Assembly (NCBI RefSeq): GCF_900182705.1
Contig: NZ_FXTP01000005.1
Coordinates: forward strand, 186,001-250,000
From: Gracilimonas mengyeensis
GTDB taxonomy: Bacteria > Bacteroidota > Rhodothermia > Balneolales > Balneolaceae
DNA: 64,000 nucleotides
Direction of reading: 5' to 3'
Below, piece by piece: positions 1-64,000 of the stretch. The notes below the pieces were generated by a model. It did not search any database. It was not told where the DNA came from and saw only the letters and a program-made list of their open reading frames with translations. Made by a program: the position numbers and the translations under genes. Positions within the stretch are counted from its first letter, which is position 1, and each line of letters begins with the position of its first letter.

Positions 1-515
1 AGCTTTTGCTGGCGGCGCTGCTCGCGCAACTGCATTTCCAAAGCAACGGCTTGCTGAGAGAATTCGCTGGAGGAAAGTACCTGTTGAATAGCCTGACGGT
101 CGATAGAGCCATCTTCACGGGTAAAATTCTGACGGATAACCGGTGCAGGATTATCTCCATAGACCATATCTAAAACTTCCTGATCGGAAACGGTAATTCC
201 CAGTTCATCCATTTTCTGTCGCAACAGTCGGGAATTTACCAGCTCGTTCCATGCCTGGGTTTCGTAGTAGGCACGCATTTCCGGAGTCATAGAGTTTCCA
301 GTTTGCTGGCTGTAAGCGTTGGAGTAATATTGAATTCTGCTTTGGTACTCCTCGTTGCTGATTTGGTCGCCATTCACACTTCCCAAGGAGGAAGGTCCGG
401 CCTGCATTGCGTCAAAAAAGTTTACATCAGCCAGTACCCAAAGCAGCCCAAACGATCCAATCAGGATCCACAGGATGACTCCGGTGCTGTTTCTCATTTT
501 TTCCATTACACCCAT
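1..515 (-). CDS. PpiD/SurA-like peptidylprolyl isomerase, N-terminal part (cut by window edge)
   Basis: The reading frame is open from an ATG at 515 down to the left edge, giving about 171 residues of a longer protein. Residues about 10-30 form one hydrophobic segment (GVILWILIGSFGLLWVLA), so the protein is an inner-membrane-anchored periplasmic chaperone as in PpiD. The following region (SVNGDQISNEEYQSRI, then WNELVNSRLLRQKMDELGI) has the helical pattern of the SurA/PpiD N-terminal chaperone domain. The parvulin domain would lie outside the window. Such proteins help fold outer-membrane and secreted proteins. A GAGGT sequence precedes the ATG; ATGs at residues 4 and 7 are alternatives. Confidence 0.85.
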   Translation of the reverse strand, partial: MGVMEKMRNSTGVILWILIGSFGLLWVLADVNFFDAMQAGPSSLGSVNGDQISNEEYQSRIQYYSNAYSQQTGNSMTPEMRAYYETQAWNELVNSRLLRQKMDELGITVSDQEVLDMVYGDNPAPVIRQNFTREDGSIDRQAIQQVLSSSEFSQQAVALEMQLREQRRQQK

Positions 516-652
516 AAAAGGTTACCTCTAAAAAAACATTATTTAAATTGCGATTTAAGCTACTGCAGCCTTCGGTTTTCAAGCTTATCAGTAAGCCTGC
601 AAATATAAGCGAATGCCTAAGGAATTGAAAGGCGATTTAACCAAATTTTGCC

Positions 653-1585
653 CTAAAACACTTCAATCAACCGCATATGCTTCAGGTATCTTCCCGGATC
701 GTCGTTTATATTTTTAATTAATTGGTTCAGATTAACTGAAAGGCTGTCCATATTATTATATAAAGACGGGTCGTTTACCATGCGTCCCAACGTTCCTTCT
801 CCGTTATTAATTTTGCTGAGCACGTCGTTTAGTGTCTGGTTGGTTTCATTGAGTCCGTTGCTCAGTTTTTCAAGCTCTTTACTGGTAGCTTCCAGGTTCG
901 TGATCATGGCGCTGAGATCTTCTTTGTTATCTGAGGTCAACTCGTCCATATTTTGCATGGTGCTTTTTGCGGCCACAATCATAGAATCCAAATCTTGCTG
1001 GCGCTTTTGGATCAAAGCATTCAGCGATCCGGTGGTATTCTTGACGTTCTGAACCGTTTCTGAAATTCCCTGCTTGGTTTCTTCATCCAGCGTGCTGTTC
1101 AAATTACTCAGAAATTCTTCCAGCCCCTGAATAGAAGAAGAGATATCTTCACTCAGCTTCTCCCCTTCTTTAGCAAAACTATCCATAATCCCTTGCTCGA
1201 ACACTCCCTTAATCTCCCCGCCATTGGTTACCAGCTCATTCGAATCAGACTTCTGGATTTCAATATATTTACCTCCCAGCACGCCACTTGATTTCAAAAT
1301 AGCAACTGAACCCTTGGGAATTTCATGTCCGTTTTCAATATTCAGGGTAACCCGGGTCGAGTCAGATGGCAGTAAATCCATCTTTTTTACACTCCCGATC
1401 TTGTAACCTTTCACATTAACAGGGTTTCCAGGGATCAAGCCTGGTACCTGGTTAAAGGTGGTATGAATAGTAATGGCCGTTCTGAAAAGCGGCACATCTT
1501 TCATAATACGATAGCCTACAAAAGCCACAATAGTAGCCACAATTACCGTCAATCCAATTTTTAATTCATTACTAACTTTAGCCAA
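653..1585 (-). CDS. mlaD: MlaD-like MCE-domain substrate-binding protein of a lipid ABC transporter
   Basis: This 310-residue protein has an N-terminal membrane anchor (about residues 9-27) followed by one MCE domain (about 38-115, containing VPGLIPGNPVNVKGYKIGSV and the GVLGGKYIEI block). The rest is a long predicted coiled coil rich in E, K, N and S, longer than in E. coli MlaD and typical of Bacteroidota MCE proteins. In the family, MCE domains form hexameric rings that pass phospholipids between membranes. It is the last gene of mlaE-mlaF-mlaD, 17 bases after mlaF. No mlaB or mlaC homologue is visible here. Function is assigned by family and operon; substrate is inferred. Confidence 0.92.
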   Translation of the reverse strand: MAKVSNELKIGLTVIVATIVAFVGYRIMKDVPLFRTAITIHTTFNQVPGLIPGNPVNVKGYKIGSVKKMDLLPSDSTRVTLNIENGHEIPKGSVAILKSSGVLGGKYIEIQKSDSNELVTNGGEIKGVFEQGIMDSFAKEGEKLSEDISSSIQGLEEFLSNLNSTLDEETKQGISETVQNVKNTTGSLNALIQKRQQDLDSMIVAAKSTMQNMDELTSDNKEDLSAMITNLEATSKELEKLSNGLNETNQTLNDVLSKINNGEGTLGRMVNDPSLYNNMDSLSVNLNQLIKNINDDPGRYLKHMRLIEVF

Positions 1586-1602
1586 AATTCTTCTCCTATA
1601 CC

Positions 1603-2346
1603 TTAATTTGGTTTTATCTGGTATTCGCTTGCTGTTATAAAATCCAGCAGTTGTTTGTTGTCGCTGTTTTGCATGTCATCTTTTTTACCAAACCAGCTTA
1701 ATTTCTGATCGTCCAGGAAAGCCACTGTTTCTGCTACTTCCAAAACGCTGTGCATATCGTGGGTAATCACAATGGAGGTAATATCAAGACTATCCGCCAT
1801 GGTGATAATGAGTTCGTTGATCTCGCCGGAAGTTTTGGGATCTAATCCGGATGTGGGCTCGTCATACAAAAGATAATCAGGCTTAAGGATAATAGCCCGT
1901 GCCAATCCAACGCGTTTGCGCATCCCTCCTGAGAGCTCTGCCGTAGATTTACTACCCACACTTTCTAGGTTTACCATATCCAGTGCTTCATGCACGTTGT
2001 GTTCAATTTCTTCTTCGGATTGATCGGTAAAGTAGCGAAGAGGAAATGCAATATTCTCAAAAGTGTTGATGGAATCAAAAAGTGCGCCGCCCTGAAATAG
2101 AATCCCAAAGCGCTGGCGTACTTTTCGAAGTTCGGTATAACTCAATTCGAAAATACACTTTCCATCGATGAGGACTTCACCGGAGTCTGGATACAGCAAA
2201 GCGTTCAGGTGCTTAAGCAATACGGACTTGCCCGTTCCCGATCGGCCGATAACGGCTATAGTCTCACCATCCTCAATCTTAAATGAGACATCTTCCCACA
2301 CCAGCATGTCGCCAAAACTTTTGGTAAGATTTTTTATCTCTATCAT
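1603..2346 (-). CDS. mlaF: MlaF-like ABC transporter ATP-binding protein
   Basis: A 247-residue ABC ATPase with all motifs intact: Walker A GRSGTGKS at 34-41, Q-loop Q85, signature LSGGM at 138-142, Walker B LLYDE at 159-163, D-loop near 169 and H-loop H196. The GGMRKRVGLARA wording after the signature is typical of the MlaF/Mkl subfamily that energises MCE-type lipid transport. The start is 3 bases after the mlaE stop, so the two are translationally close. Expected to work as a dimer under the MlaE permease on the cytoplasmic face. Confidence 0.95.
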   Translation of the reverse strand: MIEIKNLTKSFGDMLVWEDVSFKIEDGETIAVIGRSGTGKSVLLKHLNALLYPDSGEVLIDGKCIFELSYTELRKVRQRFGILFQGGALFDSINTFENIAFPLRYFTDQSEEEIEHNVHEALDMVNLESVGSKSTAELSGGMRKRVGLARAIILKPDYLLYDEPTSGLDPKTSGEINELIITMADSLDITSIVITHDMHSVLEVAETVAFLDDQKLSWFGKKDDMQNSDNKQLLDFITASEYQIKPN

Positions 2347-2349
2347 AGC

Positions 2350-3108
2350 TTATAATAATATAGCAGCCAACGCAAAATCGGCCAGCAGTACAAAAATACA
2401 ACTTAATACCGTAGCCTGTGTAGTGGCCGTTCCCACCCCTTCGGCTCCGCCAAAAGCATAATAGCCTTTATAACAGGATACCGAGGTGATCACGAACCCA
2501 AACACGATGGATTTTATGAGCCCAAAAATAATATCTGACTCAAAGAAAAAGGCCCGGGCTCCCTTCATGAATTCGGCTACCGGCAAAATACCATCCACAG
2601 CTCCGGCAATCACCCCACCAATGATACCAAAAACTGCTGCAGTGATATACAAGATGGGGAACATAAAAATTCCGGATAAAATACGTGGCACCACCAAAAA
2701 AGATACCGAGTTAAAGCCCATAGACTCCAGGGCATCAATTTGCTCACTCACCCGCATGGTTCCCAATTCCGTGGATATCCTTGCGCCTACCTTTCCTGCC
2801 AGCACCAGCGCACTTATCACCGCTGCTAATTCAATAATGATAGACTGAGCTACAATAGATCCAATAATGTCACTTGGGTAAATATCGGTATCCAGTTGAT
2901 AAGCCGTTTGGAGGGTCATTACTGCGCCGGTAAAAATTCCCACCAAAAATATAATCGGGATTGATTCGTAACCAATCTTAACGAACTCATGGAACAAATT
3001 CTTCCGGTAAGTGCTTATTTCGGTAGATGATCGTAAAGCCTGATAAAGTAATTGTGCGTAGTGTCCTAATTCCTTGACCCCACGCATACCTGGTATATTA
3101 GAATTCAT
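2350..3108 (-). CDS. mlaE: MlaE-like permease of the MCE lipid transporter
   Basis: A 252-residue integral membrane protein with five or so hydrophobic segments and the conserved MlaE motif ELGTMRVSEQIDALESMG in the middle. It matches the family's usual length (about 250-260). It is the first gene of the mlaE-mlaF-mlaD operon and is divergent from porQ, with a 77-base space between the two start codons that must hold both promoters. The family moves phospholipid between inner and outer membranes to maintain outer-membrane asymmetry; the direction of transport cannot be told from sequence. Confidence 0.94.
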   Translation of the reverse strand: MNSNIPGMRGVKELGHYAQLLYQALRSSTEISTYRKNLFHEFVKIGYESIPIIFLVGIFTGAVMTLQTAYQLDTDIYPSDIIGSIVAQSIIIELAAVISALVLAGKVGARISTELGTMRVSEQIDALESMGFNSVSFLVVPRILSGIFMFPILYITAAVFGIIGGVIAGAVDGILPVAEFMKGARAFFFESDIIFGLIKSIVFGFVITSVSCYKGYYAFGGAEGVGTATTQATVLSCIFVLLADFALAAILL

Positions 3109-3185
3109 TTGATATAAATAATCTTGACGTATTGCCGAAGCATTTAATTATATTACAAAACATTTTCGCCAATTGTGATTTTTAT

Positions 3186-4175
3186 ATGGTTAAAAACGTG
3201 CGCCTCATACTAACTCTGCTTCTTACAATTGCTGCTGTGCAAGGTACGGCGGCTCAGTCCAATACTTCCAGTATTTTTCGATTTCTGGAAATCACCCCCA
3301 ATGCCCGTGCTTCTGCACTGGGTGGAAATCACGCAGGTCTTTATCAGGCACAATCTAATATGATGCATGTGAATCCAGCTTATTTAAACACGCAATCATC
3401 GGGATATGTTTCGGCGTCTTACATTAATTTTCTTGGAGATGCGAACATGGGTTTCACCAGCGCCGCATATACCGTAGACGGTATCGGTACTTTTGGAGCT
3501 GGCATCCGGTACGTGGGGTATGGAGAATTCAATGAGTTTGATGAAAATGGGACCCAACTTGGGAGCTTCAGTGCAAACGACATGGCTTTAACGGGAGCTT
3601 ATAGCCGTGCTATCACCCCAAAGCTAACTGCCGGAGCAGGAGTTGATTTAATTTATTCCTCCTACGCATCTTTTAATTCGAGCGCATTTGGTATTTCCGG
3701 TGGGGTTTTTTACCAGGATACCACCAGCCATTTCAGTGCAGGTATTTCTGTTCGCAATCTCGGCTCGCAAATTAGTACGTATGACGGCAGGTATGAACCT
3801 CTGCCACTTGATATTTCTGTCGGTATCACCAAAAAACCTGAAGCTTTCCCTTTTCAACTTAGCCTTACCTTAAAGCGATTAAATGATTGGGATATGCGGG
3901 TTTTTGGAGAAACGGACCAACCTGATTTATTCAATAATGTAATGCGGCATGTTCTTTTTGGAGGTGAGGCCAACCTGGGGCAAAATTTACATCTTCGGCT
4001 TGGCTACGATCATTACCTGCACGAACAAACAGACTCAGGGGGCAACTTTTCATTGGCAGGCGTTTCTTTCGGTATCGGATTCACCGTCAAGAGTATTGAT
4101 ATCGACCTTAGCCGAAATTCTTACAGTAAACTTGGCGGCATCACCCGGTTAAGCATCAAAACCAAGCTCTTTTAA
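3186..4175 (+). CDS. porQ: Type IX secretion system protein PorQ
   Basis: I chose the ATG at 3186 (an upstream in-frame ATG lies at 3132) because it starts a clean signal peptide ending ...TAAQS. The mature part begins with the FLEITPNARASALGGN segment typical of PorQ/PorV beta-barrel proteins and is full of alternating beta strands (GTFGAGIRYVGYGEF; SVGITKKPEAFPFQLSLTLK; MRHVLFGGEANL), ending in a C-terminal strand with terminal F. About 330 residues is the normal PorQ size. PorQ is an outer-membrane accessory factor of the type IX secretion system. A T9SS cargo protein is encoded at 46877-49075, consistent with an active system. PorV is the nearest alternative. Confidence 0.85.
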   Translation: MVKNVRLILTLLLTIAAVQGTAAQSNTSSIFRFLEITPNARASALGGNHAGLYQAQSNMMHVNPAYLNTQSSGYVSASYINFLGDANMGFTSAAYTVDGIGTFGAGIRYVGYGEFNEFDENGTQLGSFSANDMALTGAYSRAITPKLTAGAGVDLIYSSYASFNSSAFGISGGVFYQDTTSHFSAGISVRNLGSQISTYDGRYEPLPLDISVGITKKPEAFPFQLSLTLKRLNDWDMRVFGETDQPDLFNNVMRHVLFGGEANLGQNLHLRLGYDHYLHEQTDSGGNFSLAGVSFGIGFTVKSIDIDLSRNSYSKLGGITRLSIKTKLF

Positions 4176-4293
4176 TTTCCGGGAAAACCACATGTTGATG
4201 TCATATCGCCCAATCTTATTTAATAATAATTAAACGCAGCTGTCTTATAATGTATAAGATGGACATGATTATTAATTCAAAATTTTAGATGCT

Positions 4294-4704
4294 ATGAATA
4301 TTAAATCTACCTACAACCTTCCGCTTTTAATTGTCACTGCTTTTTTGCTGGCAAGCTGTGCTGCAACCGGTTCTATCAACACAACAACATACTCCCACAA
4401 TTATCTTACCATGATTGAAACGGCGGAAGAAGCCATTCGCAGCAGTCGCCTCAATATTGAGCAAGTAACTGAGAATGATGAAGAAACAGAATATGAGATC
4501 ATTTTTAGTGAGCGTGTGAAATTTGGTGGAGAAACGGTACAGGGGAATTTAGGTCGCGTTATTATCCGCAAAATCAATGAAGATGAAGCCAGCGTTCAGA
4601 TCATCAATCCTGAGTACCACTTTACTGTGCCAGCTGACCAGCGCAGAGATTACGAAGACATGTTGAATAATAAAATTGAGGATTTTCTCGCGGATGACAA
4701 CTAA
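4294..4704 (+). CDS. Small lipoprotein of unknown function
   Basis: The 136-residue product has a lipoprotein signal with lipobox LLASC (C22) and a short mature domain of about 110 residues with alternating beta and charged segments (ETEYEIIFSERVKFGGETVQ; GRVIIRKINEDEASVQII). I do not recognise the family; the fold could resemble small DUF3568-like lipoproteins, but that is a guess. It lies between porQ and aroC in the same direction. The gap before it (4176-4293) holds an AT-rich likely promoter region. Likely anchored in the outer or inner membrane, facing the periplasm. Confidence 0.75.
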   Translation: MNIKSTYNLPLLIVTAFLLASCAATGSINTTTYSHNYLTMIETAEEAIRSSRLNIEQVTENDEETEYEIIFSERVKFGGETVQGNLGRVIIRKINEDEASVQIINPEYHFTVPADQRRDYEDMLNNKIEDFLADDN

Positions 4705-4793
4705 ATAATTCCTGGATTTGAGGCATCATTATTTCATCTTAGTTGTTATTTTCAGACATAATCACTCATCATCTACCTCAGAAAACTAATTTC

Positions 4794-5978
4794 ATGATCA
4801 GATATATAACAGCCGGAGAATCTCACGGACCTGGATTAACTGGTATTGTAGAAGGCGTACCCGCCGGACTCACCATCACAGAAGAAGATATTGCGCATCA
4901 CCTTGTACGCCGCCAGCAGGGGTATGGACGAGGTGGACGTATGGCTTTTGAAAAAGACTTTGCGACCATCAATTCTGGTGTACGATTTTCCAAAACGATG
5001 GGAGGTCCCATTGCTATGCATATGCCAAACCGGGCCTTTAAAAAAGATGACGCCGGCTGGCCAACCGTCATGAATAAAAAGACCGAGGCAGAAGGTATTG
5101 AGAAAATCACGCTTCCCCGGCCTGGCCACGCAGATCTTGTAGGTGCCCAAAAGTATAACTTCGATGATATTCGTCCGGTTATTGAGCGTTCTAGTGCGCG
5201 GGAAACCGCTATGCGTGTGGCTTGCTGCAGTATTGCCCGCCAGTTTCTGAAGCATTTCGGTATCGAAATAGGCGCCCACGTGTTACGTATTGGCTCTATT
5301 GGTTTTGATAACTGGGAACAAGTTCGGGCTATTGCTGACCCCTTGGCCGAAAATGGAGCAGAAGCTGTTTACAAAGCTGCCGATGAATCGGATGTACGTT
5401 GCCTGGACGAAGATCTATCCGCACAAATGCGGGAAGAAATTAAAGTACGCCGCAAGCAAGGATCTTCATTGGGCGGCATTTATGAAATTTTAGTGACCGG
5501 ACTACCTGCTGGTCTTGGAAGCTATGTGCATTGGGATCGTAAACTTGACGGACAACTTGCCCAGGCTATCATGGGCACTCAGGCCATGAAGGGCGTGGAA
5601 GTAGGATTGGGCTTTGAAAGCGGTCACCGGCCTGGCCACGAAGTGCATGACGAAATTACTCATGAAGAAGGATCTTTTAAACGACGGACCAACCGCATGG
5701 GCGGCATCGAAGGCGGAATGACTACCGGAATGCCCTTAATTATTCGAGGCGTGATGAAACCCATCCCTACCATGCTGAACCCGCTTAGCACGGTTGACAT
5801 GAAAACTAAGCAAGAAACTGAAACCCGTTACGAGCGATCTGATGTTTGCGCCCTGCCACGTGCCGTAGTAGTAGCCGAAAGTGTGATTGCTCCAGTTTTG
5901 GCGAATGCTTTCCTCGAAAAATTCGGCGGCGACTCTATCTCAGATATAGAAGCTAATTTTAAAAAGGCTACGCAATGA
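4794..5978 (+). CDS. aroC: Chorismate synthase
   Basis: A 394-residue chorismate synthase, the last step of the shikimate pathway (EPSP to chorismate, FMN dependent). I set the start at 4794, giving MIRYITAGESHGPGL, the family's standard N-terminus; an upstream in-frame ATG (4743) would add 17 residues of no homology. Visible family signatures are GESHG, the RRQQGYGRGGRM block, RSSARETAMRVACC and the late GGIEGGMTTG. It heads a packed operon: the stop overlaps the start of the TPR gene by 4 bases. No clear Shine-Dalgarno site is seen, as usual in this lineage. Confidence 0.97.
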   Translation: MIRYITAGESHGPGLTGIVEGVPAGLTITEEDIAHHLVRRQQGYGRGGRMAFEKDFATINSGVRFSKTMGGPIAMHMPNRAFKKDDAGWPTVMNKKTEAEGIEKITLPRPGHADLVGAQKYNFDDIRPVIERSSARETAMRVACCSIARQFLKHFGIEIGAHVLRIGSIGFDNWEQVRAIADPLAENGAEAVYKAADESDVRCLDEDLSAQMREEIKVRRKQGSSLGGIYEILVTGLPAGLGSYVHWDRKLDGQLAQAIMGTQAMKGVEVGLGFESGHRPGHEVHDEITHEEGSFKRRTNRMGGIEGGMTTGMPLIIRGVMKPIPTMLNPLSTVDMKTKQETETRYERSDVCALPRAVVVAESVIAPVLANAFLEKFGGDSISDIEANFKKATQ

Positions 5979-6301
5979 ACTCACGTATTTCCACGTTGGC
6001 CAAGGCAGTGAAGGAGCATCCCGATGATTCCTTTTACAAGTTTACCCTTGCACTGGAAATGCTGAAAATTGATGAAGTAAATAAAGCCCGTGTTCTCTTT
6101 GAAGCAATCCGGCAAAATGACCCTGAATATGTAGGGGTCTATTATCATCTTGCCAAGTTGTATGAACAGATAGATGAGAACAAAAAAGCCGTAGAAACCT
6201 ATAAAGCAGGTGTAAAGGTGGCGGAAGAACAAAATGACCTTCATACAAAATCGGAGTTGTCCTCTGCACTGCTTAATCTGGAACTTGATATGGAAGAATG
6301 A
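5975..6301 (+). CDS. Small TPR-repeat protein
   Basis: A 108-residue soluble protein made of about three TPR-like helical pairs (DSFYKFTLALEMLKIDEVNK; DPEYVGVYYHLAKLYEQID; KAVETYKAGVKVAEEQ). No signal peptide is seen, so it is probably cytoplasmic. It overlaps aroC by 4 bases (ATGA) and the next gene by 4 bases, so its expression is likely coupled to both. TPR proteins mediate protein contacts; the partner is unknown. Confidence 0.85.
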   Translation: MNSRISTLAKAVKEHPDDSFYKFTLALEMLKIDEVNKARVLFEAIRQNDPEYVGVYYHLAKLYEQIDENKKAVETYKAGVKVAEEQNDLHTKSELSSALLNLELDMEE

Positions 6302-7290
6302 CCATGACCATTCGTTGTAAGAATTTTATTTACCCGGCTCTATTTGCCCTCTTTTTATTTTTTTTCAATATAGATTCCGTCCTGGCTCAGGAAAAGGCCA
6401 CTTACCAGGTTAAACCTGGGGACACCCTCTACAGCATCTCAAAACAGCTGGAGGTAACCATTGCAGAACTAAAACAATGGAATAGTCTCCAGGGCAATGA
6501 AATTGAGCCGGGACAATCACTCACCTATTACAATCGGGAATCGACTTCTACGAACACAACAGGTAATTTAGAAGGAGACTCTGATCCTCTGATTTCTAAT
6601 GAGTCTGCTTCTCGCAATGCATACTACACGGTAAAAAGTGGCGACAATCTGTATAAAATATCCCGCGAGCACAATATGAGTTTGGAAGAGCTTAAGGAGC
6701 TCAATAACCTGAGCAGTGATCAAATACGGGTAGGACAGAAGCTGGCAGTAAAACAAGTAAATGTAGCGCCATCGGTTGCACGCTTTGCTGAAGAATCAAC
6801 ACCTCAGGGCGTTTTTGCTATTTATGACGTAAAAAGTGGAGAAAGTTTGCCCGGTATCCTCTCCCGTTTTAAGATGACTGAAGAAGAATTACTTGCCCTG
6901 AACCCCGCACTGAATCTTCAGTCTATTGATCGTGGTCAAAAGATCACTGTGCTAATGCCACCCTCCCGTAACTATGACAATCCTTATCTCCAAAAAGCTA
7001 ATTTGCAAGACTTGGGTGAGGTTAACGTGACATCATACAGCGCCTCTGAAACAGGCCAGCCTACAACTACCGGAGATTTATACGACCCTGAATCTCTTAC
7101 AGCAGCTCATTCCAATATCTCTCTGGGCAGCATTATTTTTGTAGAAAACAACGCAACAGGCAATGGCGTTTATGTTCGAATCAACGATCGTATTACCGGC
7201 TCTGGCCTAAAACTCTCCCAAAAAGCCTTTGAGGTGTTAGAGTTAAATAGCTCCACCCAGCCAACAGTCACTATATATACAGAGGACTAA
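6298..7290 (+). CDS. Secreted triple-LysM protein with RlpA-like double-psi beta-barrel domain
   Basis: The 330-residue product has a signal peptide ending ...DSVLAQ, three LysM modules (about 36-80, 109-152 and 176-220; each begins with a YxVKxG(D/E) pattern) and a C-terminal domain (about 240-330) with TAAHSNISLGSIIFVEN and VYVRINDRITGSG, which matches the RlpA double-psi beta-barrel (compare the VRINDRGP signature). LysM binds peptidoglycan; RlpA domains can be lytic transglycosylases acting on denuded glycan. The RlpA GP after NDR is replaced by IT, so activity is uncertain. Two starts are possible (6298 and 6304). It overlaps both neighbours, 4 bases upstream and 1 base downstream. Confidence 0.88.
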   Translation: MTMTIRCKNFIYPALFALFLFFFNIDSVLAQEKATYQVKPGDTLYSISKQLEVTIAELKQWNSLQGNEIEPGQSLTYYNRESTSTNTTGNLEGDSDPLISNESASRNAYYTVKSGDNLYKISREHNMSLEELKELNNLSSDQIRVGQKLAVKQVNVAPSVARFAEESTPQGVFAIYDVKSGESLPGILSRFKMTEEELLALNPALNLQSIDRGQKITVLMPPSRNYDNPYLQKANLQDLGEVNVTSYSASETGQPTTTGDLYDPESLTAAHSNISLGSIIFVENNATGNGVYVRINDRITGSGLKLSQKAFEVLELNSSTQPTVTIYTED

Positions 7291-8015
7291 TGAAGAATCC
7301 TGTTAAGCAATATTTAGAGGACACTCATAATCTGCTTTACAGTTTTCTGGTAAGCCTGCCCCTTTTTCTGCTTTATGAAGTGCTTATCCTCATCTCCCAG
7401 CCACAGGGAGAAAACATCGTCCGCATTAGTGTGGATGTATGGATCAAAAGCCTGTTCACCTATTTTGGAGTAAATGCTGTTTCTTTTTCTCTGTTGATTG
7501 TTATGCTGGTTGGCTTATTTATTCTTTATAAAGAACGTGACCGGCTCAAGTCACTAAAGTTTGCCTACTTCCCTATGTTAATGGTGGAGGCAACGGTGTA
7601 CGCCATTGTGGTAGCATTCATCAGTCAGTCGATTGTTTCCTTTATCCTAAACATGGCTGCTTCCGATCCTATAAGCTCTTTGTCTACTCTACAACAATTA
7701 GCTCTTTCTTTAGGGGCCGGACTTTATGAAGAATTGTTCTTCAGAGTGCTTTTGGTAACCCTGTTCATACTCATTTTTACAAAAATTTTTAACAAACGCT
7801 GGGCCGGCGTAACCGCTGCTGTGTTGCTATCAGCGCTGTTATTCTCTGCGGTACATTACGTTGGGGCCATAGGCGATGCCTTCACCATGGGGTCTTTTTT
7901 ATACAGGTTTTTATTTGGTTTAATACTGAATGGCATTTATGTTTATAGAGGCTTTGGAGTTGCAGCCTGGACGCATGCTATATATGATATTATGGTTATC
8001 GCCTTTCTATCATAA
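7290..8015 (+). CDS. CPBP (CAAX-like) family intramembrane metalloprotease
   Basis: A 241-residue membrane protein with several hydrophobic helices and the three CPBP/Abi motifs: EELFFR (motif 1, EExxxR), FSAVHYVGA (motif 2, FxxxH) and HAIYD near the C-terminus (motif 3). The family contains intramembrane glutamyl-type proteases, of which the eukaryotic CAAX prenyl protease 2 is a member; bacterial roles range from peptide maturation to immunity. Its start codon shares one base with the preceding LysM gene's stop, making it the last gene of the aroC operon. The substrate is unknown. Confidence 0.9.
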   Translation: MKNPVKQYLEDTHNLLYSFLVSLPLFLLYEVLILISQPQGENIVRISVDVWIKSLFTYFGVNAVSFSLLIVMLVGLFILYKERDRLKSLKFAYFPMLMVEATVYAIVVAFISQSIVSFILNMAASDPISSLSTLQQLALSLGAGLYEELFFRVLLVTLFILIFTKIFNKRWAGVTAAVLLSALLFSAVHYVGAIGDAFTMGSFLYRFLFGLILNGIYVYRGFGVAAWTHAIYDIMVIAFLS

Positions 8016-8164
8016 TTAAATTAATATTTACTGTATCAATCAATACAATCTATTTAACATTAAACTAATTTTTATCTAAACTCATTTCGCTAAAATAAAT
8101 CGCACCATTTGTAATCGATCGACCTTTAAATTACATTCATATACAATAAAGCAGGGATGGTTAG

Positions 8165-8740
8165 ATGTCTCAACTAACGAGAGATGAAAAAAAGAAGCAG
8201 CAGGACTTTGATGAAGAAATTATTCCTCATATGGATGCGCTGTACAACTTTGCGCTCCGCTTAACATCAGATCCTAACGACGCAGAAGACCTGGTTCAAG
8301 ATACCATTGTAAAAGCTTATCGTTTTTTCAGCAGTTATGAGAAGGGCACCAATGCGAAAGCCTGGATGTTTCGTATCCTCAAAAATTCATTTATAAATAA
8401 TTACCGAAAGAATTCTAAGAAACCCGCCGAAGTAGACTACGACGAAGTATCACCTTATTACGAATCCGTACGTGCTGAACGTACTGAAACCTCTGACCTG
8501 GAAAGCCTCATGTTCCGGGAAATGATGGATGACGATCTTTCCAATGCCCTAACACAGTTACCGGAAGACTTCCGTACGGTTGTGCTTTTGTGTGACGTGG
8601 AAGGTTATACCTACGAAGAGATCGCCAATATGCTGGATGTACCCATTGGAACCATCCGCTCCCGCTTACACCGTGGAAGAAATCTCCTCAAAACAGAACT
8701 ACTGGAGTACGCCAAAAAGCGCGGCTTTACCGGCGATTAA
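8165..8740 (+). CDS. ECF-family RNA polymerase sigma factor
   Basis: A 191-residue sigma-70 family protein with only regions 2 and 4, as in ECF sigma factors. Region 2 is ALYNFALRLTSDPNDAEDLV through KAWMFRILKNSFINNYRK; region 4 is LPEDFRTVVLLCDVEGYTYE followed by the helix-turn-helix EIANMLDVPIGTIRSRLHRG. No anti-sigma gene follows: 8741-8939 has no credible frame, and the next gene is on the other strand, so the factor is probably controlled by its own expression or by a distant partner. Its regulon is not deducible here. Confidence 0.93.
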   Translation: MSQLTRDEKKKQQDFDEEIIPHMDALYNFALRLTSDPNDAEDLVQDTIVKAYRFFSSYEKGTNAKAWMFRILKNSFINNYRKNSKKPAEVDYDEVSPYYESVRAERTETSDLESLMFREMMDDDLSNALTQLPEDFRTVVLLCDVEGYTYEEIANMLDVPIGTIRSRLHRGRNLLKTELLEYAKKRGFTGD

Positions 8741-8939
8741 AGCCATCTTTCACTTATTTTAGCATAAGTTCGACATTACAATAGTTAGCAAAGGATAAGA
8801 TCATACCTTCGCAATCCTAAAGTCATCCCTGGGATCTAATTGTTGGTGTAAGCAGTGATTTATTTAATTGAAGTAGTCACGATAAGATCAAGGGTTTACT
8901 TCGCCTAAAACCTTCTAAATGTAATCCTGACCTGTCTTA

Positions 8940-10238
8940 TTACTCTTCTATTTTGAGAGATACCCGCATGGTGGTTCCTTCCTCCAGTTCAGATCGGAGA
9001 ACAAACACGTGTCCTTTGTGATATTCTTCGATAATCCTTTTGGTGAGACTGAGGCCTAAACCCCATCCTCTTTTTTTGGTACTAAAGCCAGGTCTGAAAA
9101 TATTCTTGACGTTTTTGATATCAATTCCACACCCGGAGTCTTCGATATCAATCACCACTTCCCCATCCTGCACTTTGGATGTTATGGAGATAAATGAAAC
9201 TTCTTTCTCCGTTCCTTTCAGTGAATCCATGGCATTTTTCACCAGGTTCTCAATAGCCCACTGCAACAACTCCGGGTTGGCTTTAACCTTGGCTTCTGCT
9301 TGCAGATCTTTTCTAACTTCTATCGCTTTACCCAAACGGGGCAACCGGCGTTCCATATAACTCATCACCTGATCAAGAATAGGACCAATATTCATTTCCC
9401 GTAGCTCAGGTTCCGAGCCAATTTTACCAAAGCGTTCTGCTACCCCACGCAGCCGTTGAATATCTTTCTCAATTTCATTGGCAATATTTGTTGCCGTTTC
9501 TTCATAACGGTACTCATCTTTGAGCAGCTGTAGCCATCCATACAAACTGGAAATAGGCGTTCCCAGTTGGTGCGCGGCCTCCTTGGCCATACCTACCCAC
9601 AAATTAGACTGCTCTGAACGCATAATACTGCGATAAGTAGTGTACCCTATACCCAATAATAAACCCAATAACACAATCTGTATGTATGGAAAATATCGCA
9701 ACATCTGTACGGTAGGACTTTCCCCATAATACACAAACTGCCGGATTTGCCGGTTTTCATCTCCAATCACAAAATCGATGGGCTGATTGAGGCTCTTAAA
9801 TTCTTCTACCAAATCACTTCGCCTTTGCTCACTTTCAAGGCGAAGGCTATCCACATTTCTCGAAGCAATGATAACATCCGAAGAGTCTACCACAATGGTT
9901 GGGATAGGAAAGCGGTCCTCCAGAATAATTTCCTCGGTTACAAAATCGGTGGAGCTTCGGGCAGCTTCTGCTTCTTCAATCAAGGTGATAATGCTGTCTG
10001 GTACTTCCTCAATCTGTTGAAGCTGCTCTATGGCACTCAATAATTTATCCGTAGTCTGTTCACTTACCAGCTGGCTGTTAAACTCAATGGCCCGTGTCCA
10101 AAGCTCCACACTGGCCCGCTCCTGCTCCAGTATTTTGTTTACCAGATACTGGTTATACACAACCGATCCTACCCCCAAAAAAATGAGCAAAAAAACCAGG
10201 ATCATCTTGATCCGGTTAGAGGGCACAAAAAGCTTCAT
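8940..10238 (-). CDS. Membrane sensor histidine kinase (orphan)
   Basis: This 432-residue protein has an N-terminal transmembrane helix (about 12-30), an extracytoplasmic region of about 150 residues with helical character, a second transmembrane helix (about 182-204) and a kinase core. The phosphoacceptor region reads EAAHQLGTPISSLYGW, the N box NLVKNAMDS, G1 DSGCGID and G2 GWGLGLSLTKRI, so it should be active. No response regulator is adjacent on either side, so its partner must be elsewhere. The HQLGTP variant of the usual HELRTP motif is common in Bacteroidota kinases of this type. Confidence 0.92.
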   Translation of the reverse strand: MKLFVPSNRIKMILVFLLIFLGVGSVVYNQYLVNKILEQERASVELWTRAIEFNSQLVSEQTTDKLLSAIEQLQQIEEVPDSIITLIEEAEAARSSTDFVTEEIILEDRFPIPTIVVDSSDVIIASRNVDSLRLESEQRRSDLVEEFKSLNQPIDFVIGDENRQIRQFVYYGESPTVQMLRYFPYIQIVLLGLLLGIGYTTYRSIMRSEQSNLWVGMAKEAAHQLGTPISSLYGWLQLLKDEYRYEETATNIANEIEKDIQRLRGVAERFGKIGSEPELREMNIGPILDQVMSYMERRLPRLGKAIEVRKDLQAEAKVKANPELLQWAIENLVKNAMDSLKGTEKEVSFISITSKVQDGEVVIDIEDSGCGIDIKNVKNIFRPGFSTKKRGWGLGLSLTKRIIEEYHKGHVFVLRSELEEGTTMRVSLKIEE

Positions 10239-10296
10239 ATACTTAAAGATAAATCAGTTCCTTTTTGGTGAATATAGAATAGAAAAGTATAGATAC

Positions 10297-10334
10297 AAAA
10301 AAGCCTCCCGAGACTTCAACATCAATCGGGAGGC
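10297..10334 (-). terminator. Rho-independent terminator after clpX
   Basis: Perfect 9-bp arms GCCTCCCGA (10303-10311) and TCGGGAGGC (10326-10334) with a 14-base loop. Read on the minus strand, the hairpin is followed by a run of six T (10302-10297). It lies 8 bases past the clpX stop. Confidence 0.9.
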
Positions 10335-10342
10335 GGATAACG

Positions 10343-11599
10343 TTAGGCAGATGCCTTTTGTTTTTCATACACCGGAGGAGCTTGTTTTTCAATCGTCTCG
10401 CGGGTGATTACGCATCGTGCAATATTTTTCATGGATGGCAAGGTGAACATGATATCAAGCATGGCTGCCTCCATGATAGAGCGCAGGCCACGGGCCCCTG
10501 TTTTGCGGGCTTTAGCTCGCTCCACAATGGCTTTAAGAGCTTCTTCTTCAATCTCAAGTTCCACATCTTCCATGTTAAACAGCTTTTTGTACTGCTTAAC
10601 CAATGCATTTTTAGGGGTCTGAAGGATATCAAGCATGGCATCATCGGAAAGCTCATGCAATCCACAAATTACCGGCAAACGTCCAATCAATTCCGGAATC
10701 AATCCAAAATGCTGCAGATCCTCCGGCTCAACATGTGTGAAAATCTGAGGATCTTCCTTATCAAATTTAACCTGCTCTTTGGTATGAAAACCCATCACGC
10801 TGGTTGAAAGACGTCGCGAGATGATTTCCTCCAATCCGGAAAAAGCACCTCCACAAATAAACAGGATGTTGGCTGTATCCAATTGGATAAAACTTTGCTC
10901 GGGATGCTTACGGCCACCTTTGGGCGGAATGTTGGCAACAGTTCCTTCTAAAATCTTCAGAAGCGCCTGCTGAACCCCTTCACCACTTACATCACGGGTG
11001 ATGGATGGGTTGTCGCTTTTACGGGCTACTTTGTCAACCTCGTCGATATAGACAATACCACGCTTGGCACGTTCTACATCATAATCGGCAGCCTGAAGCA
11101 GGTTGCTCAGGATACTTTCCACATCTTCCCCAACATAACCGGCTTCGGTAAGCACGGTAGCATCGGCGATGGTAAAAGGCACATCAATAATACGAGCGAG
11201 GGTACGAGCCAATAGTGTTTTACCACTACCGGTAGGCCCCAACAGCATAATGTTAGATTTTTCAACCTGCGTGTCATCAATCTCGCCGGAATTCTCAGCA
11301 GAAATCCGCTTGTAATGATTATACACGGCCACTGACAAGGTTTTTTTAGCCAGCTCCTGCCCAATTACATACTCATCCAGTTTATTTTTGATCTCAACTG
11401 GCTTGAGCATGGGTTTGTAACTCTTTTCACGGCGGCGGGCAAGGGAGGCTAAATCACTTTGGATGATACTTGAAGCATCTTCCACACAACGATCGCAGAT
11501 ATATACCCCGGGACCGGCAACCATGCTGTTCACTTCCAGGCTGGAGCGACTGCAAAATGAACAGTGTACTATGTCGCTGTTTTTCTCTTTATCGCTCAT
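10343..11599 (-). CDS. clpX: ATP-dependent Clp protease ATP-binding subunit ClpX
   Basis: A 418-residue AAA+ unfoldase. The N-terminal zinc-binding domain has C13, C16, C35 and C38. The AAA+ module shows Walker A GPTGSGKT, pore-loop GYVGEDVES, Walker B VYIDEVDK and the ClpX-specific [12 protein letters not shown]. It recognises tagged substrates and feeds them to ClpP. It is the last gene of tig-clpP-clpX, 28 bases after clpP, and is followed by a strong terminator. Length and motifs are normal. Confidence 0.98.
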
Positions 11600-11627
11600 A
11601 ACAATATTAATTTACAAAAAATGCCGG

Positions 11628-12287
11628 TTATTTTGAATCGTTCTTGCTGCTCTTGGTAATTACATTGTCTACCAAGCCGTAATCTTTAGCTTCTTCTGCA
11701 GTCATCCATTTGTTTCGATCGGAGTCTTCCATGATTTTTTCCACGGAATTACCACTGTGATCTGCCAGAATTTGACTCAATTCCTTTTTAACACGCAAAA
11801 TTTCTTTGGCTTCAATTTCGATGTCACTCGCTTGTCCACGAGTGCCGCCTAATGGCTGGTGAATCATCACACGTGAGTGAGGCAGACAGCTGCGTTTACC
11901 TTCAGTACCGGCGGTAAGCAGCACAGCACCCATACTTGCAGCCATACCCATGCAGGTTGTAGCTACATCACACTTAATGTGCTGAATGGTGTCATAAATA
12001 GCCAAACCGGCCGAAACCACACCCCCGGGGCTGTTGATATAAAACTGAATGTCTTTTTCGGGATCTTCAGATTCCAGGAACAACAACTGAGCCATAATAG
12101 AACTCGCCACAGCATCATTAACCGGGGTTCCTAAAATTACAATGCGATCTTTAAGCAACCGGGAGTAAATATCGTAAGCCCGTTCGCCACGGCTGGTAGT
12201 TTCTACCACCATGGGTACCAGGTTATTCTGAATGGACTGACCTGACTCCAGGTTGGGATCTTCAAATAATGGCTGATTGTGAATCAT
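11628..12287 (-). CDS. clpP: ATP-dependent Clp protease proteolytic subunit ClpP
   Basis: A 219-residue serine peptidase of family S14. The nucleophile Ser lies in [12 protein letters not shown], the catalytic His in [12 protein letters not shown], and the start of the catalytic core shows [18 protein letters not shown]. It forms the tetradecameric chamber of ClpXP. The gene is 18 bases after tig and 28 bases before clpX, the standard bacterial order. Confidence 0.98.
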
Positions 12288-12305
12288 AATATCCTGAATA
12301 AAAAA

Positions 12306-13604
12306 TTATTGGTTCTTTTTGCTTTTCTCGTCTTGCAGCTCGCGGTATTTGTCCTTACCAATCTCGTTTATACTAACTTTATCCTGCAGGATATCAAACA
12401 CCTTGTTTTCGCGGATGCTACTGCGTAACTGCTCCAGCATTTCCGGCTGCTGAGCATAATACTGCTTCAGCTGATCAGCGGGCATGCCGTAACGGGCAGC
12501 TTCCATCTGAAGGTGTTCGTCAATATCTTCGGGTTTGATTTCGATTTCTTCGAAGGTTTCCTGCAGCTTTTGGCTGATAAACGACCATTTGGCTTCACGC
12601 ACGGCACGTTCTTTCATGCCGGCTTTGTATTCTTCAGCGTTGAAACCTTCCGGTAATTCGCCGCCTTGCTGCTGCTTGAGTTGTTCAACGTAAGAACCCT
12701 GCACTTGTGATACAAAAGTTTCGGGAACTTCGAAGTCATGTGCTTCAACAAGCGCATCTGCTACATCATTCTTGAAAAGATCGTCAGCCGTTTGATCGTA
12801 ATACTGCTGCATACGGCTTTTGATATAGCTTCTAAACTCATCTTCGTTTTCAGCCTCGCCATTACTCTGATCTTTAATTACTTCATCAGTGAGTTCGGCT
12901 TTGTGTCGCCTCTGCACTTTTTTGATAGTTACACGGAAGCGGTCGGTTTCATCACCTTGGCCTAATTCCATGTCTACTACATCACCAGGCTTTTGACCAA
13001 CAAGCTCTTCACGGAAATCTTTGGCGCCATCCTGAGCCAGATCAATTTTCTGATCTTCGTCCACTTCGCCTTCTACTTCGTTACCGTCTTCATCCAGGGT
13101 AACAACATCTACAATCAAGACATCACGTTCTTCGGCAGGCTCGTCAACTTCTTCCAGGTTGCCTTCCCGCTCAAGGGTACGCTCAATTTCTTCTTCTACT
13201 TCTTCGTCGGTCACATCGTGAACCATCTTGTTCACTTCAATAGAAGAGAGGTCGTCCACCAATTCAATCTCTGGTTTGGAACCGATCTTGAACTTCACTT
13301 CCAGCAGGTCATCTTCCCAGCTGAAGTCAACCATTTCGGTCTCACCCACAGGCTCGTACTCAGGTACTACTTCTTTTTCAAATACCTTTTGTACGATGTT
13401 GCTGATTTCTTCTTGCTCAATATCTTTGCCAAATCGTTTTTTGATCAGCCCCATAGGCACTTTACCTGGTCTGAAACCGGGAAGCTGGATTTGGTCTTTA
13501 TACTTTTTGTAGGCTTTGTTGAAGTCGTCCTGAAGATCTTCTCTATTTGCTTTCAGGGTAACTTCTTTGTCAACTGATGTGAGCTCTTCTACAGAAATGT
13601 CCAC
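12306..13604 (-). CDS. tig: Trigger factor
   Basis: A 432-residue ribosome-associated chaperone and prolyl isomerase. The N-terminal ribosome-docking signature GFRPGKVP is present near residue 44; a central FKBP-like domain (about 150-235, ERDVLIVDVVTLDEDG onward) is acidic and carries a diverged active site, as in many Bacteroidota trigger factors; the C-terminal helical chaperone domain follows. It is the first gene of tig-clpP-clpX, so folding and degradation are co-expressed. A 78-base space separates it from tRNA-Leu upstream. Confidence 0.96.
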   Translation of the reverse strand: MDISVEELTSVDKEVTLKANREDLQDDFNKAYKKYKDQIQLPGFRPGKVPMGLIKKRFGKDIEQEEISNIVQKVFEKEVVPEYEPVGETEMVDFSWEDDLLEVKFKIGSKPEIELVDDLSSIEVNKMVHDVTDEEVEEEIERTLEREGNLEEVDEPAEERDVLIVDVVTLDEDGNEVEGEVDEDQKIDLAQDGAKDFREELVGQKPGDVVDMELGQGDETDRFRVTIKKVQRRHKAELTDEVIKDQSNGEAENEDEFRSYIKSRMQQYYDQTADDLFKNDVADALVEAHDFEVPETFVSQVQGSYVEQLKQQQGGELPEGFNAEEYKAGMKERAVREAKWSFISQKLQETFEEIEIKPEDIDEHLQMEAARYGMPADQLKQYYAQQPEMLEQLRSSIRENKVFDILQDKVSINEIGKDKYRELQDEKSKKNQ

Positions 13605-13682
13605 GTGGTCTCCACTTTAATTTTTATAGTATGTAAATAAATGAACAGGATTACTACTTAATTCATTTAGGAAGGATGAAAG

Positions 13683-13766
13683 TACGAGAGGGGGGACTCG
13701 AACCCCCACATCGGTTAAGATACTAGATCCTAAATCTAGCGCGTCTACCAATTCCGCCACTCTCGC
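13683..13766 (-). tRNA. tRNA-Leu (anticodon TAG)
   Basis: On the minus strand the sequence starts GCGAGAGTGGCGGAATTGGT and has the long variable arm of a class II tRNA. The anticodon stem CTAGA/TCTAG encloses the loop TTTAGGA, giving anticodon TAG (reads CUN leucine codons). The T arm GGGGGTTCGAGTCCCCC is perfect. The 3' CCA is not encoded, and the last acceptor pair is G-T. Confidence 0.95.
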
Positions 13767-13908
13767 AAAATTCAGAGCTTGCAAAGATACGGTTTTGTAT
13801 TTCTGAATTCAACCTGAGAGGCAAACCAAATGGTAATTTCTGTCATTTATTAAGGATTTACCAAAAACATTGGCATTTTGACCCTAAAAATTGGAATTTT
13901 AGCACATC

Positions 13909-14250
13909 ATGTACAAAAATCTACGTCTCCTTTACATCACCACAAAAGACCTAGAAGAAGCCCGAACCATTGGCCAAAAGTTAGTTGAGCAAGACCTGGC
14001 GGCTTGTGCAAACATCCTTGATGGCATGGAATCCATTTATAAATGGAAAGGGGAACTTCAGCATGATCAGGAATGTGTGCTTCTCATCAAAACACATTAT
14101 TCACGTGTAAAGAAAGTAACCCGCATGATCAAAGACATGCACAGCTATGAGTGCCCCGCCATCATATCGCTTACCATTACTGAAGACGAGGGCAATCAGG
14201 AGTATTTGGAATGGCTCGAGAAGACTTCCAAGCAACCTTTTGAGATGTAG
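13909..14250 (+). CDS. cutA: CutA divalent-cation tolerance family protein
   Basis: A 113-residue protein of the CutA1 family: N-terminal LLYITTKDLEEARTIGQKLV, the conserved AACANILDGMESIYKWKGEL block, LLIKTHYSRV and the YECPAIISLTI strand. CutA proteins are small trimers of ferredoxin-like folds, named for copper tolerance though their exact role is debated. It stands alone between tRNA-Leu and a repeat-filled gap, without an obvious operon partner. Confidence 0.94.
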   Translation: MYKNLRLLYITTKDLEEARTIGQKLVEQDLAACANILDGMESIYKWKGELQHDQECVLLIKTHYSRVKKVTRMIKDMHSYECPAIISLTITEDEGNQEYLEWLEKTSKQPFEM

Positions 14251-14276
14251 ATATTAGCTGGACCTTTTTTTAACTA

Positions 14277-14840
14277 GTCATCCCGAGCCTACCGGCGAAG
14301 GACCTTGTATTATGCGAAGCATCATCACACTTTATCCTGCATGAGCTCTCCAATTGCTTCGAAAAACAATACCGATAGTAAGTTCGTAAGCATTTTCTGG
14401 CTAAGGTTCATCGACGGTAGCCTCTGAATGACGACTTTATTTATATCAACGTTACCACTCCCAATATGACATCCGCAGGATGGCATCCGCTCCGAGCCAC
14501 TCGGAGTGTAAGAGATACACTACAAGCCCTGTCATCCTAAGGCATGAACGAAGCGCAGCGCAGTGATTGCCGAAGGATCCCACGAATACAAGCAACGCCA
14601 TCCCCAAGGAGCTTCCCCTCCCAGCCTGCTCCGGGCATTCGAAGGTAGGCCCCGAGTAATTCTGAGAGAGGAGGGTCGATACCCACACAACATCCCGGGC
14701 ATTTCGCTCAGCGGATCCATTGCTAAAGAAACATCCGGGTCGTTTCAATGAGCTCCTTCACGTCGACTCCCGCTGGTCGTCTTGTTCAGGATGACAGGGA
14801 CGTTGGTTAGAAATGCTTAGCCGCCCGATGGGCGGGCATT
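14277..14840. repeat. Composite intergenic repeat block (copy 1)
   Basis: The gap between cutA and cysH is filled by repeats. First is an element of about 157 bases running from GTCATCCCGAGCCTACCGGC to GTAGCCTCTGAATGAC (14277-14433). Then comes a short linker (TGACATCCGCAGGATGGCAT). Then a longer element runs from GTCATCCTAAGGCATGAACG (14531) to TTCAGGATGACAGG (about 14795), with inner arms GAAGGATCCCA and GAGCTCCTTCA. A GCCGCCCGATGGGCGGGC hairpin closes the block (14820-14837). The same order recurs at 21941-22396. A partial copy of the first element (its right end) follows at 14879-14917. I see no gene in the block. Confidence 0.85.
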
Positions 14841-14995
14841 ACTTTGCAAGTAATTTGGTGTGAGTTATCATCATTTCCTCGCTAAGGCTCTTCAGCAGTA
14901 GCCTCTGAATGACGAGCTTTACTTATCTCAGCGCAATTCCTTAAATCCAAAAAATCCACGATTCAACCTTTTTAATTTATAGCATCACCAGATAC

Positions 14996-15691
14996 CTACC
15001 AGTGCAACCCACACTCGGTTTTGCCGGAATCGCCCCAGCGGCCTTCGCGGCCCTCGCCCTTTTTGGTGCAGTGGGTGCAGCCAATGGAATCATAACCAAA
15101 GCGCTCGAGGGGATGGCGGGGAATGCCAAAACTTTCAAAATAGTCTTCCACCATTTCCGGACTCCAGTCAATCAGCGGATAGTAGCGATACAAGTCATCG
15201 CGCTCTTGCAGGATTTCGAGTCCGCTTCGGTAACTGTTTTGGTAACCAATCAGACCTGAAATCCACACTTTGTGGTTTTTCTTAATTTTGGCCAGAGGTT
15301 CCACTTTGTTGTAGTGACAGCAGAGATCCGGATTATCTTTCCAGAGTTCATCCTCACGCGTAATACGGTGCTTTTCCTTATCCGGCACATGGTCAATCAC
15401 GTTGATGCCATAGCGATCAATCAGCTTATCCTTATACTCCAGGGTTTCCGGAAACAAGTAGCCGGTATTCACAAAGTGAATGGGATGCCTTGGACGTATC
15501 CGGCTGATCATGTGGATGAGCAGTGCAGAAGTAGTCCCAAATGAGGTTGTGATAAGTACCTCATCTCTATACTTATTCAGGATATGAGCTATCCTGACAT
15601 CGTTATGGGCGTTCGAAAGGGTTTTGTTGATTTTCTCTATTTCCATCGATTCCATGACCCTAATTATCTTACTTTCGACGGCTTTAATCAA
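14996..15691 (-). CDS. cysH: Phosphoadenylyl/adenylyl-sulfate reductase (CysH family)
   Basis: A protein of up to 231 residues; a start at 15655 (MESMEIEKIN) would remove 12 residues and is equally likely. It has the PP-loop-like start VLITTSFGTTSALLIH, the IHFVNTGYLFPETLEY block and a cysteine set CC (in PDLCCHYNK) plus CTHC, ending in ECGLHW. The CC...CxxC pattern indicates a 4Fe-4S cluster, which in this family goes with APS-reducing enzymes; the ECGLH tail carries the catalytic cysteine. It reduces activated sulfate to sulfite for cysteine synthesis. No other sulfate-assimilation gene is adjacent, and repeats lie upstream in transcription order and downstream. Confidence 0.92.
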   Translation of the reverse strand: MIKAVESKIIRVMESMEIEKINKTLSNAHNDVRIAHILNKYRDEVLITTSFGTTSALLIHMISRIRPRHPIHFVNTGYLFPETLEYKDKLIDRYGINVIDHVPDKEKHRITREDELWKDNPDLCCHYNKVEPLAKIKKNHKVWISGLIGYQNSYRSGLEILQERDDLYRYYPLIDWSPEMVEDYFESFGIPRHPLERFGYDSIGCTHCTKKGEGREGRWGDSGKTECGLHW

Positions 15692-16081
15692 CGATTTTGG
15701 ATAATTAATTCACCAAATCTTTATGTAAGCGCTTTTCCCGCATGTGAGGATGGATTTAATTTGAAATTAAATGGTTTGTTGGGGGTAATTACCAATATTG
15801 GGCCATTTTTGGTGCCAGAGGTTCCGGCATGCATTACTAACCTGAGGTTAGGAACGAGGCTAAATATTAACCATAGATCGTTCATCGCAAATCGGTCGTT
15901 CGGTCTATCGCATACCAGATCGAAAGCATCTTTCGGGTTAGACAGTCTATTAGATTGAACGCCCACAATTAGATCCCTGCCTCCGCAGGGATGACCCTTT
16001 TCATCCTCATCATTTTTGCACGAGATTAAATTGTGGAATTTGGTTCTAAACTGCGCATTGCATATCAAATAAACCATGTAC
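15692..16081. other. Intergenic region without a credible gene
   Basis: About 390 bases between the cysH start and the terminator of the M14 peptidase gene. Open frames here have no protein-like composition. There is a small hairpin CCCTGCCTCCGCAGGG near 15975-15990. The stretch near 15880-15910 (TCGGTCTATCGCATACC) resembles part of the ~425-bp repeat units at 37.0-38.3 kb. Confidence 0.6.
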
Positions 16082-16122
16082 AAAAAAAGCCCGAAGTAAA
16101 CTCCTCCGGGCTTTGTAAAAAC
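16082..16122 (-). terminator. Terminator after the M14 peptidase gene
   Basis: On the minus strand, AGCCCGGAG pairs with CTTCGGGCT (one wobble pair) and the hairpin is followed by seven T (16088-16082). It lies 20 bases past the peptidase stop. Confidence 0.85.
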
Positions 16123-16141
16123 GTAATAGATTCTCAGCTAT

Positions 16142-18640
16142 TTAGTTGCCGACAAAAAATACGGCGTTACCAAACAGCAGTTTACCATTGTGCCAAAACG
16201 CACGATACAGCGGGTTATCCACCATATACACCACGTTACCGCGGCCCATATTTTGAACTCCAAATGTCAGCGTGTTCTCTAGCGCGTCTTTCGCCTTATG
16301 GCCTACAAAGCCACTGCGATGCGCACCTGTTTTAGCTACGCCCACATTCCAGCCGTCTTCCAGGTAATTAAAAGCGGTCGAGCCCAGCTTTAACGACATG
16401 TATTGCTCATCATATCCCAAAGCCAGCGGATGGGTTACATCCATAGTGATTTCAAAAATGGCGCCGGCGTTGGAACTTTCTGCCCGTTCGCGGCTGGCAT
16501 CAGCAAAAGCTTTGAGTTTATCCTCGGGATCTTCAGCTTCTTCAGGCTCCGAATCTTTTTCGGTCAAGGCAAAACCATCTTTACCCGCCAGGAAGTCGTT
16601 TGCTCCTTCTACGGCAATCAGGGTTCCGCCTCCACGCACCCAATCCTTGATGGCATCCATGGCGCCGTTGCTCAAAGTATTGCCATACAAGGTAGGTAGA
16701 ATAAGCACATGATAATCATGCCAGGGCAGTGAACTCACGTCTTCTGCATCAACCAAAGAGACCGGGTAGTTGATCTGCTGATCAAAGTAGTTCCAGATTT
16801 GTCCAACAGTGTACGAGCTCGTTCCCTCGCCAGAAACAAGCGCCACATTGGGTTTTTCAATATAGCGAACCGATGAAGAACCGAAATCTTTCCCGGAATC
16901 CACAAAGCCGCTGCCAATGGGCGTAACCACACGGTTCAACAAACCAGCGGCATCTTTTACGATTTCATCAAACTCGTCCCCCAAATGCTCGTTTCCATTC
17001 CGGGTGATAATCAGGCTGCCAGCCCCGTATTCTTTATCATCCACGAAGAAAGCTTCACGGGCATAGCGCACTTTCACGTCTTTCTTCAGCAGCTCACTCA
17101 GGTATTTCAGATCCTGAAGAGAATTCCACTTGGCTACATATGCGTAAGGACGCTCGATATACGGCGTCAGCTCATCTTCAGCCGTAGCACTCAGCGGCTC
17201 GGTATCTATTTGTCCGCTGATGGCATACCCATCCACGCCATACGCATAATGACTTTCCCAGGCGGTGATGTCGTAGGTCAGTGAATCAGCCAGTTCAGGT
17301 TCAGGCTCAAACAGCACACGCACCAGAGTTCCTTTAGGTTGATAAGTGCTGATCACATAATCACCTTCCTCAATAGAAACACGCTCCGTTTCCCCATTGG
17401 CGAAATTATACCCGTTGGTATTAGACGAACGGGCAGCCACGCCAAACTCAATTTTTTGATCTACCAGATATTGCAACAACATGGATACTTTATCCGGATT
17501 GCTGCTTTTCTTCACAATAAAGGTCTTGTATTCTCCCGAGCCATTTTCCTGTGCATCCTGGTAGTAGTTAGCAAATTCATCAATTACGCGCTCCGCATTT
17601 TCGGACGTCACTTCCACCGTAGAAATACCGGTGGTGTGATGATGGGTCAGTCGGTCTTTAAGCGTCAGCGTATCGCCTTCCGGTTTGTACACGCCCAGAC
17701 CAGCAAAGCCGCCGCCGGCCTGCTCGTAAGTCATTCCAATGGCGCCGTTGAAAATAGGCCAGGTATCTCCATAGCTGGGATAGAATAGATCAAACACCTC
17801 TTTGGTGAAATACAACCAGCTTTCTTCATCAAAGTATTTGGCGTGATTTTTACCGATGTCGGTCTGGAAATTACGCTGCCAGTCGCTGATAGCATAATGA
17901 AAAGGCTCGGCGGCCGGAGCAAAATAATAAGGAGAACGGTAGCTTTGCTCGTGGAAATCCACGTGAATGTGTGGCATCCATTCCTGATACACTTTCACGC
18001 GCTGCTTACTTTCCTTTTGTGTCTGCCAGGCCCAATCACGGTTCAGGTCAAAATAGTAGTGATTGGTTCTGCCGCCAGGCCACGGTTCATCGTGCTCACG
18101 GGCTTCATGCTTTGGATTAAACTGCTCACCCACCACGGTGCGATACCAGTTTACGTAACGGTCGCGCCCGTCCGGGTTTACCATGGGATCCATGATCACC
18201 ACCGTATTTTCCAGCCAAGCCTCTCGCTCCGTAACCAGTTCGTAGATTGTTTTCAAAGCCGCCTCACTGGAGGACGTCTCGTTGCCGTGCACATTGTAGC
18301 TGAGCCAAACCAGCGCTTTTTTATTGTCCGTAACCTCGCCGTCTTCCAGCCCGATCATCTTCAGATTGTTCGTTCTGATTTCTTCCAGGTTGGCATGATT
18401 GCCTTCGGTTGTCACTACTACGTACACCAGTTCACGCCCTTCATTGGTAGTGCCATACTGTGTCAGTGTCACCATCGGCGATTCTTCCGCCACATGCTGA
18501 AAATAGTTCAAGACTTTATAATGTGGGGTCCACTGATCGCCCAGCTCATAGCCCAAAAATTCTTCGGGAGATTGCAGCTGAGCCCAGGCAATAGATTGCA
18601 CCATGAAAAGAGCGCAAAGGGCTAACAAATATTTCTTCAT
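16142..18640 (-). CDS. Secreted M14-family zinc carboxypeptidase
   Basis: An 832-residue secreted enzyme with a signal peptide ending ...SIAWAQ. The N-terminal half is an M14 carboxypeptidase domain: zinc ligands in YNVHGNETSSSE (HxxE), a further histidine region HVDFHEQSYRSPYYFAP, and the catalytic-glutamate context MTYEQAGGG. The C-terminal half (about 560-832) contains a class I glutamine-amidotransferase-like stretch (VLILPTLYGNTLSNGAMDAI; GGTLIAVEGANDFLAG), as in large bacterial M14 proteins. It likely trims peptides outside the cell or in the periplasm. It ends the operon, 2 bases after the lipoprotein gene upstream. Confidence 0.93.
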   Translation of the reverse strand: MKKYLLALCALFMVQSIAWAQLQSPEEFLGYELGDQWTPHYKVLNYFQHVAEESPMVTLTQYGTTNEGRELVYVVVTTEGNHANLEEIRTNNLKMIGLEDGEVTDNKKALVWLSYNVHGNETSSSEAALKTIYELVTEREAWLENTVVIMDPMVNPDGRDRYVNWYRTVVGEQFNPKHEAREHDEPWPGGRTNHYYFDLNRDWAWQTQKESKQRVKVYQEWMPHIHVDFHEQSYRSPYYFAPAAEPFHYAISDWQRNFQTDIGKNHAKYFDEESWLYFTKEVFDLFYPSYGDTWPIFNGAIGMTYEQAGGGFAGLGVYKPEGDTLTLKDRLTHHHTTGISTVEVTSENAERVIDEFANYYQDAQENGSGEYKTFIVKKSSNPDKVSMLLQYLVDQKIEFGVAARSSNTNGYNFANGETERVSIEEGDYVISTYQPKGTLVRVLFEPEPELADSLTYDITAWESHYAYGVDGYAISGQIDTEPLSATAEDELTPYIERPYAYVAKWNSLQDLKYLSELLKKDVKVRYAREAFFVDDKEYGAGSLIITRNGNEHLGDEFDEIVKDAAGLLNRVVTPIGSGFVDSGKDFGSSSVRYIEKPNVALVSGEGTSSYTVGQIWNYFDQQINYPVSLVDAEDVSSLPWHDYHVLILPTLYGNTLSNGAMDAIKDWVRGGGTLIAVEGANDFLAGKDGFALTEKDSEPEEAEDPEDKLKAFADASRERAESSNAGAIFEITMDVTHPLALGYDEQYMSLKLGSTAFNYLEDGWNVGVAKTGAHRSGFVGHKAKDALENTLTFGVQNMGRGNVVYMVDNPLYRAFWHNGKLLFGNAVFFVGN

Positions 18641-18642
18641 TC

Positions 18643-19158
18643 TTATTGGTTTGATTGTTGGAGTTCCTTTTCAACCATGTGTACCACCGTGTCTACAATG
18701 GCATTGGGGATAGGGATAGTAAGATTGTAGTGAGCAATTTTCCACCCATTTGCATTTTTTACCAAAACCCCGCTTCCCCGGCTGGGACCCAGGTTTGGGG
18801 TATCCAATTCTTCATCAAACCAAGCGGTAGAGCCTTCATCCGAAAAATACACTTTCCGGAATGTGGGTGTGAAACTCCAGGCCACACCGTCGTCTTCAAA
18901 ATAGGGTTTACTCCAGGGTTTGAACTCGGCTACCGTCCAGCGCTCGGTGGCATCGGTACCCATAAAAATGGAGGAATCGTTCTCAAAATGATTGAAATAG
19001 CGTTCGAAATCTCCCTCGGCCGCAGCGGCATGCCAATCGTCCAGCACCGCATGCACTTCTTCAGGATCAGGATTTGCAGCGGTAGGTTCAGGTTTCTCTC
19101 CGGATGAACAGGCACCGAGCATCAAAAGGACGCACATCAATAGTAATGGTTGCTTCAT
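18643..19158 (-). CDS. NTF2/SnoaL-like lipoprotein
   Basis: A 171-residue lipoprotein with lipobox LGAC (C17) followed by a Gly/Pro/Glu-rich linker and an NTF2-like domain (EEVHAVLDDWHAAAAEGDFE; SIFMGTDATERWTVAEFKPW; SGVLVKNANGWKIAHYNLTI). The GWKIAHYNLT ending is typical of the SnoaL/DUF4440 group, whose members bind or convert small molecules. The gene lies 2 bases upstream of the M14 peptidase gene, so the two are co-transcribed. No catalytic residue can be assigned. Confidence 0.85.
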   Translation of the reverse strand: MKQPLLLMCVLLMLGACSSGEKPEPTAANPDPEEVHAVLDDWHAAAAEGDFERYFNHFENDSSIFMGTDATERWTVAEFKPWSKPYFEDDGVAWSFTPTFRKVYFSDEGSTAWFDEELDTPNLGPSRGSGVLVKNANGWKIAHYNLTIPIPNAIVDTVVHMVEKELQQSNQ

Positions 19159-19159
19159 T

Positions 19160-19750
19160 TTCTTGGTTTTGGGGTGATGATGATTGGCCGCATGGTAGCC
19201 AAATAGGAGGTTTGGGGCAATAGAGTTATTAGGTGTGAGTTTTTAGGTATTAGGTGTTAGTGGCAAGGTTCAAGTTGTTGGGTTTTAGTTTCGATTGCAT
19301 CCGGATTGTTAAAAAATTGACCTCTTAGTTTTTTATTGGCTAATACCTGTGTCCCTTTAGCCTGCTCCGAGCATTCGGAGGAGAGACTGGTTTGCAAGCA
19401 GCCCTGTGCTGCTGAAAAACCAGAGAGGTTCGTGCAAATAGATAGCTGGACTCGTTCCATACGCTCTGCGTTGGAACGAAATTTTCACTACAGTTGGAAT
19501 AGCGCCCTTATCTGGGAAGGCTGAATTCCCGGATTTTTCCTTCTTTGGAAAACGGGAATTCCTTTCGCTCAAAAATTGTAAATTAGCGTAACGAAAATGG
19601 GTCATAGCTTCAGCACGATAAAAAAGCGCTTTTCCAAATATTAAAGGAATGATATGCATTTTGAACTAATTGGAATTATCCTGAACTTTACGGTCCGTTT
19701 ATAACCTATTTAAAACCGCCTTACAGGCAGTAAAAAAAGAACAATTATAT
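19160..19750. other. Intergenic region with low-complexity and repeat fragments
   Basis: A divergent gap of about 590 bases. It contains a TTAGGTGTGAG/TTAGGTATTAGGTGTTAG run (19226-19262), also seen at 57003-57032. It also contains a CAGCCTGCTCCGAGCATTCG-like palindrome near 19360 that resembles 14630-14652 inside the composite repeat block. No gene is supported. Confidence 0.6.
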
Positions 19751-21532
19751 ATGGCTAAGGTAGAAGTGGTAATGCCCCAAATGGGCGAGTCGGTAATGGA
19801 AGGCACCGTTATTGAGTGGAGCAAACAAGTGGGCGACACCGTTGAGGTGGATGAAACCCTGCTTGAAGTTGCTACCGATAAAGTAGATACGGAAGTGCCT
19901 TCTCCGGAAGCCGGGGTATTGGTTGAGATATTAGCAGAAGAAGGAGATGTCATTGAAGTGGGCAATCCCATTGCCATTATCGAAACGGATAAAGATGCTG
20001 CCGGGGACGCTTCATCCTCATCAGGCGGAGAAGAAAAAGTCGAAGATGAGTCTGAGGAAGAGGAAGAGCAACAAGAAGAAACTGCTGAAGAGACAGAAAC
20101 TCAGGAAGCTGAAGCCGATGAAGATTCTTCAAGCGGTGGCGATGACGACGGCGAACGCATTGAAGTTCAGATGCCGCAAATGGGCGAATCTGTAGTAGAA
20201 GCCACCGTTATCGGATGGTCTAAAGAAGTGGGCGACGAGGTGGAAGAAGACGAAACGCTTCTGGAAATCTCTACCGACAAAGTAGACAGCGAAGTGCCCT
20301 CCTCCGCGGCAGGTACCCTCGTTGAAATCCTTGCTGAAGAAAATGACACCATTGAAGTAGGCCAAACCATTGCCATTATTTCTACAGGCAAAGGAGCCAG
20401 CGCATCCTCTTCATCCAAGAAAAAGGAAAAAGACGATTCTGGCCAAAGTGAGAAAGCCGAACAGAAAGAACAAAAAGCAGCTGCTTCTTCTAACGGAACG
20501 TCTTCGTCTTCAAGCACAAGTGAAGGCGGCGAGCCACAACGTGTGGGTAGCGACGGACGATTCTACTCCCCGCTGGTACGCTCTATCGCCAAAGAAGAAG
20601 GCATCAGTCAGGAAGAGCTGGAAAATATTGAAGGCTCCGGTCAGGGCGGACGCGTTTCCAAACAAGACATTCTTTCTTATGTAGAAGATCGCAAGTCTGG
20701 CAAAGTATCCGCTCCTGAGAAGAAACAGAAAGCGGCAGAAGAAAAAGCCACGGCCAAGTCTTCCGATGGCTCTATTTCAGCCGGACAGCTGGATGTGAAG
20801 CATGCTCCTTCCGGCGATGTGGAAGTGATCAAGATGGATCGTATGCGCAAGATGATTGCCGAGCATATGGTTCGCTCCAAGCAAACATCCGCGCACGTAA
20901 CCACTTTTGCCGAAGTAGATGTAACCAACATGGTGAAATGGCGCAACGCCAACAAAGGTAAATTCCAGGACAAGACGGGCTTCAAACTGACCTTTACCCC
21001 GCTGTTTGTGGAAGCCATCATCACCGCCATGCTGGAATACCCGCTGATTAACAGCTCGGTAGTAGACGATGAAATTCATCTCAAAAAAGATATCAACTTT
21101 GGACTGGCTGTGGCCTTGGGCGAAGGTGGCGAAGGCGGACTGATTGTCCCTGTCATCAAGCAAGCACAGGAGAAAAACCTGGTTGGCCTGGCGAAATCCG
21201 TAACGGAAGTAGCCCAGAAAGCCCGAAGCAAAAAATTAAGTCCCGATGATCTTGTTGGCGGAACTATCACCCTCACCAACTATGGTAGCGTGGGCAACCT
21301 GATGGGCACACCAATCATTAACCAGCCACAGGTGGCTATCATCGGTACCGGTGCTATTGAGAAGCGTCCGGTAGTGATGGAAACCGAAGCCGGCGACGTT
21401 ATCGCTATCCGCCACATGATGTACCTCTCTATGAGTTACGATCACCGCATCATCGACGGTGCACACGGCGGAGCTTTCCTGAATCGCATCAAGCAGATTC
21501 TCGAGGGTTTTGATACCGACCGTTCGGTCTAA
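19751..21532 (+). CDS. Dihydrolipoamide acyltransferase (E2 of a 2-oxoacid dehydrogenase complex)
   Basis: A 593-residue E2 with two lipoyl domains (about 2-76 with lipoyl-lysine K44, and about 136-210 with K177, both in a TDKVD context). They are joined by Glu/Ser/Ala-rich flexible linkers. An E3/E1-binding domain follows (about 274-313, YSPLVRSIAKEEGISQEELE), then the C-terminal catalytic domain with the active-site YDHRIIDGAHGGAFL. Whether it is the acetyl, succinyl or branched-chain transferase cannot be decided from this alone. E1 and E3 genes are not adjacent. A terminator follows 36 bases after the stop. Confidence 0.94.
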   Translation: MAKVEVVMPQMGESVMEGTVIEWSKQVGDTVEVDETLLEVATDKVDTEVPSPEAGVLVEILAEEGDVIEVGNPIAIIETDKDAAGDASSSSGGEEKVEDESEEEEEQQEETAEETETQEAEADEDSSSGGDDDGERIEVQMPQMGESVVEATVIGWSKEVGDEVEEDETLLEISTDKVDSEVPSSAAGTLVEILAEENDTIEVGQTIAIISTGKGASASSSSKKKEKDDSGQSEKAEQKEQKAAASSNGTSSSSSTSEGGEPQRVGSDGRFYSPLVRSIAKEEGISQEELENIEGSGQGGRVSKQDILSYVEDRKSGKVSAPEKKQKAAEEKATAKSSDGSISAGQLDVKHAPSGDVEVIKMDRMRKMIAEHMVRSKQTSAHVTTFAEVDVTNMVKWRNANKGKFQDKTGFKLTFTPLFVEAIITAMLEYPLINSSVVDDEIHLKKDINFGLAVALGEGGEGGLIVPVIKQAQEKNLVGLAKSVTEVAQKARSKKLSPDDLVGGTITLTNYGSVGNLMGTPIINQPQVAIIGTGAIEKRPVVMETEAGDVIAIRHMMYLSMSYDHRIIDGAHGGAFLNRIKQILEGFDTDRSV

Positions 21533-21568
21533 CACTTTACCCCATTTGCAATCGTTGATTCATTGAAT

Positions 21569-21597
21569 AAAAGGCGTTCTCCGGAACGCCTTTTTTA
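21569..21597 (+). terminator. Rho-independent terminator after the E2 gene
   Basis: AAGGCGTTC (from 21571) and GAACGCCTT form a tight hairpin with a four-base loop, followed by a T run (21591-21596). Confidence 0.9.
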
Positions 21598-21602
21598 TTT
21601 GG

Positions 21603-21920
21603 GATATAGTACAGGCCGTGTCATCCTGACGAACAAATGCAGCGTAGCGAAATGCGTGAGGAAGGATCCCATGAATACAGGCACACTAGCACCACCAAGA
21701 ATTTTCCCCTCCTGGGAGGGGATTAAGGGGAGGGTAAAATGCCACCAAGGCATCCCAGGCATTTCATTCAGCAAATACATTGCTAAAGAAACACCCAGGC
21801 CGTACCAAGGGGATCCTTCACTTCGGCTCCCTCCGGTCGTCTCGTTCTGGATGACAGGGGCGTTGGGGACTATTGCTTAGCCGCCCGGTGGGCGGGCATT
21901 ACTTTGCAAGTAATATGGTG
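21603..21920. repeat. Intergenic palindromic repeat (GTCATCCTGA...GGATGAC type)
   Basis: The element runs from GTCATCCTGACGAAC (21620) to CTGGATGACAGG (about 21857), with inner arms GAAGGATCCCAT (21672) and GGGGATCCTTCAC (21809). It carries an internal CCCTCCTGGGAGGGGATTAA insert (21709-21738). The GCCGCCCGGTGGGCGGGC hairpin and TTACTTTGCAAGTAATATGG follow, as after the copy at 14531-14840. No gene is seen. Confidence 0.85.
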
Positions 21921-21940
21921 TGAGTTGTCATCATTTACAA

Positions 21941-22396
21941 GTCATCCTGAGCCTACCTGCGAAGGACCTTGCATTGTGCGAAGCATCATCGTGTTTTAAC
22001 CTGCGTAATTTCCTCAACTGCTTCGAACAACAATGCAAGTAGTAAGTTGGTAAGCATTTTCTGGCTAAGGTTCATCGGCAGTAGCCTCTGAATGACGAAT
22101 CTTTTATATCAAAATGGCCACATCCAAACATGACATCCTACAGATGGCATCCGCCGCAACCGCGGCGTAAAGTGAGATATAATAAAAGCATGTCATCCTG
22201 AGGCAAGAACGAAGCGAAGCGCAGTGAATGCCGAAGGATCCCATGAATACAGGCTATGCCATTGCTAAAGAGACACCCAGTCCGTATCAAGGGGATCCTT
22301 CACTTCGACTCCCGCTGGTCGTCTCGTTCAGGATGACAGGAGCATTGGGTACTATTGCTTAGCCGCCCGATGGGCGGGCATTCCCCGTTTGGGGAA
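21941..22396. repeat. Composite intergenic repeat block (copy 2)
   Basis: It has the same order of parts as the block at 14277-14840: an element from GTCATCCTGAGCCTACCTGC (21941) to GCCTCTGAATGAC (22097), a linker with TGACATCCTACAGATGGCAT (22130), an element from GTCATCCTGAGGCAAG (22192) to TTCAGGATGAC (22337), and the GCCGCCCGATGGGCGGGC hairpin (22362-22379). Another small hairpin TTCCCCGTTTGGGGAA closes it (22381-22396). The second element is shorter here than in copy 1. Confidence 0.85.
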
Positions 22397-22462
22397 TTGC
22401 GTGAGAACCAACATTTTACCAATAATCTGAGGATTCATCCCTGATTTCTCCCTATTTCTTGT

Positions 22463-22470
22463 TAAATTTG
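22463..22470 (+). promoter_or_regulatory. Possible -7 box of the metK promoter
   Basis: TAAATTTG is an exact match to the Bacteroidota -7 consensus TAnnTTTG, 78 bases upstream of the metK start. No clear TTTG lies at the expected -33 distance, so the call is tentative. Confidence 0.35.
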
Positions 22471-22547
22471 CAGCCTTTGATAAACGGCATCGCGCCGGAT
22501 TTTGTATTTACCTAACCAAAAGCACCTCATTTCAGATATACTTCCGT

Positions 22548-23672
22548 ATGAAAAATCTTTTTACCTCCGAATCGGTTTCCGAAGGACATCCCGATAAAGT
22601 TTCTGACCAAATATCCGATGCTATTCTGGATGCCATGCTCACCGACGATCCCCAATCCCGCGTAGCCGTTGAAACTCTGGTAACGACCGGGCTGGCCGTG
22701 GTATCCGGTGAAGTAACCACCGATGCTTATGTGGATGTGCAGGAGATCGTCCGCAAAGTGATTAAGGAAATTGGCTATACCAAAGCCTCCTACCGTTTTG
22801 ATTCGGAGAGTTGTGGCGTGCTTTCAACCATCCATACCCAAAGCCCTGACATTGCCCAGGGGGTTGACCGTAACGGCGCCGGTGACCAGGGAATGATGTT
22901 CGGTTATGCCACCCGGCAAACGCCCGAGCTGATGCCCATGCCCCTTCAGTTTTCTCATAACCTGTTGAAGGAACTGGCGCGCATCCGCAAAAAAACAAAA
23001 TTGATGCCTTACCTCGGTCCTGACAGTAAGAGCCAGATAACTATCGAATATGACGAGAAGGATCAGCCCAAACGCATTCATACTATTGTACTTTCTACTC
23101 AGCATGATGAAGGCGTGGAGCAGGAGCAAATCAAAGAAGACATTCGCGACCACTTGGTGAGCAAAGTGATTCCCAGCAACCTGCTGGATGATGAAACCAT
23201 CTACCACGTGAACCCCACCGGTAAATTTGTCATCGGCGGTCCGCATGGCGATACCGGCCTCACCGGACGTAAAATCATCGTAGATACCTATGGCGGATTT
23301 GGCGCCCACGGTGGTGGAGCTTTTTCCGGTAAAGACCCATCCAAAGTAGACCGCAGTGCCGCCTATGCTGCCCGACACATCGCCAAGAATATTGTAGCAG
23401 CCGAACTGGCTGATGAGTGCGAAGTGCAGCTGGCATATGCCATCGGCGTACCGGAGCCTGTATCTATCAACGTGAAAACCAACGGCACCGGCAAGATGAA
23501 AGATGCCGAGCTGGCCGCCAAAGTAGCCAAGGTTTTCGATTGCACGCCCAAGGGCATCATCGAGCGCTTTGACTTGAAACGCCCCATCTATCAAAAAACC
23601 GCCGCCTACGGTCACTTCGGTCGCGAGGAATTCCCTTGGGAACAACTGGATTATGTAGATAAGCTGGTGTAG
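22548..23672 (+). CDS. metK: S-adenosylmethionine synthase
   Basis: A 374-residue SAM synthetase that makes S-adenosylmethionine from ATP and methionine. Seen directly: N-terminal [14 protein letters not shown], the signature [12 protein letters not shown], the second signature [19 protein letters not shown], and a C-terminal [14 protein letters not shown]. Length is slightly below the E. coli enzyme, normal for this lineage. It stands alone, flanked on both sides by intergenic repeats. I looked for a SAM riboswitch upstream and did not find one. Confidence 0.98.
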
Positions 23673-23693
23673 CCCCCATTATTCAAAAGGGCT

Positions 23694-24163
23694 GTCGTCC
23701 TGAGGCATGAACTAAGCGCAGCGCAGTGAATGCCGAAGGATCCCATGAATACAGCCCACACTAACACCATCGAAAACTTCCCCTCCTGGGAGGGGATTAA
23801 GGGGAGGGTCTTTGTCACCAAGGCATCCCGGGCATTTTACTCAGCGAATCCATTGCTAAAGAACCATTTCGCTATTTTTGCTTTCAATACCCGTGGTAAC
23901 ACGCCCCCTCTCTGGCTCTCCCCTGCACCGCATGGGAGAGGAAGCCTTTAAACCTGCGAGTCTCATTTCACCCGATATGCCATAGGCCAGCCATTTGTAA
24001 CCATTGCGTCTTCTCCCCTTATTAAAGGGGAGAAACAAAGAGGGGTCCGGTTGCAAAGGCATCCTGCCTTTTAATCCAGCAAATACATTGCTAAAGAAAC
24101 ACCCAGTCCGTATCAACGAGATCCTTCACTTCGACTTCCGCTGGTCGTCTCGTTCTGAATGAC
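23694..24163. repeat. Intergenic palindromic repeat interrupted by another repeat
   Basis: The left end GTCGTCCTGAGGCATGAAC (23694) and inner arm GAAGGATCCCATG belong to the GTCATCCTGA family, and the matching right end (GAGATCCTTCACTTCGAC, then TTCTGAATGAC) is at 24119-24163. Between them, after a TTGCTAAAGAA motif at 23858, lies foreign repeat material (CTCTCCCCTGCACCGCATGG; CCCCTTATTAAAGGGG) and then a second TTGCTAAAGAA (24090). This looks like one repeat inserted into another. Confidence 0.75.
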
Positions 24164-24183
24164 AGGGACAATGGTGATATTGG

Positions 24184-24987
24184 TTAGAATGTGGTATCGA
24201 AGAAATCTTTCATCTCCTCCCAGGAAAGACTATCGGCTTGGGCGTTGTAGGCCAGGGGGAGGTCAAACTTTTGGCCGAGGGTGTCTGCGCCGGGATTGGT
24301 GTAGGCGTGCATGGCATTCTCGTAACTGATGTACTGGTAGTCTGCATTCAGATCTTCGTACGCGCCGGTCAGGGTGGCCACGTGCTCTTCTGTCACAAAA
24401 GGATCAGCCGCGCCGTTTAGGATCAGGATGCGGGTGTCGAGGGAGTCTTCGGGCATCACGGGCAGCTGCAGTCCGGCATGGAAAGCGGCGATGCCACCCA
24501 AATCCACCCCGACGTTGGCCATGGCAAGGATTACGCTGCCACCAAAGCAGTAGCCGATGGCTCCGATCTTGGTAGAATCTACGTTATCCTGGCTTTTGAG
24601 GGTTTCCATGGCTGCGGTAAAACGCGCCTGGGCCGACTCAAAATTACTCATCACGTTATTGGAGAACTTCATGGCGTCATCCGGATGGGAGGCTTGTTTC
24701 CCGTTGCCATACATATCCACAGCCAGGGCTACGTAGCCTAATTCCGCCAGTTTCTCGGCGCTTTGGCGCGCGTGGGCATCATGCCCCCACCACTCGTGCA
24801 CCACCAGGATGCCGGGTCGCTGTTCAAAATTATTTTCGTCCTGGGCAATGTAGCCGTTCATGGTGATTTCATCGGTGGAGTAGCTGATCTCCTGCCCCAC
24901 CACGTTGGACTCGTTTTCGGTGTATTCGCCTTGCCCACAGGCCACAATAAATAATAACATCGCAAATAATGGTAATAATCTCTTCAT
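24184..24987 (-). CDS. Dienelactone hydrolase family lipoprotein
   Basis: A 267-residue alpha/beta hydrolase with a lipoprotein signal (lipobox IVAC, C17). The catalytic triad of the dienelactone hydrolase family is visible: nucleophilic Cys in IGYCFGGS, Asp in LNGAADPFV and His in NAMHAYTNPGAD. The HEWWGHDAHARQSAEKLAEL segment is also typical. The family hydrolyses lactones and esters; the natural substrate here is unknown. It is a single gene, with its promoter region in 24988-25220 shared with the divergent HNH gene. Confidence 0.92.
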   Translation of the reverse strand: MKRLLPLFAMLLFIVACGQGEYTENESNVVGQEISYSTDEITMNGYIAQDENNFEQRPGILVVHEWWGHDAHARQSAEKLAELGYVALAVDMYGNGKQASHPDDAMKFSNNVMSNFESAQARFTAAMETLKSQDNVDSTKIGAIGYCFGGSVILAMANVGVDLGGIAAFHAGLQLPVMPEDSLDTRILILNGAADPFVTEEHVATLTGAYEDLNADYQYISYENAMHAYTNPGADTLGQKFDLPLAYNAQADSLSWEEMKDFFDTTF

Positions 24988-25222
24988 ATGATTTCTGAAA
25001 TAGTTTAATATTGAATAATTGCTTAGTGGGTATAACAGGTTGGAGGGAAGGAATGGTTCCGATCTTGAGATCAGCTTTCTCTACTGGGGTGATGGAATTT
25101 CCTACTCACTTATTCAGATAGTAAGAATTTTTAGAACCTAATAATTTGTAAAGCCTTGCTTTATCGCCAGGAAAGTTTAGTTTTGGGGAAGATGTAGAAT
25201 ATAAATCCAAATAATATGGGTT

Positions 25223-26140
25223 ATGAATCCGGAAATCATTAATTGGCTAAAAAACCTAAATACCGATAAATCGAATCCCTGGCCGAATGAAGTCACCAAC
25301 CAAGCACCGCATAAACCATTTTTGCTACTTAGCGTTATTGACGGGATTGAGCAGGGCTGGATCGAGAATAACTACATTGAACTATCTTCTGAACTCAGCG
25401 GAGCTTTTTATCGATACTGGGATGAAATCATGGGAGATAGAAATACAAAGATCTCTATCCCTTTTAATCATTTAGATGGTGAGCCATTTTGGACAACAAA
25501 CAAAAAGAATGCATTTCTTGATGATAAATTGTTCGACCTCTTAAAACAAGAAAAACATAGAGACCATGTTCGGGGCATTTTATTGCGGAAATACTTTGAT
25601 AATGAAACAGCCGCAAAATTAATTGGGATAGGAGAAATGTCAGGTGATATTTGGGAAAAGTCGAAAGAGTTAAGTGAAATGGTTCAAAATGAATTTGTTG
25701 CCATGCATTCCTCCAAAGGAAAAACAAAAACATCTATCGTTGAACGTCAAAAAAGAGGCCAAAGCTTTTCTTTGTCAGTAAAAAATCAATATCGGTACCA
25801 TTGTGCTGTTTGTAGGTCAAAAGTTATTACGCCCGGCGGAAAGGTAATTGTAGACGGTGCTCATATAATACCTTGGGAGGTGAGTTATAACGATGACCCC
25901 CGAAATGGAATTTCACTATGTAAAAATCACCACTGGATGTTTGACGAACACCTCTACACCGTCAGGCCTGATTACACCATTTTGATGTCGCCCATTCTTT
26001 CTGAAAAAGGGCAAAAGATGGATATAGCAAACATAGCTAATACAAAGATTCTACTTCCCGCTAATGAGTCGTATATACCTGCTGAAGAAGCACTTTTATA
26101 CCACAATAGGAAATTTGAGGAGTTTCATAATAGCCTATAG
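25223..26140 (+). CDS. Probable type IV restriction endonuclease: sulfur-binding-like domain plus HNH nuclease
   Basis: A 305-residue two-domain protein. The N-terminal part (about 1-150) contains QAPHKPFLLLSVIDGIEQGW and FNHLDGEPFWTTNKK, matching the ScoMcrA-type sulfur-binding domain that reads phosphorothioate DNA (recognised from memory of the family). The C-terminal HNH domain has C194 and C197, H214 (DGAHIIPWE), the N of DPRNGISLC and the final H in KNHHWMFDEH. By family it would cut phosphorothioated or otherwise modified foreign DNA. It starts an AT-richer stretch that also encodes McrBC, and the next gene starts 3 bases after its stop. No dnd/ssp modification genes are seen. Confidence 0.82.
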   Translation: MNPEIINWLKNLNTDKSNPWPNEVTNQAPHKPFLLLSVIDGIEQGWIENNYIELSSELSGAFYRYWDEIMGDRNTKISIPFNHLDGEPFWTTNKKNAFLDDKLFDLLKQEKHRDHVRGILLRKYFDNETAAKLIGIGEMSGDIWEKSKELSEMVQNEFVAMHSSKGKTKTSIVERQKRGQSFSLSVKNQYRYHCAVCRSKVITPGGKVIVDGAHIIPWEVSYNDDPRNGISLCKNHHWMFDEHLYTVRPDYTILMSPILSEKGQKMDIANIANTKILLPANESYIPAEEALLYHNRKFEEFHNSL

Positions 26141-26143
26141 CAG

Positions 26144-26995
26144 ATGAAAAGAAATCCAAATTCACATCTCACGGCCAAGGAACGGGATAAAGTTTCTTAT
26201 CCCACTCGCAAGCTCTACAATTTGGGGGTGATTGAAGGAGAGGTGCTGGATTTTGGATCAGGCTATGGAAAGGATGCGGAGTTTTTGAATGCAAAGAATA
26301 TAAGTTGTACCCCCTACGATCCTTATCATGCCCCGGATTATCCCAATAAGAAATTTGATACTATACTCTGCCAATACGTGCTAAATGTGTTGTTACCAGA
26401 AGAACAGGCGGAAGTGCTGATGTCGGTAAGTGAATTATTGAAGCCAACTGGGAAAGCCTATTTCACCGTGCGACGGGATTTGAAGAGATTTGGTTATCGA
26501 ACCCATTACGTTCACAAAGTGCCAACCTATCAATGTAATGTGAGGCTGTCATATAAATCCCTTTTTAAAAACGATTTTTGCGAGATTTATGAATATCAAC
26601 ATTTCACCCAAGTAAATAACGGTAAGGAAGGCATTTTTGAAAACCCGTCACCGGATGCAGAACTCATCTCTGAACTTGCAACAGTGTACAGCATCTACGA
26701 CAAGTATCCGGTGAGCAAAGGCCATGCGCTCGTGATTCCCAAGCGCAAATCCGCCCACTATTTTAAAATGACCGACAAAGAAAAAACCGCCTGCCAAATT
26801 ATGGTAGAACGGGTAAAAACCATCTTAGAAAAGAAATACCAACCCGACGGATTCAATATCGGCTTTAACATGAATGAAGCCGCCGGACAAACCGTCTTTC
26901 ATACGCATATTCACGTTATTCCCAGATACAAAGGAGATGCAGAAAATCCCCGTGGAGGGATAAGGAATGTGATTCCGGGGATGGGGGAGTACTGA
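26144..26995 (+). CDS. Methyltransferase-HIT domain fusion protein
   Basis: A 283-residue fusion. Residues about 1-165 are a class I SAM-dependent methyltransferase (motif I EVLDFGSGYGKDAEF, then FDTILCQYVLNVLLPEEQAE). Residues about 180-283 are a HIT hydrolase domain with the histidine triad HTHIHVIPR and the AVYSIYDKYPVSKGHALVIP-type start (ATVYSIYDKYPVSKGHALVI). HIT enzymes hydrolyse or transfer nucleotides. The fusion is known in databases, but I know of no proven role; its position 3 bases after a restriction nuclease and next to McrBC suggests nucleic-acid or nucleotide modification in defence. It converges on mcrC with a 9-base gap. Confidence 0.88.
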   Translation: MKRNPNSHLTAKERDKVSYPTRKLYNLGVIEGEVLDFGSGYGKDAEFLNAKNISCTPYDPYHAPDYPNKKFDTILCQYVLNVLLPEEQAEVLMSVSELLKPTGKAYFTVRRDLKRFGYRTHYVHKVPTYQCNVRLSYKSLFKNDFCEIYEYQHFTQVNNGKEGIFENPSPDAELISELATVYSIYDKYPVSKGHALVIPKRKSAHYFKMTDKEKTACQIMVERVKTILEKKYQPDGFNIGFNMNEAAGQTVFHTHIHVIPRYKGDAENPRGGIRNVIPGMGEY

Positions 26996-27004
26996 TAGAG
27001 AAAA

Positions 27005-28450
27005 TCAGTTCAAAAATATCGGTAACAACTTTTCGATATTTTCTTCATCCAAATCAAATGGTATTGCGGTAAGAAAAACGTTAATTCGTTTATTCCCCCT
27101 GCTTATCTCAGCTTTATGAATATGTCGATTTCGTTTTAATAGTGATTTCCACGTCTCTTTTTTGCAAGGATATACCAAACAGCAACTTATATTTTTTTGA
27201 CTCACTCCAGTTGTGTAAGCCAATATTTGTAGTAAATCATTGCGATGTCTTTCCTTTATTACATCCTCTAAGTTGTTCCAGTTTTTGATGTTTAAGTCTT
27301 CCCAATGATCTTTATATTTGGCATCAATAATGAATAAATCATCATTCCGAGTAAAGACAATATCAGGCACAAGAGATCGCTGAGAGCCTATTAGTGGAGG
27401 GTCCCAATCAATTGGAATGATAGTTTCTCGTAATCTTCCTGATTTTATGATGCCGCCAATTTTTCCCGAGATTCTTGAAATTACCGATTCAAGATAAGAT
27501 TCAAATAGTACCTCCATATTCATTGACCACGGCAAGCCATGGAGGTCACCTATTCCAGCAAGTCCCTTCTCCTCACTAGTCCATTTTATTGCCTGAATAC
27601 CTTTTGTTAGAGTATCGCCTTTAAACGATTGTGATAACAGTTTACTCAATTGTAACGGTGTTGGTTTTACAGGAGAGGCATCATAAACGTTCTGCAAAAG
27701 AGAGTCACAATAATCAATTAGTTGAATTACAAAAATGCCGAAATCACGTTGTGTTTCCAGGCTCTGCTTTTGTTTTTGCAGTGTGTGTTTAATAAATGAT
27801 TTCACCAATCTATTATCTCGAAGGTCCGAGTATGTACAATTGAAATCTAAAAAGTTAGCACTGGATACTCTTCTTTGTGCATAATCTGCCCAATCTACTG
27901 ACCCCTTGGGAATAGGATGAACCTCAGTTGTCATCTCAAAACGCCGGTCGAGTTTCTTGATGAGATTTTCAATTCTTGAAAGAATTACAGTAGATAATAC
28001 CCAAGGTGGAATGTGGGTTTCTGATATTCGAAGTTGTGGCAATTCTAAGATCTGAGGCAAATACCTAAACCCTGTTCTTGATAGAATGGGTCCCACTCCA
28101 TTCCAACCAAATCTTGGCTTAATAACAAGACTGTACTCATTTTTATGGGTAATAGGTGATATAAGCGGAACAGCGCCGATCTTTGTGTGCGACTTAAGAT
28201 TCAACTTAATATCATCTCCGCTATAACTTAGCTGTGCCTGTACATCAAGCTCGTTTAAATAGGGTTTATTTATCTTTAAAAATTGGTGAACAAGCTTAGC
28301 TACTACTGGATCTTCATTACGGGCGTTTACATGCTGAGACAGGAAAGAAGTTGCCAGATAAGACCTTTCAGAATCGTTGAGTTCTAATACATTCAACCTG
28401 CTGGGTTGCAATGATTTTACCCAGTCCGTATTTGATTGTTTTTTAGCCAC
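27005..28450 (-). CDS. mcrC: McrC-like nuclease subunit of a McrBC restriction system
   Basis: A 481-residue McrC family protein. The C-terminal half carries a PD-(D/E)XK nuclease core: the acidic residue in SLVPDIVFTRND and the IDAKYK motif. The LPWSMNMEVLFESYLESVI segment just before it is typical of McrC. The N-terminal half would contact McrB. It follows mcrB with an 11-base gap. In E. coli, McrB and McrC form a GTP-driven translocase and nuclease that cuts DNA with modified cytosines. Codon and base use look AT-richer than the flanking metabolic genes. Confidence 0.9.
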   Translation of the reverse strand: MAKKQSNTDWVKSLQPSRLNVLELNDSERSYLATSFLSQHVNARNEDPVVAKLVHQFLKINKPYLNELDVQAQLSYSGDDIKLNLKSHTKIGAVPLISPITHKNEYSLVIKPRFGWNGVGPILSRTGFRYLPQILELPQLRISETHIPPWVLSTVILSRIENLIKKLDRRFEMTTEVHPIPKGSVDWADYAQRRVSSANFLDFNCTYSDLRDNRLVKSFIKHTLQKQKQSLETQRDFGIFVIQLIDYCDSLLQNVYDASPVKPTPLQLSKLLSQSFKGDTLTKGIQAIKWTSEEKGLAGIGDLHGLPWSMNMEVLFESYLESVISRISGKIGGIIKSGRLRETIIPIDWDPPLIGSQRSLVPDIVFTRNDDLFIIDAKYKDHWEDLNIKNWNNLEDVIKERHRNDLLQILAYTTGVSQKNISCCLVYPCKKETWKSLLKRNRHIHKAEISRGNKRINVFLTAIPFDLDEENIEKLLPIFLN

Positions 28451-28461
28451 AAGCTATAAAT

Positions 28462-29919
28462 TTAAAGCTGCTCAATTTCTTGGATATAGGCGTGTATTGC
28501 GTCAGCAAAGTTAGATACATACCCCTGATTCAGATATTCATTTAGAAGAGGAATTAAGTTTGTTTTCATCTGAACTGCCGCATCCACATCTTCATGGGCA
28601 ATAAAATATGAATGTCCTGGCATTAGAGCGAATGATTCATTTGGAGCATATTCAATGAAAATGCCAAGTAGTTTTTGAAATGCCGGTTTGGTAATCTTAT
28701 TCCCATACCTTTCAACAATTTCATTATGCGGCCACATATCCACGAAGGCAAACCTTCGCCGAATCGCCACATCAAGAATCGATATGCTCCGATCGGCCGT
28801 ATTCATTGTGCCAAGGATATGAAGGTTTGAAGGAATCGACATTGACTTATTTATGGGTTCTCCAAAATCATAAGATAATTCAATGGACCGGTCTTCAAAT
28901 GGTTCTAAGCTATAAATGGCTTCACCTAAAACCTTAGATAGATCAGCGCGATTAATCTCATCGATTACCAAAAGAATATCTTCATCTGTTTCTTGAGCTT
29001 TCGCAACGGCATCAAGTAGATGTCCTCGTTTTACCTGGAACTGTAAACCCAATTCAGATTTTGTAGTGTTCGGAAATAAGCCGCCAATAAACGTTTCATA
29101 GGTTGTGTTTGGATGGAACTGAATTGCACTTCCTCTATTATCATAGTCTTCTTTTAGAAGTTCATTCGCCAGCTTTGTTTTACCTGTTCCTGGAGGGCCT
29201 TGCAGTATCACAAATTTCCGATCTTGTAATAATTTCTTTACATCATCTTTCTTTGTCGTTGGCATTAAATGACTGAAATATGAAGTTCGAATTTTTTTCG
29301 CATCATCTTCGAATGCCGACAAAGTTGAATGTCCTCTTTCTTGAAAATGGAAATCAAGAAAAACCTTCAAAGCATTTTCAAGTAGGTCCTCTTTGGCTGC
29401 ACAAAAACCATATATTACATCACCGTATCTATCAAAAACCTCTTTATATTCTGGATATTCTTTCCGAACATTATCGGGTACTGAAATGTCCGTTCTCACT
29501 GCTTCCCTTTTGGCCCAAGCAACTTGTTCATCACTTTTGTTTTCCGTGTTTAACCATTTACAAATAGCGTTAACTTTTCTTGAATGACCTGGCTTACCAA
29601 TAATATGCTCATCTGGACTCAAGCCCTGTGTACCAACCACCATCGCAATCATAGGAGGGGCTTCAGGTACTGGAAAAATCACAAAGCTCATTCCTCCATA
29701 TCCACCGCTATCTGGATTTGATTCATGAATAATTGCTGAAAAAGGAACACTTTTTGAACCTGAATTAAATTTCGGGGTACGAAAGCTTATTTCATCACTT
29801 GCCTTCTTTGCATATCTCCCGCCAGTAGATCCAAAAAGTTCTTCAAAACCTTGCTTTGATTTATCTGGCCAAAAGTTTGGATCGTATGGTTCTTTTAAAA
29901 GCTCAAGTAGTTTTTCCAT
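28462..29919 (-). CDS. mcrB: McrB-like AAA+ GTPase of a McrBC restriction system
   Basis: A 485-residue motor subunit. The AAA+ domain occupies about residues 215-470: Walker A GPPGTGKT at 241-248, Walker B ILLVIDEINRADL and the McrB-specific GTMNTADRSISILD, which in this family goes with GTP use. The N-terminal 200 residues (SVPFSAIIHESNPDSGGYGG; VVGTQGLSPDEHIIGKPGHS) are probably the target-recognition module; they are not the E. coli McrB DUF3578-like sequence as far as I can tell, so the DNA modification recognised is unknown. It precedes mcrC and starts next to a 300-base gap. Confidence 0.92.
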   Translation of the reverse strand: MEKLLELLKEPYDPNFWPDKSKQGFEELFGSTGGRYAKKASDEISFRTPKFNSGSKSVPFSAIIHESNPDSGGYGGMSFVIFPVPEAPPMIAMVVGTQGLSPDEHIIGKPGHSRKVNAICKWLNTENKSDEQVAWAKREAVRTDISVPDNVRKEYPEYKEVFDRYGDVIYGFCAAKEDLLENALKVFLDFHFQERGHSTLSAFEDDAKKIRTSYFSHLMPTTKKDDVKKLLQDRKFVILQGPPGTGKTKLANELLKEDYDNRGSAIQFHPNTTYETFIGGLFPNTTKSELGLQFQVKRGHLLDAVAKAQETDEDILLVIDEINRADLSKVLGEAIYSLEPFEDRSIELSYDFGEPINKSMSIPSNLHILGTMNTADRSISILDVAIRRRFAFVDMWPHNEIVERYGNKITKPAFQKLLGIFIEYAPNESFALMPGHSYFIAHEDVDAAVQMKTNLIPLLNEYLNQGYVSNFADAIHAYIQEIEQL

Positions 29920-30219
29920 ATATCACTATGAATTAATTTTATTTACAGAAAAATTGTCTTCAGGGATTATGGATAAAGATGCCATTAACTTCAAGTCTAT
30001 ATGTTTGGTTAACCTACTTTTCTCTAATTCTTATTTGATAGAAGTTTTCTACTACTTACCTTCCCCAAACATCAAGAAACTCTCCGGAGTTACCAACCGA
30101 CCAACTCGGGCACGGTGGTTCAAGCGATGTGGGATTCATCTCCAAATAAACGAGTTCCCCTCTTCCAGGATCTTGGTGTAACGACGAAATTGAAACGAAG
30201 AATACCAACGTTACACACT
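29920..30219. other. Divergent intergenic region
   Basis: About 300 bases between the divergent mcrB gene and the next hypothetical gene. It is AT-rich in the first half and must hold the mcrBC promoter. No protein-like frame or clear repeat is seen. Confidence 0.5.
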
Positions 30220-30660
30220 ATGATTTACCCAGACACTCCTGCCAACAACGCACTCACTTTATCCGGCCTCGACCTCAAGAAGGTCAACGACCTGATGGAC
30301 ACCAACGGGCTTTCCATGTATGCCATGTTCCGTGGACCGCGGGCCTATTTGCTTGAAATCAAAAACGGTTGTGCCACTTTGGAAATCATTTATCCCCGGC
30401 ATCTCCCCGATAGTGGAAGGGATGAAATTTACATCCTGAAAGTCCTGGCCTATTGTCTGGGTAAAAGCCTGGCGCGGATTAACCATCTGCTGTTGTTAGA
30501 GTACGAGGCAAAAGGCTCCGGTGCTTTTATTGATTTCCGTTTTTACACCAAGGAAGAATCCAGGCAGAAAGCGGATGATGCTTTGTCTTCTTCCGTTGAC
30601 AAGAAAAAAATCAGGGATCGTATTTTTGACCGGAATGAGCTGATTGATTTGTATAAGTAG
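30220..30660 (+). CDS. Conserved-looking hypothetical protein
   Basis: I place the start at 30220 (MIYPDTPANNALTLSGLDLK), 146 residues; a longer frame from 30115 adds 35 residues of unlikely composition. The protein looks real: mixed beta-alpha character (LSMYAMFRGPRAYLLEIKNG; ATLEIIYPRHLPDSGRDEIY; RINHLLLLEYEAKGSGAFID) and a charged helical C-terminus. It has no signal peptide or transmembrane segment. I do not recognise a family. It sits between McrBC and the repeat array, so it could be part of the defence island or an unrelated gene. Confidence 0.6.
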   Translation: MIYPDTPANNALTLSGLDLKKVNDLMDTNGLSMYAMFRGPRAYLLEIKNGCATLEIIYPRHLPDSGRDEIYILKVLAYCLGKSLARINHLLLLEYEAKGSGAFIDFRFYTKEESRQKADDALSSSVDKKKIRDRIFDRNELIDLYK

Positions 30661-30689
30661 GTGTGGTCAGTGCCAGGTCGTTGTACATC

Positions 30690-32340
30690 ACAATTGGTAT
30701 TAGGGAGATTGCTTCGTCGGGTTGCTTCCCAGCCCTACTTTATGCTAATGGGCTCCTCGCAATGACGTTACTTTTTATGAGTTTAGGTGGGCTTTGACTT
30801 TCCAACCAACGTTCGGTCATCGCGAGGAGATGCTTTTGCCTACACTCGACATCACTGCCCAACGACGTGGCGATCTGTTAATAGTAGCAACTCACTATCC
30901 AAAAATTCTTTGTTGCGCATCCCAAGCCGTATTAGGGAGATTGCCGCGTCGGTGATTATCCCAAACCTGCATTCTACATCGTGGCTCCTCGCAATGACTT
31001 GGGTTTTTAAGAGTTTGGGTGGGTTTTCGTTTTCCAACCAACGCTCGGTCATCGCGAGGAGATTCTTTTACCTACACTCGATATCGTTGCTTAACGACGC
31101 GGCGATCTGTTGAATCATAGCTATACACTAGCCATTGGTTCGTTGTTTTACATCCATAGTTGTAATAAAGAGATTGCCACGTCGGGGATCATCCCAAACC
31201 TGCATTCTGCATCGTGGCTCCTCGCAATGACTGAGCTTTTTTCGTATGTATGGTCTGTATTCGCTCCCAATCATAATGCCGTGTACCTAATATGCTTTTT
31301 CATTATAATTCAACATGGGGAACAAAGACTTATACGTTTATCTACTTACCAACAAAAATCACACTGTTATCTACTGCGGTGTAAGCAGCGACCTTTTAAA
31401 CCGAGTCTGGAAGCACAAAAACAAGGTTTACGACGGGTTTACCAAGAAGTATAATGTGGACAAACTCGTTTACTATGAAGGTCCCGAGGACCCCATTTAT
31501 GCTATAGAAAGAGAAAAACAGATCAAAGCAGGTTCCAGGCAAAAAAAGATCGACTTGATAATCTCAATGAACCCTGAATGGCGTGATTTATATGAGGATT
31601 TGATCCCTGAAGGTTTTAAAGAATTTGATGAGGAGAATGATAACTCTGATAGCTGATTTGTTTAAGTAGATATGGCGCACCCATCACCCGGTCATCGCGA
31701 GAAGGCTGCCCCGTTTATACTTGGCTTTCGATGTTTATCGACGCGGCGATCTGTCGAATCTTAGCAACTCACTAGCCACAGGTCATTTGTTGCACAACCA
31801 AATGGTATTAGGGAGATTGCCGCGTCGGTGATCATCCCCAACCTACATTCTGCATCGTAGGCTCCTCGCAATGACTTGGATTTTTAAGAGTTTGGGTGGG
31901 TTTTCGTTTTCCAACCAACGCCCGGTCATCGCGAGGAGATTCTTTTACCTACACTCAATATCGTTGCTTAACGACGTGGCGATCTGTCGAATCGTAGCAA
32001 CTCACTAGCCACAGGTCATTTTTTACACAACCAAATGGTATTAAGGAGATTGCCACGTCGGTGATCATCCTAAGCCTGCATTCTGCATCGTAGGCTCCTC
32101 GCAATGACTTGGATTTTTAAGAGTTTGGGGGGGGTCGTTTTCTAACCAACGCCAGGTCATCACGAGGAGATTCTTTTACCTACACTCGATATCGTTGCTT
32201 AACGACGTGGTGATCTGTTGAATCATAGCTATACACTAGCCATTGGTTCGTTGTTTTACATCCAAAGTTGTAATAAAGAGATTGCCGCGTCGGTGAGTAT
32301 CCCAAACCTGCATTCCGCATGGGGGGTTCCTCGCAATGAC
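30690..32340. repeat. Tandem array of a ~232-bp nested-palindrome repeat
   Basis: Unit starts (GGTCATCGCGAG or close) are at 30815, 31047, 31690, 31924 and 32155, and a partial unit precedes them (30690-30814); spacing is 231-234 bases where units are adjacent. Each unit has outer arms GTCATCGCGAGGAG and CTCCTCGCAATGAC (one mismatch) and inner arms CGACGTGGCGATCT and AGATTGCCGCGTCG (wobble pairs), so one unit can fold as a long two-step hairpin. A linker GAGTTTGGGTGGGTTTTCGT joins the units. The GIY-YIG gene at 31315-31656 sits between units 2 and 3. Confidence 0.9.
31315..31656 (+). CDS. Single-domain GIY-YIG nuclease
   Basis: A 113-residue protein covering one GIY-YIG domain: the first motif appears as YVYLLTN, the second as IYCGVSSDL, then the catalytic-type arginine in LLNRVWKHK and the conserved glutamate in YAIEREKQIKAGSRQKK. 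These belong to the small URI/YhbQ-like group whose cell role is poorly known. The C-terminus is acidic (EFDEENDNSDS). The gene lies inside a tandem array of ~232-bp palindromic repeats, with copies directly on both sides, which suggests it could be linked to their spread or was inserted there. Confidence 0.88.
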   Translation: MGNKDLYVYLLTNKNHTVIYCGVSSDLLNRVWKHKNKVYDGFTKKYNVDKLVYYEGPEDPIYAIEREKQIKAGSRQKKIDLIISMNPEWRDLYEDLIPEGFKEFDEENDNSDS

Positions 32341-32379
32341 GTTGTTTTAAGGGATGCGAAGTGGCTTTTAAACTTACCC

Positions 32380-34113
32380 TTACACCACCAACCACTTCGT
32401 CTCATAAGGAGCAAAAGTAAGATTACCTTCTTCAGGCTCTCCATCCTTAGTCAGCAGGTTTTGGTGGGTGCTATCGGAAGCCAGGGGTAAGGCAGACTCG
32501 GTGAGGTCAACGAGTGTTTTCTCGGCCGTCACATTGGTGATGGACAGCACTTTCTGGCTGCCGTCGGGGGCGGTGCGCTGCACGGCAAAAAGACCGGTAC
32601 CGGCATCAAAAACTTCCTGGGCGCCCTCGGGATGAAAAGCCGGGTTCTTTTTGCGGATATCCAGCATATTCTTGTACGCGGTGAACACGCGCCGGGTATC
32701 GCTGTCTTCACTCTCCATACGCTCGGTGAGCTCCATCAGCTCCCAGCTTTTACGGTTGATGGCACGGTTGTGGCCTTTTTCTTTCACGCCTTCCAGATCG
32801 TTTGGCGTAGCCGTGAGCGAGTGGATATAAATGCCAGGCACGCCCTGCAGGCTCAGCATGATGGCCTGCGAACTCAGGAACCGCTGCACCTGGTGACTTT
32901 CATCGGCATCGGGCGCATCCTTCATGGCATCAAAATAGCTCACATTCAGTTCGTACGGACTTTCACTCCCATCCGCATTGGCTTTCATGGACACCATCCC
33001 GCCACGATCTCTGACGGCCTGTACCAGCGCATCAAACTTATCCTGTGGCACCAGTCCCTCGATAGGCCGCACGCCTACTCCGTCATGCGAAGCCGTGAAG
33101 TTGAAATAGGTACAGCCTTCCGGCGGACTTTCCAGGTTTTGGGCCCAGTTGGTGAGGTAGGAGGCATCCCCAAAAAGCAGCGTGTACAACAGCAAGGGCG
33201 GCAGGCTAAACTGGTACACCATGTGAGCCTCGTCGCCATTGCCAAAGTAGCTCACATTTTCTTTATGCGGCACGTTGGTTTCGGTGATGAGCGTAACGTG
33301 CGGCGCCACCGTATTCAACAGGCTGCGGATCAGGCGCACTACCTCGTGTGTTTCGGGCAGGTGAATGCAGTTCGTGCCCTTCTTCTTCCAGAGATAAGCG
33401 ATGGCATCCAGGCGGATCACGCTCACCCCTTGCGAAATATAAAACAGGATGATGTCCAAGTACTCAAATAACACATCCGGATTGGAAAAATCGACGTCAA
33501 TCTGATCCGCACTGAAGGTGGTCCAAACGTGCCGGGTTTCTTCGCCTTTCTTAATCTCGGTGAGCAGGGGCGAGCTCCTGGGCCGGGTCACTTTAGACAG
33601 GTTTTCATCCGGATCCATCTCGATAAAGTATTCACTGGCCGGGGCTACATCCTGTTGATAATCTTTAAACCAGCTGCTTTTGCGCGACACATGGTTGATC
33701 ACCAAATCCGCCATAATGCGGTAATGCCGCCCCAGCTGTTTGATGTGGTACCATCCCCCCAGATCTTCCCGAACCTGCCGGTAGTTGATCACCGAAAAGC
33801 CGTCATCGGAGGAATAGGGGAAGAAAGGCAGAATGTGCAGCCCGCTCACGGAATCACCTACATATTCATCCATAAAATTCTGCAGGGTATGCAGCGGGTA
33901 TTCGCCCTGTTTTTTGATGGTATCTCCATAGGAAATCACAATGGCGTCCTTTTCTGACCATCTTCCGTTATCGCCATCCGGTACTAAGCCCAAGCCATAG
34001 CGTTCCACCAGCATTTCCAGTCGCTTGGCACTTTTTTTGGCCTTATCACCATATAAAAATTCAAGCCTTGGTTTATTTTCCTGAACAAATATTGCAATCT
34101 CTTGTTTATCCAT
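32380..34113 (-). CDS. GH13 sucrose-phosphorylase-like enzyme (GH13_18 type)
   Basis: A 577-residue alpha-amylase superfamily enzyme. The catalytic residues are in place: nucleophile D236 (SVIRLDAIAYLW), acid/base E278 (LITETNVPHKE) and transition-state D344 (TASHDGVGVRP). The LHILPFFPYSSDDGFSV and NFTASHDGVGVRPIEG wording is that of sucrose phosphorylases and the related glucosylglycerate and glucosylglycerol phosphorylases. It follows a GT4 gene by 8 bases, so the pair probably makes and breaks down one glucoside. The true acceptor (fructose, glycerate or glycerol) cannot be decided from sequence by eye. No signal peptide, so cytoplasmic. Confidence 0.88.
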   Translation of the reverse strand: MDKQEIAIFVQENKPRLEFLYGDKAKKSAKRLEMLVERYGLGLVPDGDNGRWSEKDAIVISYGDTIKKQGEYPLHTLQNFMDEYVGDSVSGLHILPFFPYSSDDGFSVINYRQVREDLGGWYHIKQLGRHYRIMADLVINHVSRKSSWFKDYQQDVAPASEYFIEMDPDENLSKVTRPRSSPLLTEIKKGEETRHVWTTFSADQIDVDFSNPDVLFEYLDIILFYISQGVSVIRLDAIAYLWKKKGTNCIHLPETHEVVRLIRSLLNTVAPHVTLITETNVPHKENVSYFGNGDEAHMVYQFSLPPLLLYTLLFGDASYLTNWAQNLESPPEGCTYFNFTASHDGVGVRPIEGLVPQDKFDALVQAVRDRGGMVSMKANADGSESPYELNVSYFDAMKDAPDADESHQVQRFLSSQAIMLSLQGVPGIYIHSLTATPNDLEGVKEKGHNRAINRKSWELMELTERMESEDSDTRRVFTAYKNMLDIRKKNPAFHPEGAQEVFDAGTGLFAVQRTAPDGSQKVLSITNVTAEKTLVDLTESALPLASDSTHQNLLTKDGEPEEGNLTFAPYETKWLVV

Positions 34114-34121
34114 GGTCCCTG

Positions 34122-35381
34122 TTAGCGTCTGGTTAAAGATCGTAGTAAATGATTGAGTTTATCTCTGAGCACTTCATAGCTGTAATACTTTTGCCCCAGC
34201 CTGAAGTTATGCTCGGTCATCTCTCTTTGTTTATCTTCGTCTTGCAATAATAATTGCACCTGCTCTACCGTCTTCGGCGTCACAAATCCGTCAATGGTGA
34301 TGGTCTTAAAACCTTTGGGTTCAATATCCCGCATAAAAATATCGTAGCGGTTTACCAGCAGCGGCTTTTTAAGGTAGATGGCTTCCAAAAAGGCGTTCCC
34401 AAAACCCTCATATAAACTGGGATAGGTCACCAGGTCGGCGCAGGTGTATACATCCCACAGCGAATAAATTTTCTCGCCTTCAGGCGTGCGCTGCCGCGTT
34501 TCGCCCACTTTTGTACTTACAAAGCGCAGATCTACGCCTTCACGTTCGGCCGTCTCGCGGAGCATGTTCTCGTAAGAAAATCCCTCATCCCCGGAGTCAT
34601 GCGTGATCACTAATTTTATTTTAGGATTCTGCAACATGCTTACCAACCGGATGGCATGCTCAATCCCTTTTCTTGGCACTACGCGTGTGGGTTGTAAAAA
34701 GATGATGTCGTCCGGCTCAAAACCCAGCTCCTCTTTCATGGAAGCGGTGTAACCATCCGAGCCCGGCGGTTCAGCGTTGAAGTCAATGACATTCGGCACC
34801 AGGGTGGATTGAGCTCCTTTTCTCCAGGCCAAATCATCGGAGGCATTTTTGTTGATTACCACGTGCTCCAGCTCGGGATCGCGCGGCGGAAAAGCCATCT
34901 CCAGGTAATCACTCACCGAATTCACCATAAAACGGGACCGCTCCCAGTAAAAGTCATGATGATGAGCGATAGCCGGAATGTTGGTTTCCATCAAAAATTC
35001 TGAAATCGCCACCCCAAGTGGCAGGTTCATAGGGATGGTCACCGCATTTTCAATCACCACCACCGACAGATCGTACAGTTGCACAAACTCGTGCAAAGTT
35101 TCTTTAAGATACTGAGACATGCTCCGTATGCGGTTACTCACCAGTTGTGAACGTCGGGTATGTCCCCAAATCTGTTCGTTCAGCCACTGGCTTTCGGCGT
35201 GTTCAAAATGTGCCTCTGGCACACAGAAGCTTTTTTCTTTCGGACGATTGATCCGTCCGGCATACCAATAAACCTCATGCCCTTCGTCTTCCAGTACCTC
35301 GGCCCATTTGGCCGCTTCCAGGGATACCCCATCAGTACCGGAGAATCGTGTGGAAATAAATCCAATTCTCTCCTTATCCAT
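34122..35381 (-). CDS. GT4-family glycosyltransferase
   Basis: A 419-residue GT-B fold glycosyltransferase. The N-terminal domain starts GFISTRFSGTDGVSLEAAKW, and the C-terminal nucleotide-sugar-binding domain has FLQPTRVVPRKGIEHAIRLV and the EX7E motif in YEGFGNAFLE. No signal peptide. The unusual N-terminal wording with an AHHHDFYWERSRF block recalls retaining glycosyltransferases that act on small polar acceptors. It is the first gene of a two-gene operon with the GH13 phosphorylase-like enzyme, suggesting formation of a compatible solute or storage glucoside. That role is an inference. Confidence 0.88.
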   Translation of the reverse strand: MDKERIGFISTRFSGTDGVSLEAAKWAEVLEDEGHEVYWYAGRINRPKEKSFCVPEAHFEHAESQWLNEQIWGHTRRSQLVSNRIRSMSQYLKETLHEFVQLYDLSVVVIENAVTIPMNLPLGVAISEFLMETNIPAIAHHHDFYWERSRFMVNSVSDYLEMAFPPRDPELEHVVINKNASDDLAWRKGAQSTLVPNVIDFNAEPPGSDGYTASMKEELGFEPDDIIFLQPTRVVPRKGIEHAIRLVSMLQNPKIKLVITHDSGDEGFSYENMLRETAEREGVDLRFVSTKVGETRQRTPEGEKIYSLWDVYTCADLVTYPSLYEGFGNAFLEAIYLKKPLLVNRYDIFMRDIEPKGFKTITIDGFVTPKTVEQVQLLLQDEDKQREMTEHNFRLGQKYYSYEVLRDKLNHLLRSLTRR

Positions 35382-35647
35382 GTAGATGCCTTAATTGTAT
35401 AGTCCTGATTATTGTGAAATAGTTAGCTTATAATTAGCTACTTACCAACCCACTGTAATAGTTTTTAAGTACCGTCTAAGAGTGAGTAATCTTTTCCATA
35501 AAGTCAAATACCTTATCGCTTTACGCTATGCCAACAAATTTTAGGGTGATGGCATTCTTTGCTTTGGCCTGTATTGTGCCCTGTTTTAACCGGGCGTAGT
35601 TGATGTACAAGCATTCAGATGAACAATGTTAGTTCAATATAAAACCT

Positions 35648-35740
35648 GTCATTGCGAAGGCTGTCGTGACCGAAGGGAGCACAGCCTGTGGCAATCTCCC
35701 GGATAATGCCTCTGAGCGTTTTAGGGAGATCGCTTTGCTA
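35648..35740. repeat. Single repeat related to the 232-bp array
   Basis: GTCATTGCGAAGGCTGTCGT (35648), a GCAATCTCCC arm and then TTAGGGAGATCGC resemble the arms of the repeat array at 30.7-32.3 kb, but the centre differs. It lies in the 890-base gap between the GT4 gene and yceI, which has no gene. Confidence 0.6.
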
Positions 35741-35904
35741 CCAATTTCTCAAGACGATAACCATACTTTTTTTACTCATTCTTACCTATTTCCTTCGAAC
35801 TCACGTTACATGTCAAGCCATCCTTCTTTTTCTATCCAACAGCATGTCATCTTGAGGGTACTCCCGAAAGATCTTTCATTTTGCAGCGTATTTATAGGCT
35901 AAAG

Positions 35905-36050
35905 GGTATGATTTGACCTCACCTCGGTCCTCTCCTTCAAAAGGAGAGGAAGTGTTCGAGGCTTGTTATAGCCGCTGTGCTAATACGTAATTCATACTTG
36001 GTATAGGCGTCCTCCTCCTTGAGGAGGAGATAGAGGAGGTAAAAAGCAGC
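35905..36050. repeat. GAGGTGAGGTC/CTCCTCCT repeat, inverted copy upstream of yceI
   Basis: Read on the minus strand this is CTCCTCCTCAAGGAGGAGGA ... CTCCTTTTGAAGGAGAGGAC, then CGAGGTGAGGTCAAATCATA, the same element as at 36930-38340 but in the opposite orientation, on the other side of yceI. Two internal short hairpins (CTCCTCCTTGAGGAGGAG and CTCCTTCAAAAGGAGAG-like) are visible. Confidence 0.8.
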
Positions 36051-36274
36051 AAAAGGAAGTTCATTCGAATCTTGAACAAATATTTTCCGGCATCGCCCTT
36101 CAAAACAACGGTTCGAAACTTGCATACGCTGCCATCCATCTTTCATTTACCCCACAATCTTAAACTAGTTCAATAAATCACCCCAAACGGAACTCCCCAT
36201 TGAATTGCTCAGTTAACCCACCGTATATTTAGTTCAACATTAAACTATTTAACACTAATCAAAATACAAGTATT

Positions 36275-36814
36275 ATGGCTACCTGGAATATTGACCCAAC
36301 CCATTCTGAAATACAATTCAAAGTAAAGCACCTGGTAATCTCTACCGTAACCGGCTATTTCCGTTCTTTTAATGGAACCGTTGAAACCGAAGGCGACTCG
36401 TTTGAAGATGCAAACATCACTTTTGAAGCTGAGATTGACAGCGTAGATACCAACAACAGCGACCGCGACACACACTTGAAGTCCGACGATTTCTTCAACG
36501 CAAGTGAATTCCCAACCATGAAGTTCGAATCCACTTCTTTCAAAAATACCGGCGGCGACCAGTACGAGCTAAAAGGCAACATGACCATCCGCGATATCAC
36601 CAAAGAAATCACCCTGGATGTAACCCACGGCGGAACCGTTGATGATCCCTACGGACAAACCAAAGCTGGTTTTGAAATCAATGGCACTATCAACCGCAAG
36701 GAATTCAACCTGAAATGGAATGCCGTAACGGAAGCCGGCAACGTGGTTGTAGGCGACGATGTGAAACTGCACATGAATGTACAAGTTGTAGAAAGCGTTC
36801 CCCAGGAAGCATAA
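36275..36814 (+). CDS. yceI: YceI-family lipid-binding protein
   Basis: A 179-residue YceI-like protein: start WNIDPTHSEIQFKVKHL, then GYFRSFNGTVE, DSFEDANITFEAEIDSVDT, RDTHLKSDDFFNASEFPTM and the DITKEITLDV segment. The family folds as a lipocalin-like barrel that binds a polyisoprenoid. Unlike E. coli YceI, no signal peptide is visible, so the protein may be cytoplasmic, as in other Bacteroidota members. It is monocistronic, followed by a terminator, and bracketed by inverted repeat copies. Confidence 0.95.
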   Translation: MATWNIDPTHSEIQFKVKHLVISTVTGYFRSFNGTVETEGDSFEDANITFEAEIDSVDTNNSDRDTHLKSDDFFNASEFPTMKFESTSFKNTGGDQYELKGNMTIRDITKEITLDVTHGGTVDDPYGQTKAGFEINGTINRKEFNLKWNAVTEAGNVVVGDDVKLHMNVQVVESVPQEA

Positions 36815-36840
36815 GGAACACTATTCTTCATATATCTCCT

Positions 36841-36870
36841 AAAGGCGGCCTTTGTAAGGTCGCCTTTTTT
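36841..36870 (+). terminator. Terminator after yceI
   Basis: AAGGCGGCC and GGTCGCCTT (one G-T pair) form a hairpin with a short loop, followed by a T run and further T-rich sequence. It begins 27 bases after the yceI stop. Confidence 0.88.
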
Positions 36871-36929
36871 GTTTTTGGGGATTTTTTATCCGCAATACTT
36901 GACCGCTTTTGACAACTACCCCTTCGCCG

Positions 36930-38340
36930 GCTTTTGACCTCCTCTTTCTCCTCCTTCTCAAGGAGGAGGACGCCTATACCACATATAAGTCATAAATCGA
37001 TATCACCGCTAAAACAAGCTTCAAATACCTCCTCTCCTTACGAAGGAGAGGACCGAGGTGAGGTCAAAGTATGAGGCAGGAAGTTACGTACTATTTAAAT
37101 TATGGCTTTAAGCTTCCCAAATCGTAAATCGCTGTTCGGGCCATCGATCTATCGCATATCCGTTGAATCAAACCCTCAGCACTGGAAGAATACCTTGGTT
37201 GGATTGTTTCACTTTGGAAGTTGTATGGATTTCATGGCAATGGGTGAGGGGAGCAAAGTCAAACTAATCTACGATGAATCGAGCTGCGATTTCATTAATA
37301 ACAGAAACATTTACCTGTCCGGTACCCTTGATTACATTTCCACCTCCTCTTTCTCCTCCTCAAGGAGGAGGACGCCTTTACCAGATATGAGTCATAAATA
37401 AACATCAAAACCAAAAAGGCCCCGAACGCTTCCTCTACTTTCCCACGAATGCTCGGGGCGGGCTGAGGAGAGGATTTAGGTGAGGTCGGAGTATGAGGCA
37501 GGAAATTACGTACTATTCAAATTATGGCTTTAAGCTTCCCAAATCGTAAATCGCTGTTCGGTTCATCGATCTATCGCATATCCGATCCCTCAGTATTAGA
37601 AGAATATTTTGGTTGGATAGAATTGTTCTCGAGGCTGTTTTGATATCCAGTCCTTGGAAATCGCGAGCAAAGTCAGGCTGAAATTCAGATGACCGAGGGA
37701 CCGATAAAATCAAGCTGCTATTTTTCAGTAGAATTATTTCACTACTTGTAACTGGTTCAAGCGTCCGCTTGGACCAAAACTTTATTATCCACAACAGCTT
37801 AGTTCATCATTGCACAAGCGGACGCTTGCAATAGGTTGATAAACGTCTTGTACAAGCCCGGCAACTTACCATTCCTTTTCCAGCTTTTCGACCTCCTCTC
37901 CTTACAAAGTTGAGGTCAAAGTATGAGGCAAAAATTACGTACCATTTAAATTATAGCTTTAAGCTTTCCAAATCGTAAACCGCTGTTAGGTTCATCGGTC
38001 TAACGCCTATCTGTTGAATCAATCCCCCGGCACTGGAAGAATATTTATATTGGGTTGTTTTACTTTGAACGTTATATAGATTTCAACGCTATGAGTGAGG
38101 CGCCAAGTCAAACTGATATACGAAAAAACGATAGACCGAGCTGCGATTTCATTTATAACAGAAACATTTACCTGCCCGGTACCCTTGGCTACATTTGCAC
38201 CTCCTCTTTCTCCTCCTCAAGGAGAAGGACGCCTATACAATAGACGGGCAATAAATCAACATCGAACCCCAACAAAGCCCAGAATACCTCCTCTCCTTTT
38301 GAAGGAGAGGACCGAGGTGAGGTCAAAGTATAGGATTCGA
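36930..38340. repeat. Three tandem, diverged ~425-bp repeat units
   Basis: Aligned landmarks (TTACGTACTATTT, then AAATTATGGCTTTAAGCTT and TCGTAAATCGCTGTTCGG) occur at 37084, 37506 and 37935, giving periods of 422 and 429 bases. Units 1 and 3 also share a middle part (GAGCTGCGATTTCATT; AACAGAAACATTTACCTG). Each unit ends with a CTCCTCCTCAAGGAGGAGGA hairpin, a CTCCTTTTGAAGGAGAGG-type hairpin and GAGGTGAGGTC. Unit 2 is interrupted by unrelated repeat sequence at 37735-37860. Open frames here repeat only because the DNA does and do not look like genes. Confidence 0.85.
37735..37860. repeat. AAGCGGACGCTTG palindrome repeat inside the tandem units
   Basis: ACTGGTTCAAGCGTCCGCTT (37749) and GCACAAGCGGACGCTTGCAA (37812) are two palindromic motifs separated by about 45 bases. 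Related motif pairs lie at 58650-58735 and 59520-59670 around the VapBC-like genes. This copy appears inserted in the second ~425-bp unit. Confidence 0.75.
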
Positions 38341-38497
38341 AAATTGCTCAGTAATTAGATTGCAGCCATCCGCCCATAACAGAATTCTGAGTTCTGAGTC
38401 CTGAATTCTGCCCCCATTTGTAATCATCAATTAAAAAAAGCACCCCAAACTTTAATATGGGGAAATTGCGCTGTATAATCCCATTCAACAAAAATAA

Positions 38498-39541
38498 ATG
38501 CGCGCTATGAGACTACGATTTATACCTTTACTTCCCCTTCTGCTATTATTTGTGATCACCGGTTGCCAATCCGAAGCCGGTGAGTCTGAAAATACCTCCC
38601 AGCCTGAAACCAAAGAATGGGCCATTGCCTTGCACGGCGGTGCCGGTTATGTATCTAAAGACATGCCTGAAGATCGCAAACAGGCTTACATGGAATCACT
38701 GGAAGAAGCCCTAGCTATTGGCTCTGACATCCTGGCAAATGGCGGTTCTGCCTTAGATGCCATCGAGAGAACCGTGAATTACCTGGAAGACAACGAATTG
38801 TTTAATGCTGGAAAAGGCGCTGTTTTCACTTCGGAAGGGAAGAATGAACTGGATGCCGCCATCATGGATGGAAGCACGCTGAATGCGGGAGCTATCACCG
38901 GAGTAACGACCGTTAAAAATCCCATCTCATTAGCTCGAAAGGTAATGACAGAATCCAAGCATGTATTTTTTGCCACCGACGGTGCCGAGACTTTTGCCGA
39001 CCAGGTGGATGTGGAACGCGTAGATCCATCTTATTTTTATACCGAACGCCGGTATCAATCGCTGCAACGGGCGCAAGAACAAGAGAAAGAAGAATCCAGC
39101 AACTTACTGCCTGAAACTAATGAGGAGAAAGCCTGGAAATATGGAACTGTTGGGGCTGTTGCCCGCGACAAAGACGGCAATCTTGCAGCCGCCACTTCTA
39201 CCGGCGGCATGACGAACAAGCGGTACGGGCGGGTTGGGGACGTTCCCATCATCGGCTCCGGCACCTATGCCAACGACCTCGTGGCAGTTTCCGCAACCGG
39301 CTGGGGAGAAAAGATTATGCTGAATGTATCGGCCCACACCCTGGCTGCCTACATGGAATACAAAGAAACATCGCTGCAGCAATCAATGGATTACCTGGTA
39401 GATGAGGTATTGGAACCCGGAGACGCCGGCTTCATCGCCGTGGATAAATATGGCAACTTCTCCATGAAAACGAATACAGGCTCCATGTTCCGCGCTGCCA
39501 CCGACTCAGAAGGGAATAAAGAAATCGGAATCTGGGAGTGA
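38498..39541 (+). CDS. Isoaspartyl peptidase/L-asparaginase lipoprotein (Ntn hydrolase)
   Basis: A 347-residue N-terminal-nucleophile hydrolase of the isoaspartyl peptidase family with a lipoprotein signal (lipobox ITGC, C23; start at residue 4 is an alternative). Family blocks are ALHGGAGYVSKDMP, ERTVNYLEDNELFNAGKGAV and AAIMDGSTLNAGAI. The nucleophile Thr after self-cleavage is T217 in YGTVGAVARDKDGN, followed by AAATSTGGMTNKRYGRVGD. It removes isoaspartyl residues from damaged peptides, here outside the cytoplasm. It converges on the next gene with a strong hairpin between. Confidence 0.94.
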   Translation: MRAMRLRFIPLLPLLLLFVITGCQSEAGESENTSQPETKEWAIALHGGAGYVSKDMPEDRKQAYMESLEEALAIGSDILANGGSALDAIERTVNYLEDNELFNAGKGAVFTSEGKNELDAAIMDGSTLNAGAITGVTTVKNPISLARKVMTESKHVFFATDGAETFADQVDVERVDPSYFYTERRYQSLQRAQEQEKEESSNLLPETNEEKAWKYGTVGAVARDKDGNLAAATSTGGMTNKRYGRVGDVPIIGSGTYANDLVAVSATGWGEKIMLNVSAHTLAAYMEYKETSLQQSMDYLVDEVLEPGDAGFIAVDKYGNFSMKTNTGSMFRAATDSEGNKEIGIWE

Positions 39542-39572
39542 AGGTGTTATAGTGTGAGAGTGTTACGGTGCG

Positions 39573-39622
39573 AAGGTGTTAGCGTGTTAGAGTTTTGAAG
39601 AACCATAACACGCTAACACCTT
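39573..39622. terminator. Bidirectional terminator-like hairpin
   Basis: AAGGTGTTAGCGTGTTA (39573-39589) and its perfect complement TAACACGCTAACACCTT (39606-39622) form a 17-bp stem between two convergent genes. There is no long T run on either side, so strength as a terminator is uncertain. The stem is built from GTGTTAG-type repeats that also occur just upstream (39541-39570). Confidence 0.6.
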
Positions 39623-39639
39623 AACACTGAAACACTGGC

Positions 39640-40428
39640 TTATTCGAGTCCGAGGCGGAACTGGTCGCGTAATTCCTGGATGTAGATACCGATGTCGTTG
39701 CGAAGCTCGAACAGCCGGGCATGTAGCTCCTGGTATTGTTTTTTGTTGAAAAGGCCCTGCTTTTTCATGGCTTGCAACAGCTCCAAACTGTGATTGGCAC
39801 AACCCAGTGCTTTTTTGGAATAGGCAATATTGGCACCGATGTAATCCTGCTCAAAACCAAAGGAATGTCCGCCGGCAATTTTAGCACCTACTTTTAGCAC
39901 TTCATCCACAAAATCCTGGAATTCTCTGGATTGAAATTTGGGATGAATTTTTTCGGCCCACTTCAGAATATCCACCGCAAAATCTTTGGCATCCAGGTAG
40001 GTATCTAAACTCTCGAGGTCTGCATAATCTGAATAAGTGTATTCATCACTCAGGCTTTTCCACTCGTCACCTTCATCAAAATCATCGAAGTCATCCTCAT
40101 CCCCAAAATCCATGAAGGGCTCCTCATCCTCAAAACCGAACAGGAAATCATCTTCGTCCCAGTCGTCGTCGTCATCCTCCCAGTCGTCTTCGTCTTCCGG
40201 AAAATAGGCCTCGTCCATTAACAGCTCTTCTTCCACATAGGCTTCAAAAGCGTCATCTTCATTTTGGCTCTCTTGCAGAAGCGTTATCCATCTTGGGGTG
40301 TTTCCTTTACGGTCTGAGGCGATAAACTTTCGGAGTTGTTCGCTCTTTTTCTCTACTTCGTTTAAGTGAGCTTCCCACTTGAATTCATCCCACTGTTCGT
40401 CATCAAAACCATCGAAATGCATATGCAT
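39640..40428 (-). CDS. Hypothetical protein with a long acidic linker
   Basis: A 262-residue soluble protein in three parts: a charged N-terminal helix region (about 1-70, EWDEFKWEAHLNEVEKKSEQ-like), an extremely Asp/Glu/Phe-rich linker (about 70-130, e.g. EDEDDWEDDDDDWDEDDF), and a helical C-terminal domain (about 140-262, ILKWAEKIHPKFQSREFQDF; RLFELRNDIGIYIQELRDQF). The C-terminal part looks like a four-helix bundle. I do not recognise a family. The start could be M1 or M3. The acidic linker may bind basic partners or DNA-binding proteins, but that is speculation. Confidence 0.75.
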   Translation of the reverse strand: MHMHFDGFDDEQWDEFKWEAHLNEVEKKSEQLRKFIASDRKGNTPRWITLLQESQNEDDAFEAYVEEELLMDEAYFPEDEDDWEDDDDDWDEDDFLFGFEDEEPFMDFGDEDDFDDFDEGDEWKSLSDEYTYSDYADLESLDTYLDAKDFAVDILKWAEKIHPKFQSREFQDFVDEVLKVGAKIAGGHSFGFEQDYIGANIAYSKKALGCANHSLELLQAMKKQGLFNKKQYQELHARLFELRNDIGIYIQELRDQFRLGLE

Positions 40429-40527
40429 ACAGGCATATTATGGGTTATTGTTTATTGTAAGAAAGAAATTACATGCATTAATGCAATACTTTGTGGAAAA
40501 GTAACGCTTTTTGTGGAAAAAAAGGTA

Positions 40528-41364
40528 TTACAAACGTTCTAAAACATTAATAATCACCTGGGTCATTTGGGGCTCTGCCATGGCCGCTGCTGCAAGCACA
40601 TCTTCAATCTCCACCGGCTCCAGCGCATCGGGGAAGCATTCATCGGTAATCACGGAAATTCCCAATACATCCATACCCATGTGAACCGCTGTAATGACTT
40701 CCGGCACAGTACTCATGCCTACCACATCAGCGCCAAGCTGACGCATATATCGGTACTCGGCTTTAGTTTCCAGCATGGGGCCCGTTACTGCCAGATACAC
40801 GCCCTGATGCATTTTGATAGCATGCTCTAAAGCCACCGTCTCAGCCAGCTCCAGCAAGCGTTCGGTGTACGGTTCACTCATGTCCGGGAAGCGCGGGCCC
40901 AGGTCATCATCATTGGGACCAATAAGCGGGTTATCTCCCAAAAAGTTAATGTGGTCGGTGATCAGCATAATATCGCCGCGACTGAAATTGGGATTAAGCC
41001 CTCCGCAAGCATTGCTCACCAACAATGTTTGAGCGCCAATAGATTTAGCTACCCGTACGGGAAAAGCTATTTGCTGCATGGTGTAACCTTCGTAATAATG
41101 GAAACGTCCCTGCATGGCCACTACATTTTTTCCACCCAGTTTGCCGAATATCAATTTACCTGCATGGCTTTCAACGGTTGAAACGGGGAAATGAGGAATG
41201 TCATCGTAACTGATGATATGCTCTGCTTCAATTTCTTCGGCAAGCTGCCCCAGTCCGGTGCCTAAAATCAATAAATATTCAGGCTGAAAATCTGTTTCTC
41301 CCTGAATAAAATCGACCGCCTCGTCTCGTTTTGCTCTGAATGCTTCAACCGTATCGTATTTCAT
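40528..41364 (-). CDS. punA: Purine nucleoside phosphorylase
   Basis: A 278-residue type I (trimeric) purine nucleoside phosphorylase: ILGTGLGQLAEEIE (phosphate-binding region), STVESHAGKLIFG, MQGRFHYYEGYTM, VSNACGGLNPNFSRGDIMLI, and the base-binding GMSTVPEVITAVHMGM followed by ITDECFPD. It splits inosine and guanosine with phosphate in purine salvage. It stands alone, 143 bases downstream of the divIVA operon and after that operon's terminator. Confidence 0.96.
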   Translation of the reverse strand: MKYDTVEAFRAKRDEAVDFIQGETDFQPEYLLILGTGLGQLAEEIEAEHIISYDDIPHFPVSTVESHAGKLIFGKLGGKNVVAMQGRFHYYEGYTMQQIAFPVRVAKSIGAQTLLVSNACGGLNPNFSRGDIMLITDHINFLGDNPLIGPNDDDLGPRFPDMSEPYTERLLELAETVALEHAIKMHQGVYLAVTGPMLETKAEYRYMRQLGADVVGMSTVPEVITAVHMGMDVLGISVITDECFPDALEPVEIEDVLAAAAMAEPQMTQVIINVLERL

Positions 41365-41390
41365 AGAAAATGTAATTGGTTTGAAAAGAA

Positions 41391-41436
41391 TAAAAGCCCG
41401 CAGCTTTATTCACTATGGAATAGCTCATGCAGGCTT
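41391..41436 (-). terminator. Terminator after divIVA operon
   Basis: On the minus strand, AAGCCTGCA pairs with TGCGGGCTT (one wobble), followed by TTTATT. It lies 72 bases past the divIVA stop and just before the purine nucleoside phosphorylase gene. Confidence 0.75.
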
Positions 41437-41507
41437 AGCAAAGTTACTAACTGTTTATATCGAAATCAGAAAATAATAATTAGTGTCTTTCTTAAGAAAG
41501 GGGTTTA

Positions 41508-42182
41508 TCAATCGATCTCATCAAGGATATCATCCAGGCGATCACTTCCGGGGGGCAGCTGGTGTTCGTCTTCTTGATCTTCGGGCTGATTTTTTTTCTG
41601 CTCGCCGCCTTCCTCACTTGTGGCCTCTTCGTTATCCGTCTCATCCTCATCTAAATCAAAGCGGGAGGAAACAGGTTTTTTCTCCAGGGCCTCTTCGAGG
41701 TTTTCTTCTTTGGGAAGCTTAAACAACTCCATTTCATCCTTAGAAAACTGCTCTACCGACTTACGGGCATTGTCCAGATACGACGTAATGCCGTTGATAA
41801 TTTCTTCGCGGCGATCCAGCAACCTTAAGATACTTTGGCGAATTTGCTGCCGGTTGTGACGGGCCTCCCTAATGATGGAATCGGCCTCCATCTCAGCCTT
41901 CTCAATGGTATTCTTAGCTTCCTGCCGGGCACCGGATACTTTTTGCTCCATCGATTCTTTCGCCGTTTGCAGGGTTTCGTGAAGGGCGTCCTCAACGCGT
42001 TCGTAATGTTTTACACGTTCGTTGAGTTTTTCAATCTCCTGCTCAAGCTCCCGGTTCTTGTTTATGAGATGTTCAAATTCGTTAGAAACGAGGGACAGAA
42101 AAGCTTCCACATCGGCGGTATCGTATCCCCTCAGTGCTTTTTCAAATTTCTGCTGTTTTATTTCAAGCGGCGTAAGTTTCAT
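41508..42182 (-). CDS. divIVA: DivIVA-domain protein
   Basis: A 224-residue protein from the ATG at 42182 (an ATG two codons upstream at 42188 is possible). The N-terminal KLTPLEIKQQKFEKALRGYD is the DivIVA membrane-targeting signature, followed by long coiled coils (about 30-150) and an acidic Gln/Glu-rich tail. DivIVA proteins sense curved membrane and place division or growth proteins. It ends a cluster of yggS and two small membrane proteins, resembling the ylmE...divIVA clusters of Gram-positive bacteria. Confidence 0.92.
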   Translation of the reverse strand: MKLTPLEIKQQKFEKALRGYDTADVEAFLSLVSNEFEHLINKNRELEQEIEKLNERVKHYERVEDALHETLQTAKESMEQKVSGARQEAKNTIEKAEMEADSIIREARHNRQQIRQSILRLLDRREEIINGITSYLDNARKSVEQFSKDEMELFKLPKEENLEEALEKKPVSSRFDLDEDETDNEEATSEEGGEQKKNQPEDQEDEHQLPPGSDRLDDILDEID

Positions 42183-42224
42183 AAACAAATGGGTTAATCC
42201 TAAAGAGCGTATTTAAAATAGTAC

Positions 42225-42596
42225 TTATTCGCTTAACATGTTCCGCAGATTGCCGTCGTCCTGGCTTTTTTTAGAGCGATTTTCCTGATTGTTAGAACGA
42301 ATGTCTTCCTCTTCTATTTCAATTTCTCCCATACTTTTTCGCTGCTTCAGTTCAGCACTTTGTTGTTCTCCCTCTTCCATATCCGAAACGATGGCTTCAA
42401 GATTGGCCAGCCGGCGATCGGTACTGCGTTTGAATTCGCCCAGGGCTTTAAAAAACTGTGGGTCTAACTGCTGATTTCCGCTTTTACGATTTATCCATTG
42501 CTTGATTAGACTGAACACATTCCAAAACAAGAAGCCCGTGAATCCCAGGCCGCCTATAATTGCAATGATAGCCACCACCATTTCTTCAAAGCTCAT
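42225..42596 (-). CDS. Small single-pass membrane protein with coiled coil
   Basis: A 123-residue protein: one N-terminal transmembrane helix (about 6-30, VVAIIAIIGGLGFTGFLFWN), a basic stretch, a coiled-coil (FKALGEFKRSTDRRLANLEA) and a low-complexity Glu/Asn/Gln tail. Together with the preceding gene it makes a pair of similar architecture in the yggS-divIVA cluster. I do not recognise the family; a scaffolding or envelope role beside DivIVA is inferred from context only. Gap to divIVA is 42 bases. Confidence 0.8.
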   Translation of the reverse strand: MSFEEMVVAIIAIIGGLGFTGFLFWNVFSLIKQWINRKSGNQQLDPQFFKALGEFKRSTDRRLANLEAIVSDMEEGEQQSAELKQRKSMGEIEIEEEDIRSNNQENRSKKSQDDGNLRNMLSE

Positions 42597-42611
42597 AACT
42601 ATTCCGTTACG

Positions 42612-42932
42612 CTAATTTTGGTTTGAAGACCTCCGTCTGGAAGCCCCTGAATTATCGGTATTTTGCCTTTCAACTTCATCCTCAATTTCGATTTCGCTAA
42701 GCGGATCCCGTCGCTGCCGGGGATTTCTTCTGTGATCCTGGTTGGTCAAAGACTCCAGTTTTTCAACCCTGGATTTCAGGTTCGAAATCAGCTTGTGCAT
42801 GTCGTTGAGTTCTCGCGACCTGCTCAGACGCTTTTCCTCCATTTTCAGTTCTTGTTCTTTGTACGCGTAAACCAGCCCGCCCACAATGGCTACAATAGGT
42901 ATAATTGCAAACCATGGAAGTCCAAATAACAT
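42612..42932 (-). CDS. Small single-pass membrane protein (PspB-like layout)
   Basis: A 106-residue protein with a transmembrane helix at about 5-23 (LPWFAIIPIVAIVGGLVYAY), a coiled coil (about 28-65, ELNDMHKLISNLKSRVEKLE) and an Arg/Asn/Ser-rich tail. The layout (helix, then coiled coil) recalls the phage-shock protein PspB, but sequence similarity cannot be confirmed by eye. It lies 15 bases before the next gene and 62 bases after yggS, so it belongs to the same operon. Confidence 0.8.
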   Translation of the reverse strand: MLFGLPWFAIIPIVAIVGGLVYAYKEQELKMEEKRLSRSRELNDMHKLISNLKSRVEKLESLTNQDHRRNPRQRRDPLSEIEIEDEVERQNTDNSGASRRRSSNQN

Positions 42933-42994
42933 AGTGCCCTCAGTTTTATTTTTTAAGGTATTAAAGTGAATGTGGGAAATTGCTACGGAAGATG

Positions 42995-43696
42995 CTACCC
43001 ATAGTTTCGTTCACCAAAAATGGCTGTACCCACACGCACCATGGTGGCTCCTTCTTCTATGGCTACTTCCATATCGTTGGTCATTCCCATCGATAAGTGC
43101 TTCAGCTCTACGCTTCCTTTGTTGTATTCCTGGTGGGAGTCAAAGAGCTCTTTCAACAGTTTAAATTCAGATCGAACTTCTTCCGGGTCATCCACAAACC
43201 GGGCCATCCCCATCAGGCCTTTTACTTTTACATGTTCATAGTTTTGGGCCTTTTCCAATATACCTGCAAGGTCGCCGGGTTTGCAACCGCCCTTCTGTTG
43301 TTCATCACTTATGTTCACTTGAATCAGGGCATTTACCACACGGTTGGCTTTCCCCGCTCTCTTTTCAATCTCTTTGAGATATTTGGCTTTCTCTACGGAA
43401 TGAATCCAGTTTACCCGCTCGGCAATATATTTAATCTTGTTGGTTTGAATGTTGCCGATAAAATGCCAGGAGATATCCGGGTTGGCTATTTCCAGCATTT
43501 TGTCTTCCAAATCCTTCATCCTGTTTTCTCCAAAATGCAGTTGGCCGGCCTGCACAGCTTCCAGGATGTCTTCATTGGGCTTGGTTTTGCTTACAGCAAC
43601 CAGCAAAACTTCTTCCGGATCACGCCCGCAGCTTTCACAAGCTTCTTTTATTCTTTGTTGAATGGATTTCAGATTTTTGGCGATATTCTGTTCACT
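42995..43696 (-). CDS. yggS: YggS-family pyridoxal phosphate homeostasis protein
   Basis: About 233 residues from the ATG at 43696 (MSEQNIAKNLKSIQQRIKEA); a start at 43729 would add 11 residues. Family features: LLVAVSKTKPNEDILEAVQA with the PLP-binding lysine in VSKTK, LHFGENRMKDLEDKM, WHFIGNIQTNKIKYIAERV, and the closing LKHLSMGMTNDMEVAIEEG plus ATMVRVGTAIFGERNYG. These proteins buffer PLP and affect amino-acid balance. It heads the cluster that ends with divIVA, the same neighbourhood in which ylmE (yggS) is found in Gram-positive bacteria. Confidence 0.94.
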   Translation of the reverse strand, partial: SEQNIAKNLKSIQQRIKEACESCGRDPEEVLLVAVSKTKPNEDILEAVQAGQLHFGENRMKDLEDKMLEIANPDISWHFIGNIQTNKIKYIAERVNWIHSVEKAKYLKEIEKRAGKANRVVNALIQVNISDEQQKGGCKPGDLAGILEKAQNYEHVKVKGLMGMARFVDDPEEVRSEFKLLKELFDSHQEYNKGSVELKHLSMGMTNDMEVAIEEGATMVRVGTAIFGERNYG

Positions 43697-43751
43697 CATG
43701 GCAAAAAATGGTCTTTTTGGTAGATTCAAAAGAATTTACCCTAAGATAAGC

Positions 43752-43782
43752 TTTTATCATTCATCAATAAGCCTTATTTTTG
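43752..43782 (+). promoter_or_regulatory. Candidate promoter of the Nif3-like gene
   Basis: TTTT (43752-43755) and TATTTTTG (43775-43782, an exact TAnnTTTG) are separated by 19 bases, fitting the Bacteroidota -33/-7 pattern (TTTG-N19-TAnnTTTG) with one mismatch. A transcript would start near 43789, about 110 bases before the coding start at 43898. Confidence 0.5.
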
Positions 43783-43897
43783 GAAGCTCTTAAGACATCC
43801 TAATTAATGATTTATTTATTGAGATTAACAAGACTCAACATCATAATTCAGGCTTCGACGACATCGTCGGGCACAAAACAGCGAGGGGATAGATAGC

Positions 43898-44959
43898 ATG
43901 TCAACCCAAATCCGACAAATATCTACCTTCCTCAATCAGTGGGCCCCGCCCAAAGTAAAAATGGATTATGATAATGTCGGGTTACTGGTCGGAGACCCTT
44001 CCGCCAACGTCACTTCCGTTTTAACTTGCCTTGACGTCACCGACAAAGTTGTAGCCGAAGCCATTGAAAAAGGCTCCGAACTTATAGTAGCCCACCACCC
44101 CCTCATTTTTGGTAAAATCGGTAGCATAAACCCTACCAACGAGCAGGGCCGTATCATCTACAAACTGATTAAGAATGATATCGGACTATTGGTAGCCCAC
44201 ACCAACCTGGATGCTGCACTCGACGGTGTATCTTTTGTGCTGGCCAACATGTTAGGGCTGGATGACCTACGATTCCTTGATAAGAATTATGACATCAGCC
44301 GGAAAATAAGGTTGATTACCGCACATGAAGACAGCGACGCGGTACTCAAATTGTTGAATTATCACTCGGCAGAAGAAGCTCATCATTTTGATGTAACCAG
44401 CCGCGAAGATGGCCTCAAATGTTTTGAAGCTATCATCGATCAGCACAACGTATCCGTTCTTAAAAAAGCCCTTAAAGCCGAAGGTATGCTGAAGGAAGGA
44501 AGCTTCCAGGTGATTGACCTCGCTTCTACTTCTCAGAACTTTGGCATGGGTGTGATAGGAGAATATCCTGACGACGGAATTGGTAAAAACGAATTTTTGC
44601 ACTTGGTATCCAAAGCCCTGAATGTACAAGCCATTCGTTATTCCGGCGATGTTGACCGGATTAAGAAAGTGGCTGTTTGTGGCGGTGCCGGTGTATTCCT
44701 TAAAGATAAAGCGATCGAAGCCGGGGCCCAAGCTTTTGTAACAGCCGACATCAAATACCACGACTATTTTACTGAAAAGAATGATTTTCTATTGATGGAT
44801 GTGGGCCATTACGAAAGCGAATTCCCCGTAGCCGAAGCCTTGAAGAATGAACTGTCCGAGGCTTTTGAAGAAATTGAAGTATCTGTAACACGAACCGTGA
44901 CCAACCCGATGCATGTGTATGTATCGCATCCCGAACCCAAAACTATTCAACCAAGCTGA
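43898..44959 (+). CDS. Nif3-like dinuclear metal centre protein (DUF34)
   Basis: A 353-residue protein of the Nif3/YbgI family. Metal-site motifs are visible: VAHHPLIFG in the first half, AHTNLDAALDG, and VTADIKYHDYF with DVGHYESE in the second. A middle insertion (about 130-235, with its own alpha/beta pattern) is present as in larger family members. The gene is widespread in bacteria; suggested roles include GTP cyclohydrolase-related chemistry, but none is settled. It is followed after 9 bases by a coiled-coil gene, a pairing common in bacteria. Confidence 0.93.
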   Translation: MSTQIRQISTFLNQWAPPKVKMDYDNVGLLVGDPSANVTSVLTCLDVTDKVVAEAIEKGSELIVAHHPLIFGKIGSINPTNEQGRIIYKLIKNDIGLLVAHTNLDAALDGVSFVLANMLGLDDLRFLDKNYDISRKIRLITAHEDSDAVLKLLNYHSAEEAHHFDVTSREDGLKCFEAIIDQHNVSVLKKALKAEGMLKEGSFQVIDLASTSQNFGMGVIGEYPDDGIGKNEFLHLVSKALNVQAIRYSGDVDRIKKVAVCGGAGVFLKDKAIEAGAQAFVTADIKYHDYFTEKNDFLLMDVGHYESEFPVAEALKNELSEAFEEIEVSVTRTVTNPMHVYVSHPEPKTIQPS

Positions 44960-44968
44960 CCTCACTCC

Positions 44969-45703
44969 ATGAACGAAGTATTACAAAAATTAGCCAACCT
45001 GCAATACATTGACAGTCGCATTGACGAGCTGAAGCAATTGAGAGGTGATCTTCCGGAAGAAGTACTGGATCTGGAAACCGATATAGCCCGGAAAGAAGCA
45101 CGCCTCAATAACCTCAAGGAAGAAGATCAAAACCTGAGTGTTGAGTATGACAACCTTCAGCTGGAGCTTAAAAGCGCAAGAGAGAAAATTGAGAAGTATG
45201 AAGACCAGCAGCTGAGTGTTCGCAACAACCGCGAATACGATGCCCTCACCAAAGAAATTGAGGCACAAAAGCAGGTAATTGAGAATACTGAATCTCGCCT
45301 GAAAGAAATTGAAAAACGTAAAGAATCCATTGAACCTGAGATTGAAGCGGCCAAGGAAGCCCTGGAAGAAGCTCAGGAACTTTACGAAGAAAAAAGCCAA
45401 AACCTTGATGAAGTCGTTAAATCTACAGAAGACGAGGAAGAGGAGCTGTTGAAAAAGCGCAAAGAGGTTGAAGAAGAAATTGACGACCGTTATCTGCGTA
45501 GCTATAATCGTCTCAGAGATGGTTTGAGCAACGGCATGGCGGTAGTAGCCATGGACCGCGGAGCTGCTCTCGGGATGGCCCTGCCACCACAAACACAGGT
45601 AGAAGTCCGTCGCAAGAACAAAATTATTATTGACGAAAACAGCGGCCGTATCGTAGTGGATCAATCTTTCTTCGATAAAGCCAAAGAAGAACTCTCTATC
45701 TGA
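44969..45703 (+). CDS. Coiled-coil protein of the C4 zinc-ribbon family, lacking the zinc cysteines
   Basis: A 244-residue protein: residues about 5-185 are a continuous coiled coil (e.g. QQLSVRNNREYDALTKEIEA), followed by a short C-terminal domain with GMALPPQTQVEVRRKNKIII and SGRIVVDQSFF. This is the layout of the zf-RING_7 (C4-type zinc ribbon) proteins usually encoded next to Nif3-like genes. In that family the end normally reads with CxxC before the LPPQ block and CxxC before GRI; here the corresponding positions are G198, L201, D222 and S225, so the ribbon fold is kept but metal binding appears lost. Confidence 0.88.
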   Translation: MNEVLQKLANLQYIDSRIDELKQLRGDLPEEVLDLETDIARKEARLNNLKEEDQNLSVEYDNLQLELKSAREKIEKYEDQQLSVRNNREYDALTKEIEAQKQVIENTESRLKEIEKRKESIEPEIEAAKEALEEAQELYEEKSQNLDEVVKSTEDEEEELLKKRKEVEEEIDDRYLRSYNRLRDGLSNGMAVVAMDRGAALGMALPPQTQVEVRRKNKIIIDENSGRIVVDQSFFDKAKEELSI

Positions 45704-45734
45704 TTTTGATCAGCACATCTTAATTATTACCCCT

Positions 45735-45765
45735 AAAGGGAGGCCTGTTTGGTTTCCCTTTTTTG
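45735..45765 (+). terminator. Terminator after the coiled-coil gene
   Basis: AAAGGGAGGCC and GGTTTCCCTTT pair with a T-G mismatch region in the middle, followed by a T run. It begins 32 bases after the stop. Confidence 0.75.
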
Positions 45766-46418
45766 TTTTGGGGTGATGTTTTTTTAGCAAGTAGTTGTTG
45801 GATAGTTTTAAGCTCTATCTGTAGAGTAAAAGCAGTAAAAATCTTCAAACTCGTACGACAATGCTTTAGATATTAGGAACCCGTGGCGGCGCTCTGTTAG
45901 GAGCAACCTATTGGTAAAAAAAGAAGCACTGCCGAATAAAATTTTCGCCCGGATTTTTCAAAAGCTTTGATAATCATCGAAAATTGGTCGCAAATCAAAC
46001 CGAAAACACCCAGCATGAACACCCTAAAAACTTACAGCACCATGGAGAATAAGCGAGCCCAGATCTCTACCTTTCAGCCACAACCACCCTCTCCTTGATC
46101 CTCTCCCAGGAGAGGAAACACCTTGATTAGCATTATAGCTTAGATATAAAATATTGCCACTAACTCGATTCCTTGATTAAAATATCACACTCAACTAGTG
46201 AGCTTCCCCCGGTAGGTTTTTCGGGGGATTGAGAGGTGGGTAAATAGCACCATTGGGCATTATTGATTTCTCTGGCACAAGACTTCCTAAAGAATCCTAA
46301 ATTTCTTTAGGAATAATCCGGTTCAGTCACCGCTCAGGAAACAACCAGCCCACCACAATCTGTAATTTTCAATCTGGAATCAGCCATTATTTAACCTTCC
46401 AAAAAAGCGTATCTTACG
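45766..46418. other. Intergenic region before rnpB
   Basis: About 650 bases without a credible gene. It contains scattered repeat pieces: CTCTCCTTGATCCTCTCCCA and the following AGGAGAGGAA (46089-46116), and a GCTTCCCCCGGTAGGTTTTT with CGGGGGATTGAGAGGTGGG segment (46202-46239), similar to intergenic repeats elsewhere in this lineage. Confidence 0.5.
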
Positions 46419-46772
46419 CGAGCAGGGAAGCCGGGTAATCGCTTCGTGCTTTGGCACGGGGAGGAAAGTCCGGACACCTACAAGCTCCGCGCTCCCCGAT
46501 TCGGCATTGGCCGGCGAAGGGGAGGCTTGCCGGGAGGAATCCCGGGATGCCAGACAGTGCAACAGAAAACAGACCGCCCGGCTATGGCCGGGGTAAGGGT
46601 GAAAAGGTGAGGTAAGAGCTCACCGCCCCAAGGGCGACCAAGGGGGCACGGTAAACCTCGCGGGGTGCAAGTTCATGCAGATGGTATACGCCGCTTGTCG
46701 TGACCCCATCGGGTAGAACGCGCAGATAAATGATTACCCTCGACAAAATCCGGCTTACAGGCTTCCCTGCAT
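46419..46772 (+). ncRNA. rnpB: RNase P RNA, bacterial class A
   Basis: The universal cores are present in the right order: GAGGAAAGTCCGGACACC near 46471, ACAGAAAACAGACCGCC near 46562, GGTAAACC near 46650, and AGATAAATGATTACC near 46725. The two ends pair as P1 (GCAGGGAAGCC with its complement GGCTTCCCTGC, 46422-46432 and 46760-46770). It encodes the catalytic RNA that trims tRNA 5' ends. A terminator follows immediately. End positions are approximate by a few bases. Confidence 0.96.
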
Positions 46773-46783
46773 CCCTTTACATG

Positions 46784-46821
46784 AAAACCCCGCTCTTAGC
46801 TGAGAGCGGGGTTTTGTTTTT
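46784..46821 (+). terminator. Terminator after rnpB
   Basis: AAAACCCCGCTCT and AGAGCGGGGTTTT form a 13-bp hairpin with a short loop, followed by GTTTTTTG. Confidence 0.92.
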
Positions 46822-46876
46822 TGGGCAAATTCCTGTTACTTAATTCAATATAGAGAGAGTAATTAATCTCGGGATT

Positions 46877-49075
46877 ATGAAAATTTCGGTACTAACAACC
46901 ATCTTTGCAATTTGTCTAATATCAACCATGCATGCACAATGGGAGTTGCGCTATCCAGAACTGCCGGAAGACAAAATCACCGACGTCGCCTTTATCTCCG
47001 AATCAACCGGTTTTTTTGTAAATGAAGCCGGTGCTATCTACAGAACTACTGATGGCGGGGAAGAATGGAAAGAGGCTTTTTATGATGGAAACTCAGAATT
47101 CACATCTATACAATTTATTAATGACCAAGTAGGCTTTGCGTATGCCTACATCGGCTCATGCTTCACCTACACAACAGATGGCGGGAAAAGCTGGCAACAA
47201 GATGATTTGTACGTACACATGGCACGTTCAGTCGTTGGGTTTTCTCGCTCAGAATTTCTTAAAACTGATGAAAATGGAATCTACAAAACAACATCTGTAT
47301 TTGGTGACTGGCAAAAAATTTATGACGTGCCAATAGAAACCATTGATGGAGGCGACCTCTTTTGGGAAGAAACCATCGCAATTCCTAAAAAAACACAGCA
47401 GTTCTCTGATTCCTCCCTCTCTATTTTGTACTACAATCGGTATAGAGGTGATTACCAAAATAAGCAGGATTCTTTGTATTACCTGTTAAGCTCTGATAAC
47501 CGTGGGGAACGCTGGGATTCTACCTGGATTAATATTAAGGGCAAAATTGCTTCATTAGAAATGGTTGATCCAAAAACAGGCTTTCTACTCACCGAAAGCG
47601 GTTCATTCTTTAAAACCGATAATTTCGGGAAAAGTTGGGAGCGAAAAAGAATTCCTAACACAGACGTAGCCCCTCATAACATTGTCCCTTTTTCAAAAGA
47701 CAGGGTATATCTGAAAGGCAGGAAAGTCTTCAAAACCACTGATGGGGGAGATCATTGGGATATTATTCAAGTTCCTCAAAATGGCTTTAACACCGGTTAT
47801 GTGATAAGTCGTTATGACCACACCGCATTTCATGATTTGCAATTAAAAATTAGTGCTGACGGCGAAGAATGGATGCACGGAAAGCAATTCCAAAGAATTA
47901 GTGGATCTAAACTCTATTTTAAAAATAAAACTACTGGTTGGGCATTCGGGCAAAGAGAGGCTTTTATTACCAAAGATGGCGGGTACACATGGGAAGCAGA
48001 TACTACTTTTCCTGATCGTCCTTATGAAATAAAATTCATCAATGAAGAAGAAGGCTGGTTCATAGGAAAGGAAAAAATTTACAAAACTGAAGATGGAGGT
48101 AGATCATGGGCATTATTAGATTTACTTGCTAGCGGGGAAAATTTATATGGCCCAAAAATACTTTTTGATAATAAATTTGGCATTATTTACGCCAATTTTA
48201 ATTGTGAAGATCTTACCTGCGGTAAATTGTTAGTCACTAATGATAATGGAGCTACCTGGGACAATCGACAGGTACCTACTTCCTTTAAAAGCCTGTCACT
48301 TGCCAAGGGTAAAATTTTTGCAGTTGATGGGCAAAAACAGCTGTGGGTATCCAATGATAAAGGAATTTCCTGGGAAGTATGCTATGACTATTCATATGAA
48401 AACTTATGGCCTAAGCCTTTAGTACGTGCTGTTGGTGACCAGGTTTGGTTACATATTGGATTTCGCAATCTTGCCTACTCAAAAGATGGCGGAGAAAGCT
48501 GGCACATTACCTCAAAAGTTGGCCATCAACTAACCGCGGATATGGTACTATTAGGCCCCTATCATGATGGTTCGGCAGATCTGCTTATGGTAGATGAGTT
48601 TGGCACTATTCAGAATATTGATTCGGATCTGGGGACTTATGATAAAAAATATGAAACGCCCCCAACCCGTACCCATTTGGAACACATTACCTATACTATG
48701 GATGATAATAGGCCACTTATCTGGATTATGGGTACTTACAATACTGTTTTATTTAGAAAAGTTTGGAATGGCATTGATGTTTCAAATGCTTTGGAAACAA
48801 CTGAAATTCCCCGTTCGAATGCACTCCATCAAAACTATCCCAATCCTTTTAACCCTTCTACGACGTTTTCGTTCGACCTTAAGAAAACAGGACATGTAAA
48901 GCTCTCCGTATTTGATATTACAGGCCGTGAAGTAGCTGTAATTCAAGACAATAGATTAGCTGCCGGCAGTCATTCTATATTATTTAATGCAGAAGGTTTA
49001 GCTAGTGGTACCTATTTCTATCGGCTAAAAACTAAAGACCAGGTTTTATCAAAAAAGTTTACCCTGATCAAGTAA
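46877..49075 (+). CDS. Secreted YCF48/BNR-repeat protein with T9SS sorting domain
   Basis: A 732-residue protein with a signal peptide ending ...STMHAQ. The body is a series of beta-propeller-like repeats carrying DGGxxW motifs (TTDGGEEWKEA, TTDGGKSWQQ, TKDGGYTWEA, TEDGGRSWAL), as in YCF48/photosynthesis-assembly and sialidase-like BNR repeats. The C-terminal ~80 residues are a type A T9SS sorting domain (HQNYPNPFNPSTTFSFDLKK; FDITGREVAVI; ASGTYFYRLKTKDQVLSKKF). It should pass the outer membrane by T9SS (see porQ at 3186). The role is unknown. Confidence 0.9.
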   Translation: MKISVLTTIFAICLISTMHAQWELRYPELPEDKITDVAFISESTGFFVNEAGAIYRTTDGGEEWKEAFYDGNSEFTSIQFINDQVGFAYAYIGSCFTYTTDGGKSWQQDDLYVHMARSVVGFSRSEFLKTDENGIYKTTSVFGDWQKIYDVPIETIDGGDLFWEETIAIPKKTQQFSDSSLSILYYNRYRGDYQNKQDSLYYLLSSDNRGERWDSTWINIKGKIASLEMVDPKTGFLLTESGSFFKTDNFGKSWERKRIPNTDVAPHNIVPFSKDRVYLKGRKVFKTTDGGDHWDIIQVPQNGFNTGYVISRYDHTAFHDLQLKISADGEEWMHGKQFQRISGSKLYFKNKTTGWAFGQREAFITKDGGYTWEADTTFPDRPYEIKFINEEEGWFIGKEKIYKTEDGGRSWALLDLLASGENLYGPKILFDNKFGIIYANFNCEDLTCGKLLVTNDNGATWDNRQVPTSFKSLSLAKGKIFAVDGQKQLWVSNDKGISWEVCYDYSYENLWPKPLVRAVGDQVWLHIGFRNLAYSKDGGESWHITSKVGHQLTADMVLLGPYHDGSADLLMVDEFGTIQNIDSDLGTYDKKYETPPTRTHLEHITYTMDDNRPLIWIMGTYNTVLFRKVWNGIDVSNALETTEIPRSNALHQNYPNPFNPSTTFSFDLKKTGHVKLSVFDITGREVAVIQDNRLAAGSHSILFNAEGLASGTYFYRLKTKDQVLSKKFTLIK

Positions 49076-49081
49076 ACCAAG

Positions 49082-50359
49082 TCAAACAAACAACCACGCA
49101 CTAACCACGCCGCCAAGTGAAATAACCAGGATCATCCAGAGCAGATCCATGCTCTTCTTCCATCCCGCCCAGAAAATAAACAGCCCGGCTTTTACAATGG
49201 TATTGGATATCACCGCCATCACAATCCCTAAAGTAGCTACCGATCCGGTAATATCAGACTTCGCCATCTTGGACAAGGATAGAGTGATAGCATCCACATC
49301 CATCAAACCGGAAAGCACAGATAACATGTATACCCCGCGATCCCCAAACCACTCCTGAAGCGCGGTAGCCAGCACCAAAATAACCGCCAGTAATGCTCCG
49401 AATTTCAAAGCGGTGGGTAGCTGCAGGGGATTACCCAGTTTCAGATCCGGATTCTCTTTTTCATTGCTTTCTTTGGCATTTAGCCATAGCCAAATCACAC
49501 AACCAATGGTTAACACGAACATGGTTAACAGTGGAATCCACAGTAAATCCAGAATAGCTTTGTTGACAACCGAAACTTCAATAACCACCCGCACCAGCAT
49601 AATAGCCGAAGCCACCAACACCCCCGCTATAAACTTGCGGGTACTTCCTAAAACCTGTTGCTTCGCAAATTGAGCCAGACTGATGGTCACCGCCGTAGAT
49701 GAGGCCAACCCGCCTATCACGGAAGTGAGCAAAGTACCTTTATCTTCCCCGGCGTATTTCACCAACACATATCCCATAAAAGATAAACCTGAGATGAGCA
49801 CTACCATCCACCATATCCAATACGGATTCAGGGTATCCCATGGGCCATAACCTTTATCCGGCAAAAGCGGAAGCAGTATTACTGAAATGATAAGCAGTTT
49901 TATTCCTGCATAAATAACAGTGACTTCCAGCTTTTGCAGCCAGCCATGTAAAACAGGCTTCATGCTCAATATGGCCATGACGGCTACGGCTGTACCCAAT
50001 GCTTCCAGCTGATACCCCAAAGCCGCCCAGGCACCTATTGAAAACGTAAGGAGCAATCCCACTTCGGTTGTAATACCAATATCCTCTTCTTCCTGGGTTT
50101 TTTGTTCAAATACATATGAGGCAATAATGAGCCCGGTGAAGGCTACAAAAACCAATCCCAGGATCCATTCTCCGGTATGAGGAATGAGGACAGCCCATAC
50201 TCCGCCGAGTAAACCGGCAAGGCTAAAAGTTCGGATTCCTGCTACCCGGTCGCCCTCGTCTTCCTTTCGTCCATGCCAGCCCCGCTCTGTTCCAATTAAT
50301 AAACCCGTGGCCAGGGCTGAGAGCAGTTTCCAGACAATATCTAATCCCGCAGTCTCCAT
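49082..50359 (-). CDS. MgtC/SapB N-terminal and DUF4010 membrane protein
   Basis: A 425-residue polytopic membrane protein. The N-terminal MgtC-like part has LATGLLIGTERGWHGR and VAGIRTFSLAGLLGG; the remaining part (IGGLASSTAVTISLAQFAK; LSVLSGLMDVDAITLSLSKM) is the DUF4010 half with about ten hydrophobic segments overall. The family is widespread in bacteria without a proved function; MgtC relatives affect magnesium and phosphate stress. It converges with the T9SS cargo gene, leaving 6 bases between the stops. Confidence 0.93.
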   Translation of the reverse strand: METAGLDIVWKLLSALATGLLIGTERGWHGRKEDEGDRVAGIRTFSLAGLLGGVWAVLIPHTGEWILGLVFVAFTGLIIASYVFEQKTQEEEDIGITTEVGLLLTFSIGAWAALGYQLEALGTAVAVMAILSMKPVLHGWLQKLEVTVIYAGIKLLIISVILLPLLPDKGYGPWDTLNPYWIWWMVVLISGLSFMGYVLVKYAGEDKGTLLTSVIGGLASSTAVTISLAQFAKQQVLGSTRKFIAGVLVASAIMLVRVVIEVSVVNKAILDLLWIPLLTMFVLTIGCVIWLWLNAKESNEKENPDLKLGNPLQLPTALKFGALLAVILVLATALQEWFGDRGVYMLSVLSGLMDVDAITLSLSKMAKSDITGSVATLGIVMAVISNTIVKAGLFIFWAGWKKSMDLLWMILVISLGGVVSAWLFV

Positions 50360-50483
50360 AACATCAAAATTACTTTCGGCTTTTTAGTAAAAAGGTAATG
50401 TAAGCTATGTGCCTAATATTAATATCTCTTTATAATACACTTTAATGGCCATCAGACCAATGTTAGATATAAGTAGTTGTGTT

Positions 50484-50491
50484 TATTTTTG
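50484..50491 (+). promoter_or_regulatory. Possible -7 box for the lone receiver gene
   Basis: TATTTTTG is an exact TAnnTTTG match 81 bases upstream of the gene at 50573. No good -33 TTTG lies at the expected distance. Confidence 0.35.
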
Positions 50492-50572
50492 CGCTAAAAA
50501 ATTTCGTTTCACCACATTTCATAGTATTATTAGTGATGCACATTACATGGCAACGCTAATTAATATAAAAAC

Positions 50573-50956
50573 ATGGATACGAAGCAGAAAAAAACAGTGA
50601 TGATCGTGGAAGACGATCTGATACTGAACCTTCTGTATGAGAGCTATCTGGAAAAGTTAGGATATGATGCTGAAGGAGAGCTTGTGTATGGCAAAACCGC
50701 CATCGAAGTAGCCAAAAAAATCGATCCTGATCTCATTCTTATGGATATCTCTCTGGAAGGTGATATTGATGGAATTACAGCCATGAAGGAGATTCGTAAA
50801 TTTTCTGATGTTCCTGTAATATACATTACCGGAAATTCAGATCCGCACCATGTGCAACGAGCCAAAGAAACCGGCTACCTTGATTACCTCGTTAAACCCA
50901 TTGAGTTTAATGACCTAAAAGAATCTATCGAGAGAAACTATAAGAAAATTCATTAA
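50573..50956 (+). CDS. Single-domain response regulator (receiver only)
   Basis: A 127-residue CheY-like protein with acidic pocket E13/D14/D15, phosphoacceptor D58 (LILMDISLEGD), the switch Thr in YITGNSD and the conserved Lys in YLVKPIEF. No output domain, so it works through protein contacts or as a phosphate relay. It is orphan: no kinase gene is directly adjacent, but a kinase and OmpR-type regulator lie 2-4 kb downstream, with the M1 peptidase between. Confidence 0.94.
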   Translation: MDTKQKKTVMIVEDDLILNLLYESYLEKLGYDAEGELVYGKTAIEVAKKIDPDLILMDISLEGDIDGITAMKEIRKFSDVPVIYITGNSDPHHVQRAKETGYLDYLVKPIEFNDLKESIERNYKKIH

Positions 50957-51015
50957 TCTGTCGTTTCTCTCCCTTTTCGTTTTTTATCCACGCCCCTCCT
51001 TAATTTGTACTTATT

Positions 51016-52986
51016 ATGAGAAATCTTTTTTTCCTTTCCCTGCTAGTTGCTACACTCGCAGCGTGTAGCGCCCCCAAAAATACCACCTCTTCAAATATCA
51101 CCAAAAACAACTTTGAGCCTCAAAGACCTATTCCATACCCTATTGAAATGCCCATGAATTTTGAAGTGGCTTTAAATAACGGCACCCGCACATTATCCGG
51201 AGTTCCTGGGGAGAATTATTTTACCAACACTTATACCTATAAGCTGGATGCTACGCTGTCTCCCCAAGATACTATGCTTTACGGAAAGGCAGATATCACC
51301 TATACCAACAATTCACCGGACACGCTAAACATCCTCGTTTTTGAACTCAGCCAGAACCTCCACAAAAAAGGTGTACCGCGTAAGGAATTTGTAGAGATCA
51401 CAGGCGGCATGAATATTGAACGAGTTGCCACCGCAGACCGGGAACTTCAGAAAGTAAATCAGTATCGCCTTGGATATGTGATTCAAGGTACGCATATGCT
51501 GGTAATACCAGGAACAGAAATCGTCCCTGGTGAGAGCATTGATCTCGAAATTGACTGGAATTTTAAGATACCGCAAGCTGGTGCCAGCGGACGCATGGGT
51601 TACAGCCGGGATAACTTATTTTACCTGGCTTACTGGTTCCCCCATGTTTCAACTTATGATGATCTGCAGGGCTGGTTTGCCGATCACTTTACTGGAAATG
51701 CCGAATTTTATCACGATTTTGGTGATTACGATATTTCCATCACCGCACCTGAACAATGGCTGGTGATGAGTACCGGAGAGTTTCTTAATGCTGATGAAGT
51801 CCTAAGCCCTGCGGTACTTGAGCGCTACCAACAAGCCGGTTCATCTGACGAAGCTATCACCGTAGTATCACCAGATGATTTTGGCAACGCAACGGTTAGC
51901 AGTGATGACAGCCTACTTACCTGGAAATTTTCCGCTGAAAAAGTACGTGATGTAGCTTTTAGTGCCACCCTCGAATCGCAGTGGGACGCTATGCGTACAC
52001 CCGTAGGCGATATGGACGGAGACGGGCAGACTGACTACTCCCGCATCAATGCCTTTTGGAGAAGTTCTGCCCCGCTTTGGGAAGATGCAGCTGATTTTAC
52101 AGCCCATTCTATCTCTTACCTTTCAGAATATACCAATCACCCATACCCATGGCCACATATGACTTCGGTTGAGGGAGCCGAAATTATTGGCGGCGGCATG
52201 GAATTCCCCATGATGACCATCATTGGCAGTTACAATCGGGCAGGAAGCCAAGCGCTATACAATGTTACCGCTCATGAAATTGCCCACATGTGGATCCCAA
52301 TGATTGTAAGCACCAACGAACGGCGCTTTGCCTGGATGGACGAGGGAGCCACTACTTTCCATGAAGCACAAGCCCGCTGGGATCGCTATCCTGATTCTTT
52401 TAGTCGATTGGATGAATTTGAGCCTTATCTCGGCCTGGCTGGCTCTTCCTATGAAGGCGAAATCATGCGCTGGTCCGATTATCATTACCCGGGACCTGCT
52501 TATGGCGTGGCCTCATATCCCAAACCCGGAAGTGTGCTTATAGCCTTGCAGGGAGTGTTAGGAGAAGAACTGTTCACCAACGCCTGGCTTACATTTATTG
52601 ACCGATGGGCTTATAAACATCCCACACCACTGGATATGTTTAACACCTTTGAGGATGTATCAGGTCGTGAGCTGGATTGGTTCTGGCGCGCATGGTACTA
52701 CGAAACCTGGACACTTGATCAGTCTATCGATTCCGTTACCCAGGATGGAGATCAGGCTACCATCGTTATCAGAGACTTAGGAAAAATTCCCATGCCGGTT
52801 GATTTAACTATTAGCTATGAAGATGGCACCGAGAAAACTCATCGCATCCCTGTCGACACATGGCTTCAGGGGCACAGAGAAGTTTCTATTCAGCTTGATA
52901 CCCCTTCTCCAATTTCAGAGGTAGTAATTGATAAAGAGCACTACTACCCGGATGTGAATCGTGCCAACAATGACTGGCAAAACTGA
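51016..52986 (+). CDS. M1-family aminopeptidase-like lipoprotein
   Basis: A 656-residue lipoprotein (lipobox LAAC, C17) with an M1 gluzincin domain. The zinc motif HEIAH is at 420-424, the third zinc ligand is in FAWMDEGATTFHEAQ, and the substrate-binding GGGMEFPM block precedes it (in place of the usual GAMEN). A Tyr-rich segment after it (YPKPGSVLIALQGVLGEELF) fits the family. It probably cleaves N-terminal residues of peptides in the periplasm or on the surface. A hairpin overlaps the stop codon, and a two-component pair follows 84 bases later, possibly co-regulated. Confidence 0.93.
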   Translation: MRNLFFLSLLVATLAACSAPKNTTSSNITKNNFEPQRPIPYPIEMPMNFEVALNNGTRTLSGVPGENYFTNTYTYKLDATLSPQDTMLYGKADITYTNNSPDTLNILVFELSQNLHKKGVPRKEFVEITGGMNIERVATADRELQKVNQYRLGYVIQGTHMLVIPGTEIVPGESIDLEIDWNFKIPQAGASGRMGYSRDNLFYLAYWFPHVSTYDDLQGWFADHFTGNAEFYHDFGDYDISITAPEQWLVMSTGEFLNADEVLSPAVLERYQQAGSSDEAITVVSPDDFGNATVSSDDSLLTWKFSAEKVRDVAFSATLESQWDAMRTPVGDMDGDGQTDYSRINAFWRSSAPLWEDAADFTAHSISYLSEYTNHPYPWPHMTSVEGAEIIGGGMEFPMMTIIGSYNRAGSQALYNVTAHEIAHMWIPMIVSTNERRFAWMDEGATTFHEAQARWDRYPDSFSRLDEFEPYLGLAGSSYEGEIMRWSDYHYPGPAYGVASYPKPGSVLIALQGVLGEELFTNAWLTFIDRWAYKHPTPLDMFNTFEDVSGRELDWFWRAWYYETWTLDQSIDSVTQDGDQATIVIRDLGKIPMPVDLTISYEDGTEKTHRIPVDTWLQGHREVSIQLDTPSPISEVVIDKEHYYPDVNRANNDWQN

Positions 52987-53016
52987 TTTTTTGATTTTGT
53001 ATGGAAAAAATCAGTT
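52981..53016 (+). terminator. AT-rich hairpin spanning the M1 peptidase stop codon
   Basis: AACTGATTTTTT (52981-52992) and AAAAAATCAGTT (53005-53016) are perfectly complementary over 12 bp with a 12-base loop, and the stop codon TGA lies in the left arm. It may act as a weak terminator or mRNA 3' end signal; the T run is inside the stem. Confidence 0.5.
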
Positions 53017-53070
53017 TATGCCTATATTTATTAGTTCTTCACTCGTATTGAATGTAAACTTTTTAAGCCT

Positions 53071-54786
53071 ATGAACCTTTTACGAAACAGGGGACTCCGC
53101 TGGATTCTGCTTATGATTGGCCTGGCTGCCATCATAGCACTCACCGGCATGAATGTACTCTCCCTGTACGACTTGCGCGACCAAATGGTAGAGGGAGAAA
53201 GAGAGCGGCGTATTTCTCAACTGGATGAAATCAGCCAAACTATCCTAAATGACCTCAGGGCACCATTATCAGGCTTTTATAAGCTTGAAATGGAAACGGT
53301 AGAACCCCATTTAGAACAAACCGGTCAGTTGCCCCCAAAACTGCAGGAGATGCTACATAAGGCATCCCAAACCGCCTATTTCAACGGTATTTATTACACC
53401 CCTGAAGGCACCAATCCCTGTGACAGTAACAGCACGGTTTATCAATACAATAAGCAGGATCGAGAGCTTTTCACCACCAACAGCTACCCTAATCTTTTAT
53501 GTGATGGAGTTGGATTGGTACGCACAAAAACAAAAATCCAGCTCAACGATTTTGACTATCGCTGGAATAATAACTTAGAGTTCGACACTCACAGAAGCAT
53601 GAATGTGGGGCTAATCAATCTATCGGAAAACCGCATTGTTGGCTACCTCACCTTCACACTCAATAAAGAATATATTGTCAACGAAGTAATCGATCCTTTG
53701 CTGGATGATTATTTCGGCGATAGCGAAGAAACCGGAGTAGTCGTATGGCTTCACGACTGGACCAATGAAGATGTACTAGCTTCTAACGACAGCAATGTTG
53801 AATACGACCGGGATAAGGTAGATCATCGCTATCGATTTTCTTATTTCTTCGATACCTGGTCTTTTAGGATGGCTTTCCTTCAATCTCCTGTAGCAAATGC
53901 TTACAATGCCACTCTATTTAAAAACCTCGCTGTTTTAGGGGTAGCCGTACTTTTTCTGCTTGGTGCCCTCATCTTTATGTTTATCACAGCACAGCGGGAG
54001 CGTAACCTGGCACAACGACAGGCCAGCTTTTTGGCAAATGTGACTCATGAGCTTAAGACTCCTCTTGCCGTTATGCAGGCCGCGGGCGAAAATATATCAG
54101 ACGGCCGTGTTACAGAACCTAAGCGCCTCAAACAATATGGAGAACATATTTACAACGAATCCATCCGCTTGCGGGGCATGATTGAAAAGTTACTGGATGT
54201 TGCCCGCGTGGATTCAGGACAAGCTATGCTGAAAGCCGCTCCCTACAGGCTCAATGAGTTGTTGGAAAGCTACCTGGAGGAAAACCTTAGCTATATTGAA
54301 GGAAAAGGTTTTACGGTTCGCAAGAAAATCAAGGAAGAGAAGGCTTTCACTATGATTGACCGTGACAGCTTTGAGACGATTATCAGCAACCTCACAGAAA
54401 ATGCTATCAAATACAGCAGTGATGTGAAGTTCATTGAGTATCAGATATCATCGGACGACGGTCACGTCTACCTCAGCGTTACCGATCATGGAATTGGCAT
54501 CCCCAAAAAAGCACAAAAGAATATTTTCAATAAGTTTTACCGGGTTGAAGACTCAGATACCCTGAGCACAAAAGTGAAAGGACATGGCCTTGGCTTGAGC
54601 ATTGTCAAAAATATGGTGAACCTGAATGGAGGATCCATCAATGTTAAAAGCACCGTAGGCCGTGGGACAACATTTATTGTCAGATTTCCTAAATTAGTTA
54701 AGGATGATCTTTCCCCAGAGCAACGTGCGGCTGGCTCATCACCCCAACAATCTATAAAAAAGCGTACAGAAGAATATGTCGGATAA
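53071..54786 (+). CDS. Membrane sensor histidine kinase
   Basis: A 571-residue kinase: transmembrane helix about 11-31, periplasmic sensor of roughly 255 residues (32-288, containing the CDSNSTVYQYNKQD region with a pair of cysteines C117 and about C149), second transmembrane helix about 289-310, then HisKA with H326 (NVTHELKTPLAVMQAAGE), N box NLTENAIKYS, G1 DHGIGIP and G2 GHGLGLSIVKNMV. It overlaps the downstream response regulator gene by 11 bases, forming a cognate pair. The signal is unknown. Confidence 0.94.
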   Translation: MNLLRNRGLRWILLMIGLAAIIALTGMNVLSLYDLRDQMVEGERERRISQLDEISQTILNDLRAPLSGFYKLEMETVEPHLEQTGQLPPKLQEMLHKASQTAYFNGIYYTPEGTNPCDSNSTVYQYNKQDRELFTTNSYPNLLCDGVGLVRTKTKIQLNDFDYRWNNNLEFDTHRSMNVGLINLSENRIVGYLTFTLNKEYIVNEVIDPLLDDYFGDSEETGVVVWLHDWTNEDVLASNDSNVEYDRDKVDHRYRFSYFFDTWSFRMAFLQSPVANAYNATLFKNLAVLGVAVLFLLGALIFMFITAQRERNLAQRQASFLANVTHELKTPLAVMQAAGENISDGRVTEPKRLKQYGEHIYNESIRLRGMIEKLLDVARVDSGQAMLKAAPYRLNELLESYLEENLSYIEGKGFTVRKKIKEEKAFTMIDRDSFETIISNLTENAIKYSSDVKFIEYQISSDDGHVYLSVTDHGIGIPKKAQKNIFNKFYRVEDSDTLSTKVKGHGLGLSIVKNMVNLNGGSINVKSTVGRGTTFIVRFPKLVKDDLSPEQRAAGSSPQQSIKKRTEEYVG

Positions 54787-55480
54787 TCCTATGAAAATAC
54801 TTGTAGTTGAAGATGAGCCAAGCCTCGTCTTCACGCTGCGTGACACCCTCGAAAATGAAGGGTATGAGGTATTAGTTGATGAAGACGGTACTGAAGCCGT
54901 CGAATTGACCAAAGAGCAACATCCGGATCTCCTGATATTAGATATCATGCTGCCCGGCAAAAGCGGATACGACATTTTGCAGGAAATCCGCAAGGAAAAG
55001 CTCACGCTTCCTGTGATCATGTTAACCGCAAAAGACCAGGAGCCGGATAAAGTAAAAGGACTGAACCTTGGCGCCGATGATTACCTAACCAAACCTTTTG
55101 GCGTAAAGGAATTGCTGGCACGTATCGAAGCCCGCTTGCGTCGTGCCGGTGCTTATTCCTCTTCCCGGGAAGTGGAAATCCTTCAATTAGGTCCTGTAAA
55201 AATTGATCTGCGTGAATCTGTAGTAGAACGGCCGGATAATGAAGAGATTGAACTAACCTCCCGCGAAGTTGAACTCATCCGCTATTTACTCAAGAGTGCT
55301 AACGAACCTGTTTCACGTGACGAATTACTGGAAAAAGTTTGGCGGTATGAGTTTAGCACCAACACCCGCACGGTTGATGTTCACATCTCAAAATTGCGTG
55401 CTAAAATTGAAATGCATCCCGATGATCCCCGTTACCTGATTACCCTTCACGGGGTGGGCTACATGCTTCGCACAGATTAA
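54776..55480 (+). CDS. OmpR-family response regulator
   Basis: A 234-residue regulator: receiver domain about 6-120 with D12-D13 type pocket, phosphoacceptor D56 (LLILDIMLPGKSGYD) and Lys in DYLTKPFGVKELLARIEARL; C-terminal winged-helix DNA-binding domain about 140-232 (LTSREVELIRYLLKSANEPV, then VDVHISKLRAKIE and GVGYMLR). Starts at 54776 (overlapping the kinase gene by 11 bases) or 54791 (MKILVVEDEP). It acts with the kinase just upstream. Confidence 0.95.
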   Translation: MSDNPMKILVVEDEPSLVFTLRDTLENEGYEVLVDEDGTEAVELTKEQHPDLLILDIMLPGKSGYDILQEIRKEKLTLPVIMLTAKDQEPDKVKGLNLGADDYLTKPFGVKELLARIEARLRRAGAYSSSREVEILQLGPVKIDLRESVVERPDNEEIELTSREVELIRYLLKSANEPVSRDELLEKVWRYEFSTNTRTVDVHISKLRAKIEMHPDDPRYLITLHGVGYMLRTD

Positions 55481-56118
55481 TAGGTTGCGTAAAATGCCCG
55501 CAGTCTCTCATTTGGTTGCATGGACTGCACATGGGACATACAGGGGAATACTGTTTCAATAACCGCTGTTGCTTGTAGTTACACTTCAATCACTTTAAGA
55601 ATAAATGTTTTTCATTGCGCTGGGATAATTATCCTTTGGGAAACTAAAGGGTATTTTTCAGAGTCAGCTGCCATCAGAATTTTTTTTACAATCCCTTGTC
55701 TACTTAGGAAGCGCTCAAATCTCCGATAATAATTCCAGAGTCCGTCATCTCATAGAAAGTTATTCCTTGGAATTTTCTTTACACAAGATCTTACCTCTCT
55801 CTTTTCTAACTTAACCACCCTGAGCTGGGACCCATAAAAATCTCCAGACTAATAGCTCCACCGTTATTCATACTCATTATGCAAAGCTTGCCGACCGGGT
55901 GAAACTCAAGTACCTTGGAACCTGGAAGATCTGTAATGCTTTTAACTTTAAGGTCCATTAATACTTAGTTAAAGTGGCTGCCTTACATTCCTTCATATAC
56001 TTTAAAAGAATTATAGGGCGCTTTCTTTTTCAAGTGTTTACAAAACCTAAGAATGTAAGCGCTTTTTATGTTAACAGTATATTAATAAAGGCTATTTGAA
56101 AAAATTACCTAAAATATT
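55481..56118. other. Large intergenic region
   Basis: About 640 bases after the response regulator gene, AT-rich. A minus-strand frame of 50 codons at 55806-55958 (start MDLKVKSITDLPGSKVLEFH) has a protein-like look but no clear start signals; I regard it as unproven or a decayed gene. No known repeat family or RNA is recognised in the rest. Confidence 0.45.
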
Positions 56119-56149
56119 TTTGACTTTGTTGAAATAACCGCTATCTTTT
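56119..56149 (+). promoter_or_regulatory. Candidate promoter for a small RNA
   Basis: TTTG (56119-56122), then 19 bases, then TATCTTTT (56142-56149). This matches the Bacteroidota -33/-7 pattern TTTG-N19-TAnnTTTG in all but the last base. A transcript would begin near 56156. Confidence 0.6.
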
Positions 56150-56155
56150 AAGCGG

Positions 56156-56310
56156 ATTAAGTGTTCAACTTAATTCTAATCCTATTTACTTTTATTCCGC
56201 CTAATATTTTTCAGAGAGTTCGGTTGGTTAGGCTGCGATTTGCTCTCTGATAGTATTAGTGACTCCAACAACAACGGGCGAAGAGCTGATCCTCTTCGCC
56301 CGTTTTATTT
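56156..56310 (+). ncRNA. Candidate small RNA of about 150 nt
   Basis: The segment lies between a good promoter (56119-56149) and a strong intrinsic terminator. It could fold into three hairpins: ATTAAGT/ACTTAAT near 56157-56175, TCAGAGAG/CTCTCTGA around 56212-56250, and the terminator AACGGGCGAAGAG/CTCTTCGCCCGTT (56273-56303) followed by a TTTATTTT tail. No open frame longer than a few codons fits on this strand. I do not recognise a known family; it is not a tRNA, and a lineage-specific 6S-type RNA has not been excluded. Confidence 0.5.
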
Positions 56311-56432
56311 TCGGGATATTTTTCAATCGATGGATTCCTTCTGAGCTTTCCGTCCTGCGTATATCATTCTTTGCAGAAAAGTACTCCCGGCATAAGCATT
56401 TTCCTTTTTCAGTCACATTTCACACCTTTGAT

Positions 56433-56990
56433 ATGAACGTATATAAACCTATTCATATGCCTGACTACAACAATGTAGACCTGAATTGTACTAAAGGAAA
56501 TATTGCCAACCAGCCGGACGTGGAAGCTATTGTGAATGCTGCCAACGCTCAATTAAAAACAGGGGGCGGAGTCGCGGGGGCTATCCATAACGCAGCAGGT
56601 CCCGGTCTTGCCGAGGAATGCGAACCTAAAGCCCCTATCAAACCAAGTGAGGCCGTCATTTCCGGAGCACATGATTTACCAAATAAGTATGTGATTCACT
56701 GTCTTGGACCTGTTTACGGACAGGATAAACCCGAGGATAAATTACTGCGCAACTGCTATCAAAATTCGCTTAAGCTCGCTGAGGAATATGACATTAAATC
56801 CATCGCCTTCCCGGCTATATCAACGGGCGTTTTTGGTTTTCCCAGACTGGATGCTGCCCGTATTGCCATGATCACCCTAAAAGATGAAATGCCGGATCTC
56901 GAATCTGTAAAAGAAATACGCTTTGTACTTTTTAGTGATGAAGACCTTGAATTACACCAGGACGTAATGAAAGAGGTTTTTGAGAATTAG
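56433..56990 (+). CDS. Macrodomain protein (MacroD type)
   Basis: About 185 residues from the ATG at 56433 (MNVYKPIHMPDYNNV); the longer frame starts upstream in the candidate small RNA and terminator and is unlikely. Macrodomain ADP-ribose-binding motifs are VEAIVNAANAQLKTGGGVAG and IAFPAISTGVFGFP. The NAANxxLxxGGGVxGAIHxAAG pattern is that of MacroD-like hydrolases that remove ADP-ribose from proteins or from O-acetyl-ADP-ribose. It is a single gene. Its targets are unknown. Confidence 0.93.
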   Translation: MNVYKPIHMPDYNNVDLNCTKGNIANQPDVEAIVNAANAQLKTGGGVAGAIHNAAGPGLAEECEPKAPIKPSEAVISGAHDLPNKYVIHCLGPVYGQDKPEDKLLRNCYQNSLKLAEEYDIKSIAFPAISTGVFGFPRLDAARIAMITLKDEMPDLESVKEIRFVLFSDEDLELHQDVMKEVFEN

Positions 56991-57083
56991 GATAAGAGAC
57001 AAGGTGTGAGGTTTTAGGTATTAGGTCTCAGTGTGATGTCTTCTTCACTCCAAAAAATCAGTGAAATCCCTAAATCTGCGCAA

Positions 57084-58445
57084 TCACTGGTCCTTTTTTA
57101 TCTCTTGCCATTTCTTCCATAGCAAGGCCTCTCGCCCCTGACTTCCGCCCTGATACCACTGTTTATTTTTCAGCGCATCGGGCAAATATTGTTGATTGAC
57201 CCAATTGTGTGGATAGTTGTGTGGATACTTGTAATCATCCGAAGCATTTTCGATGCCGAGATGTTTGGCTCCCAGTTTATTGGCTGTCTTGTCCTTCAGA
57301 TAAGGAGGAATATCTTTAATCCCCCGCTCGCTTACCTCACGGTTCACTTCAAAAATAGCGCCGGTACTGTTGCTCTTGGGACACATACTTAAATACAGGC
57401 AAGCGTGCGACAGAAAATACATTCCCTCGGGCATCCCACATTTCATAAATGCTTCTTGGCAGGAATTCACAATCGTTATTGCATTGGGCTCGGCCAGGCC
57501 CACATCTTCGCTGGCAAAAATGAACATTCTGCGAAAAATAAAATTGGGATCGTCACCGCCTTCCAGCATGGCATTCATCCAGTAAAGAGCCGCGTCGGGA
57601 TCAGAACCGCGCATAGATTTGATGAAAGCTGAAGCGTAGTGGTAGTGCTCATCACCGGTTCGATCATAGCGCACATTACGGCGCTGAATACTTTCTTTAG
57701 CTACCTCAAGGTTGATGTGAACCGTACCACCCTCATCGGGCTTACTCGAAAGAACGGCTACTTCCAGCGCATTCAGTGCATTACGAATATCGCCCCCCGC
57801 CATTTCTGCAAGGTAGTTAAAGGCATCTTCCGTCACTTCAATATCTTTTTTACCTAAACCACGCTCCTCATCCTTAAGTGCACGGTTCAGCATCAGCTTC
57901 ACCTCATCCATGGTCAATGGATTCAGTTCAAAGAGCTGACAACGTGAAAGCAACGGATTCACCAGTGAGTAAAATGGATTTTCGGTAGTAGCCCCTACCA
58001 GGGTGATAATGCCTGATTCCAGGTGAGGCAGCAGTGCATCTTGCTGAGCTTTATTCCAGCGATGAATCTCATCCACAAACAGGATGGTCTTCTTACCGTT
58101 AAGCTTACGCAGCTTCTCCGCTTTATCTACCACATTCCGCAACTCCTTGATGCCATCCAGCACCGCATTGATCACTTCGAACTGTGCTTTTATCTCACGG
58201 GAGATCACGTGTGCCAGGGTTGTTTTACCCGAACTCGGAGGGCCGTAAAAAATAAGTGAACCAATCACCCCACTTTCAATCATGCGCTGAAGCATTTTTC
58301 CTTCTCCAACCAGGTGTTCCTGTCCTGCAAACTCATCCAGAGACTGCGGCCGCATCCGTGTGGCAAGCGGCTCACTGTATTGAGGATTATCTTTTTGAGA
58401 TTGAAAAGTGGAAGAACCTGACTGTTTTTCTTCGAAGAGATCCAT
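57084..58445 (-). CDS. rarA: Replication-associated recombination protein A (RarA/MgsA AAA ATPase)
   Basis: A 453-residue AAA+ clamp-loader-like ATPase: EPLATRMRPQSLDEFAGQEH, Walker A region GPPSSGKTTLA (variant with SS in place of GT), Walker B ILFVDEIHRWNKAQQDALLP with the RarA-specific HRWNKAQQD, and LVGATTENPFYSLVNPLLSR. The C-terminal tetramerisation domain includes FIKSMRGSDPDAALYWMNAM. It acts at stalled replication forks. It precedes a gap with repeat motifs and the VapBC-like pair. Confidence 0.96.
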   Translation of the reverse strand: MDLFEEKQSGSSTFQSQKDNPQYSEPLATRMRPQSLDEFAGQEHLVGEGKMLQRMIESGVIGSLIFYGPPSSGKTTLAHVISREIKAQFEVINAVLDGIKELRNVVDKAEKLRKLNGKKTILFVDEIHRWNKAQQDALLPHLESGIITLVGATTENPFYSLVNPLLSRCQLFELNPLTMDEVKLMLNRALKDEERGLGKKDIEVTEDAFNYLAEMAGGDIRNALNALEVAVLSSKPDEGGTVHINLEVAKESIQRRNVRYDRTGDEHYHYASAFIKSMRGSDPDAALYWMNAMLEGGDDPNFIFRRMFIFASEDVGLAEPNAITIVNSCQEAFMKCGMPEGMYFLSHACLYLSMCPKSNSTGAIFEVNREVSERGIKDIPPYLKDKTANKLGAKHLGIENASDDYKYPHNYPHNWVNQQYLPDALKNKQWYQGGSQGREALLWKKWQEIKKDQ

Positions 58446-58499
58446 GAATCATTGCGTGGTTGAAAAGTATATGTAAGATATGTGTTTTAGGGGGAAAGA

Positions 58500-58770
58500 A
58501 GTAGTCTGAATTCAGGACTCAGAATTCAGAATTATCTCCTCATTTTTATTAGGTGATACTTATCCATGAACCACGATTAAGAATAGGACAGGAATTTTCG
58601 GATTAGGTAAGTGAATGCTGTAATATCCTGTACAACTCTGTTTTGTTATGGAACCAAGCGGATGTCTATAAGAGACCAACGGCACCTATTTTTGCTTGGC
58701 GACAGCCATTTAGCACAAGCGGTACACTTGCGGCAAATATAGCTGACTACTGCGTCCTGAGTTCAGAATT
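58500..58770. repeat. Intergenic repeat fragments downstream of vapC
   Basis: CTGAATTCAGGACTCAGAAT (58507) resembles motifs at 38380-38410 and 59755. ACCAAGCGGATGTCT and GCACAAGCGGTACACTTGCG (58714) are diverged copies of the AAGCGGACGCTTG palindromes at 37.75 and 59.5 kb. ATAGCTGACTACTGCGTCCT (58739) matches ATAGCCGACTACTGAATTCT at 59741, so related sequence lies on both sides of the toxin-antitoxin pair. Confidence 0.65.
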
Positions 58771-58775
58771 CTTAT

Positions 58776-59174
58776 TCACCATATCGTTTTAAGACCCTCC
58801 TCTTCATATTTTTTGACATCCTCATCATTTGAAATCAAAATCAGATCACGTTGGATAGCTTGCCAAATCAGCATTCTGTCAAATGGATCACGGTGCCATT
58901 CCCCCCTTAGATAATGATATGAGGAAGTTTCATTTGCAGTTAATCCAATGAGCTCAAAACCAGAATCTACAGCAAGCTTTGGAAAGTCGTCTGGTTTTAT
59001 ACCATCCAAGACAAGCTTACCAAGTGAATATTTGAGTGAAATCTCCCAAAAATTTACAGCGCTGACCAAAATGAGATTCTTTGGATCTTCAATAATTTTA
59101 TGACTCTTTGAAGATAATTTATGAGTATCCAGAATTGACCAAATCAGCGTGTGGGTATCTAACAGAAAATTCAT
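58776..59174 (-). CDS. VapC-like PIN-domain toxin
   Basis: A 132-residue PIN domain ribonuclease: acidic active-site residues in LLDTHTLIWSILD (D6), the glutamate of WEISLKYSLGKL and the aspartate of DPFDRMLIWQAI. Second-half wording (DGFELIGLTANETSSYHYL-type) fits the type II VapC/PIN family with a Phd-like partner. It starts one base after the antitoxin gene stop, so it is co-translated. It likely cuts RNA to arrest growth when free of antitoxin. Confidence 0.93.
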   Translation of the reverse strand: MNFLLDTHTLIWSILDTHKLSSKSHKIIEDPKNLILVSAVNFWEISLKYSLGKLVLDGIKPDDFPKLAVDSGFELIGLTANETSSYHYLRGEWHRDPFDRMLIWQAIQRDLILISNDEDVKKYEEEGLKTIW

Positions 59175-59417
59175 TTAGCCTAAAAATTCCTCTTCTGTCA
59201 TTTTAAAATCCTTGTTAAATACTGCGGTTGCTTTCCCATCCAGCTTCCCCAGTTGTCGCTTTCCCTCCCCTTCATGCTCTTGAGGAACAAAGTAACCTAC
59301 TACCTCTTTCTTCTTTCCAAAAGTAACCGCAACTTTTTTCCCGGATTTAACCCACTCAATTACTTTTGAGAAATGAGTTTTAAACTCTCCTACAGACATC
59401 TTTTTGGTCTCATTCAT
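59175..59417 (-). CDS. Phd/YefM-like antitoxin
   Basis: An 80-residue protein with MSVGEFKTHFSKVIEWVKSG, a Phd/YefM-type N-terminal DNA-binding fold, and KKVAVTFGKKKEVVGYFVPQ, then a charged tail (about 45-80) that would bind and neutralise the PIN toxin encoded immediately downstream. It is the first gene of the pair, and by analogy it autoregulates the promoter upstream (59418-59450, AT-rich). Confidence 0.9.
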   Translation of the reverse strand: MNETKKMSVGEFKTHFSKVIEWVKSGKKVAVTFGKKKEVVGYFVPQEHEGEGKRQLGKLDGKATAVFNKDFKMTEEEFLG

Positions 59418-59514
59418 GGCTACACCTTTTCTATTTAAAATAGATTTTACTTGTCAAGTTGTCAAGAACTGAAACAGTATGCTTAATCTGTGAAAAGCAA
59501 ATGCCACCTAATTT

Positions 59515-59770
59515 CCCATTTACCACAAGCGGGACGCTTGCGGTAGGTCAATGACACTTGTTTAACTTGGCTCAGGACCACCTATCATCAAGTGAAACAT
59601 GGCAGGCTAACAAGGGGTTTAGGAAAGCAAGAAAGTAAGCCTCCGACTGGTTCACGCGTCTCGCTTGGACCCCAACTTGTATCCAACCTTAAACCTTGTA
59701 AACCAAAAGCATTACCACAAACTAGATGCCTGCGCCAGAGATAGCCGACTACTGAATTCTGAATCCTCTA
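59515..59770. repeat. Intergenic repeat fragments upstream of the toxin-antitoxin pair
   Basis: CCACAAGCGGGACGCTTGCG (59522) and ACTGGTTCACGCGTCTCGCT (59647, then TGGACCCC) are copies of the palindromes at 37749-37830. ATAGCCGACTACTGAATTCT (59741) and GAATCC match the end of the repeat at 58739-58765. Nothing gene-like is seen here. Confidence 0.7.
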
Positions 59771-61249
59771 TTACAACAACGACTTCTGGCTCCCATACTT
59801 ATTCAAATACTGATCCAGTTTCAGTTTTTTTCGGGTTGAGTCACTGGTCATATAACGCAGCTTGCCATAGATAGGGCGCTCCTGCCAGGCGCGGTCAAAC
59901 CGGCCAAAGCACCAGAAAATGCCTGAATAGCTGTTGGGATCGCGTCCATCCAGTGCATAGCGGTTGTTGAGCTCAATCATATAATCCAGGGCTGTGCGAT
60001 AATCCTTGGTCCACTCAATGATTTTTTTGCCCCATAGCATCCGCAGATAATTTTGCATGATGCCGGTTTCCCGCAACTGAGTTTGAGCCGCATTCCAAAT
60101 TTCATCGTGCGTCTGTGATTGAGCAAACTCTTCCAGCTCATACACCCATTCACGCTTATCATCTTCGTGCTTCTTCAAAGTTTTAAGCACCCAGTCGGGC
60201 AGACTATCAAATTGGTCATAATCAGGGCGGTGGTGCGCGAAATGGAAGCCAACTTCACGCCAGGTAATCACTTCATCAAGAAAACTCTCTACATTGGGAT
60301 CTCCGTTAAAAAAGCCTGAGTTTTTGCCATTGTTTGGGGTGATGTCATCCAGGTCCCAGCCGTCCGGTTGGTGATCCAGCACGGCTTTCACAATTTCATA
60401 TTCACTAATCAAACCAAAATGCAGCCACGGACTTAATCCACTTGCGGCATCCGCATCGGGATCATTTCGCTCTTCATCATACCGGTGCAAGCCATGCGCG
60501 ATAAAGTCACCCAGTTTACCCAGCGCATACTGCCGGGTGCCTTTCTTATCGGTTATGCCAATATCATGGTTGATGTCCAAGGTTCTAATGAAACCGGGTA
60601 TATCTTCCAGTTTTTCATCTGCTTTGGGATATTTTTCCTTAAAACCATCCGGTAGCTTAACTTCTTTCTGATCCTCTAAATCATCCAGCGGGTCTTTCTT
60701 GGGTGGATTCGTGTAAGCTTCTAAAAAATGCTCTTGCATGATCCTTCGAAAAAAGTAAGCGGAGTATGGATCTTTATCCGTTACATCCAGCGGGATGATA
60801 CCATTTGAATCGATACTGATGTAAGGCACATCTACTTCTTCTGCCATCTTCTCATTGTTCTCGCGGATGATATACACCGGATATTCATCGGCTACTACAG
60901 CCACGGAATTTTCAGCCAGGGCATGAAACGCTCCTTGCATCTCTCCTGCTTCACTTTCTGCAAAGCAGTAATAGTTAACGTCGGTGTCTTTTAGTTCATC
61001 CAGGTGTTCTTTCATTCCCTCCAGCAGAAATGCATGAAACCGGTCACTGGCCCAGGGATAATTGGTAATTACGCTTTCAAAAATCAGCAGGGGCTTGTCG
61101 TATTTATTGGCCAGGGCAACGGCATATTCCAGTGCATAGTTATACTGCAGGCGCCGGTTTATCTGCATCCAGTAAAGGATATACTCCCCGTCTTGATTAA
61201 CCTCATTTTTATTCCGCTTAAACTTCCGGTAGCTATTAATATTCTTCAT
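59771..61249 (-). CDS. phr: Class II deoxyribodipyrimidine photolyase
   Basis: A 492-residue flavoprotein that repairs cyclobutane pyrimidine dimers with light. The N-terminal photolyase domain starts YWMQINRRLQYNYALEYAVA; the C-terminal catalytic FAD domain contains SGLSPWLHFGLIS, WREVGFHFAHHRPDYDQFDS, MQNYLRMLWGKKIIEW and LNNRYALDGRDPNSYSGIFW, which are class II signatures (as in Methanosarcina and plant enzymes). Length is typical. It is a single gene; upstream lies a repeat-filled gap. Confidence 0.95.
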   Translation of the reverse strand: MKNINSYRKFKRNKNEVNQDGEYILYWMQINRRLQYNYALEYAVALANKYDKPLLIFESVITNYPWASDRFHAFLLEGMKEHLDELKDTDVNYYCFAESEAGEMQGAFHALAENSVAVVADEYPVYIIRENNEKMAEEVDVPYISIDSNGIIPLDVTDKDPYSAYFFRRIMQEHFLEAYTNPPKKDPLDDLEDQKEVKLPDGFKEKYPKADEKLEDIPGFIRTLDINHDIGITDKKGTRQYALGKLGDFIAHGLHRYDEERNDPDADAASGLSPWLHFGLISEYEIVKAVLDHQPDGWDLDDITPNNGKNSGFFNGDPNVESFLDEVITWREVGFHFAHHRPDYDQFDSLPDWVLKTLKKHEDDKREWVYELEEFAQSQTHDEIWNAAQTQLRETGIMQNYLRMLWGKKIIEWTKDYRTALDYMIELNNRYALDGRDPNSYSGIFWCFGRFDRAWQERPIYGKLRYMTSDSTRKKLKLDQYLNKYGSQKSLL

Positions 61250-61339
61250 GTTCAGGGTTGGTTCTTTTCCCCATTAAACCCTAAAGCTATTTTTGGAATT
61301 CCATTCGCTTCTCATCTGTCTTGATCCGCAAGCTATGGT

Positions 61340-61575
61340 ATACCGGTAAGCATTTTCTGGCTAAGTTTCTTCGGTGATAGCCTCTAAATGACGGGGTTTC
61401 TGTTTTCTTCTTATGAGTCATGCTGAGCCTACCGGCTAAGGATCTTGCCTTTTGCGGAACTTATTCAACCAATTTCCTGAACTATATTTCCAGTGGATCA
61501 AGCGCTGAAACTCATGGTAGCTTGGTAATCATTTTTTGGCTTAGGTTCTTCACTTTCGTTCTGAATGACTCCTTG
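61340..61575. repeat. Intergenic palindromic repeats related to the GTCATCCTGAGCC element
   Basis: GTAAGCATTTTCTGGCTAAG (61346) and then GATAGCCTCTAAATGACGG are the right end of the element seen at 14277-14433 and 21941-22097. A second diverged copy runs from GTCATGCTGAGCCTACCGGC (61416) to TTCTGAATGACT (61571). The copy is about 60-75% like the others by eye. Confidence 0.75.
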
Positions 61576-61640
61576 ATTTTAGCAGTAGATTTCTTCGAAA
61601 TACTAAAGTGCAGGGTTTTAAACCCCGAACTGGGACCAAT

Positions 61641-61674
61641 AAAAAAAACCTCCAGGGTATCGCACCTGGAGGTT
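61641..61674 (-). terminator. Terminator of the porAB operon
   Basis: AACCTCCAGG (61647-61656) and CCTGGAGGTT (61665-61674) form a perfect 10-bp stem with an 8-base loop. On the minus strand it is followed by T (61648-61641). It lies 57 bases past the beta-subunit stop. Confidence 0.9.
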
Positions 61675-61731
61675 TCAACTCAACCTTAATACTTATTATC
61701 CATTATATCGGTATGGCTAAGTTTTCAATGT

Positions 61732-62730
61732 TTATACCATCTCAAACTCCGTGGTAAATGTTTGATCTTTCTGAAGCGGAGCAAAATGAGCTCGGTCATT
61801 TCGATCCCGCTCTTTCAGGCGCTCCCATTCATCAAATATTTGCTGTTGTATTACTTCCAACGCACCGGCGTTCTCTTCTTTAAAGAGATGCTTAAAACGT
61901 CCCTGCATCCGCAGCCAGGTTTCGATAGGAACAATTTCCTCAGGTATGTGTGTGAGACGGAAGCGTCCTTTGACTACTTCATACAATGGCCAGAATAAAG
62001 TATCTACAGCCAGCTGTGCTACTTTAACCGCTTCTCTCGGCTCATGCCGCCAACCCAGCTGACAAGTAGAAAGTACGTTTATAAATGCCGGCCCATCTAC
62101 CTCAACAGCACGTTTTACTTTATCACTCAGGTCGTGCCAGTGCGAAATAGCGGACTGCCCCACATAATTCACGTGATGAGCCTCTGCGATAGCCGTCAAA
62201 TCTTTACGTTGTTGGGCTTTTCCAAAGCTGATTTTACCCTCAGGACTAGTCGTAGTACTGGCACCAAATGGGGTAGCGCTTGAACGCTGAATACCGGTGT
62301 TCATGTAGGCCTCATTGTCGTAGCATACATACAGGAACTGGTGTCCGCGCTCCAAAGCGCCAGAAAGTGATTGCAACCCAATATCATAGGTACCACCATC
62401 GCCACCAAACACCACAAAGGTAACCGGCTCATCGGCAGGAAGCTTTCCTCTTTTTACCAAGGCGCGGTAAGCGGATTCTACCCCACTTGCTGCCGCTGCC
62501 GCATTCTCGAAGGCCACATGTAACCAGGGCACATTCCAGGCAGTGTTAGGGAAACGGGTAGTGGCTACTTCCAAACAGCCAGTGGCATTTACCACCACCA
62601 CGGGCGTCTCAATACTATTAAGTACTGTTCGCACCACGATGGGAATACCGCATCCGCTGCAAAGCGAGTGTCCGCCCCGGAATCTTTTTTCTTTAGCCTC
62701 ATTGGCTGCTAATTGCTTGATAGTTGGCAT
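61732..62730 (-). CDS. porB: 2-oxoacid:ferredoxin oxidoreductase, beta subunit
   Basis: A 332-residue thiamine-diphosphate-binding beta subunit: SLCSGCGIPIVVRTVLNSIE (cysteines near the N-terminus for the Fe-S cluster) with ATGCLEVATTRFPNTAWNVP, the TPP motif VFGGDGGTYDIGLQSLSGAL, YVCYDNEAYMNTGIQRSSAT and NVLSTCQLGWRHEP. These are typical of archaeal-type pyruvate:ferredoxin oxidoreductase. It follows the alpha subunit with a 38-base gap. The oxidised substrate is probably pyruvate, though 2-oxoglutarate and other 2-oxoacids are possible. Confidence 0.94.
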   Translation of the reverse strand: MPTIKQLAANEAKEKRFRGGHSLCSGCGIPIVVRTVLNSIETPVVVVNATGCLEVATTRFPNTAWNVPWLHVAFENAAAAASGVESAYRALVKRGKLPADEPVTFVVFGGDGGTYDIGLQSLSGALERGHQFLYVCYDNEAYMNTGIQRSSATPFGASTTTSPEGKISFGKAQQRKDLTAIAEAHHVNYVGQSAISHWHDLSDKVKRAVEVDGPAFINVLSTCQLGWRHEPREAVKVAQLAVDTLFWPLYEVVKGRFRLTHIPEEIVPIETWLRMQGRFKHLFKEENAGALEVIQQQIFDEWERLKERDRNDRAHFAPLQKDQTFTTEFEMV

Positions 62731-62768
62731 AAGTCACTCCTTCCCGCTTCCGGGATATTTAAAATCTT

Positions 62769-63968
62769 CTATTCTCGGATGCCGATATACTGCATCTCCC
62801 GCATTTCTTCGGGATTCTTGAGGTTTTCAAATACCTGACGTATATCGGCCGGGAATAAATCTCTTCCTCCCAATCCGAATACATAGTTTTGCATAGATGG
62901 ACCGGCACCAAACAAGGCTTCAGCCACTTCCATATACAGCGGACCTTTACTTCCAAATGACATCGCGCGATCTAACACCGCCACTTTTTGTACATGGCCC
63001 AGTGCTTCACGTACTTTTTTAGTGGGAAATGGACGGAACATCCGCACTTTGAGCAAGCCCACGGCTTCTCCTTGTTCCCGAAGGTCATCCACCACCTCTT
63101 TCATGGTGCCGGCAGATGAGCCCATCACCACAATAGCACGTTCGGCATCTTCCAGTCGATATTCTTCTATGGCATCATACCGGCGGCCTGTGAGAGCTGC
63201 ATAGTGATTGGCAACCGTATCAAAGGCATCAGGTACGGCATCCATCGCAGCTTGCTGCTGACGCTTGTGCTCGAAATAATAATCCGGCATATCGAAAGGT
63301 CCCTGAGTAGTTGGCTTTTGGAGGTTTAACAGGGGGTAAGGGATCTCGTATTCGCCGACAAAATTCTGCACATCCTCATCTTCTTCCAGTAAAATGGGTT
63401 CGGCAGTGTGGGTAATCGTGAAGCCATCCTGACCTACCAGTACCGGCAGTAGTACATCATGGTTTTCAGCCAGGGGCACTGACATAATCATAAAGTCATA
63501 GGCCTCTTGGGCGTTCTCTACAAAAAACTGAATCACTCCGGAATCACGAGCCAGCATGCTGTCGGAGTGGTCGCAATGTATATTGATTGGACCAGACAGG
63601 GCACGATTCCCAATCGCCAGTACAATAGGCAATCGCATGGAGGCTGCGATGTAGATATTCTCGATCATCAACGCCAGGCCTTGCGATGCGGTGGCCGTCA
63701 TGGTGCGACCACCTGCCGTTGCTGCTCCAATAGCCGCACTCATAGCCGAGTGCTCCGATTCTACATTTATGATTTCTGTGGAAGCCTCGCCATCGGCCAC
63801 AAACTTGGAAAAAGTTTGAATAATCGGGGTTTGCGGGGTGATGGGATACACGGGAAAAACATCCGGATTGATTTGCCGCATGGCGTGGGCGGCACCTTCC
63901 GCTCCGGTCAGCAATTTTGCCCGTCTCAGCATTTCTATACGTTCGGCTTCGGTAGGTTTAGTTTTCAT
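62769..63968 (-). CDS. porA: 2-oxoacid:ferredoxin oxidoreductase, alpha subunit
   Basis: A 399-residue alpha subunit: EGAAHAMRQINPDVFPVYPI, TPQTPIIQTFSKFVADGEA, VESEHSAMSAAIGAATAGGR and TATASQGLALMIENIYIAAS, followed by the transketolase-C-like half (AIVVMGSSAGTMKEVVDDLR; LLKVRMFRPFPTKKVREALG; AVLDRAMSFGSKGPLYMEV). It pairs with PorB to oxidise a 2-oxoacid to acyl-CoA with ferredoxin reduction. The ATG at 63968 is preceded by a rare strong Shine-Dalgarno GGAGG (63974-63978 on the plus strand as CCTCC). The delta and gamma subunits are expected just beyond the right edge. Confidence 0.95.
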   Translation of the reverse strand: MKTKPTEAERIEMLRRAKLLTGAEGAAHAMRQINPDVFPVYPITPQTPIIQTFSKFVADGEASTEIINVESEHSAMSAAIGAATAGGRTMTATASQGLALMIENIYIAASMRLPIVLAIGNRALSGPINIHCDHSDSMLARDSGVIQFFVENAQEAYDFMIMSVPLAENHDVLLPVLVGQDGFTITHTAEPILLEEDEDVQNFVGEYEIPYPLLNLQKPTTQGPFDMPDYYFEHKRQQQAAMDAVPDAFDTVANHYAALTGRRYDAIEEYRLEDAERAIVVMGSSAGTMKEVVDDLREQGEAVGLLKVRMFRPFPTKKVREALGHVQKVAVLDRAMSFGSKGPLYMEVAEALFGAGPSMQNYVFGLGGRDLFPADIRQVFENLKNPEEMREMQYIGIRE

Positions 63969-64000
63969 GAGGGCCTCCGTTTAGCATTCTTCCGTATTCC

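What the first reader, a model, noticed from the sequence alone, without database searches (positions are those of the whole stretch)
25223..29919. Type IV restriction island with a sulfur-binding-like HNH nuclease and McrBC
Seen: a 305-aa protein with APHKPFLLLSVIDG and a C2-H-N-H nuclease, a methyltransferase-HIT fusion, and a McrB/McrC pair (GTMNTADRSIS; IDAKYK), in visibly AT-richer DNA than its neighbours. Established: McrBC and ScoMcrA-type enzymes cut DNA carrying foreign modifications. Inference: the cell bears two modification-dependent barriers side by side and no DndABCDE/Ssp genes here, so it likely rejects phosphorothioated DNA and not its own.
Basis: partly seen in the sequence, partly recalled or inferred. 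Interest (0 to 1): 0.58.

Follow-up and report, generated by a model that had tools for sequence, protein, structure and literature searches.

The report
HNH restriction cassette with HIT partner
A bacterium carries a DNA-cutting enzyme related to those that attack sulfur-marked DNA, but its DNA-reading loop is missing and it is paired with an unusual helper protein that, in related genomes, travels with DNA-cutting enzymes as what looks like an undescribed two-gene defence module.

Summary
In detail: 25223-29919 encodes an SBD-HNH nuclease, a methyltransferase-HIT (MT-HIT) fusion and a convergent McrB/McrC pair in AT-rich DNA. The N-terminal domain is a true sulfur-binding-domain fold (best structural match SBDHga, Z 15.9), and no dndC, dndD or SspD-like gene was found in the genome. 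The PT-rejection inference is weakened: a 20-residue deletion, unique among 26 aligned homologues, removes the loop by which ScoMcrA reads bases around the sulfur; the cavity residues remain. In 79 of 79 best MT-HIT loci with upstream sequence the preceding gene is an HNH nuclease: 77 of another family ('YKFA-HNH'), 2 SBD-HNH. A close HIT clade without MT sits beside or fused to HNH in 13 of 18 loci, against 0 contiguous of 20 control HIT loci. Upstream of the window's nuclease lies the YKFA-HNH leader and start codon; a relative keeps 15 codons, so the nuclease was swapped while MT-HIT stayed. I read this as a restriction-like cassette of exchangeable HNH nuclease plus HIT enzyme; HIT chemistry is inferred. 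McrBC is an independent neighbour. Eight paper searches found no description of the pair.

The parts
24184..24987 (-). dienelactone-hydrolase gene: left flank, marks a site that holds SBD-HNH in G187, G262 and G398 and an EcoRII-type R-M pair in G089
   Evidence: Pfam DLH; same-site loci
25136..25201 (+). relict leader and start-codon region of a YKFA-HNH gene, upstream of the present nuclease
   Evidence: 79-82% identical to the leader of YKFA-HNH in L081-L083; 50.9-66.2 bits against at most 32.8 for 500 shuffled copies
25223..26140 (+). SBD-HNH nuclease, 305 aa
25223..25642 (+). sulfur-binding-domain fold, residues 1 to about 140
   Evidence: Z 15.9 over 121 residues to 8h0l_B, Z 13.2 to 5zmo_A
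25490..25513 (+). codons 90-97: site of the 20-residue deletion of the base-contacting loop
   Evidence: 12 residues between W90 and L103 here, 32-36 in all 25 others aligned
25754..26113 (+). HNH nuclease domain, residues about 178-297
   Evidence: HNH_2 194-247; TagI Z 14.5; conserved columns kept
26144..26995 (+). MT-HIT fusion protein, 283 aa
26144..26638 (+). SAM-dependent methyltransferase domain, residues 1-165, distantly like the N-terminus of TIGR04096
   Evidence: TIGR04096 E 4.1e-14, 52.2 bits (cut-off 150) over residues 8-94; motif I kept, no DNA-methyltransferase catalytic motif
26654..26932 (+). HIT domain with intact HxHxHxx, residues 171-263
   Evidence: PF01230 8.6e-20; motif
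27005..28450 (-). McrC-like PD-(D/E)XK nuclease (neighbouring, separate system)
   Evidence: PF10117 4.3e-12
28462..29919 (-). McrB-like AAA+ NTPase (neighbouring, separate system)
   Evidence: AAA_5 4e-14; NF008457 1.3e-31 below its cut-off

Best explanation
A restriction-like two-gene cassette: an HNH nuclease with an N-terminal DNA-reading domain, encoded 3 nt in front of MT-HIT and probably translated together with it, next to an independent McrBC pair in a defence hotspot. Shown: the SBD fold, the HNH motif, the loop deletion, the near-obligate HNH/MT-HIT linkage, HNH-HIT fusions elsewhere, and the exchange of an original YKFA-HNH for an SBD-HNH in front of a retained MT-HIT. Inferred: the nuclease nicks or cuts incoming DNA, here with weakened, lost or altered PT specificity because the base-reading loop is gone. 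Inferred with less confidence: the HIT enzyme removes adenylyl groups (from 5'-adenylated nicks or from a ligase-AMP intermediate), so that breaks are not resealed or damaged ends are cleaned, while the MT domain acts on a nucleotide or similar small group and not as a standard sequence-specific DNA methylase.
For: 79 of 79 MT-HIT loci with upstream sequence have an HNH gene directly before them, gaps -14 to +20 nt (the 80 best of 523 relatives). HIT clade without MT: 8 of 18 same-strand contiguous with HNH, 4 of 18 fused, 1 adjacent on the other strand, 5 none; control HIT loci: 0 of 20 contiguous, 1 of 20 with a weak match within 3 kb. Fusions carry Pfam HNH and HIT in one ORF (2 of 2 scanned). 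Exchange scars. Hotspot: SBD-HNH at the same site in G187, G262, G398 and an EcoRII-type R-M pair in G089. DndC-type gene directly upstream of the cassette in L145 and L146. Catalytic motifs intact.
Against: No activity data. PADLOC on 124 neighbours of MT-HIT found no dominant defence family (top families in 4 of 124). YKFA-HNH's N-terminal domain has no clear match in the PDB, so its role as a reader is untested. Most SBD-HNH relatives have no HIT gene beside them. The HIT chemistry rests on the superfamily only. Not seen on viral contigs as a full fusion (0 of 13) nor on plasmids (0 of 93 records with 80% cover).
Confidence: 0.5

Rival explanations
1. One reading: a normal PT-dependent type IV enzyme beside McrBC, with MT-HIT an unrelated neighbour.
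For: SBD fold and sulfur-cavity residues H30, K31, P80 kept; no dnd/ssp found in the genome.
Against: The loop that reads bases is deleted, uniquely among 26; MT-HIT is the constant partner of HNH genes.
Confidence: 0.17
2. A swapped-in nuclease in early decay: the loop deletion made it unable to recognise its target, and the pair is now inactive or nonspecific.
For: 20-residue deletion found in 1 of 26; cassettes decay elsewhere (G400/L122 broken frames, G398/L127 HIT remnant); an N-terminal truncation turned SprMcrA into a nonspecific nickase (PMC7461809, passages).
Against: Frame open, only 1 of 22 otherwise invariant columns broken, as in several intact relatives; the model is confident around the deletion (pLDDT about 90).
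Confidence: 0.2
3. R-M-like pair: MT-HIT marks host DNA or its precursors so that the nuclease spares self.
For: Order and closeness of the genes; MT resembles the N-terminus of the phosphorothioation-associated methyltransferase family; DndC-type gene beside the cassette in two genomes.
Against: A DPPY- or PCQ-type motif was found in 0 of 81 MT-HIT proteins; MT is missing in the HIT-only pairs.
Confidence: 0.1
4. HIT hydrolyses a nucleotide signal (for example a diadenosine polyphosphate) that gates the HNH nuclease.
For: HIT part matches Ap4A/ATP adenylyltransferase models and structures; a HIT gene (ThsC) accompanies some Thoeris systems (PMC8565338, one passage).
Against: No signal synthase is conserved next to the pair in the loci read.
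Confidence: 0.12

Closest known systems
PT-dependent SBD-HNH restriction enzymes (ScoMcrA, SprMcrA, EcoWI; SBDHga)
   Same: SBD fold, H/K and P of the sulfur cavity, C-terminal HNH, no dnd genes found in the genome
   Different: base-contacting loop deleted; below the curated NCBIfam cut-off; paired with MT-HIT
McrBC
   Same: McrB-type AAA+ with GTMNTADRS, McrC with PD...DAK, adjacent genes; no C5-methyltransferase in the genome
   Different: below the NCBIfam equivalog cut-offs; N-terminal part of McrB without a Pfam match, so specificity unknown
DNA phosphorothioation-associated methyltransferase, TIGR04096
   Same: N-terminal 90 positions of the methyltransferase fold
   Different: 52 bits against a cut-off of 150, 90 of 478 positions; fused to HIT
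HIT-domain hydrolases (Ap4A phosphorylase-like, Hint)
   Same: HIT fold and HxHxHxx
   Different: fused to a methyltransferase and encoded next to, or in relatives fused to, HNH nucleases
Thoeris type II with ThsC (HIT gene in a defence system)
   Same: a HIT protein as accessory of a defence system
   Different: no Thoeris genes among the four here; the partner is an HNH nuclease

Membership tests
PT-dependent SBD-HNH restriction enzyme | SBD fold | tested here: met
   8h0l_B Z 15.9 rmsd 1.9 over 121; 5zmo_A Z 13.2
PT-dependent SBD-HNH restriction enzyme | sulfur-cavity residues H116, R/K117, P165 (ScoMcrA numbers) | tested here: met
   H30, K31, P80; Y164 is I79 here, L in 20 of 25 others
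PT-dependent SBD-HNH restriction enzyme | base-contacting loop (S187RGRR191 in ScoMcrA) | tested here: not met
   12 residues where 25 of 25 others have 32-36
PT-dependent SBD-HNH restriction enzyme | score over the NCBIfam NF045808 cut-off | tested here: not met
   88.7 bits against 180; two full-loop relatives also fall short, 108 and 116 bits
PT-dependent SBD-HNH restriction enzyme | intact HNH motif | tested here: met
PT-dependent SBD-HNH restriction enzyme | no PT-modification genes in the same genome | tested here: met
   dndC and dndD no match; PAPS family only CysD/CysH; SspD only a weak match on CysH; assembly 97.5% complete
PT-dependent SBD-HNH restriction enzyme | cleaves PT-DNA | not testable with these tools
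   needs an assay
McrBC | McrB AAA+ NTPase and McrC PD-(D/E)XK nuclease, adjacent | tested here: met
   motifs seen
McrBC | curated equivalog scores | tested here: not met
   McrB 109.8 against 637, McrC 29.4 against 338 bits
McrBC | reader domain for modified cytosine | tested here: inconclusive
   no Pfam match in the N-terminal part of McrB
DNA phosphorothioation-associated methyltransferase TIGR04096 | score over cut-off | tested here: not met
   52.2 against 150 bits
HIT hydrolase superfamily | PF01230 over cut-off and HxHxHxx | tested here: met
   71.7 against 21.5 bits; motif in 80 of 81 MT-HIT proteins, the window included
DNA methyltransferase of an R-M system | DPPY- or PCQ-type catalytic motif | tested here: not met
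   0 of 81

The most novel reading that the evidence does not exclude
HNH + HIT (with or without a fused methyltransferase) is an undescribed defence system of Bacteroidota and some Chloroflexi in which the HIT enzyme is the constant core, deadenylating DNA ends or ligase so that restricted DNA cannot be resealed, and in which the nuclease is an exchangeable part; the window shows an exchange of a YKFA-HNH for an SBD-HNH, with the SBD then losing its base-reading loop.
Probability: 0.22. Interest if true: 0.78.

Novelty: new variant of a known kind. Interest (0 to 1): 0.55.

Why it matters
If a HIT hydrolase is a standing partner of HNH restriction nucleases, it gives this old enzyme superfamily a direct role in DNA restriction and offers a testable idea: that cells stop invaders from resealing cut DNA. 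The exchange scars show nucleases being swapped in front of a fixed partner. The loop deletion offers a natural test of how much of the sulfur-binding domain is needed to read PT-DNA, and warns that an SBD hit alone does not prove PT restriction.

Tried and rejected
Profile-profile comparison of SBD-HNH (A1) with YKFA-HNH (A2) aligned only the HNH part (probability 81%), so common descent of the N-terminal domains was not shown, although both have a helix that starts with [HY]-K followed by leucines. Foldseek and VIA-align on the YKFA-HNH model found mainly Cas9-type HNH domains and no SBD; the N-terminal part is barely tested there. PADLOC on 124 of 252 eligible neighbours of MT-HIT (146 chosen as the nearest two a locus, 22 mostly long ones of these left out for size) gave no dominant family. 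McrBC as part of the cassette was rejected: no McrC homologue at E 1e-4 in the 53 related loci (three stretches of the own genome in the same call not counted). Phage origin was not supported: 13 viral loci match the methyltransferase part only. Paper searches for an HNH-HIT or MT-HIT pair (SBD search) found none; subscription papers are mostly not held.
Full report
What is there. The window lies in a 4.67-Mb genome in 33 contigs, 97.5% complete. It belongs to the same genus as G159, whose contig length and MT-HIT position equal those of Gracilimonas amylolytica LA399, so the organism is probably a Gracilimonas (inference).

The nuclease. Residues 25-297 match NF045808, PT-DNA_restrict, E 3.5e-25, 88.7 bits, under its cut-off of 180; two full-loop relatives also stay under it. 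phmmer finds SBDHga at E 2.3e-7; the family profile finds it at 4.1e-29, and ScoMcrA weakly. An AlphaFold2 model (pLDDT 85.8) aligns to SBDHga (Z 15.9, rmsd 1.9, 121 residues), the ScoMcrA SBD (Z 13.2) and the SprMcrA SBD (Z 12.3), and its C-terminal half to TagI (Z 14.5).

The deletion. In an alignment of 26 SBD-HNH proteins, some of them near-identical pairs, the window has 12 residues between W90 and L103; the other 25 have 32 to 36. The family-to-ScoMcrA alignment places the S187RGRR191 loop in that stretch (the chain's numbering there is one higher than the paper's). PMC6224610 (passages) reports that this loop enters the major groove to read the core bases and that R190A/R191A abolished binding; PMC7470945 (passages) describes an equivalent loop in SprMcrA. 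The cavity residues remain: H30, K31, P80. Otherwise the gene is not eroded: 1 of 22 invariant columns broken, as in several relatives. So PT reading is probably weakened, lost or changed; this is inference from two other enzymes. It is a single genome, and an assembly fault, though unlikely for a 60-base in-frame gap, is not excluded.

Dnd/Ssp. In the own genome dndC and dndD have no match. The three PAPS-reductase matches score best as CysD or CysH. SspD gives one weak match, on a CysH gene. No C5-methyltransferase is found, which fits McrBC.

MT-HIT. The second gene fuses a methyltransferase fold, distantly like the first 90 positions of TIGR04096 (52 bits, cut-off 150), to a HIT domain. 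In 394 genomes of the phylum, 16 including this one have a relative over nearly the whole length (E 1.9e-83 or better); in the family, 10 of 92 have one, of which G399 is cut by a contig end and G400 is broken. In 79 of these 80 there is sequence upstream; in all 79 the gene directly upstream on the same strand is an HNH nuclease, 77 of the YKFA-HNH family (named here for its TYKFA motif) and 2 of the SBD-HNH family: L134, which is G413, and L140, a Rhodothermaceae MAG. The 443 other relatives were not examined.

HIT without MT. Of 18 loci with a HIT protein of this clade but no MT, 8 have an HNH gene contiguous on the same strand, 4 are HNH-HIT fusions, 1 has an HNH gene adjacent on the other strand, and 5 have none, one of them at a contig end; of 20 control HIT loci none is contiguous with HNH and 1 has a weak HNH match within 3 kb. 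Pfam confirms HNH and HIT in one ORF for the 2 fusions scanned, L102 and L124. HIT, not MT, is therefore the constant partner.

The exchange. Window 25136-25201 is 79-82% identical to the leader of YKFA-HNH in L081-L083, with bit scores of 50.9-66.2 against at most 32.8 in 500 shuffles, and the match runs through that gene's start codon. The MT-HIT genes of YKFA-partnered relatives align again from 26143 or 26144 on (74-83% DNA identity in the six complete ones), and in L081-L083 nothing aligns in between. In G413, where SBD-HNH also precedes MT-HIT, the first 15 codons of a YKFA-HNH gene remain, beginning 52 nt before the SBD-HNH start. The nuclease was replaced while MT-HIT stayed. L117 (G413) and L140 both keep the loop that the window lost.

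The site. The dienelactone-hydrolase gene at 24184-24987 has a match in 7 of 10 genomes of the genus, this one included. Next to it stand SBD-HNH in G187, G262 and G398 and a C5-methyltransferase with an EcoRII-C nuclease in G089; G159 has neither, and G399's contig is too short to tell. This is a hotspot for restriction genes. McrC homologues were absent from the 53 related loci, so McrBC is treated as a separate neighbour.

Mechanism. Shown: folds, motifs, linkage, exchange. Inferred: restriction. A DPPY- or PCQ-type motif occurs in 0 of 81 MT-HIT proteins, which speaks against a standard modification methylase. HIT enzymes act on nucleotide phosphoramidates (recalled) and on adenylated DNA ends in the case of aprataxin (PMC4530458, start of the abstract in the listing); hence the guess that HIT removes adenylyl groups and keeps cut DNA from being resealed. 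I give that step about one chance in five.

Link to phosphorothioation elsewhere. In 2 of 80 loci (L145, L146) a 457-aa DndC-type gene lies 18 nt upstream of the YKFA-HNH/MT-HIT pair; L145's scores 423 bits against a cut-off of 290, L146's was identified by its similar sequence only. In 2 more (L138, L204) a PAPS-reductase-like gene is adjacent and scores for no dnd model at 1e-5.

Literature. Eight paper searches and passages of seven papers gave no description of an HNH-HIT or MT-HIT pair. PMC10853773 (passages) holds that the SBD is a winged helix-turn-helix; [quoted passage not shown]

Verdict.

Noticed in passing
window 30064-30159 (+), ORF 30223-30660: SAM-I/IV riboswitch (61.3 bits, cut-off 41.1), the only one found in the genome, upstream of a 145-aa ORF without Pfam match; similar riboswitches lie near related loci in L083 (two), L039 and L127, none in the other 11 loci scanned.
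   Followed up: partly
L145 33-1406, L146 1757-3130: A DndC-type gene directly upstream of a YKFA-HNH/MT-HIT pair in two Flavobacteriales MAG contigs.
   Followed up: partly
L138 3705-4835, L204 6548-7651: PAPS-reductase-like genes of about 370 aa adjacent to the HNH/MT-HIT pair; identity unknown.
   Followed up: partly
L095 10160-11827 (-): A second methyltransferase-like domain fused to a YKFA-HNH-like part, just upstream of an MT-HIT whose C-terminus looks eroded.
   Followed up: no
L127 8920-9165 (-): An 81-aa ORF joining the start of a Vsr-like gene to the end of a HIT domain with a changed histidine motif, after an SBD-HNH: a decayed remnant.
   Followed up: partly
L122 752-2644: YKFA-HNH and MT-HIT of G400 both broken by frame shifts or stops.
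   Followed up: no
L209-L221: 13 viral contigs encode proteins like the methyltransferase half of MT-HIT, 28-43% identical, match not reaching HIT.
   Followed up: no
window 15059-15559 (-): A CysH-like gene; a second CysH and a CysD lie elsewhere in the genome.
   Followed up: partly
window 31315-31656 (+): A 113-aa GIY-YIG protein; similar small ORFs stand near the dienelactone-hydrolase site in L031, L039 and L228.
   Followed up: no
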